Origin: a virus
Reading direction: 5' to 3' (one strand)
Virus record (IMG/VR): IMGVR_UViG_3300031721_000035
Coordinates: 1-27,574 of that record
Length of the DNA stretch: 27,574 bases
Each line of letters opens with the position of its first letter. Position 1 is the stretch's first letter. Below the pieces are notes generated by a model. That model had not been told where the DNA came from and made no database searches. It saw only the letters and a list, made by a program, of their open reading frames with translations. Shown piece after piece: positions 1 to 27,574 of this stretch. The position numbers and the translations under genes were made by a program.

Positions 1-654
1 CCAGTTGATATCGGTTATAAAGATTTGGACGCTACAACTACAGAATCAGGCAGAACTTATGCTATTCCTGATGGTAAGTCTTATCCTAGTATTACAACAG
101 TTCTAAGTATTCTAAGTGAAGATGCTATAAGAGCTTGGCGTGCAAGAGTAGGTGAAGAACAAGCTAATATGATTAGTGGTAAAGCTTCAAGACGCGGTAC
201 TAACGTTCACAACGCATTAGAGAAGTATTTAAGTAATGAAGATACAACAAAAGAATTACCACACATCAGGCAAAGCCTTGAAAATCTCAAACCTGTCCTT
301 GATGATAATATTGGAAAAATATATGGTCTCGAGGTGCCGCTTTTTAGTCACCATTTGAAACTTGCAGGTCGATGCGACGTTATTGCAGAATTCAATGGAG
401 TACCCTCAATAATTGATTTTAAAACTTCTAAATATATAAAGAAGAAAGAAAGAATCACAAACTATTTCGCACAAGGTGCAGCATATGCTATCATGTGGGA
501 AGAAAGAACGGGAATGTCAATACCTAATATTGTAATTGTAATGGATGTTGATCATGAAAAACCGTGTGTGTTCGTAGAACATAGAGATAACTGGACTAAA
601 TTATTAGAGGATACAATTGATGAATATAGAAAACGAAAAATGTTTGGACACTGA
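1..654 (+). CDS. PD-(D/E)XK superfamily exonuclease, 5'-truncated by the window edge
   Basis: The frame is open to base 1, so the true start probably lies outside the window; the first internal start is a TTG at 25 without a convincing ribosome binding site. Counting from that TTG, the RecB/Cas4-like nuclease core is visible: H62 in RGTNVHNALEKYL, E103, D118 in AGRCDVIAEF, D131-x-K133 in IIDFKTSK, and the Q150/Y154 pair in QGAAYAIMWEE. This is the H...D...DxK...QxxxY layout of the family, whose members degrade or trim DNA with Mg2+. Similar proteins occur in T4-like marine phages, where they probably act in recombination or host DNA degradation. The exact substrate is not readable. The superfamily call is firm; the start is not. 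Confidence 0.8.
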   Translation, partial: PVDIGYKDLDATTTESGRTYAIPDGKSYPSITTVLSILSEDAIRAWRARVGEEQANMISGKASRRGTNVHNALEKYLSNEDTTKELPHIRQSLENLKPVLDDNIGKIYGLEVPLFSHHLKLAGRCDVIAEFNGVPSIIDFKTSKYIKKKERITNYFAQGAAYAIMWEERTGMSIPNIVIVMDVDHEKPCVFVEHRDNWTKLLEDTIDEYRKRKMFGH

Positions 655-655
655 T

Positions 656-886
656 ATGCCGTTGGGATTAACACGTGTTGTTCAATTAAGGTATGAGTTT
701 GAAGAACTTACCAGAAGTTATAATATGGATGTATCTGGTTCAGATATAAATACTATAGAATGGTTTATTGAAAATGGCTATAAGTCAAATTCACTTCGTA
801 ATGGATTTAGTGATGCACTAGCAACAGCGAAGATAATAAAGGAGTTCTACAATGGCGGCACAAAAACAACTGGAACCAGGGAGTAA
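656..886 (+). CDS. Small hypothetical protein (76 aa)
   Basis: I do not recognise this protein. The start is set at ATG 656, one base after the TGA of the exonuclease; an earlier in-frame ATG at 617 would overlap the exonuclease by 38 bp. It is soluble and acidic, with no membrane segment or obvious motif, and probably mostly helical (VQLRYEFEELTRSYNMD near the N-terminus, DALATAKIIKEFY near the C-terminus). Its end overlaps the next gene's start by 35 bp, which points to translational coupling. Confidence 0.6.
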   Translation: MPLGLTRVVQLRYEFEELTRSYNMDVSGSDINTIEWFIENGYKSNSLRNGFSDALATAKIIKEFYNGGTKTTGTRE

Positions 887-1187
887 GTACGAAGGTTTCG
901 ACAAAGATGGCGATGGAATAGTAACAGACGAAGAATTTGAAATGGAACAAAAATTAGTAATGTTAGAGAATGAAGATAAAAAACAAGACGCTCAAAGAAA
1001 CATGGCATGGTTTGCTTTAGGTGGAATGCTACTTTATCCTGCATTTGTTATTATTGCTACGTTATTTGGATTAGATAAAGCTGCTAAAATCTTAGGAGAT
1101 ATGGCAGCAGTTTACTTTGTATCTGTTGCTGCAATCGTTGCAGCATTCTATGGTAAAGAAGCATTGGCAAATAAAGTAAAAAAATAA
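852..1187 (+). CDS. EF-hand protein with two membrane segments
   Basis: A 111-residue protein with a good ribosome binding site (AAGGAG) ahead of its ATG. Residues 17-28 form a complete EF-hand Ca2+ loop (DKDGDGIVTDEE: acidic residues at loop positions 1, 3, 5 and 12, Gly at 6, Ile at 8-like position). A charged helix follows, then two hydrophobic stretches near residues 50-73 and 82-103 that look transmembrane. Single EF-hand membrane proteins of this kind occur in marine myophages, but their job is unknown. Holin-like or Ca2+-responsive membrane roles are possible but not shown. The EF-hand is certain by sequence; the function is not. Confidence 0.75.
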   Translation: MAAQKQLEPGSKYEGFDKDGDGIVTDEEFEMEQKLVMLENEDKKQDAQRNMAWFALGGMLLYPAFVIIATLFGLDKAAKILGDMAAVYFVSVAAIVAAFYGKEALANKVKK

Positions 1188-1202
1188 AATAAGGATTTTG
1201 TT

Positions 1203-2012
1203 ATGAAAAGACTAATATATCAAGTTTATACTGGTAAAAAATCGAAGTTGTATGACCACTGTACAGCTTCGGTTAAAGCATATGCTGAAAGAATTAACAG
1301 CGAAGAAAGTCCTAAAAATGGTGTAGAGTACATAGTACAAACACAGCCTATAATGAAAATCAAACCTGATATCTTTGCTACAAATAGAAGCAAAGAGTCA
1401 TATGAAAAATATGGTGGATTTCTTCCCATCTATGAAAAAGAAAATGCATTTGATTTTTGGAATAAATATGATCAAATAGCAATCATAGATGCTGACATAT
1501 GGATAAGGCCAGACTCACCTAATATCTTTAATGAACTAAAACCTGAAACTGATTTTGCTGGTGTTGTAGAAAGATCTGCACCTATTTTACCTTGGTATCA
1601 ACAAAAGTTAAGTGGATATACAAGAATGCAATATGGTTCTTTAGATGATGTTGACTGGAAATGGAATAATTCTGGTGGACATTTTTATAATATGGGTCTT
1701 ATGTTATTAGATAGAAATATAGCGAAGTATTTAAAAGGACAAACTGGAAAACAGTTCATAGAAAGATCTGAATTTAAAAGATTTGTAGATGGTCTAGGCG
1801 CATGGAAATGGAGCACTGACCAAACTCTTTTAAACTATTGGGTTAAAAAAGAAAATATGATACAAAAAGAATTAAGTTGGAAATGGAATGCTTTATTTAC
1901 AGCAATACCAGATGAAAAAGTTAAAGAAGCTTATTTTGTCCATTTCTTTCTTAAAGATAAATTACCAAACGGTGGTGAAAACGTTGATCAATTAATGGAG
2001 ATTGTACAATGA
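1203..2012 (+). CDS. GT-A type glycosyltransferase (GT8-like)
   Basis: A 269-residue protein opening the glycan island. A hydrophobic beta strand followed by a metal-binding DxD motif is present at residues 92-103 (IAIIDADIWIRP, with DAD at 96-98). The fold expected is a nucleotide-diphospho-sugar transferase that uses Mn2+/Mg2+ to hold the UDP- or other NDP-sugar. A second conserved-looking patch, NNSGGHFYNMGLMLLDR near residues 155-170, resembles the acceptor-side loop of GT8-like enzymes. Ribosome binding site AAGGA precedes the ATG. The stop overlaps the next gene by ATGA. Donor and acceptor sugars are unknown. Confidence 0.7.
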   Translation: MKRLIYQVYTGKKSKLYDHCTASVKAYAERINSEESPKNGVEYIVQTQPIMKIKPDIFATNRSKESYEKYGGFLPIYEKENAFDFWNKYDQIAIIDADIWIRPDSPNIFNELKPETDFAGVVERSAPILPWYQQKLSGYTRMQYGSLDDVDWKWNNSGGHFYNMGLMLLDRNIAKYLKGQTGKQFIERSEFKRFVDGLGAWKWSTDQTLLNYWVKKENMIQKELSWKWNALFTAIPDEKVKEAYFVHFFLKDKLPNGGENVDQLMEIVQ

Positions 2013-2344
2013 AATGGTTATATTTTATATTAACATATATGTTAGTATGCATTACTGCTGCTGTAGCAGGTGAATGGAACGAAAAACCAGTTATGTGCGA
2101 ACAAAAAGAAATAGCACTTGAAATAGTAAAAGCTAAAGGTGAACTACCTTTAATTACAGCAGTGCAAAGCGTAAAGGTTAGAGAAGAGCAAGGCCTTGCA
2201 GCTACACCAGTTCATACACCTTTGCAAATATTTGTAAACTTTAAAACTAAAACATTTAGTATATTAGAATTTCATCCACATATAAACTCAATATGCGTTA
2301 TTGGATATGGTGATGATTGGAAAACTTTAGGAAACCCAAGTTAA
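2009..2344 (+). CDS. Secreted or periplasmic small phage protein with signal peptide
   Basis: The first 21 residues are a signal peptide: MKWL, a hydrophobic core (YFILTYMLVCITAAV) and an Ala-rich AVAG cleavage-like site. The mature part of about 90 residues has two cysteines (in VMCEQKEI and NSICVIGYG) that could form a disulfide after export, and ends in a beta-rich segment with an aromatic finish. I have seen proteins of this layout in marine T4-like phages, but no function is known. It overlaps its neighbours by ATGA and TAATG. Confidence 0.6.
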   Translation: MKWLYFILTYMLVCITAAVAGEWNEKPVMCEQKEIALEIVKAKGELPLITAVQSVKVREEQGLAATPVHTPLQIFVNFKTKTFSILEFHPHINSICVIGYGDDWKTLGNPS

Positions 2345-2685
2345 TGAAAATTGAAATTGAAATAAGTATGGCTGAATACATAGATAAGTATTCAATACTA
2401 TTAATAAAACAAGACCACGAACTCGATGTTTCAAAAGAGTTAGAGCAATATGAAAGTCTGGATTTAGAATATCCAGGATTTGATTATTACTTAGGAATTA
2501 TGTTAGCAATCAATGAGCAGTTGTGGGACTTAGAAGACGTTAAAAGAAAAGGTGTAGAAAGATTCAGTAAAGAAGAATCTGATACTGCATTTCTTATTAC
2601 ACAAATAAATGATTTAAGACACGAAACAAAGAAACGCATTGACATATATTTTGGAAGTGAAATTACTGAAAAGAAAAGTCATTGA
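2344..2685 (+). CDS. DUF6165-like protein
   Basis: The start is ATG 2344, overlapping the upstream TAA as TAATG; an upstream ATG at 2317 would need a longer overlap. The protein has the family pattern that I associate with DUF6165: an N-terminal IDKYSILLIK helix, a central LAINEQLWDLEDVKR segment, a DLRHETKKRID helix and a C-terminal EITEKKSH tail (compare the usual ...EEKSY ending). In bacteria this domain is often found beside glycosyltransferase or capsule genes, which fits its place directly before a GT9-like gene. Its biochemical role is unknown. Family assignment is from memory of the pattern. Confidence 0.6.
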   Translation: MKIEIEISMAEYIDKYSILLIKQDHELDVSKELEQYESLDLEYPGFDYYLGIMLAINEQLWDLEDVKRKGVERFSKEESDTAFLITQINDLRHETKKRIDIYFGSEITEKKSH

Positions 2686-3452
2686 AACATATAGCATTAA
2701 GATCTAAAAGTGTAAGAAGCGGTGATAGACCATACACAACTCCAGGACTTGGTGATAGATCTCATAGTATTTTATGTGCATACCAATATAGTAAAGCTCA
2801 CAATTCGCCTGTAACACTTCATTTAACTGATGATAAATGGAGCATTGCTGGTGGAGTTCCTTCTGATAAAAAAAAGAACTCATGGGTAGAATTACTTGGA
2901 TTGCTACCATCTGGCACAGTTTATGTTGAGCCGCATCCAGTTGAAAATCTATCAGAAGTTGATTGGATAAGATATTTAAAATCAAAAGGAATAGATGGAT
3001 ACATTTATCATTACGCTGATACTATTCATATGCATGCTAATGAAACACGTGTTGGCATAGAAATGTCACAATACTTAAAAACCTTACCACAATTAGAACC
3101 ATCTGTTTCTAGCGGTTGGTTACCAGATGAGTTTATTACTGTGCAATGGGATTCAACTGATGAACGAAGAACTTTACCAGAAAATGTAAGAAATGAAATA
3201 CATAGTAAATATGGATGTCCAGCATTGTATGTAGGTGGAGAAGGTAAAGGTTGGCTAAAAAATTCATTACCTCATATTGGTTTAGCTATGTCTAAAGCTA
3301 AATACCATGTAGGCAGTGATTCTGGTATGATGCACATTGCGCAATTATACAAGAAATATGAAGACATACATATATATGATGCACCAGGTTCGTATAGATC
3401 TCATCATCTAGTGCGAGCTATTAGTAACGGATCTAAACACACGAAAGTTTAA
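2682..3452 (+). CDS. GT-B glycosyltransferase-like protein (GT9-like C-terminal half)
   Basis: The start is TTG 2682, overlapping the upstream TGA as TTGA; no ATG fits as well. The C-terminal third contains IGLAMSKAKYHVGSDSGMMHIA (residues about 197-218), the classic heptosyltransferase-type motif V-G-x-DSG-x-MH-x-A that binds the nucleotide sugar. The N-terminal half, with GLGDRSHSILCAYQYSKAHN, is like the first Rossmann domain, where a Gly-Leu-Gly-Asp loop begins. At 256 residues it is shorter than bacterial GT9 enzymes (about 330-350). It pairs with the upstream DUF6165 gene. Likely transfers a sugar to a surface glycan. Confidence 0.65.
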   Translation: MKHIALRSKSVRSGDRPYTTPGLGDRSHSILCAYQYSKAHNSPVTLHLTDDKWSIAGGVPSDKKKNSWVELLGLLPSGTVYVEPHPVENLSEVDWIRYLKSKGIDGYIYHYADTIHMHANETRVGIEMSQYLKTLPQLEPSVSSGWLPDEFITVQWDSTDERRTLPENVRNEIHSKYGCPALYVGGEGKGWLKNSLPHIGLAMSKAKYHVGSDSGMMHIAQLYKKYEDIHIYDAPGSYRSHHLVRAISNGSKHTKV

Positions 3453-3456
3453 TATT

Positions 3457-4077
3457 ATGATGGCAACACACACAAATAAAGACTCACCTGCTATAATGCA
3501 TCTTATAAAAGAAGGTACTATAGGTGCTGAAATTGGTATTTGGATGGGTAACACTTCAACACAATTTCTTAAGAAAGGTCTTAAAAAGTTTTATATGGTT
3601 GACGCATATTCAATAGAACCGTATACAAATTCAACAGAAGTAGACTTTCAAATCTATCTTGCAAAATATGCAGCCATTACTGGTGAAATTGCACCAGCTG
3701 GTTTTCAAAGATACTATGATAGAGTTTATGAAGAAATAAAATCTAGATTTGAAAGCATTAAAGAAACTGTAATATGCCGTACAACATCAGACAAATGGTT
3801 TGAGCAATTTGATGGTGAAAAATTAGATTGGATTTACGTTGATGGCGATCATTCATACGAAGGTTGTTTAAAAGATTTAAATAATGCAATGAAAATAGTT
3901 AAACCTGGTGGAAAAATATTAGGTGATGATTATGGTTGGCCAAAAAAAGATGATGACGACGAATCTATATATCATAAGCCTGGTGTAACAAAGGCAGTAG
4001 ATACATTTATAAATAATAATAACTTAACCAAGCACATATTTAGACATGGGCAAACACAATTCGAGATTCGAGTATGA
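3457..4077 (+). CDS. Class I SAM-dependent methyltransferase (Methyltransf_24-like)
   Basis: Motif I is seen near residues 23-34 (GAEIGIWMGNTS), the Gly-rich loop that binds S-adenosylmethionine. The acidic strand-end DAYS follows, and the strand-4 signature WIYVDGDHSYEGCLKDL lies near residues 128-144, diagnostic for this small-molecule/sugar methyltransferase group. GGKILGDDYGWP follows and may coordinate metal. Within the glycan island a sugar O-methyltransferase is the simplest role. Its end overlaps the RuBisCO-like gene by ATGA, so the two are probably co-translated. Confidence 0.75.
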   Translation: MMATHTNKDSPAIMHLIKEGTIGAEIGIWMGNTSTQFLKKGLKKFYMVDAYSIEPYTNSTEVDFQIYLAKYAAITGEIAPAGFQRYYDRVYEEIKSRFESIKETVICRTTSDKWFEQFDGEKLDWIYVDGDHSYEGCLKDLNNAMKIVKPGGKILGDDYGWPKKDDDDESIYHKPGVTKAVDTFINNNNLTKHIFRHGQTQFEIRV

Positions 4078-5162
4078 AAAGATACACAGTTACTTACGAA
4101 GTAGACGGTCCTGATATTCCAAAAATAGCTCATGAAATTGCTATTGGTCAGAGCATAGGAAATCCTAACATTAGATCTGAAATAGAAAATGCTACAAACG
4201 TAAAAGAATATATAGCGCAGGTTGTAAGTGTAAAGAAAAATATTGTTACTATAGAGTTTCCTCTTGGTGCATTTGATTGGCCAAATATTAATCAATTGAT
4301 GTGCATTATAATGGGCGGTCATACCGATATTTTAGGTATTGACAAATGCAGAGTAATAGATATAAAAGTTCCAATTAAACATACACCACCTGTTTTAGGT
4401 ATGAGTGGATGGAAGAAAAGATTAGGTGCAGAAAAAAGACCATTATTTGGTGCTATTGTTAAACCTAAGTCTGGTCTAAATAAAGAACAACTATTATCTT
4501 TAGTTAAAGACATGATATACGGTGGCGCTGACTTTATTAAAGAAGATGAGATTATGGCAAATAATTCTTATTTACCTTTGGAAACAAGAGTTGAAGCCAT
4601 TGAGCACTTAAAACAAATATCTGGTTGGAAAGGCTTTTATGCATATTGCATTAATGCAGATCCTTTAGAATTAGTAGATAACTGTGCTGCAGTAAAGATG
4701 GGTAGTAACAGTGAAGCTTCGGTCGGTGGAGTACACATTAATTTTTGGTCAGGTTTAGGTGCTTATACAACTGCAAGAAAATACAATTTAGCAACACACT
4801 ATCAAAGATCAGGTATACGTATTTTAACTGATCCAGGTAATAGGTATTCGTTATCTTGGCCAGTTCTAGTAAAACTTGGCTGCATGGCAGGCATTGATAG
4901 TATGCATGTTGGTATGCTAGGCGGATATTATCCGGAAGGCGAAAGTGAAACAGAAACACTTGAAGCAATTAAGATCTGTGCTAAGTATAATGTTATACCG
5001 TCATTAAGTTGTGGTATGAATCCTGTACTTGCAAGAGAAATTAAAGAACGAATTGGAAATAATTGGATGGGATCAGTCGGTGGCTGGTTACATACAGGTG
5101 ACGGTACTAAAGGTAACACTTTGTACCATAAAGTGAAAGAAATGAGTGAGGCGATGTTATAA
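4074..5162 (+). CDS. RuBisCO large-subunit-like protein (RLP, form IV-type)
   Basis: The full-length fold of the RuBisCO large chain is recognisable: an N-terminal domain (MKRYTVTYEV, IEFPLGAFDW, DIKVP) and a TIM-barrel domain starting at EKRPLFGAIVKPKSGL. Equivalents of catalytic Lys175/177 (K130, K132), of the carbamylated Lys201 with Asp203 and Glu204 (K156, D158, E159 in DFIKEDE), of His327 (H278 in DSMHVG), of Ser379 (S312 in LSCGMNP) and the Gly403/404 phosphate loop (SVGGWLH) are present. The loop-6 Lys334 equivalent is missing (GGYYPEG), and His294 appears to be Gln (THYQRSG). Loss of these makes CO2 fixation unlikely. Known RLPs act as enolases, isomerases or decarboxylases on sugar-phosphate-like substrates. 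At 362 residues it is shorter than usual (about 400-470). It sits between a methyltransferase and a sugar nucleotidyltransferase. Confidence 0.85.
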   Translation: MKRYTVTYEVDGPDIPKIAHEIAIGQSIGNPNIRSEIENATNVKEYIAQVVSVKKNIVTIEFPLGAFDWPNINQLMCIIMGGHTDILGIDKCRVIDIKVPIKHTPPVLGMSGWKKRLGAEKRPLFGAIVKPKSGLNKEQLLSLVKDMIYGGADFIKEDEIMANNSYLPLETRVEAIEHLKQISGWKGFYAYCINADPLELVDNCAAVKMGSNSEASVGGVHINFWSGLGAYTTARKYNLATHYQRSGIRILTDPGNRYSLSWPVLVKLGCMAGIDSMHVGMLGGYYPEGESETETLEAIKICAKYNVIPSLSCGMNPVLAREIKERIGNNWMGSVGGWLHTGDGTKGNTLYHKVKEMSEAML

Positions 5163-5902
5163 TGAAAGTGATACTACCTATGGCTGGAAACGGCCAAAGA
5201 TTTTTTGATGATGGATATGATTTACCAAAACCTTTAATTGATATTAAAGGAAAGCCAATGTTTAAGCGTGTAGTGGATAATCTACATCTTAATGGAAACG
5301 TACAATTAACTTGCATTGTAAGACAAGATCATGTTGATAATTACGATATTGATAAAAGAATAAAAGAACATTATAAAGATGCTAATATATTAGTGTCTCC
5401 AGGCCCCACAGAAGGAGCTGCATCTACTGTAAGATTAGCAACTTCTATGTTTGGTGGCGAAGCTATGATAGTTGCAAACTGTGATCAACTTATGGATTGG
5501 GATTCTAAAAAGTTTTATAAAATGATTGAACTCAGTTTATATCCTGGTGGACTCATACCAGTTTTTATAACAGATCCTAGTCATATTAATCCAATTCACA
5601 GTTATTGTGATGTTGATGCTTATGATAATTTACTTCAACTTAGAGAAAAAGAAATAATTAGTAATCTTGCTACAGTTGGTGTTTATTATTTTGGTGATGA
5701 AGTTAAATGGATTAAAGCGCATGAAAAACAAATGGATGCCAATGATAGAACTAATGATGAATTTTACTTAGCGCCTACATATAACTATTTAGAAGAAAAT
5801 GTTGGAGTGTTTCGTGTAAAGAAAATGATAGGTATGGGAACTCCAGAAGAATTAAACAATTTAAAAAATAGTGAATATTGGGATAAACTTGAGGATTTAT
5901 AA
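5162..5902 (+). CDS. Sugar-phosphate nucleotidyltransferase
   Basis: The N-terminus has the NTP_transferase signature: ILPMAGNGQRFFDDGYDLPKPL (residues 4-25; here the G-x-G-x-R-F nucleotide loop and the KPL substrate motif). The metal-binding Asp is D108 in VANCDQL. The family joins a sugar-1-phosphate and an NTP to give an NDP-sugar, the donor used by the surrounding glycosyltransferases. It starts by TAATG overlap with the RuBisCO-like gene. This pairing suggests that the two act on the same sugar intermediate, but that is inference. Its length of 246 residues is normal for the short members. Confidence 0.8.
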   Translation: MKVILPMAGNGQRFFDDGYDLPKPLIDIKGKPMFKRVVDNLHLNGNVQLTCIVRQDHVDNYDIDKRIKEHYKDANILVSPGPTEGAASTVRLATSMFGGEAMIVANCDQLMDWDSKKFYKMIELSLYPGGLIPVFITDPSHINPIHSYCDVDAYDNLLQLREKEIISNLATVGVYYFGDEVKWIKAHEKQMDANDRTNDEFYLAPTYNYLEENVGVFRVKKMIGMGTPEELNNLKNSEYWDKLEDL

Positions 5903-6645
5903 TGAAAATAGCAGTTTGCATTTCTGGCATTGCCAGAGGTAACGTAAAGCATAATATTGGTAGAATAAAAGAAGCCTTTGGCGATAAAGCAGATATATTT
6001 ACTGCGTCGTGGAAAGAACATAAAAATGATTACAGCGAACAATACGGCGCTGAATATTATGACGAGCCTACCCTACATTACAATTCTTGGAAAGATTGTG
6101 TAACTGATAATCCTCATCCAAAATATAAATTATATAAGCAAGCATTCATAAACCAAGATGGTCCTGCATTTTTTTTAGCTCAACGAAAAAAATTAATGAA
6201 TGCAACTAAACAACTTATTGCACACGCCTATCAATTACCTAACATACCTCAAGAATATGATATGATTATAAGATTAAGATGGGATAGTGTAGTGTCTACA
6301 AAATTAGATTTTACTAAATACCTAGAACAATCGTATGATGGCAATATGGCTGTAGGATTTGCTATTCGTGGTGGTAGACATGCAAAGCTTGATATATTTA
6401 AAGATATTGATCATGTTTATTGTGATGATAATACTGATCAAATGTGGAGTAGAGATTGGTGTTATTGGCTTAATGACAATATGATATTTCATCCTAGGAA
6501 ACTATATGATTGCGAAAAAGTTTTACAATATCATGAAGAAAAGAAACTGTGGCCTGCTGAATATGGTTGGTATCAAATGTTAAGTAATGCAGACGACCAT
6601 CATGGAGTATATGGTGGTGCTGTCATAGAAAAATTCTGGCGATAA
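5902..6645 (+). CDS. Putative glycosyltransferase-like phage protein
   Basis: The first strand and loop, MKIAVCISGIARGN, resemble a group of viral and bacterial proteins beginning with I-A-x-C-x-S-G-x-x-R that sit in glycan clusters. A strand with an R-W-D segment (IIRLRWDSVVSTKLDF, near residues 123-138) could be a DxD-equivalent. The C-terminal half is rich in Trp/Tyr (WSRDWCYWLNDNMIFHP, WPAEYGWYQMLS). I recognise the family as common in marine phages but without a firm function. The TAATG start overlap ties it to the nucleotidyltransferase. Confidence 0.55.
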   Translation: MKIAVCISGIARGNVKHNIGRIKEAFGDKADIFTASWKEHKNDYSEQYGAEYYDEPTLHYNSWKDCVTDNPHPKYKLYKQAFINQDGPAFFLAQRKKLMNATKQLIAHAYQLPNIPQEYDMIIRLRWDSVVSTKLDFTKYLEQSYDGNMAVGFAIRGGRHAKLDIFKDIDHVYCDDNTDQMWSRDWCYWLNDNMIFHPRKLYDCEKVLQYHEEKKLWPAEYGWYQMLSNADDHHGVYGGAVIEKFWR

Positions 6646-6646
6646 C

Positions 6647-7060
6647 ATGCTCTCTACGTTAATGCAAAGGTATAAGTCAAACCGACAAAAGCATGCTTTG
6701 TTCTATGAAAAAGAATTATTTGAACATCGCAATAAACCTTTAAACATATTACAAATTGGAATTGGTACGAGTATATCAGTCTGGCACAAATATTTGTCTT
6801 ATTCGAATATCTATTGTATCGACGAATTCAACAATTTACAACCTAATAAATACAAATACCTGGAAGAGAAAAGAATATTCTGGTCAAGGTGCGATATAAA
6901 CGATCAAAAAAGTATTAATGATGTTATGATAAATACATGGAATAAACCTAGATTTAATTTTATAATAGACAACGAAACATCTAGATATCAATATTTAAGA
7001 AGATATTGTATTGGAAAATACTATATCGAAACCAGTGACGGCGTAGAGGTAAAGAAATGA
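6647..7060 (+). CDS. Degenerate methyltransferase-like protein
   Basis: A 137-residue paralogue of the protein at 11047: both open with a K-H-x-F/Y-x-x-L/E segment, then a strand-loop that would be SAM motif I (LNILQIGIGTSISVWHKYL here; LNILEVGILHGESIRAWL there), then IYCIDEF/IYAIDTF. Here the second signature is RFNFIIDNETS instead of the usual D-D-G-x-H, and the protein ends about 60 residues early. SAM binding may be kept while catalysis is doubtful. It could be a decaying gene or a specialised short form. Overlaps the next gene by ATGA. Confidence 0.55.
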   Translation: MLSTLMQRYKSNRQKHALFYEKELFEHRNKPLNILQIGIGTSISVWHKYLSYSNIYCIDEFNNLQPNKYKYLEEKRIFWSRCDINDQKSINDVMINTWNKPRFNFIIDNETSRYQYLRRYCIGKYYIETSDGVEVKK

Positions 7061-7755
7061 AAGCATTTGCAATAGTTGTACCAGATAATAAAATATCAAT
7101 GTCTGGATTTAATGAACTTAAAGAAAGCTATGAGAAATACGGTTATGAAGACGGTATTGAAATGCATGAAGCAATTGAACTTAATAAAGTAGAAGGATAC
7201 TGTGGTGGTAATGGATTAGTTTGGAATTATCCATGGGAAGGCCAACACTTAGATATGAAAAGTGGTATGTTGAAGTCTGCATATCAAACTACAGATAAAA
7301 GAAAGCGTATGTCATGTTTTTTAAGTCATTGGTATTTGTGGCGAAAATGCCAAAATCTTAATGAAACTATATTAATTCTTGAACACGATTCAAGGTTAAT
7401 AAAAAGATTACCAGCAGACAGCACATTTGAGAAATCTAATTTCGATATCATAGGAATAAACGATCCATCGATGGCTACTAGAAAATCTAAAATATATCAT
7501 GATAAAATCTTAGAAAAAATTGATTTCTTTCAACAAGTTCCAAGGATTGACGAATACAATATTCCACAAGGATTAGCTGGCAATTCGGCATATGTAATAA
7601 AACCAGCTGGCGCAGAACAAATGGTTAATTTGACACAAGAATACGGTATGTGGCCAAACGACGCGTTAATGTGTTATCAATTAGTTCCTAAGCTTGGAGT
7701 AACACGTAATTTCTACACAAGAATACAAGGATTGAGGTCAACAACAACACTATGA
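7057..7755 (+). CDS. Glycosyltransferase family 25 protein
   Basis: The GT25 (LPS biosynthesis / beta-galactosyltransferase-like) core is visible: RKRMSCFLSHWYLWRKC (residues 87-103), then ILILEHDSRL (about 110-119), the family's E-x-D metal/donor motif. Late in the sequence GNSAYVIKPAGAEQMV matches the family's G-x-x-A-Y-x-I-x-x-x-G-A segment. It transfers a hexose to a lipid-linked or protein-linked glycan in the cytoplasm. It is followed directly by a second GT25 gene, overlapping by ATGA. Confidence 0.8.
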   Translation: MKAFAIVVPDNKISMSGFNELKESYEKYGYEDGIEMHEAIELNKVEGYCGGNGLVWNYPWEGQHLDMKSGMLKSAYQTTDKRKRMSCFLSHWYLWRKCQNLNETILILEHDSRLIKRLPADSTFEKSNFDIIGINDPSMATRKSKIYHDKILEKIDFFQQVPRIDEYNIPQGLAGNSAYVIKPAGAEQMVNLTQEYGMWPNDALMCYQLVPKLGVTRNFYTRIQGLRSTTTL

Positions 7756-8393
7756 AAATGTATGTAATAACAATAATGGAAAATGAAAGATCAGTGCAAG
7801 TTGCTGATAGATGTGTAAAGAGTGGTTTAGTATTTGGTTATAAAATAAACAAACATAAAGCATATACTCCACAAAACTGTGATGTATATGAAGAGTTAAA
7901 GAAACTTAAATATCCTTCTGCAGCATTTAATGAAATATATAGTAGACCAGAAAATTGTATAGCAGGTTTTTTAAGTCATCATAGTTTATGGAAAAAGTGT
8001 GTCAGATCTAAAGAGCCTATAGTTATATTTGAACATGACGCAGTGCTAGTAGGAGACATTCCACAAATGATGATGTTTGATATCCTAAACTTAGGTAAAC
8101 CATCATACGGTAAATTTAATACACCGTCATTCATAGGTTATGGTTCATTAGTATCAAAACCATACTTTCCAGGTGCACACGCATATAGATTAACACCAAA
8201 AGGCGCACAACAACTAATCGATGAATGTGCGTTTTCTGCAGGTCCAACAGACATATACATTCATTCAAGTAAGTTTACACTAGGTGAATACTATCCATGG
8301 CCAGCAGAAGCCAGAGACAGCTTTACTACAATACAACAAAAACAAGGATGCTACGCAAAACATAATTATGGCGAAACCTATGAAATTATATAA
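7752..8393 (+). CDS. Glycosyltransferase family 25 protein, second copy
   Basis: The same family as its upstream neighbour but clearly diverged: CIAGFLSHHSLWKKC (residues 72-86), IVIFEHDAVLVG (about 92-103), and GAHAYRLTPKGAQQLI near residue 140. The two genes are probably an old tandem duplication that now serves two linkages. Its 3' end overlaps the next gene by 14 bp. Confidence 0.8.
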   Translation: MKMYVITIMENERSVQVADRCVKSGLVFGYKINKHKAYTPQNCDVYEELKKLKYPSAAFNEIYSRPENCIAGFLSHHSLWKKCVRSKEPIVIFEHDAVLVGDIPQMMMFDILNLGKPSYGKFNTPSFIGYGSLVSKPYFPGAHAYRLTPKGAQQLIDECAFSAGPTDIYIHSSKFTLGEYYPWPAEARDSFTTIQQKQGCYAKHNYGETYEII

Positions 8394-9021
8394 TAAAGCA
8401 TTCTTAACTGGATGCGATAAAAGCCATGAGTGGATTTTACCATGGTTTTTAAAGAATTTAAAAAAACATACTAAAGTTCCAATAGTCTTTGCTAACTTTG
8501 GTATTAGCGAGTTAAGTTTAAAGATTGTGCGTGAGAATGTTCACGCTGTGCTAGATTTGTCAAAAGTTGATGAGTCTGGTTGGTTTAAGAAACCATTGTC
8601 AATGTATAAATGTCCAGCTAAAAAGACAGTGTGGTTAGATACTGATTGTGAAGTAAAAGATAATATCGATGGCATATTTGATCTAATAGAACCTAATAAA
8701 CTGGCAATGGTTGAAGATAAACCGTGGACTACAAGACGTGGACACCTTTGGCATAATTCAGGAGTTGTAGGATTTATAGATAAACCTATAATATTAAGTA
8801 GATGGGTAGAAGCAATTAAAAAGAATAAAGATCAAGCAGGTGATCAGGAAGTTTTGGATAAACTATTAACTCCTATTACTAAAATTGGTGCAATAACCGA
8901 TTTGCCTAACGAATACAATGTGTTAAGATTACAGGTAGAGAATGATGGATATGTGGGGAAAACTAGAATTATGCATTGGACTGGTGCAAAAGGTAAAGCT
9001 AAAATTAGGAGTATGTTATGA
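8380..9021 (+). CDS. GT-A type glycosyltransferase-like protein
   Basis: The start is taken as ATG 8380 (MKLYNKAFLTGCDKSHEW), giving 213 residues. ATG 8368 is in frame and possible, and a still earlier ATG (8284) would overlap the GT25 gene by 110 bp. The DxD-type motif is in KKTVWLDTDCEVKDNIDGIF (near residues 82-101). HNSGVVGF and a late RIMHWTGAKGK, with a His-Trp-x-Gly that often closes the active site in GT8-like enzymes, support the call. The end overlaps the next gene by ATGA. Confidence 0.65.
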   Translation: MKLYNKAFLTGCDKSHEWILPWFLKNLKKHTKVPIVFANFGISELSLKIVRENVHAVLDLSKVDESGWFKKPLSMYKCPAKKTVWLDTDCEVKDNIDGIFDLIEPNKLAMVEDKPWTTRRGHLWHNSGVVGFIDKPIILSRWVEAIKKNKDQAGDQEVLDKLLTPITKIGAITDLPNEYNVLRLQVENDGYVGKTRIMHWTGAKGKAKIRSML

Positions 9022-9638
9022 GTAAAGTAGTTCACATTATAGGAAATGGTGATCAATCCAGTTTGTATTTTAAAGAGCAAAGAGTTGGAATGAAATTAAC
9101 ATGCAATATTCCACCATGGCCAGTTCCTGGCGCATATGGTACTATCATGGTAGATTTTAAAATGATGAGAGCTTTGCATGAAGGATCATTAACTATTCCT
9201 GGTGATTGGATTTTAGGCATGAGACCTAAGATTTGGATGGATCAACAACCTACTTTTTACGTAAAACATTCACATCAAGTAAAAGAATTCTATACTGAAC
9301 TTCCAAAATACGTATCAAACTACACAGATTTTAATTGCGGTCATATGGCTGTACATTATGCATCAAAGAAAATTAAAGCAGATGAAGTACATTTATATGG
9401 ATTCGATTCACTTTTTGATTTTAACTTAAGAAGTTGTTCTGATTTTTATCTTAATTCTGATAGAGGCAATATGAACAGCCACAGACTGGCTAACAATTGG
9501 AGACCAGTGTGGGAAAATATGTTTAAAGAATTCCCTAACACTAAATTCGTATTACATCACGTTCATAACGCACTTAAAGTCAAAGTAGCAGATAATGTAC
9601 ATATTGTAACGTATGACTCTAAAACTAAAATGGACTAG
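9018..9638 (+). CDS. Rossmann-like, possible sialyltransferase/DUF115-like protein
   Basis: It begins with a Rossmann-type loop, HIIGNGDQSSLY, followed by CNIPPWP. A central stretch, FNCGHMAVHYASKKIKADEVHLYGFDS (residues about 105-131), has the G-x-x-A-x-x-x-A and Y/L-x-G-x-D pattern of viral and bacterial sialyltransferase-like and DUF115-like proteins. A closing FVLHHVH with paired His follows. I cannot fix donor or acceptor. It is the last gene of the island; the AACATGTT operator starts three bases after its stop. Confidence 0.5.
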   Translation: MSKVVHIIGNGDQSSLYFKEQRVGMKLTCNIPPWPVPGAYGTIMVDFKMMRALHEGSLTIPGDWILGMRPKIWMDQQPTFYVKHSHQVKEFYTELPKYVSNYTDFNCGHMAVHYASKKIKADEVHLYGFDSLFDFNLRSCSDFYLNSDRGNMNSHRLANNWRPVWENMFKEFPNTKFVLHHVHNALKVKVADNVHIVTYDSKTKMD

Positions 9639-9640
9639 TT

Positions 9641-9710
9641 AACATGTTCACAACAAACTTTAAAATAAGTGCATTTTTTAGTGTACATTCGTTAAAAAGT
9701 ATGGTATAAT
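9641..9710 (+). promoter_or_regulatory. Sigma70-type promoter with upstream AACATGTT palindrome
   Basis: The palindrome AACATGTT is at 9641-9648, the -35 box TGTACA at 9682-9687, a 17-bp spacer, and the extended -10 TATGGTATAAT ending at 9710. The gap from palindrome to -35 is 33 bp and holds an ATAAGTG...TTTTTT segment shared with two other promoters. It drives the 9746 gene and the lysis-type gene behind it. Confidence 0.8.
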
Positions 9711-9745
9711 ATATATATTAAAATCAAAAAAGCGGAGAATATAAT

Positions 9746-9934
9746 ATGTCAAATACAAACACTTATTTCATGGATTCAGTAGAAGACTTTAACGAGCAAG
9801 CAGTAGATATTATTGAAGATTCTAATGTACTAACAGAAGCATTGTCTAGAGTTGAAAGTGTAAGATCATACTACTATAACTTTATAGATGCTGAACAAGC
9901 TGCTGAGGACGTAACTAACATGTGGCATGCGTAA
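9746..9934 (+). CDS. Small acidic hypothetical protein (62 aa)
   Basis: First gene after a strong promoter, with the leader GCGGAGAATATAAT before its ATG; the same leader precedes the gene at 20986. Very acidic and probably helical (SVEDFNEQAVDIIEDSNVL, DAEQAAEDVTNMW). No membrane segment or known motif. Small acidic proteins expressed from host-type promoters in phages are often host-takeover factors, but nothing here proves that. TAATG overlap with the hydrolase. Confidence 0.65.
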   Translation: MSNTNTYFMDSVEDFNEQAVDIIEDSNVLTEALSRVESVRSYYYNFIDAEQAAEDVTNMWHA

Positions 9935-10482
9935 TGCAGCCATACGCTAATACGATTAAAGGTTTAGCACTAGGCATATTTGGAATGTTAGTGTTAACTT
10001 ATTGCACTCCTGTACATGCAAACTCTCTAAAAAATCAAGAGGTTGCATGCATGGCTAAAAACATGTACTGGGAAGCTCGTAATCAATCTATTCAAGGTAT
10101 GATTGCCGTAGGATACGTTACTATGAACAGAGTTCTAGATAAGAGATATCCAAACACAGTATGTTCTGTAGTGTATCAAGCGCAACATTCTAAATGGTGG
10201 TTAGAAACTCATGGTAAATGGCATCCTTTAAAAAACAGATGTCAATTTAGTTGGTACTGTGATGGTAAGAAAGATATAATACCATCACAAGATAAAGACT
10301 TGTATGAATACATTATAGGAATTGCAGCCAAAATATATTATGGATATAATTCAATATTAGTATTTGATTTTACTAGAGGTGCTACTCACTATCATGCAGA
10401 TTATGTGTATCCATCATGGGCAGAAAAGAAAACACAAACTGTCACTATTGGTAAACATATATTCTATAGATGGGAAAAATAA
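9934..10482 (+). CDS. SleB-type cell wall hydrolase (Hydrolase_2), exported
   Basis: The start is ATG 9934, overlapping the upstream TAA. Residues 7-30 are a signal peptide or signal anchor ending TPVHAN. The mature domain has the SleB/CwlJ pattern: VACMAKNMYWEARNQ (catalytic Glu at 47), GMIAVGYVTMNRVLDKRYP, a CSVVYQ segment, CQFSWYCDG and GATHYHADYVYPSWA. The family cleaves the peptidoglycan glycan chain, so this is the likely endolysin or a virion-independent lysis enzyme acting in the periplasm. No holin gene is evident next to it. Confidence 0.85.
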   Translation: MQPYANTIKGLALGIFGMLVLTYCTPVHANSLKNQEVACMAKNMYWEARNQSIQGMIAVGYVTMNRVLDKRYPNTVCSVVYQAQHSKWWLETHGKWHPLKNRCQFSWYCDGKKDIIPSQDKDLYEYIIGIAAKIYYGYNSILVFDFTRGATHYHADYVYPSWAEKKTQTVTIGKHIFYRWEK

Positions 10483-10674
10483 ATGACAACTGATTCTGAA
10501 TTAGACACAGCTAAATTTATTGTTAAGCAACACGGCAATAAAATAAAACCAGGTGAACTACACGAAAATAATCAAGCAGTCATTGACTGGATTAATAACG
10601 CAAAACAAATAGTAAAGGACAACGATAGTGAAAGAGTTAAGAGAAAAACTAATGCAGAAAATAAGACTAAGTGA
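10483..10674 (+). CDS. Small charged hypothetical protein (63 aa)
   Basis: Starts immediately after the hydrolase stop and uses no clear Shine-Dalgarno of its own. Highly polar, Lys/Asn/Glu-rich, with a helix-like VIDWINNAKQIVKDN in the middle and a basic tail. Overlaps the DUF3310 gene by 47 bp if that gene uses its GTG start. Confidence 0.55.
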   Translation: MTTDSELDTAKFIVKQHGNKIKPGELHENNQAVIDWINNAKQIVKDNDSERVKRKTNAENKTK

Positions 10675-11047
10675 TGATGATTTAAAATCTGTGGTTGTTC
10701 ATGAGGCGCACAAAAAACCAACTATATCTTATAAGTTCAATGAAAACGTGTATGTTGAAGAGTTAATGGATGTTATTGATAAAACTTATAAAGGTCATTA
10801 TTCTAGAGAACAGTTTCAAGCAACTGAATTCATTATAGATGGCGGACATGGTGCTGGATTTTGTATTGGTAATATTATGAAATACGCTCAAAGATATGGT
10901 AAAAAAGGTAATACAGATGATGCTAGAAAAGATGTTATGAAAGTATTACATTATGCAGTTATGATGTTACATGTGCATGATATTGAACAATATGATAAAT
11001 TTGCTGATATTGATACAAATAAAGAATACAAGTACGATACTGATTAA
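10628..11047 (+). CDS. DUF3310 (SaV-like) nucleotide kinase-family protein
   Basis: The signature stretch is FCIGNIMKYAQRYGKKGN (near residues 78-95), then DDARKDVMKVLHYAVMML, the F-x-x-G-N-x-x-K-Y-x-x-R-x-x-x-K ... D-x-x-K-x-x-x-Y pattern of DUF3310, common in phages. The GTG start at 10628 is backed by AAGGA eight bases upstream; ATG 10652 (MQKIRLSD) is the alternative. The family is sometimes called nucleotide kinase in annotations, without a classical P-loop here. Function uncertain. Confidence 0.7.
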   Translation: MKELREKLMQKIRLSDDDLKSVVVHEAHKKPTISYKFNENVYVEELMDVIDKTYKGHYSREQFQATEFIIDGGHGAGFCIGNIMKYAQRYGKKGNTDDARKDVMKVLHYAVMMLHVHDIEQYDKFADIDTNKEYKYDTD

Positions 11048-11640
11048 TGTTACAAGATTTATTTAAAAAGTTTAAGACTACTAAACAACATCATTCTTAC
11101 AGCAAGTTATATGAATCAGATTTTAAGCCAATACGACAAAATAAACTTAATATTTTAGAAGTAGGAATACTTCATGGTGAAAGCATAAGAGCGTGGTTAG
11201 AGTATTTCCCTGATGCTACGATTTATGCAATTGATACATTTGAAAGAAAGCATCCAGGTGCTATATCGGTGCTTAGAAATCCTTATGTTAATTATGCTAA
11301 ATTAGATAGCACTAGTGCTGAATGCAAACAATATTTTAAAGATTTAGGTATTCAATTTGATTTTATTATTGATGACGGACAGCATACACCAGAAAGTCAA
11401 CGTTTAACTTTTGAAAATCTTATTGAGTTCACGAACAATTATTATATTGAAGATGTGTGGAATTTAGATGATGATGGAATGCAAGCAGTCTTTGTTGCTG
11501 ATCAAATAACAAAGAATGACGATTTTACAATAGAAAAATGGAATGCTCTTATTCAGTCTATCAGTAAATACAATGTTACTCATCATGATTATAGGGAAGA
11601 AAACAAACCTGATAGCTACATTATTAAAATTGTAAAGTAA
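11047..11640 (+). CDS. SAM-dependent methyltransferase-like protein
   Basis: Motif I is LNILEVGILHGESIRAWL (residues 35-52), the acidic strand-2 end is IYAIDTF, and the strand-4 signature is FDFIIDDGQHTPESQ near residues 111-125, as in macrocin-O-methyltransferase-like sugar methyltransferases. This is the intact paralogue of the shortened protein at 6647. It lies outside the main glycan island but probably serves it. It is the last gene before the riboswitch unit; no hairpin terminator is seen between them. Confidence 0.75.
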   Translation: MLQDLFKKFKTTKQHHSYSKLYESDFKPIRQNKLNILEVGILHGESIRAWLEYFPDATIYAIDTFERKHPGAISVLRNPYVNYAKLDSTSAECKQYFKDLGIQFDFIIDDGQHTPESQRLTFENLIEFTNNYYIEDVWNLDDDGMQAVFVADQITKNDDFTIEKWNALIQSISKYNVTHHDYREENKPDSYIIKIVK

Positions 11641-11646
11641 AATTTA

Positions 11647-11654
11647 TATAAATA
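11647..11654 (+). promoter_or_regulatory. T4-type late promoter box (TATAAATA)
   Basis: A perfect match to the T4 late -10 element in a non-coding gap. Initiation 6-8 bases downstream would start the transcript at about 11660, just before the glutamine aptamer. No -35 box is needed for this class (sigma gp55, with the gp45 clamp as activator). The placement is seen; use by a phage late sigma factor is inferred. Confidence 0.6.
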
Positions 11655-11659
11655 ATGTT

Positions 11660-11734
11660 ATAACGTTCACCCGTAAGGGCGGAAGTAAGCAATCGCTGAA
11701 GGAACGCACTCTAACCAATAACTAGGGGAGGGTG
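11660..11734 (+). promoter_or_regulatory. Glutamine riboswitch (glnA / Downstream-peptide type)
   Basis: The aptamer core reads GTTCACCC, GTAA, GGGCGGAAGTAAGC, then CTGAAGGAACGC, matching the conserved glutamine-aptamer consensus. P1 pairs CGTTC (11664-11668) with GAACG (11702-11706); P2 is CCC/GTAA-loop/GGG (11670-11679); P3 is AGC/AATC/GCT (11688-11697). A possible expression platform follows: CACTCT (11707-11712) can pair with AGGGTG (11729-11734), covering the Shine-Dalgarno. Glutamine binding to this class is established in cyanobacteria; here it precedes a 35-codon ORF, the arrangement that gave the Downstream-peptide motif its name. Confidence 0.85.
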
Positions 11735-11738
11735 ACTC

Positions 11739-11846
11739 ATGACTTACACATACAGACCATTTCAATGGAAGATGTTTGTTCGAGCTCGTAGACGCGCTTT
11801 AGTTCATAAGATACTGAACTATCGTTTGCAACTGCGTATAGCTTAA
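11739..11846 (+). CDS. Riboswitch-controlled 35-residue basic peptide
   Basis: The ATG follows a strong GGGGAGGG ribosome binding site. The peptide is short and strongly basic, with an Arg cluster (RARRRAL, residues 15-21) and aromatic residues at the N-terminus (YTYRPFQW). In cyanobacteria, glutamine riboswitches of this type control small basic inhibitors of glutamine synthetase (GifA/GifB-like inactivating factors). A comparable role here is inference: size and charge fit, but I see no clear sequence match. Its stop overlaps the stop of the convergent gene by 4 bp. Confidence 0.75.
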   Translation: MTYTYRPFQWKMFVRARRRALVHKILNYRLQLRIA

Positions 11847-12061
11847 TAAACTTTAGTTTTTTCGTTGATGCGCTTAGGTACGCATATCGCTGTATATGAT
11901 AGGAACTTAGGCGCATCTTCTCTTGCTGTCTTATTAGGAACACCTGGTTGATTATTTAATCTTTCAGCAAAGTACTTACATTGATTAATGTCAGCAAAAT
12001 ACATGTCTTGACTTTCTATACGAGAACCTAAATATACCATAAGTAGAAAAGCATGACTCAT
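11843..12061 (-). CDS. Conserved marine-phage small protein (72 aa)
   Basis: Last gene of the minus-strand block, starting two bases after the upstream stop. A hydrophobic N-terminus (AFLLMVYLG) is followed by MYFADINQCKYFAERLNNQ and a closing AICVPKR, a pattern I recall from many T4-like marine phages. Two cysteines could pair if exported. The function is unknown. Confidence 0.6.
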   Translation of the reverse strand: MSHAFLLMVYLGSRIESQDMYFADINQCKYFAERLNNQPGVPNKTAREDAPKFLSYTAICVPKRINEKTKVY

Positions 12062-12063
12062 CT

Positions 12064-12348
12064 TTATTTCTTCTTTGAATGTTTAACGAGTTCTTGTTGA
12101 GAAAAACTAGCCATTGCTTGTTTTCGTAAAGTTTCAATGTCAGCAGCTTTAGAGAACTTAGTTTTCTCTCTCATAGTTAATTGCGCATTAAACTTATATT
12201 TTACAGGTTCAGGATCTTGTGACTGACTGACCATTGTTGTAATTGCTCTATATCCGTCACCTATAAAAATGAGTTTGCCATCTTTATATAATTTCCCTTT
12301 AGATGCAGTTGTTAGATCTAGTTTCATATTTTCATGTTTAAATATCAT
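12064..12348 (-). CDS. Hypothetical protein (94 aa)
   Basis: I do not recognise it. The start is set at ATG 12348 (MIFKHENMKLDLTTASKG), preceded by GGAAAAG; ATG 12363 is possible and adds five residues. The N-terminal half looks beta-rich (GKLYKDGKLIFIGDGYRAI), and the C-terminal half is a charged helix (FSKAADIETLRKQAMASFSQQELVKH). Its beginning overlaps the cysteine-rich gene by 11 bp. Confidence 0.55.
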   Translation of the reverse strand: MIFKHENMKLDLTTASKGKLYKDGKLIFIGDGYRAITTMVSQSQDPEPVKYKFNAQLTMREKTKFSKAADIETLRKQAMASFSQQELVKHSKKK

Positions 12349-12475
12349 CTTTTCCACAGTCACATTTTTGGCATATATCGTTCATACATTCAGGACAGCC
12401 ACTAGAATAACAATGGCATTTGTGTCCACAATAACTACATTCTCTTTCTTCTCCAACATTAGATTCACCTAACAT
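12338..12475 (-). CDS. Cysteine-rich zinc-ribbon-like miniprotein (45 aa)
   Basis: A short ORF with ten cysteines and two histidines in 28 residues: C-x2-C-x3-C-x-C, then C-x2-C, then C-x2-C-x-C (residues 13-40). The spacing points to two or three bound Zn2+ ions. Coupled to its neighbour by an 11-bp overlap and following the block's order. Likely a small DNA-, RNA- or protein-binding factor; similar cysteine-rich minis occur in T4-like marine phages. Too short for length-based gene finders, but codon pattern and motif make it real. Confidence 0.7.
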   Translation of the reverse strand: MLGESNVGEERECSYCGHKCHCYSSGCPECMNDICQKCDCGKDDI

Positions 12476-12485
12476 ATTATCTCTC

Positions 12486-12851
12486 CTATTTTACTGCTTC
12501 ATTTAAACTATCTATAACGCTTCCAATATTTGGTACAGAACCGTAAGGATTATATTTACATTTATACTGTCGTGGACATCTGTTTTCAATTGCCATTTCG
12601 TATGTTTTATTTTGCCCTTGGTATATACAAACTTCTTCACCAGATTTAGTTTTAACACGCTTCTTAAGTCTGCATGTAACCATTCTTGGTAGGATTATAT
12701 CGCCTTTTCGTATCTTCTGTTGACGAGTGTAGTCTTTTTTCTTTCCAATTTGTTTAGCACCAGCATGAGCATTTTCCATCATGATACCTACACTTGCTAA
12801 TATAATTGATATAAAAACAATGTATAATAATGCGTAATCGCTTGATTTCAT
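12486..12851 (-). CDS. Exported conserved phage protein (121 aa)
   Basis: The start is ATG 12851, one base after the upstream stop (TAATATG). Residues 6-22 (YALLYIVFISIILASVG) form a signal peptide or membrane anchor. The mature part has a basic KKRVKTKSGEEVCIYQG region and a cysteine pair in RCPRQYKCKYNPYG. I recall similar C-x-Y-x-G ... CP-x-x-Y-x-C-x-YNP proteins from T4-like marine phages; function unknown. A longer reading from 12899 would overlap the upstream gene. Confidence 0.65.
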   Translation of the reverse strand: MKSSDYALLYIVFISIILASVGIMMENAHAGAKQIGKKKDYTRQQKIRKGDIILPRMVTCRLKKRVKTKSGEEVCIYQGQNKTYEMAIENRCPRQYKCKYNPYGSVPNIGSVIDSLNEAVK

Positions 12852-12852
12852 A

Positions 12853-13338
12853 TTATACTGGTAACCTGGAATAGTAAATTGAACCAACCAATATACCAAT
12901 AATTGCTACTATAGCAAGTGCAACTAAACCAATCATTTTTAAAGCATCCATAGTTTCTTTATGTTCTTTTGCTTTTTTTATTCGTAACTGTCTTTCGTGC
13001 TCTTTTTGTTCTTGGATTCGTCTTGCTCGTTCTTCTAGAATCTCTTTCCAGGTATCTGGACCAAATCTCATGTTTATCATCATTGAAACTTCTTGCAGCT
13101 TTTCGGCAGCAATCTTTGCGTCAATAGTCTCGCTTGCAATGTGGCTCGTGTCAAACTGTTCTCTAACACCTAGACCTCTTTTACCACTTTTTTTATTGAC
13201 TTCTTGGTGTCCTCTTAATAAACCATCAATTGCACTACCAATTTCACCTATGTCTTTACATGTATCAATATTTGATTTAATAAAATCTACACTAGATTTT
13301 ACTAATGCAATACCAGCCATTATTTCCATTATAGGCAT
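12853..13338 (-). CDS. Conserved phage protein with coiled coil and C-terminal membrane anchor
   Basis: The start is ATG 13338 with GAGGAG eight bases upstream; the reading from 13410 has no such site. An N-terminal helix (MPIMEIMAGIALVKSSVDF) and a CKDIGEIGSAIDGLL segment match a protein common in T4-like marine phages. A charged coiled coil (ILEERARRIQEQKEHERQLR) leads to a single membrane segment (LKMIGLVALAIVAIIGILVG). First gene of the minus block, behind a TATAAATA box. Confidence 0.7.
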   Translation of the reverse strand: MPIMEIMAGIALVKSSVDFIKSNIDTCKDIGEIGSAIDGLLRGHQEVNKKSGKRGLGVREQFDTSHIASETIDAKIAAEKLQEVSMMINMRFGPDTWKEILEERARRIQEQKEHERQLRIKKAKEHKETMDALKMIGLVALAIVAIIGILVGSIYYSRLPV

Positions 13339-13364
13339 AGTGTGTAACTCCTCTTTTTCATAAC

Positions 13365-13372
13365 TATTTATA
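13365..13372 (-). promoter_or_regulatory. T4-type late promoter box, minus strand
   Basis: TATAAATA reads on the minus strand about 27 bases upstream of the ATG at 13338, a normal leader length for the five-gene minus block. It lies back-to-back with the tmRNA promoter at 13404 on the other strand. Confidence 0.65.
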
Positions 13373-13403
13373 ATAAAAAGGTAAAAAAAAGGTAAAAAAA
13401 AGG

Positions 13404-13432
13404 TGTACATTTGCTTAAAAGTATGGTATAAT
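13404..13432 (+). promoter_or_regulatory. Sigma70-type promoter of the tmRNA
   Basis: TGTACA, 17-bp spacer, extended -10 TATGGTATAAT. Start of transcription expected near 13439. Preceded by a repeated GGTAAAAAAAA (two to three copies) A-rich tract that may act as an UP element. No AACATGTT palindrome, unlike five other promoters of this series. Confidence 0.8.
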
Positions 13433-13446
13433 ATATACTATATAAC

Positions 13447-13735
13447 AATGAAAAGGAACGAAAGATATTCTGGACCCGGGGGCGGTACCCGGCAACTCCA
13501 CCAAAATTTATGGGGTTGAAATAGGATCGACAGATATGAAATAGTGAATTGGAGTTATCCGGATGTAAGCACGGTTATCGCGAACGCAAACTATAATTGT
13601 AAATGACAATTATGTATCTCAAGAGTTAGCTATAGCAGCTTAATTCTTATGCGCCCGGAGGAGCGTGGAAACAGAATCCTCCACAGATTTCCTAGGTAAG
13701 TGTATGTTGCAACATCTCTTACATAAAACTAGGAT
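13447..13735 (+). ncRNA. ssrA: Circularly permuted (two-piece) tmRNA
   Basis: The 3' acceptor part comes first: T-arm CCGGG/7-nt loop/CCCGG (13476-13492), then CAACTCC and ACCA ending at 13503. Eight bases later the 5' part starts with GGGGTTG (13512-13518), which pairs with CAACTCC over seven pairs including the G3-U wobble that alanyl-tRNA synthetase reads. GGATCGAC (D-loop analogue) follows, and CAGA-TAT pairs back with ATA-TTCTG as helix P2. The tag reading frame is GTA (13599) to TAA (13643): VNDNYVSQELAIAA, with A at -4 from the resume codon as required. A GGAGGA/TCCTCC hairpin and nested CCTAG/CTAGG, GTAAG/CTTAC helices follow. The 3' limit is uncertain, and cleavage in the 8-nt spacer is inferred. 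Confidence 0.9.
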
Positions 13736-13920
13736 TCGCGTGTACATTCTACGGAATGTGGCGACGTGGGTTGGCTGTCAAGAATGATAAGGCAGATTCG
13801 AAGTAAGTACGTATAGTACCCACATGATAGGCGGGCTGGAAGCACGAGAGAACTAAAATAGTCTATTAAAAAGTGTGATGACTTAACACATCCGCGTGGA
13901 GGAATTGTTACCTCCACAAC
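13736..13920 (+). ncRNA. Unidentified structured RNA downstream of the tmRNA
   Basis: No good ORF on either strand, yet dense pairing: ACATTC/TACG/GAATGT (13744-13759), a C(UACG)G ultra-stable tetraloop hairpin; GTGGGT/ACCCAC (13766-13771 with 13818-13823) enclosing CTGTC/GGCAG (13775-13779 with 13791-13795); and GTGGAGG/CCTCCAC (13896-13902 with 13911-13917). It could be the 3' end of the tmRNA precursor or a separate small RNA. The last hairpin has no U-tract, so it is not a clear terminator. Confidence 0.5.
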
Positions 13921-13935
13921 CCATATAGGAGATAA
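13904..13935 (+). repeat. 32-bp direct repeat, copy 1
   Basis: ATTGTTACCTCCACAACCC, then A, then TATAGGAGATAA. It matches copy 2 (14111) at 31 of 32 positions. In this copy it holds one arm of the GTGGAGG/CCTCCAC hairpin and the ribosome binding site of the 13938 gene. Confidence 0.9.
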
Positions 13936-13937
13936 GA

Positions 13938-14135
13938 ATGTTTTATGATAATATTGAAAAACTAGAAAAGATCGAAAAGACTGTTTGTGAGAATCTTATG
14001 GTTGCGGCTGTTAGTTCAGCAACCACTGAGAAAGAATTGCTTAATATAGCACATAACTATAGAGCAGATATGGCAATAATGGTCGGTGTTCTTAGAGAAT
14101 ACAAAGAATTATTGTTACCTCCACAACCCGTATAG
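13938..14135 (+). CDS. Small hypothetical protein flanked by direct repeats (65 aa)
   Basis: ATG with AGGAGA ahead of it inside repeat copy 1. Helical and amphipathic: FYDNIEKLEKIEKTVCENLM and TTEKELLNIAHNYRADMAIM. The last residues (LLLPPQPV) are encoded by repeat copy 2, so the C-terminus was probably acquired when the repeat formed. Function unknown. Confidence 0.65.
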   Translation: MFYDNIEKLEKIEKTVCENLMVAAVSSATTEKELLNIAHNYRADMAIMVGVLREYKELLLPPQPV

Positions 14136-14142
14136 GAGATAA
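14111..14142 (+). repeat. 32-bp direct repeat, copy 2
   Basis: One mismatch to copy 1 (G for A after ACAACCC), 207 bp downstream. It encodes the end of one gene and supplies the ribosome binding site of the next. Confidence 0.9.
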
Positions 14143-14146
14143 AAAC

Positions 14147-14296
14147 ATGTGGCACAAAGTAATAGAACACACAGATTTAATGACTCGCAATATTGAAAGG
14201 AAGAAAATTATGACACCGAATCCACACTATGTTAATATGTTAATTAATCTTAGTATTCTTGGTATGTTAATTTACGTAGCAATACAAGTATCTTAA
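14147..14296 (+). CDS. Small single-pass membrane protein (49 aa)
   Basis: ATG behind the AGGAGA of repeat copy 2. Polar N-terminus (MWHKVIEHTDLMTRNIERKK) and a C-terminal membrane segment (VNMLINLSILGMLIYVAIQV). It overlaps the desaturase by TAATG and may be a small partner of that membrane enzyme, which is inference from position only. Confidence 0.65.
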   Translation: MWHKVIEHTDLMTRNIERKKIMTPNPHYVNMLINLSILGMLIYVAIQVS

Positions 14297-14844
14297 TGAT
14301 TTTTGTTTATATTTACATTATATATTTTATATTAGCAACTATTGGTGCAACTCTAGGGCTGCATCGTTATTGGGCGCACAACAAAGGAAAAAGATCAGCA
14401 TGGTTTGAATGGTTGTCTTTGACTTGTGCATTATGTATTGGTGTATATAAACCATTAGGCTGGATTGGAATACACAGATTACATCACAAATATTCTGATA
14501 CATCTAATGATCCGCATTCTTCTAAATATCAAGGAGCTTGGAACGTTCTTTTATCACAATGGAATAAACCTGTGCCTTTATCATTAATAAGAGATATGAT
14601 GAAAAATAAAAGAATTAAATTCTTTCAACGATATGGTAAGTATTTAATATGGCCAATAATAATTTTTTCACCAATTACTATACTGCTAGGATACGCAGGA
14701 ATAGGAATACTAAATCATTTTGGACATGAAGAAGGTAAACCGATGAATAGATGGTTTATAAACATACTTGCGCCGTTTGAAGGAAATCACAGAGATCATC
14801 ACAAACCCAGGTCTACCAATATCTTTTATAGATTAAAATTATAG
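14296..14844 (+). CDS. Membrane fatty acid desaturase, short form
   Basis: All three histidine boxes of the acyl-CoA/acyl-lipid desaturase family are present: HRYWAH (23-28), HRLHH (60-64) and HRDHH (165-169), with an additional N-H-x-x-G-H at 140-144. They hold the di-iron centre that uses O2 to place a double bond. Hydrophobic segments are at about 1-20, 40-58, 117-140. At 182 residues it is far shorter than bacterial enzymes (about 260-380), yet the order and spacing of the boxes are right. Desaturases are known in T4-like marine phages and could change membrane fluidity or feed lipid A/lipoprotein acylation. Confidence 0.8.
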   Translation: MIFVYIYIIYFILATIGATLGLHRYWAHNKGKRSAWFEWLSLTCALCIGVYKPLGWIGIHRLHHKYSDTSNDPHSSKYQGAWNVLLSQWNKPVPLSLIRDMMKNKRIKFFQRYGKYLIWPIIIFSPITILLGYAGIGILNHFGHEEGKPMNRWFINILAPFEGNHRDHHKPRSTNIFYRLKL

Positions 14845-15392
14845 TGATTATAACAGATCTAACACAAGATGATACTCACTTTGATAGCTTTCTAAAATTA
14901 GTAAAAGAAGCTTATACTACTGATTTTACACTAAGTAATAATTATAAAAATATATTAGATACTTATAATAATTACAAAGCTTTTATATTATTGTTAGACG
15001 ACAATGAACCTGTAGCGTTTTGTGGTTTACAACATTTTGATACCAATAGTATAAGAACTTATTCTAGGTATTACCTATCACGTAAGTATAGATTTTATAA
15101 TAATACGTTCTTACATACAAGTAAATATATTATGCCTTGGTCAATACAATATGCAGAAGATAACAATTATTCTTATCTTTTTACATCATTTCAATCTAAC
15201 TTAAAAAGAAAAAGAATTGCAAATGTGTTGTGTGATCACGCTAATAAATATACTAGTAAAGACTGGGTAGTACTTGACAATTTGCACAACACATGTAAAA
15301 ACAATATTGATAAACCGCAGTGTTGGCAGTATATAATAAGATGCACGTTAAAAGGAGACGGTGAATGGAATTTAATATATCAACAACATTAA
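14844..15392 (+). CDS. GNAT-like acetyltransferase, tentative
   Basis: Starts with GTG inside the upstream TAG (TAGTG). The N-terminus MIITDLTQDDTHFDSFLKLVKEAY and the strand pair FILLLDDNEPVAFCGLQHFD look like the first strand-helix and beta-2/3 hairpin of a GNAT fold; the acetyl-CoA loop is not clearly visible. It sits between the desaturase and the oxygenase run. Overlaps the next gene by 28 bp. Function tentative. Confidence 0.45.
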   Translation: MIITDLTQDDTHFDSFLKLVKEAYTTDFTLSNNYKNILDTYNNYKAFILLLDDNEPVAFCGLQHFDTNSIRTYSRYYLSRKYRFYNNTFLHTSKYIMPWSIQYAEDNNYSYLFTSFQSNLKRKRIANVLCDHANKYTSKDWVVLDNLHNTCKNNIDKPQCWQYIIRCTLKGDGEWNLIYQQH

Positions 15393-16069
15393 ATAATAAT
15401 ACGATAAACGATCTATCAAATGGTAAGATTGATTTGTGTATTTTAAGTGATGTTGATAAAGATACAGTTAAACAGTTTGGAGAGTTGCTAGAACAAGATC
15501 TGACTGGAATGAAAGAAATTACTGTAGGTAACGACGACATAAAGTTTAACTTACAGAAAATTGAAATGGGTTGGCATAGTGATGGTTCTCATTTAAATGT
15601 TACACCTAAGTTTGGTGGACTATATGGCGTAGAAATAGAAGAAGGATCAAGTCCTACATATTTCTGTAATATGAAAAGTGTATGGAAAGATCTACCATTA
15701 TCTCTTAAAGAAAAAATAAAGAATGAAAGTGAAGTAACATTTTCAGTACAAAACTATTACGATAAAGCAGTATGGCCATTCCTTAATTTCGACTCAGAAA
15801 AACAAGAGGAAACGTATTTAAGGTTTGCGAAAGCGAAAAAAAGTCTGTATCATAACGACGAGTTTGGTGAGTATCTTTTTTATAGTCCTTTCTATTCACC
15901 TGTTGAATATTTAGATAACGACATATTCCAAGAAAAACACATACATACTCACCATTGGAAAGATAGAGATCTTGTTGTGTGGAATAACTATACAACATCG
16001 CATAAAAGAGATGACACACCACAAGATATCACAAGAAGACTTGTACGATATGCAATTAACGCACATTAA
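15365..16069 (+). CDS. TauD/TfdA-type 2-oxoglutarate Fe(II) dioxygenase
   Basis: The iron triad is clear: H71-x-D73 in MGWHSDGSHLN and H213 in YTTSHKRDD, with R225 (RRLVRYAI) to hold the 2-oxoglutarate carboxylate. Length 234 is a little short of the usual 270-300. The reaction is hydroxylation or oxidative cleavage with 2-oxoglutarate and O2; the substrate is unknown. First of four adjacent oxygenase-like genes, each overlapping the next, so made together. Confidence 0.8.
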   Translation: MEFNISTTLNNNTINDLSNGKIDLCILSDVDKDTVKQFGELLEQDLTGMKEITVGNDDIKFNLQKIEMGWHSDGSHLNVTPKFGGLYGVEIEEGSSPTYFCNMKSVWKDLPLSLKEKIKNESEVTFSVQNYYDKAVWPFLNFDSEKQEETYLRFAKAKKSLYHNDEFGEYLFYSPFYSPVEYLDNDIFQEKHIHTHHWKDRDLVVWNNYTTSHKRDDTPQDITRRLVRYAINAH

Positions 16070-16484
16070 ATTAAGTGAATTTGTAACACAAGAAGAAAGA
16101 CTTGAATTACTTGTCACTGCTTATAATACAAAAGACTGGATAGTACATAAGTCAAGTGTATCTGGTGAAATCAGTGCGTTACATTTTATTCGTATTCAGA
16201 AGAAATTTTTTGATAGAGATTGTCTTCTTATGATGATGAAACCTCATACAATACAAGACTGGCATTCTGATAAGCCTGGTCGAGATACTGTGTGTATATA
16301 TCCATTAACTGATAATTACGCACCATGTGAGATGGAACCTGATATCTTTATTAATACACCTGCGTTAATTAATACACAGATGAGACATCGCGTTGTAAAT
16401 AATGATCAGATGCGAATTAATCTACAAATACCGTTTAATGAATCACTAGAAGAAGTGTGTGTAAATTATGATTTTACACGATAA
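16050..16484 (+). CDS. 2-oxoglutarate Fe(II) oxygenase-like protein (144 aa)
   Basis: The start is ATG 16050 (MQLTHIKLSEFVTQEE). H72-x-D74 lies in IQDWHSDKPGRDT, the distal H113 in MRHRVVNND, and R122 in MRINLQIP, a compact jelly-roll with the HxD...H...R set, similar to Asp/Asn hydroxylase-like or small cupin oxygenases. The substrate is unknown. It overlaps the TauD-like gene by 20 bp and the next oxygenase by 17 bp. Confidence 0.65.
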   Translation: MQLTHIKLSEFVTQEERLELLVTAYNTKDWIVHKSSVSGEISALHFIRIQKKFFDRDCLLMMMKPHTIQDWHSDKPGRDTVCIYPLTDNYAPCEMEPDIFINTPALINTQMRHRVVNNDQMRINLQIPFNESLEEVCVNYDFTR

Positions 16485-17190
16485 AACAATAAGAAATAAT
16501 CTATCAGAATCTGAATGTCACGAAAAGATGTTATCAGATGAAGACATCGAAAAGATATGGAAACTTGCGTTCAGTGGTGGTAAGGTAAGAAAGAATAAAC
16601 TTGGAAATATTTTCATCACTGGTGATGTTGTAAATCAAGCGTATGATATTGTACGAGATAAAATACTTGTACGTGGTGAACTATATGGTGGAAATTTTTT
16701 TATCACATCACATCCTTATGGTCTTCACCTTGACAGTTTTAATTATGTAGATGTAAAAGATGACAACACTACGGTGTATAAGAATGTTTTAATTCCGTTA
16801 TGGATAGGTGGTAGCGATATTGGTGATCATCTCACATTCTTTGAACAAAGACTCATTGACTACGGTTCCGCTTTTAATTATGGTGGAAGTACATCATATA
16901 AAGAGTCAAAGTATCAAGTGTATGATGATTATTCTTCTCTACAGTTTGTTGATCGAAATGGAAAAGATATTGATAAGAAACACAATTCATCAGTATTTAA
17001 TAGACATGATAAAGATAAATATTTACAGAATATAGAACATACTCGACTTACAGGAATGTCAATTGAAAACGCTTTTGAATGGAAACCTCGAGATATTATC
17101 ATATTCGATTCAGTACAGATACACGCAAGTAATAGAACACAATGGTCAAATAAAATGGGATTGTTACTTAAATTTGGAGTAGAGATATGA
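16468..17190 (+). CDS. 2-oxoglutarate Fe(II) oxygenase-like protein (240 aa)
   Basis: H87-x-D89 in HPYGLHLDSFNY and H219 in DSVQIHASNRTQ, followed by a Lys (K229 in NKMGLLLKF) where other members have Arg. Prolyl-hydroxylase-like layout: HxD strand, long insert, then a strand-turn with the distal His. The mid-region insert (about 100-200) is polar and Tyr/Ser-rich. Substrate unknown. Overlaps the next gene by ATGA. Confidence 0.7.
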   Translation: MILHDKTIRNNLSESECHEKMLSDEDIEKIWKLAFSGGKVRKNKLGNIFITGDVVNQAYDIVRDKILVRGELYGGNFFITSHPYGLHLDSFNYVDVKDDNTTVYKNVLIPLWIGGSDIGDHLTFFEQRLIDYGSAFNYGGSTSYKESKYQVYDDYSSLQFVDRNGKDIDKKHNSSVFNRHDKDKYLQNIEHTRLTGMSIENAFEWKPRDIIIFDSVQIHASNRTQWSNKMGLLLKFGVEI

Positions 17191-17651
17191 ATTGTTTTCA
17201 CATTGATTATAAAATTGATAAAGAAAAGTATCGTAAAATGTTTTGGGATCGTTATACAGAAGGTAAGTGGTATGAATTTAAAAACCAACGTATGTGTTGG
17301 TGGAAAGTATATGGTATTGAAAAACTTGTAGAAGATGTTGCGAAAGATTTAAACATACACGGTATGAATAACTTTCCACGTTTCGCATATCTTTTTCAGA
17401 ATAATAATATTGAATCTCATGTAGATGAAGATCATATGACAAGTATTATGATTAATCTTAATAGTGATTACACTCCAACAATGCACGTTGAAGGAATACC
17501 CATTCAGTATGAATGTCTCTTATTTGAAAATGGTGAACTCTTTCATACAGTAGAACCAAGACCTGTTAATACTCTTATGTTAAAGTTCTGTATACGACAT
17601 CCATGGAGTGAAGTATACAATCGACTTGATTCACTCGGTTACATTGTGTAA
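17187..17651 (+). CDS. Small 2-oxoglutarate Fe(II) oxygenase-like protein (154 aa)
   Basis: A double-stranded beta-helix pattern: ESHVDEDHMTSIMINL (H78-x-D80), then GELFHTVEPRPVNTLMLKF (H120, with K133 in the place of the 2-oxoglutarate Arg). The missing Arg could mean a different co-substrate contact or a loss of activity. Last of the four-gene oxygenase run; no terminator follows and the next genes are on the minus strand, converging. Confidence 0.6.
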   Translation: MNCFHIDYKIDKEKYRKMFWDRYTEGKWYEFKNQRMCWWKVYGIEKLVEDVAKDLNIHGMNNFPRFAYLFQNNNIESHVDEDHMTSIMINLNSDYTPTMHVEGIPIQYECLLFENGELFHTVEPRPVNTLMLKFCIRHPWSEVYNRLDSLGYIV

Positions 17652-17661
17652 ATCTCATATC

Positions 17662-17844
17662 TTACATATTCTCATTTCTTCGCCACCTACAATACGCGTT
17701 AAAGAAGTTCATATTGAACCATAATAACATACCACTCATAAACGGATACCATATCATCATCTTATAACATATAAACATCATACATGAAGTGATCCCAATC
17801 ATGATATGATCTCTTGTTTCCAACGTTCTATTCACTGAAATCAT
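17662..17844 (-). CDS. Small membrane protein, hypothetical (60 aa)
   Basis: Last gene of the three-gene minus block, overlapping its upstream neighbour by 17 bp. Met-rich and hydrophobic, with two probable short membrane segments (IMIGITSCMMFICYKMMIW and FMSGMLLWFNMNFF) and a basic tail (YCRWRRNEN). A start at 17802 is possible. No known motif. Confidence 0.45.
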   Translation of the reverse strand: MISVNRTLETRDHIMIGITSCMMFICYKMMIWYPFMSGMLLWFNMNFFNAYCRWRRNENM

Positions 17845-18001
17845 CTTTAATCTTCCTATTCATTATATTATGTTCATCAGGATTCTTTATTCTCCATTGT
17901 CGTTCCTTATATAAATCAATAACAATCAATGATACCATTAATAGAACCAAACATATCCCTACACCTAATACTATCATCACTATATTAATACGATCATCCA
18001 T
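17828..18001 (-). CDS. Single-pass membrane protein (57 aa)
   Basis: The start is ATG 18001 (MDDRINIVM), with AGGAG at proper spacing; ATG 18007 is too close to it. One strong membrane segment (NIVMIVLGVGICLVLLMVSL) then a charged cytoplasmic tail (DLYKERQWRIKNPDEHN). Resembles many small phage inner-membrane proteins. Function unknown. Confidence 0.6.
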   Translation of the reverse strand: MDDRINIVMIVLGVGICLVLLMVSLIVIDLYKERQWRIKNPDEHNIMNRKIKDDFSE

Positions 18002-18044
18002 AAACATACTCCTATTGTTAACACATATAACATTATCCACCAAC

Positions 18045-18230
18045 TCATACTTTATATTCTCCCCAATACTTCATACGATCATTCCAACATGTCCTATTTG
18101 TATCATGTTCTATCATTTTCTTTATATAATGACCATATTCCGTATGTATAAGTTCCCTCGTAGTCGTATTCATTACTCTCCTATAGACAGTCTTACCCTT
18201 ATCAGGACTCTCATATATGTAATCACCCAT
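18045..18230 (-). CDS. Small hypothetical protein (61 aa)
   Basis: The start is ATG 18230 (MGDYIYESPDKGKTVYRR), preceded by AAGGAG with a seven-base spacer; a longer reading from 18287 would begin upstream of the late promoter box. Soluble, Tyr/Arg/Lys-rich, one Cys, ending in a Trp-rich NDRMKYWGEYKV. First gene of the block. Confidence 0.6.
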   Translation of the reverse strand: MGDYIYESPDKGKTVYRRVMNTTTRELIHTEYGHYIKKMIEHDTNRTCWNDRMKYWGEYKV

Positions 18231-18265
18231 TAACATCTCCTTATATACTACTTCGTATGTACAAT

Positions 18266-18273
18266 TATTTATA
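18266..18273 (-). promoter_or_regulatory. T4-type late promoter box, minus strand
   Basis: TATAAATA read on the minus strand, 36 bases upstream of the ATG at 18230. It explains expression of the three-gene minus block and argues for the shorter start of its first gene. Confidence 0.6.
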
Positions 18274-18413
18274 TAACATGTAAACATACAAATCTACACA
18301 TACTGTATGTAAATCTTATAAACTAGGTATAGAGGGAGGACGATCGGTGACCCTAGTGACCTCGGTAGAGCGCGCGATTTTTATCTCACCCACAAAAATA
18401 ACACACGGTGGTT

Positions 18414-18463
18414 AACATGTTCTGTTCTTTTTCCTTTACATTCACGCGAATCTATGGTATAAT
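18414..18463 (+). promoter_or_regulatory. Sigma70-type promoter with AACATGTT palindrome, no ORF directly behind it
   Basis: Palindrome 18414-18421, 13-bp gap, -35 TTTACA (18435-18440), 17-bp spacer, TATGGTATAAT ending 18463. The next 110 bases have no start codon. Confidence 0.75.
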
Positions 18464-18577
18464 AAAAGAGTATACGGGGAGAAGGGGATATACTTCACTC
18501 GACTCTGCATTGTATTACGATACTGTGATATATTTGTCACACACATTAATTAATATTCATTTAAGTGTAATTAGTGG

Positions 18578-18606
18578 TGTACATTCCTTTTAATCTATGG
18601 TATAAT
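18578..18606 (+). promoter_or_regulatory. Sigma70-type promoter
   Basis: TGTACA, 17-bp spacer, TATGGTATAAT. Upstream ATTCATTTAAGTG matches the element before the 20459 promoter. Drives 18638 and 18781. Confidence 0.8.
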
Positions 18607-18637
18607 ACTATTATATAATCAACCTAAAGGATATTAC

Positions 18638-18766
18638 ATGTATATACTATATTATTATGAATTACACGGAATCTATGAGACGTATAAGGAAGCTCAGGTT
18701 GAACGTACGAAGTTGATCAAAATGGGTCACGATAAGAACGCAATGTCAATTGAAACAAACTACTAA
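18638..18766 (+). CDS. Small hypothetical protein (42 aa)
   Basis: ATG with AAAGGA eight bases upstream, 32 bases behind the -10 box. Tyr-rich N-terminus (MYILYYYELHGIYETYKEAQ) then a basic helix (VERTKLIKMGHDKNAM). It looks like a compact alpha/beta unit of the sort seen in phage early genes. Function unknown. Confidence 0.65.
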   Translation: MYILYYYELHGIYETYKEAQVERTKLIKMGHDKNAMSIETNY

Positions 18767-18780
18767 TGGAGTACTATACT

Positions 18781-18975
18781 ATGAAATATGTTACTGAATT
18801 AAATCTTACTAATGATATCATTCTCAGTTCATTCGCAGTTACTGAAGAAGAGTCTGTTAATGATGTGATCAACCAACTACCGTTAACTACTCATGAGAGA
18901 ACGTATACGATATCAGATATCATGTCAATTGAATCATTTGAACTACCACATTTCTCAAAACAGTTTAAACAGTAA
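18781..18975 (+). CDS. Small hypothetical protein (64 aa)
   Basis: The start is ATG 18781, with GGAG nine bases upstream; ATG 18766 (MEYYT) overlaps the previous stop and lacks spacing for that site. Acidic, Thr/Ser-rich, mixed strand-helix (KYVTELNLTNDIILSSF, EEESVNDVINQLPL). Function unknown. Confidence 0.6.
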   Translation: MKYVTELNLTNDIILSSFAVTEEESVNDVINQLPLTTHERTYTISDIMSIESFELPHFSKQFKQ

Positions 18976-19207
18976 GAGTCGCTTCCCTCAGAGGACCGTG
19001 GAGGGTCGTCCAATATCTTAGATGTATGGTTATACATCTCCTATAGAGTACGGTCACTGTCGGTCTTCTCAGAGGTCCCTCAGATGATCGCAGAGACCCG
19101 AAGTGAACTACCGATGATAGATCATACCACAGTAATATAGGGGTCTATATTTCAAAAAGTTACACCCCCTATAACAGGCCACTAGTATACCTCGACTGTA
19201 TACAGAG
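18976..19207 (+). other. Non-coding, hairpin-rich region
   Basis: No credible ORF. Several inverted repeats: CCCTC/GAGGG near 18983-19005; a perfect 8-bp AGATGTAT/GGTT/ATACATCT (19020-19039); GGTCT/AGACC around 19060-19098; TATAGGGG/CCCCTATA (19136-19143 with 19166-19173). GC-richer than neighbours, with CTCAGAGG occurring twice. Probably the structured 3' part of the 18578 transcript or a processed small RNA. Confidence 0.5.
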
Positions 19208-19247
19208 ACAAAAGTTTTTTTCAGAATACTTTTGTTATTTTTTTTTC
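19208..19247 (+). terminator. Rho-independent terminator
   Basis: ACAAAAGT (19208-19215), 12-nt loop, ACTTTTGT (19228-19235), then TATTTTTTTTT. Perfect 8-bp stem with a long U-tract. It closes the 18578 transcript ahead of the late-promoter gene. Confidence 0.8.
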
Positions 19248-19278
19248 TCCAGAATTTTTTCACGTAATATCTCTTTTC

Positions 19279-19286
19279 TATAAATA
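19279..19286 (+). promoter_or_regulatory. T4-type late promoter box next to a start codon
   Basis: TATAAATA ends five bases before the ATG at 19292, so initiation would fall at or just after the start codon, giving a leaderless message or one lacking this ATG. No Shine-Dalgarno is present upstream of 19292. Confidence 0.5.
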
Positions 19287-19291
19287 AATGT

Positions 19292-20017
19292 ATGTCACAC
19301 CTTATATGTAATTTACCCAACCAAAAGGTATGGGTACGCCGTGAATACCTCAGAGATCTCGAGGACGGACATGGCGAATTTGTTGAAGGACACTGGGTAA
19401 CAGCCAAGAGTATACCCGGACGTGCTTTCTATTTTGAGACTTTCTTACCAGAGTATGGAGCTCTATTTGATAAACTTCCTATAAGCGCTTTCGTATCTTC
19501 ACCGGATACTCCCACACTTGATATGGCTCTACCTGATCTGCAGTTTTGGAATTGCATGGATTATGGCGTTACGTGTATACAGAAACAATTCATTGGATCT
19601 ATGGATTACGAAGTCTATACAAAGAACCATGGATATGTCAAAGGTACATACATTGCAACATTAGATAACTATCACGTACATGCGGATGTTGTTGATTATA
19701 GTACATCTGAACAACCCGATGAACATAAATCTTTTAATCTATTAGAACTTGAGAATGGACAGTATTGCTTGTATCCGAACAACCGAATGCGTGTGTATGA
19801 TAACAGTTTGACACCGAAATCTCCGAAGACTCCAGATTTTAAAGTGTCTACCGAATACTTTCAAGTCGAAAATGGTAATGAATATCGTCTCGGAGATACT
19901 ACAGACTGGAACTATAGTACTACGACTACTCCCGGTCTCAAGGACCAGGCCACTCCTGGTCTCTTTGGCGATAGTGATTATACACCGAGTAGTGGAATAT
20001 TAAGTCAAGGATGTTAA
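19292..20017 (+). CDS. Conserved T4-like marine phage protein (241 aa)
   Basis: The N-terminus MSHLICNLPNQKVWVRREYL and the following GHGEFVEGHWVTAKSIPGRAF, FETFLPEYGALFDKLPISAF are highly conserved in T4-like marine phages as I remember them; no function is established. It is soluble, aromatic-rich and beta-like, with a Pro/Thr-rich, possibly disordered C-terminus (SLTPKSPKTPDF, STTTTPGLKDQATPGL). Ends with Gly-Cys. Probably a virion-associated or late protein, judging from the late box and lack of enzyme motifs. Confidence 0.65.
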   Translation: MSHLICNLPNQKVWVRREYLRDLEDGHGEFVEGHWVTAKSIPGRAFYFETFLPEYGALFDKLPISAFVSSPDTPTLDMALPDLQFWNCMDYGVTCIQKQFIGSMDYEVYTKNHGYVKGTYIATLDNYHVHADVVDYSTSEQPDEHKSFNLLELENGQYCLYPNNRMRVYDNSLTPKSPKTPDFKVSTEYFQVENGNEYRLGDTTDWNYSTTTTPGLKDQATPGLFGDSDYTPSSGILSQGC

Positions 20018-20041
20018 TACATCGGAAGGATGTTAGTCTAT

Positions 20042-20105
20042 ATGGAGAAAAAAATTCCTGAAAGACAAATGGGAAAGGTTTAAAGATGCACTACCCACTG
20101 AGTGA
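20042..20105 (+). pseudogene. Tiny gene split by a +1 shift in an A7 run
   Basis: From ATG 20042 the frame reads MEKK, then meets seven A residues (20048-20054). Removing one A joins it to an open frame ending at TGA 20103: MEKK + FLKDKWERFKDALPTE, a natural-looking 20-residue peptide. As written, the start frame instead ends at TAA 20081 (IPERQMGKV). Either a real mutation, a sequencing or assembly indel, or slippage on the A-run. It overlaps the start of the next gene by 20 bp. Confidence 0.4.
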
Positions 20106-20421
20106 AGAACTTACAGAAAGCCTAAGACAAGACGTAATACGAGCGTTACAGAATGTTTTTGATCCTGAGATGCCAAGTGTAAGTGTATTTGACTTGGGAT
20201 TAATATATAAAATTATAGTAACAGAAGACGGAGCAGTCTATTGTGAGCATACACTTACAAGTATGATGTGTCCTTTTGCTGATGAGATATGTGCCAACGT
20301 TGAAAATGCAATTACAACCACACCAGGTGTAACATTCTGCAAAAGAGAATTGGTATTTGATCCTGCATTTACAATGACAATGGTTCCAGAAGAAACTAAA
20401 CTTATTATGGGTTGGTATTAA
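20086..20421 (+). CDS. MIP18/PaaD-like Fe-S cluster assembly protein (DUF59)
   Basis: The DUF59 signature is clear: FDPEMPSVSVFDLGLIYKI (residues 25-43), then EHTLTSMMCPFADEIC with the conserved Cys (about 59), and a late FDPAFTMTMVPEE. In bacteria the SufT/PaaD family helps mature Fe-S proteins. In a phage it may support host or phage Fe-S enzymes under iron-poor marine conditions. ATG follows GGGAAAGG at a good distance. At 111 residues it is normal for the family. Confidence 0.8.
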   Translation: MHYPLSEELTESLRQDVIRALQNVFDPEMPSVSVFDLGLIYKIIVTEDGAVYCEHTLTSMMCPFADEICANVENAITTTPGVTFCKRELVFDPAFTMTMVPEETKLIMGWY

Positions 20422-20458
20422 TGGGGATAAAAAAAATTCATTTAAGTGAAAAAAAAGG

Positions 20459-20487
20459 TGTACATTCATTGAAAAGTATGGTATAAT
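20459..20487 (+). promoter_or_regulatory. Sigma70-type promoter
   Basis: TGTACA, 17-bp spacer, TATGGTATAAT. Upstream ATTCATTTAAGTG plus an A-rich run, no AACATGTT. Serves 20518 and 20690. Confidence 0.8.
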
Positions 20488-20517
20488 ATTACTATAAAAT
20501 GAAAAAAGGACTTTAAT

Positions 20518-20697
20518 ATGAATTATGAAATAGGACAAAAAGTTTGGGTTACATTGAATGCACCAGAATGTTTTGGAATTGCATGTATTGGTACAGTTGT
20601 TGGTTTCACTCCTAAAAGAATTAAGTGTGAAGTGAATGGTTTTATTGCAAACTATGCATCTACAAACGTTGAACCTAAGGAATTGGCACATGTATAA
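20518..20697 (+). CDS. Small beta-rich protein (59 aa)
   Basis: ATG behind AAAGGA. The pattern IGQKVWVTLNAPECFGIACIGTVVGF then RIKCEVNGFIANY resembles an SH3-like small barrel (alternating strands with a Gly turn). Three cysteines. Similar mini-barrels occur in phage early regions and may bind nucleic acid or a host protein; not proven. Overlaps the next gene by 8 bp. Confidence 0.6.
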   Translation: MNYEIGQKVWVTLNAPECFGIACIGTVVGFTPKRIKCEVNGFIANYASTNVEPKELAHV

Positions 20698-20902
20698 TGA
20701 CAGAACTGCGGTGGCAGCCTTAGACCATTACTACACTCAACACAATGTTGATGACTTTAAGTATGGAGACATAGAAGGCAAAGCAGCATTCGAATGTTAC
20801 TGTGTACATAACGATGAATTCTTTCTTGAATTTATCTGTGCGTATCTCGATATTGTAAATGATATCAAATCTTCTTATCCTAAAATACCAGAAAGTGTTT
20901 AA
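20690..20902 (+). CDS. Small acidic hypothetical protein (70 aa)
   Basis: The start is ATG 20690 (MYNDRTAVAALDHYY), inside the end of the previous gene. Acidic and helical, with Tyr/Phe-rich regions (FECYCVHNDEFFLEFICAYL). Its TAA stop is the first part of the AACATGTT operator of the next promoter. Function unknown. Confidence 0.6.
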   Translation: MYNDRTAVAALDHYYTQHNVDDFKYGDIEGKAAFECYCVHNDEFFLEFICAYLDIVNDIKSSYPKIPESV

Positions 20903-20950
20903 CATGTTATGTTTGTTTTCCTTTACTTTTAGAGAAAAGTATGGTATAAT
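20901..20950 (+). promoter_or_regulatory. Sigma70-type promoter with AACATGTT palindrome
   Basis: Palindrome 20901-20908, 13-bp gap, -35 TTTACT (20922-20927), 17-bp spacer, TATGGTATAAT ending 20950. Drives 20986. Confidence 0.8.
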
Positions 20951-20985
20951 GATACTATAAAATAAACCTAAGCGGAGAATATAAT

Positions 20986-21225
20986 ATGAATTCAATAACT
21001 AAAATAAATCATAACTTTAATCTACCACACGAAGTTTCTATCTCGGATTTCTTAACTCTTATAAACGAATTTCAACTTACTCTAATCTCATCCATACCAA
21101 TTGGACCTGATGCGGGAAATCCAAATATTACTGTTTCTGCCACTCCAACATCTATTACTGCTTTTAAACATTATGTTGAGCAGCGCAGTGGTCTACAAAC
21201 GTACTTGCTATCACAGGTCGGTTAA
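20986..21225 (+). CDS. Small hypothetical protein (79 aa)
   Basis: Leader GCGGAGAATATAAT before ATG, the same as at 9746. Mixed hydrophobic and polar, with VSISDFLTLINEFQLTLISSIP then a Gly/Asn/Pro turn (GPDAGNPNITV) and a polar C-terminal helix. No recognised motif. Its stop overlaps the next operator. Confidence 0.6.
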   Translation: MNSITKINHNFNLPHEVSISDFLTLINEFQLTLISSIPIGPDAGNPNITVSATPTSITAFKHYVEQRSGLQTYLLSQVG

Positions 21226-21293
21226 CATGTTAATCACAAACTTTGAAATAAGTGAATTTTTTCCTTTACATTCGTCTAAAAGCGTGGTATAAT
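21224..21293 (+). promoter_or_regulatory. Sigma70-type promoter with AACATGTT palindrome
   Basis: Palindrome 21224-21231, 33-bp gap holding ATAAGTGAATTTTTT, -35 TTTACA (21265-21270), 17-bp spacer, TATAAT 21288-21293 (here GTGG instead of ATGG before it). Drives the 21339-22127 group. Confidence 0.85.
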
Positions 21294-21338
21294 AGTACTA
21301 TAAAATAACAAATTAACTATTTAACGGGAGTTTATATA

Positions 21339-21635
21339 ATGTTAGTTACAATCACTTTTAATAACGATCACGGTGGAATACCTTACACAGCGGCGTCAGT
21401 TCAGACACCATGTATAAGTGCCGATAAAGCACTCAATTATGCTTTCGAAAAAACTCAAAATGTTTTTTCATCTTGGTCCGAAAGTAAACACGATCGAATT
21501 ACAATTGCTCATCACAAGTTTGATGGATCACCTCTTCGAAGCTCAATGGTTGGCGACGAATTTATAGTTTGGTCTTCAAATAAAGAATTTAAGAAATTCA
21601 TATGTGAAAGTGTTGGTTGGAAGGAGCTTGCGTAA
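21339..21635 (+). CDS. Small hypothetical protein (98 aa)
   Basis: ATG behind CGGGAGT. Predicted alpha/beta: MLVTITFNND, a helix (ADKALNYAFEKTQNVFSSW), strand DRITIAHH, FDGSP turn, then DEFIVWSSNKEFKKFI. A compact globular fold, not recognised. TAATG overlap with the next gene. Confidence 0.65.
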   Translation: MLVTITFNNDHGGIPYTAASVQTPCISADKALNYAFEKTQNVFSSWSESKHDRITIAHHKFDGSPLRSSMVGDEFIVWSSNKEFKKFICESVGWKELA

Positions 21636-21799
21636 TGTATAATATGAAAATAAAAGGTGCAACTACTGTACTGAATAAAGAACGTATCTTTTTAGGATTA
21701 ACAATGAAAGAACTGTTAATCTTTATTCGACGTAATCCGTATGCTTTTACAGATAAAACAATATTAGCATATAAAATCTTTAACCAGGAGGCAGCGTAA
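21635..21799 (+). CDS. Small basic hypothetical protein (54 aa)
   Basis: The start is ATG 21635 in TAATG with the previous stop; an upstream ATG at 21617 is less likely. Basic, with a helical core (TMKELLIFIRRNPYAFTDKTILAYKIF). No known motif. TAATG overlap with the SWIM-like gene. Confidence 0.6.
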   Translation: MYNMKIKGATTVLNKERIFLGLTMKELLIFIRRNPYAFTDKTILAYKIFNQEAA

Positions 21800-22005
21800 T
21801 GGCACATTCTTGTGATGAAATTAATACACGTAAACATCCATTTGTAGGTGTTACGTGGCCTGTTACTGGATCTCGCGGTGATGCGTACCAAGTGCGTATG
21901 TACGATAGTGGATTAGATTGTAGTTGTATTGCTTATCGTAAGTGTAAGCATATTAAATCTGTTGAAGATAAAATTTTAGGAAAGGATATAGTATGTATTG
22001 GTTAG
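21799..22005 (+). CDS. SWIM-type zinc-finger-like small protein
   Basis: Residues 42-53 (CSCIAYRKCKHI) fit the SWIM signature C-x-C-x(n)-C-x-H, which binds one Zn2+ and usually mediates DNA or protein contacts. Upstream strands (YQVRMYDSGLD) fit the usual beta hairpin before the CxC. The protein is almost only the SWIM unit. Function unknown; likely a small nucleic-acid-binding factor. Confidence 0.65.
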   Translation: MAHSCDEINTRKHPFVGVTWPVTGSRGDAYQVRMYDSGLDCSCIAYRKCKHIKSVEDKILGKDIVCIG

Positions 22006-22127
22006 AGATTGCAATGCCTGATGAAGAACTAATGGTTTGGGAATATTTAAATTCTAGACAAGTAATTTCTTTACGTAACGATTATATTAATTTAGGTTGC
22101 GAAGTTCGAACAGGGAAACACGATTAA
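21993..22127 (+). CDS. Small hypothetical protein (44 aa)
   Basis: ATG with AAAGGA eight bases upstream, overlapping the previous gene by 13 bp. Acidic first half (MYWLEIAMPDEELMVWEYL) and basic end. Too short for many gene finders, but coding context and ribosome binding site are good. Stop lies within the next operator. Confidence 0.6.
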   Translation: MYWLEIAMPDEELMVWEYLNSRQVISLRNDYINLGCEVRTGKHD

Positions 22128-22195
22128 CATGTTAACAACAAAAATGCAAATAAGTGAATTTTTTCCTTTACTTTTAGATAAAAGTATGGTATAAT
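22126..22195 (+). promoter_or_regulatory. Sigma70-type promoter with AACATGTT palindrome
   Basis: Palindrome 22126-22133, 33-bp gap with ATAAGTGAATTTTTT, -35 TTTACT (22167-22172), 17-bp spacer, TATGGTATAAT ending 22195. Drives 22228 and the DUF932 operon. Confidence 0.85.
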
Positions 22196-22227
22196 ATTAC
22201 TATAAGATTGAAAAAGGAGTCTATATT

Positions 22228-22320
22228 ATGAATAAAATTATTAAACAAGCATTAATAGAAACTACAGTTTGGGGTGCTCTCACTCTTCAAGTTCTATTTG
22301 TTTATTTTTACGTGTTATAA
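22228..22320 (+). CDS. Tiny single-pass membrane peptide (30 aa)
   Basis: ATG behind AAAGGAG. After MNKIIKQ comes one membrane segment running to the end (TTVWGALTLQVLFVYFYVL). First ORF of the DUF932 transcript, ending 13 bases before its ATG. Could be a functional micropeptide or a translated leader. Confidence 0.55.
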   Translation: MNKIIKQALIETTVWGALTLQVLFVYFYVL

Positions 22321-22333
22321 GGAGGATTATATA

Positions 22334-23290
22334 ATGGCACACAATGTTGAAACTATGGCATACGCAGGCGAAGTACCGTGGCACGGTCTTGGAGTTCCTG
22401 TATCGAACGATTTAACTCCAGTTCAAATGATGGAAAAAGCTGGTCTTGATTGGACAGTCGAACAAATCGATTCATACGTTAAAGTAGGTGATAAGCAAAT
22501 TCCTACTGGTATGAAATCTCTAGTAAGAAGTTCTGATAATAAAGTTCTTACTAATATTGGTCAAGTCTGGAATCCTGTACAAAACGAAGATGCATTCAAT
22601 TTCTTCAGTGAGTATGTGATGAAAGGCGATATGGAAATGCATACAGCAGGTTCACTTAAAGGTGGTCAGATTGTATGGGCTTTAGCAAAAGTCAAAGAGT
22701 CTTTTGATCTTTTTGGTGGTGATACAGTAGAGTCTTACTTATTATTCTCTAACCCTCACAAATACGGTTTCTCAATCGATGTGAGATTCACACCAATCAG
22801 AGTTGTATGTAACAATACACTTTCATTATCTCTCGAAGCTAAAGCTGAAAGATCTGTTAAAGTTGGTCATAGAACAGAGTTCAATGCTAACGAAGTTAAA
22901 AAAGCTCTTGGTATTGCATCTGCAAAACTTCATGAGTATAAAGATATGGCTCAATTTCTTGGTTCAAAGAGATACAATGTCGATGCTCTTGTTGAGTACT
23001 ACAATACAGTATTTCCAAGAACTGCTGACAAGAGAGTTCAAAATCAAGAACTATCTATTGAAACTTTATCTAAAAATGCAAAAGCTGCATTTGATGCTAT
23101 CGAACAACAACCTGGTGCAAAGTTTGCTGAAGGTTCTTGGTGGCAGGCTTTTAATTCAGTAACTTATGTTACTGATCATTTACAAGGTAGAAATGCAGAT
23201 AACAGATTATACTCTTCATGGTTTGGTGGTAACCAAGTTAGAAAAAGAGATGCACTTAAAACTGCATTACAATTTGCGAGTAAAGTCTAA
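22334..23290 (+). CDS. DUF932 phage/plasmid-like protein
   Basis: The start is ATG 22334 with AAGGAGG ahead; the reading from 22274 runs through the membrane peptide region. The N-terminus MAHNVETMAYAGEVPWHGLG is the hallmark of the DUF932 family (TIGR03299), which is widespread in phages and plasmids. Further family marks: WNPVQNEDAFNFF near 80, and FTPIRVVCNNTLSLSL near 155-170. 318 residues is typical. Biochemical function unknown; often in mobile-element early regions. Confidence 0.9.
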   Translation: MAHNVETMAYAGEVPWHGLGVPVSNDLTPVQMMEKAGLDWTVEQIDSYVKVGDKQIPTGMKSLVRSSDNKVLTNIGQVWNPVQNEDAFNFFSEYVMKGDMEMHTAGSLKGGQIVWALAKVKESFDLFGGDTVESYLLFSNPHKYGFSIDVRFTPIRVVCNNTLSLSLEAKAERSVKVGHRTEFNANEVKKALGIASAKLHEYKDMAQFLGSKRYNVDALVEYYNTVFPRTADKRVQNQELSIETLSKNAKAAFDAIEQQPGAKFAEGSWWQAFNSVTYVTDHLQGRNADNRLYSSWFGGNQVRKRDALKTALQFASKV

Positions 23291-23499
23291 TGACTGATGG
23301 CCCTTTAAAAAGAGCATTTGATCTCCTGGATACTGACGGCGTCATATCCAGAGAGCTCATCACTTATAGAATTCGCGATGGCTTTGTTGTAAAAGAAACT
23401 GTACATCGTAAATATAACGAAAATGATGAAAGTAACTATATTGATTCTACTAAATCTGAACCACTAACTAGAAAAGGACCTAAAACATGTGGCCATTAA
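23290..23499 (+). CDS. Small hypothetical protein (69 aa)
   Basis: TAATG overlap with DUF932. Acidic/basic mix: a helix (LKRAFDLLDTDG) and strands (LITYRIRDGFVVKETVHRKY). A beta-strand RIRDGFVVKETV resembles N-terminal strands of small phage proteins, not a defined family. A short basic tail ends in Cys-Gly-His. Confidence 0.6.
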   Translation: MTDGPLKRAFDLLDTDGVISRELITYRIRDGFVVKETVHRKYNENDESNYIDSTKSEPLTRKGPKTCGH

Positions 23500-23675
23500 T
23501 AATAATAGCAGCAATATTCGGTATCGATAATAAAGAATTTATTGATACATCAAGTAAACAACTTAATCTTGGTTACACTTGGAAATTTGTTGGAAAGCAA
23601 AAACCAGAAGGCGTGCCTGCAATCACGATCAAACCAGAATCAGGCGATGAATTTATTTTATGGAAGTTAAAATAA
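23487..23675 (+). CDS. Small hypothetical protein with hydrophobic N-terminus (62 aa)
   Basis: ATG 23487 is 12 bp inside the previous gene. Short hydrophobic start (MWPLIIIAAIFGI) then a beta-like segment (LGYTWKFVGKQKPEG, DEFILWKLK). May be membrane-attached or exported. TAATG overlap with the next gene. Confidence 0.6.
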   Translation: MWPLIIIAAIFGIDNKEFIDTSSKQLNLGYTWKFVGKQKPEGVPAITIKPESGDEFILWKLK

Positions 23676-23890
23676 TGAGTAAGTCTCGCAGTGTATTTAA
23701 AGATGCTCTTACCATGTCTATGGGTGTGGAAAGAATTCTTACAGAAATTAGTTTATACGAAGCATTAAATAAAAGATCAAAAAGTGTAAAGAAAAGACTT
23801 GAAAGATTGTATATGGCTCGTGAGCAATTAGTAGAAAATCCTAAAGAGTCTGCAGATCTTGTAAAACAATTTAAGGAGACATATTCGTGA
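23675..23890 (+). CDS. Small helical basic protein (71 aa)
   Basis: The start is ATG 23675 in TAATG. Predicted nearly all helix: FKDALTMSMGVERILTEISL, SKSVKKRLERLYMAREQL, SADLVKQFKETY. Lys/Arg-rich middle could contact nucleic acid. Function unknown. Confidence 0.6.
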   Translation: MSKSRSVFKDALTMSMGVERILTEISLYEALNKRSKSVKKRLERLYMAREQLVENPKESADLVKQFKETYS

Positions 23891-24327
23891 AAGAAAAGAT
23901 AGTAAACTATACATTAGCTGGTACGCTAATGATGTACGTAGCACTCTTAGCAAATAGCGGATATGCTACTCAACAATACAATGCCGATGTGCAAGATCAT
24001 TATAAAACAGTTATAAGTCAAAAACCTTATAATGTTGAAGTTTGTAGAGATCAAATGACATCAGGTGACAAGACTGGTGATGCTCTTACTGGAGCAATCA
24101 TTGGTGGAATTTTAGGTAATAACATCAAAGGAGAAAAAGATGGTGGAGCAATCGGAGCTATTATTGGTGGCATGCTTGGTCATTCAAATAGTGGCGCTAG
24201 TGGCGGTGTTAAGACAATCTGCAGCAATCAAACGCGTTATAAGGAAGAGTCTAAAAGAGTCTACTCTCATTCATCAATCACTTTCGCATACGAAGGAAGG
24301 GCCTACACGGTAAATTTTAAAAAATGA
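23887..24327 (+). CDS. Glycine-zipper 2TM surface-antigen-like protein, exported
   Basis: GTG start overlapping the upstream TGA. Signal peptide at residues 1-27 (TLAGTLMMYVALLANSGYA). The core (residues about 60-98) is a double glycine zipper: GDALTGAIIGGILGNNI then GGAIGAIIGGMLG, the Rick_17kDa/glycine-zipper pattern that inserts in or rests on the outer membrane. A cysteine before and one after the zipper may form a disulfide. A Tyr/Ser-rich beta tail follows. Proteins like this occur in marine phages; their role may be in the host envelope or lysis. Confidence 0.75.
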   Translation: MKEKIVNYTLAGTLMMYVALLANSGYATQQYNADVQDHYKTVISQKPYNVEVCRDQMTSGDKTGDALTGAIIGGILGNNIKGEKDGGAIGAIIGGMLGHSNSGASGGVKTICSNQTRYKEESKRVYSHSSITFAYEGRAYTVNFKK

Positions 24328-24488
24328 AACATAAACCAGATATGATAGCCGCATGGGCAAAGGAAAATGGTATTAGAGGATTTGATCAATACGATCCTAA
24401 TCAGCGTAATGAAGATAAAAAGAAAAACCATCAACATAAAAAGTTTAATAAAACTGTAACATCTAAAAAATATCCAAATAATAAATAA
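24324..24488 (+). CDS. Small basic hydrophilic protein (54 aa)
   Basis: ATGA overlap with the glycine-zipper gene. Start MKHKPDMIAAWAKENGIRGF, then a Lys/Asn/His-rich tail (NEDKKKNHQHKKFNK). Disordered and basic; function unknown. Confidence 0.55.
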   Translation: MKHKPDMIAAWAKENGIRGFDQYDPNQRNEDKKKNHQHKKFNKTVTSKKYPNNK

Positions 24489-24520
24489 TGTTAAGCGTTA
24501 ATTAATTAAAAGGATGTAAC

Positions 24521-24625
24521 ATGATAGAACGATTTGTTGAGTTCTTAAGAAAGAAATTAGGAATTAAAGAACCAAAGGAAGTAGGATATCTAGGCAGAGA
24601 CTTAGCTAAACATAAAAACAAGTAA
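24521..24625 (+). CDS. Tiny basic peptide (34 aa)
   Basis: ATG behind AAGGATGTAAC. Amphipathic helix IERFVEFLRKKLGI, then a Gly/Lys-rich tail. Last ORF before the 24649 terminator. Its N-terminal amphipathic helix could associate with a membrane. Confidence 0.55.
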   Translation: MIERFVEFLRKKLGIKEPKEVGYLGRDLAKHKNK

Positions 24626-24648
24626 TACTATAAATCTTTTATTTAATT

Positions 24649-24672
24649 AAAGCGTCTTTGGACGCTTTTTTT
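24649..24672 (+). terminator. Rho-independent terminator
   Basis: AAAGCGTC, TTTG loop, GACGCTTT, then TTTT. Perfect 8-bp stem. It ends the DUF932-to-34-aa transcript directly before the next promoter. Confidence 0.9.
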
Positions 24673-24674
24673 AG

Positions 24675-24703
24675 TGTACAAACTTGTATAAATAGTGTAT
24701 AAT
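24675..24703 (+). promoter_or_regulatory. Overlapping sigma70-type and T4-late promoter
   Basis: TGTACA (24675-24680), 17-bp spacer, TATAAT (24698-24703) as in the series. Within the spacer a T4-late TATAAATA sits at 24687-24694. The two could act at different times on the head-protein genes behind them. Confidence 0.65.
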
Positions 24704-24722
24704 AAGATCAAAGGGGATTATT

Positions 24723-25571
24723 ATGAGAAGATTTAAAAGTTTTATTAGGGAGATGGCAGCTGTGAGCATAAACGATTTGGACATGACCTTTATTAAAAGA
24801 GCCGAAAGAGTTACTTCTTTTAATATAAGCTCTACAGATTTTCAATCAAAAAAAAATAAAGCTGAAATACAACATCTTATTAAGAAACATTTCTTTCCAG
24901 ATTTTGATTTAGATAAGACAATTAAAGGACAACCAACTGCTGCTGCACTTAATGATCTAATTACTGATTTACAAAGTGAAAGCTTTTCTATGTATAATAA
25001 ATTGCATAATTATCCTTTAAATGGAATTGGTCCGGCTGAAGCAACATTATATTTTTTGTGTGATGAGGCGCAATTAGGAGGAGGTAGCTCTGCAGGTGTT
25101 GATTTAAAGATTGGTTCTACAGATTATGAAATAAAAGCAGTATTGTCAAACGCGCAAAAAACACATGTAAGTGGATTTAAGCTTGGTGCTGGAACTGATT
25201 TTAAAAAAATTATAACAGAATTAATGAGCATGAAAGAATTATATGGAATAAAAACTACTGGTAAAGGTAAAGAAGAAATTCCTTCGAAGTCTGGCATAGA
25301 AGTGTTTAGACAAAAAGATCCTGCAAAAATGGCTGCACTAGATAAATTATTTCAGAGAGAATGTGCAGACTATTTTGGAAATAAACAAGTAATTTTCATG
25401 GCTAATAACGCTAGTCAAAAAATAGATCCTGAATTTCCAGATGCTGGAAAACAAAAAGTCTTATCAAAAGGTTCTGGTAAGTGCATATCAATACAAAAAG
25501 TAATTCCATCAAAATGTAAAATACAAGTTGTAACTCAAGGAATTATTAAACCAATAATAGCGTTAAAATAA
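24723..25571 (+). CDS. PD-(D/E)XK-like protein with capsid-targeting N-terminus
   Basis: ATG with AAAGGGG ahead. MRRFKSFIRE at residues 1-10 matches the T4 capsid-targeting sequence (compare MKTYQEFIAE of the T4 internal proteins), with cleavage expected after Glu10. A nuclease-like motif follows near 103-140: GPAEATLYF, then AGVDLKIGSTDYEIKAV, with E106, D127 and E136-x-K138 as candidate metal ligands. The C-terminal region is basic. This suggests a DNA-interacting protein packaged in the head. Both motif readings are mine and not confirmed by search. Similar genes precede DUF6267 in T4-like marine phages. Confidence 0.55.
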   Translation: MRRFKSFIREMAAVSINDLDMTFIKRAERVTSFNISSTDFQSKKNKAEIQHLIKKHFFPDFDLDKTIKGQPTAAALNDLITDLQSESFSMYNKLHNYPLNGIGPAEATLYFLCDEAQLGGGSSAGVDLKIGSTDYEIKAVLSNAQKTHVSGFKLGAGTDFKKIITELMSMKELYGIKTTGKGKEEIPSKSGIEVFRQKDPAKMAALDKLFQRECADYFGNKQVIFMANNASQKIDPEFPDAGKQKVLSKGSGKCISIQKVIPSKCKIQVVTQGIIKPIIALK

Positions 25572-25572
25572 A

Positions 25573-26799
25573 ATGAGATTTATAGAATTTATATCAGAAC
25601 AAAAAAACACTCATATGACTCATATCGAGGACAAGGTTCTGTACGGTGGAGTCAACGGAACAAGAGAAGCAATACTTGCTTTAAGATCTTTAAGAGATAT
25701 GGTAGCAGGTGTGCATGATGGAAATGTTAGCGTGAAATGGGATGGAGCACCTGCAGTATTTGCTGGTACAGATCCAAATGACGGTAAGTTTTTTGTAGCT
25801 AAAAAAGGAATATTCAATACAAATCCTAAAGTATACAAAACAAATGCAGATGTTGATGATGATACAAGTGGCGAACTTAATAAGAAATTAAAAGCAGCAT
25901 TGCAGTATTTGCCTGAACTTGGTATCAAAGGTGTAATACAAGGTGACTTCTTATTTAATTCAAACGAAGTTAAAACAAAAAAACTACAAGGTAAACAATA
26001 CGTAACTTTTCATCCTAACACTATTGTGTATGCTGTTCCAGCTGGAACTGAAGCTGCAAAGAAAGTTAAGGCTGCAAAGATCGGTGTTGTGTGGCATACA
26101 ACTTATATAGGTTCAACATTTGAATCAATGAAAGCGTCTTATGGCGTGGATATAAGTAAATTTGCATCTAGCACAAATGTTTGGTCTCAAGATGCAATGC
26201 TCAGAGATATGACTCAGTTCACAATGACTAAAAAAGACACTGATGAAGTGAACGGTCATTTAAGTAATTGTGGTAGAATATTCAATAAAATATCTAGTAC
26301 AACACTAAAAACACTTGAAAACGATCAGACTCTTGCTGGCTATATAGAAACATTTAATAATACTTATGTGAGAAAAGGCGAAATAGTTGGTAATACTAAA
26401 ACACATGTTGATAAACTCATATTACACATAAAACAAAAGTTTCAAAAAGAGATAAATAAAAGGAAAACCGAAAAAGGTAAAGGCGCACAACAAAAAAAAT
26501 TAGATGATGTATTACGATTCTTTTCACCACAAAATAAAATTAGTTTACAAATGATGTTTGATCTTCAGAAATCTATAGTTCTAGCGAAATTAAAAATTAT
26601 AAATATACTAAATAGGTTAAATAGCGCACAAACCTTTCTTAAGACTCGTGATGGTTATAAGGTAACGGGTCAAGAAGGTTATGTTGCTATTGACAAACTT
26701 GGTGGTGACGCTGTGAAAATTGTTGATCGTATGGAATTTTCATATGCCAACTTTTCACCAGAAATTATAAAAGGATGGGATAAGCCGGGGAGGAATTAA
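25573..26799 (+). CDS. DUF6267 protein, nucleotidyltransferase/ligase-like, with capsid-targeting N-terminus
   Basis: MRFIEFISE (residues 1-9) is a second T4-type targeting sequence, with cleavage expected after Glu9. Residues 12-66 match the DUF6267 family (THIEDKVLYGGVNGT, VSVKWDGAPAVFAGTDP). The K55-W-D-G58 is the K-x-DG nucleotidyl-attack motif of ATP-dependent ligases, followed by FVAKKGIF (motif III position), GVIQGDFLF (about 120-128), and near the end QEGYVAIDKLGGDAVKIVDR, resembling motifs IV and V. That is the fold of the DNA/RNA ligase core. The middle (280-330) is a Lys-rich helix. Cosubstrate and target are unknown. Confidence 0.75.
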   Translation: MRFIEFISEQKNTHMTHIEDKVLYGGVNGTREAILALRSLRDMVAGVHDGNVSVKWDGAPAVFAGTDPNDGKFFVAKKGIFNTNPKVYKTNADVDDDTSGELNKKLKAALQYLPELGIKGVIQGDFLFNSNEVKTKKLQGKQYVTFHPNTIVYAVPAGTEAAKKVKAAKIGVVWHTTYIGSTFESMKASYGVDISKFASSTNVWSQDAMLRDMTQFTMTKKDTDEVNGHLSNCGRIFNKISSTTLKTLENDQTLAGYIETFNNTYVRKGEIVGNTKTHVDKLILHIKQKFQKEINKRKTEKGKGAQQKKLDDVLRFFSPQNKISLQMMFDLQKSIVLAKLKIINILNRLNSAQTFLKTRDGYKVTGQEGYVAIDKLGGDAVKIVDRMEFSYANFSPEIIKGWDKPGRN

Positions 26800-27574
26800 A
26801 TGGCTGTACTAAAAACGTTTTCCGATATTATGAATGAACTTTCTATGAAATCGGACAAGAAACTTCCAAACCTTAGGGTACCTGTAAAAGGTCCAAAGGG
26901 TACTTCAAAATATTCAAGAATGAAGGTTGCGTATCATAACGCACCAGGCACTGCTGACATCAAGAAAGCAGTGAACGCATCTGTGCAATCAGCAGATCGT
27001 AAACCAGAAAGATATACTAAGCCTGACGGTAAAATCGGCATTCGTATGGTTAAAGTTGACAAAGAAGTTATTAAACAAGAAGCTGTGACTCCAGGATATA
27101 TGGCTCACATGAAAAAAGTCAATAAGAATAAAGAATATGCATATCCTAATAGAGGTAAAGGCAAACCTGTTAGTCAGGAAACAAAAGATAAAATGTTTGG
27201 CAAGAAGCCTAAAAAAACTAATGAAACAATTGTAGATCCTAATGATTTAAAAGGCAGACCAAAAAAAGCAGATCCTAATCCTGAATCTCCATATGGTATT
27301 AAACACCCAATGCATCCAGCTAATTTGAAAAATAAGAAAGTTAAAAGCGAAGCGTCTTCTCCTTCAGTTCTTAAACCTACTAAACCATCTGACATAACTA
27401 AACACGCTAGAACACTAGCAAAAAGTTCTGATGATTACGAACGTAATAAGAAAAAGTATATTGACAAAGCACGTTCTAAAGTATTTAAAATGTATCCTAG
27501 AGAAAGCTTAAATGGTTTAATGAAAGAAGGAACACCTGGAGCAAAACTACACCCAATAGCACAGTATGTTAGAG
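26800..27574 (+). CDS. Basic phage protein, truncated at the window edge
   Basis: ATG with GGGAGG ahead; the frame remains open to the last base (258 residues so far). Very Lys/Pro/Asn-rich and probably mostly disordered: segments such as VPVKGPKGTSKYSRMKVAYHN, PYGIKHPMHPANLKNKK and SPSVLKPTKPSD. The N-terminus (MAVLKTFSDIMNELSMKS) recalls a targeting sequence but lacks the exact L/I-x-E. Location after two putative head proteins and the charge suggest a DNA-binding or internal head protein. Function unknown. Confidence 0.6.
   Translation, partial: MAVLKTFSDIMNELSMKSDKKLPNLRVPVKGPKGTSKYSRMKVAYHNAPGTADIKKAVNASVQSADRKPERYTKPDGKIGIRMVKVDKEVIKQEAVTPGYMAHMKKVNKNKEYAYPNRGKGKPVSQETKDKMFGKKPKKTNETIVDPNDLKGRPKKADPNPESPYGIKHPMHPANLKNKKVKSEASSPSVLKPTKPSDITKHARTLAKSSDDYERNKKKYIDKARSKVFKMYPRESLNGLMKEGTPGAKLHPIAQYVR

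Follow-up and report, generated by a model that had tools for sequence, protein, structure and literature searches.

The window analysed here, the whole of a 27.6 kb virus fragment, comes from a T4-like marine phage, and its relatives include the Kyanoviridae phage C48C1 and the Methylophilales phage Melnitz. Three genes adjoin one another on the plus strand at its end. The first (24723..25571, +) encodes P1, a restriction-enzyme-like (PD-(D/E)XK) protein of 282 aa, and the second (25573..26799, +) encodes P2, a ligase-superfamily nucleotidyltransferase-like protein of 408 aa that belongs to the Pfam family DUF6267 (PF19782, E 7e-101). Both ORFs are present exactly where the earlier note had placed them, with the N-termini that it gave. 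P1 begins with MRRFKSFIRE (24723..24752, +), a strict match to the T4-type capsid-targeting sequence (CTS) with predicted cleavage after E10, and the DUF6267 protein begins with MRFIEFISE (25573..25599, +), with predicted cleavage after E9. The third gene, P3 (26800..27574, +), has a CTS-like N-terminus (MAVLKTFSDIMNE) and is cut by the window end. Upstream of P1, an intrinsic-terminator-like hairpin (24649..24668, +) would close the preceding transcription unit, two such hairpins being found in the region against 1.3 expected by shuffling. It is followed by a T4-type late-promoter box, TATAAATA (24687..24694, +), located 36 nt upstream of P1. A small ORF further upstream (24522-24625, +; MIERFVEFLRKKLGIKEPKE) has a CTS-like hydrophobic pattern and no Glu at the cleavage position.

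A longer contig (L085), in which P1 and the DUF6267 protein are 100% identical to the window copies, extends the cluster. In this contig P3 has 575 aa, begins directly after the DUF6267 stop and gives a weak PHROG match, to a PHROG of unknown function. P3 is followed with no gap by a cytidylyltransferase-like gene (MINSFKHYLIEEEKTVYFTFGRMNPPTTGH), which sits just past the window end and whose tagged N-terminus reads MINSFKHYLIEEE; after this gene comes MLKFSTYNELLENEG.... The earlier note was right about two tagged genes and missed that the set is larger, P3 and the NMNAT/cytidylyltransferase-like protein of L085 being tagged as well. Elsewhere in the window, a RuBisCO large-chain-like protein (4074-5162, +; Pfam RuBisCO_large E 9e-23, N-terminal domain E 2e-5) is encoded among sugar and methyl transferase genes; it has no match in 50,697 phage records, and its relatives are encoded in 165 stretches of viral contigs. 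The window also carries genes for a fatty-acid desaturase (14296-14844, +), a TauD-type dioxygenase (15365-16069, +) and iron-sulfur assembly (FeS_assembly_P; 20086-20421, +).

The CTS is defined here as an N-terminal tag of ~10 residues with an aromatic residue at tag position P7, a hydrophobic residue at P4, Ile or Leu at P3 and Glu at P1, and the window tags have all of these. The resemblance to the T4 pattern pointed out earlier extends to the strict form of the pattern for both proteins, far above chance. Start codons were compared with internal codons in eight phage genomes by means of a strict regular expression for the T4 tag; S-CREM2 and S-SCSM1 were scanned for it without the internal-codon comparison. 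The background rate of the strict pattern is ~0.0019 per codon, which for a stretch as long as the window predicts ~2e-4 adjacent pairs of tagged genes; at this figure a chance origin of both window tags was rejected. In C48C1 the strict tag occurs at 9 of 267 start positions, compared with 0.2% of internal ones (p 1e-8), and in Melnitz it is likewise enriched at start codons (p 1e-4). As a positive control in T4, a looser pattern recovers the internal proteins (IPs) and Alt. The loose pattern also gives a false positive, a UvsX-like ORF that is not among the S-CREM2 virion proteins.

Conservation within the tag follows the same pattern. Among 92 distinct DUF6267 N-termini, tag position P1 is Glu in 91 and P3 is Ile or Leu in 91, P4 is F/Y/L/I in 77 and P7 is Phe in 82 (some shifted by one), and positions P2, P5, P6 and P8 drift. 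The conserved positions are those marked by T4 targeting and cleavage experiments, in which residues 4, 7, 8 and 10 of IPIII are key (review PMC9026906), and this agreement supports capsid targeting. In the relatives of protein P1, F4 of the tag is nearly invariant and the Glu is kept in most. The tag is not universal, as the cyanophages checked have DUF6267 without it, having lost it or never had it. In P-HM2, P-SSM4 and S-PM2 the CTS-less proteins start at, or a few residues from, the predicted mature N-terminus (for example, MS-KNTHLEHLED in P-HM2 compared with ...FISE-QKNTHMTHIED in a tagged protein). The P-HM2 cytidylyltransferase similarly lacks a CTS and starts at its predicted mature N-terminus. 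Judged from these alignments, the tag is a removable module.

The signals for late expression and head processing accompany the tag. In all 21 loci (21/21) a TATAAATA box, the T4 late-promoter consensus, precedes the P1 start by 35-50 nt, with 0.013 expected per 90 nt; in the window it overlaps a sigma-70-like TGTACA-17-TATAAT. A gene for Peptidase_S77, the gp21-type prohead protease, is found in 15 of 16 related records, the exception being a 63 kb fragment; none is present in the 27.6 kb window, itself a fragment.

Published proteomes of more distantly related cyanophages place tagged proteins in the virion. This evidence covers tagged relatives of the cytidylyltransferase and one relative of the proteins encoded next to DUF6267, rather than P1 or DUF6267 themselves, and no DUF6267 protein was seen in the accessible parts of the virion data published for relatives. 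In S-SM1, the only strictly tagged ORF that the unbiased scan picked out in the genome is T4-GC190, a cytidylyltransferase, which was detected in virions of that phage (Sullivan et al. 2010, PMC3037559). Apart from short antisense ORFs, the strict pattern picks out three genes in S-CREM2, those for a SAM hydrolase (ORF6), a kinase-like protein (ORF14) and a cytidylyltransferase (ORF154). All three products are included in the 52 virion proteins of this phage (PMC10665884, Table 3). Measured against that table, the strict pattern gives 3/3 in the virion (hypergeometric p 0.015) and the loose pattern 5/8 (p 0.025). The S-SCSM1 NMNAT, a virion protein (PMC9602691), has the tagged N-terminus MKSFLQFLKE. 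The gene before it, SSCSM1_90, is labelled a virion protein in the record and is homologous to proteins encoded next to DUF6267 (E 4e-25 and 8e-8); its product is nuclease-like with an invariant D...S-L-K signature and has no clear tag, so the tag is not the only route into the virion. SSCSM1_30 of the same genome would carry a tag with a start 12 nt further upstream and is not labelled as virion, and two further strict tag matches occur in this genome. The proteome authors caution that CsCl-purified virions may carry contaminants. The capsid targeting proposed earlier is well supported by the conservation of single tag residues, by tagged as well as untagged orthologues, by the protease genes and virion proteomes of relatives and by the late promoter.

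The S-CREM2 ORFs 12-15 (OR473000, 7704-13331; loci L256-L264) encode adjoining virion proteins that form a second cargo cluster; the kinase-like ORF14 and ORF13 are tagged, and ORF12, annotated as 'CRISPR-Cas9 nuclease', has FASFMAE ~19 residues in. The annotated start of the C48C1 cytidyltransferase (L001 16619-16685, OQ984149) is too late, and a GTG 66 nt upstream adds the tag MIKNFSQYLLEEE.

By sequence, P1 matches nothing in Pfam or the PDB. The D...E-x-K patch that first drew attention to it is real: its active-site stretch D127 ... E136-I-K138 (25101..25136, +) consists of invariant columns, and E106, D127, E136 and K138 are invariant in 23 relatives at 32-85% identity. From this motif set P1 is probably a PD-(D/E)XK nuclease. 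In VIA fold alignments of the predicted structure, a good model (pLDDT 83), the top rows are type II restriction enzymes, with weak scores of Z at most 4.7; the matches to 3ndh (Z 4.7, 144 residues, 4.3 A) and MspI (Z 4.6) fall where common arrangements also score. With the model as query, Foldseek matched no PDB structure significantly, a PDB sequence search with the P1 profile returned nothing relevant, and matches in BFVD are confined to uncharacterised phage proteins. The nuclease-like character suggested earlier is supported by the motif set, which is complete and invariant, and by the weak fold matches to type II restriction enzymes. In two related loci (L043 508-2208 and L058 2074-3774), two adjoining ORFs are each P1-like, possibly through tandem duplication.

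The position directly before DUF6267 is a variable slot, occupied by different protein families in different phages, many of them with their own tag (MKRFRSFIRE, MLRFTTFLSE, MMRFTKFLTE, MQSFKKYLLE, MQGFKTFLSE). The strict tag is present on 53 of 134 slot ORFs of at least 200 aa, a sample that includes some unrelated ORFs (e.g. helicases) from phages without a slot gene. Profile comparison does not link P1 to another slot family, and a common nuclease nature of the slot is suggested only by the D...[S/E]-x-K signature and the shared position. A PADLOC search gave no defence-system match. In Vibrio phage Va1, a distant untagged P1 homologue follows a KTDG-stretch protein with an NMNAT/PPAT-like C-terminal half. 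Profile comparison detected no relationship between DUF6267 and the N-terminal half of Va1_166, so Va1 is a parallel in arrangement only. The same Va1 region (L003, 6478-10117) contains, with the P1 homologue and the KTDG/NMNAT-like two-domain protein, a tagged ORF of 61 aa (MSKRGFKKFLEEE), and Va1 has several other small tagged ORFs.

In the DUF6267 protein, the K-x-DG motif noted earlier proved to be an invariant family feature. Motif I (K55-W-D-G58; 25735..25746, +) contains the putative nucleotide-binding lysine, and K55, D57 and G58 are invariant in 30 close and 9 distant relatives. The 9 sequences 27-63% identical to the window protein keep Q123 and D125 as well as these three residues, and also E368, G369, V371, K382, V384, D385 and R386, which are invariant within motifs IV and V (E368-G-Y-V ... 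V-K382-I-V-D-R386; 26674..26730, +). The invariant residues follow the order of the ligase motifs I, III, IV and V, and they probably mark DUF6267 as a Lys-NMP nucleotidyltransferase in the ligase superfamily. The predicted structure is of moderate quality (pLDDT 69), with the last 60 residues unreliable. In this model, residues ~54-211 align in VIA with several RNA and DNA ligases at weak scores (Z 4.7-6.8), including TbREL1 (Z 6.8, 114 residues, 3.4 A), the Palaeococcus RNA ligase (Rnl), T4 Rnl2 and DNA ligases. In these alignments motif I falls on the catalytic Lys of the ligases or about one residue from it. The model thus supports a nucleotidyltransferase fold, short of proof, since the Z scores are in the range of common arrangements. 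No significant PDB match was found by Foldseek, and a PDB sequence search with the DUF6267 profile returned nothing relevant. The ligase-like assignment is supported by the complete, invariant motif set and by the weak fold matches to RNA and DNA ligases. DUF6267 and the cytidylyltransferase form one polypeptide in resequenced S-PM2 (591 aa) and are also fused in PHROG_455, which indicates a functional link between them. The cytidylyltransferase itself has a sub-threshold Pfam match only, and S-CBWM1 contains no match to the cytidylyltransferase query.

We consider the cluster to be, with a probability of roughly 70%, a cassette that a T4-like marine phage expresses late and whose products are internal head (cargo) proteins, delivered together with the DNA. 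Each protein of the cassette starts with a T4-type capsid-targeting sequence of 9-13 residues, which would dock it in the prohead core, and a gp21-type protease would then cut it after the Glu. The mature enzyme would stay in the head with the DNA and could be injected into the next host. The cargo would comprise the PD-(D/E)XK nuclease-like P1, the ligase-superfamily DUF6267 protein, P3 and the NMNAT/cytidylyltransferase-like protein seen in L085. In the most likely role, nucleic acid of the host or of a competitor would be attacked at once by the nuclease; in the first minutes of infection the ligase-like and NMNAT-like enzymes would act on nucleic-acid ends or NAD. We infer these enzymatic activities, and likewise a preference for DNA over RNA and a part in repair or takeover. 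Candidate roles after entry are host DNA breakdown, attack on competitors, and RNA/NAD repair.

The strongest alternative departs from this cargo cassette in substrate only, and its odds are somewhat below even: DUF6267 and its partners may act on RNA or NAD instead of DNA. DUF6267 would then be a nucleotidyltransferase of RNA-ligase or capping type, linked with an NMNAT-like enzyme and serving, for instance, the repair of tRNA or RNA or the recycling of NAD once the host has mounted a defence. Among the ligase matches, the RNA ligases TbREL1, T4 Rnl2 and Palaeococcus Rnl score best, yet the DNA ligases 2hiv, 8v1u and 3gde match at similar Z. Fusion with or adjacency to a CTP_transf/NMNAT-like protein points in the same direction, as does the NAD role of NMNAT proposed in the proteome papers; against this, the cytidylyltransferase Pfam match is sub-threshold. 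It is unlikely that the proteins are tagged and packaged but serve in assembly (in the prohead core, in DNA packaging or in genome end or nick processing) rather than in the next host. T4 IPIII does affect head assembly (PMC9026906), a nuclease and a ligase could process packaged DNA ends, and the late promoter would suit such a role; however, the polymorphic slot beside DUF6267 better fits host- or rival-directed cargo, and an assembly role for the NMNAT-like partner is not obvious. It is very improbable that the N-terminal peptide does not target the capsid and is instead an amphipathic helix serving oligomerisation or docking at another site, or a chance resemblance: the motif is short, UvsX and other non-virion proteins match its loose form, and SSCSM1_90 reaches virions without a clear tag, but the same tag with the same fixed positions recurs in unrelated families, CTS-less orthologues begin at the mature residue, and the strictly tagged genes, three of three in S-CREM2 and the sole one in S-SM1, encode virion proteins.

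Virion-carried enzymes are hard to recognise, since most are annotated as hypothetical. If the tag holds across these very common marine phages, it provides a sequence rule for predicting which proteins are carried into the cell. It would then also account for the NMNAT/cytidylyltransferase that has repeatedly been detected, and doubted, in cyanophage virions, and would open two unannotated enzyme families to direct functional tests. A nuclease packed beside the phage's own DNA raises the question of how it is kept silent in the head, for which sequence specificity, DNA modification, lack of free metal and inhibition by the tag before cleavage are candidates. As a tentative and rather doubtful generalisation of the cargo cassette, Kyanoviridae-type marine phages may possess a general T4-style cargo system with a core of swappable-slot nuclease, ligase-like and NMNAT-like enzymes, which would be injected with the genome and, ahead of any phage gene expression, target NAD and the nucleic acid of host or competitors, the nuclease being swapped in an arms race.

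CTS-directed cargo in T4 and virion NMNAT in cyanophages are already known. According to the searchable open literature, the new elements are the extension of the tag to Kyanoviridae-type phages, cross-validated against proteomes, the nuclease-like and ligase-like proteins that carry it, and the assignment of DUF6267 to the ligase superfamily. The virion cytidylyltransferase/NMNAT of the cyanophages S-SM1, S-CREM2 and S-SCSM1 is a tagged orthologue of the gene after P3 in L085; the corresponding proteome papers discuss NAD metabolism and leave carry-over contamination open, and their accessible passages do not mention a packaging signal. P1 shares the invariant E...D...E-x-K and a weak fold similarity with PD-(D/E)XK nucleases (type II: MspI, HincII, DpnI), and unlike type II restriction enzymes it has a capsid tag and no methylase partner was seen. 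DUF6267 has K-x-D-G, E-G-x-V and h-K-h-V in the order found in RNA/DNA ligases and capping enzymes (T4 Rnl2, TbREL1), and differs from them in a helical insert of ~150 residues before motif IV, in having no detectable sequence similarity and in its fusion with or adjacency to an NMNAT-like domain. The ejection proteins of SPN3US and phiKZ-type giant phages are also protease-processed head proteins that enter the host, and they are unrelated proteins of another phage lineage, as described in the accessible parts of the literature on them. Among the closest counterparts, IPI-IPIII and Alt of T4 share the 10-residue tag with aromatic residues at 4 and 7, Ile/Leu at 8 and Glu at 10, the L/I-x-E cleavage rule (PMC9026906), the late box and the gp21-type protease, found here in relatives. 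In T4 the cargo consists of the IPs and an ADP-ribosyltransferase, whereas here it is nuclease-, ligase- and NMNAT-like, and four tagged genes stand in a row.
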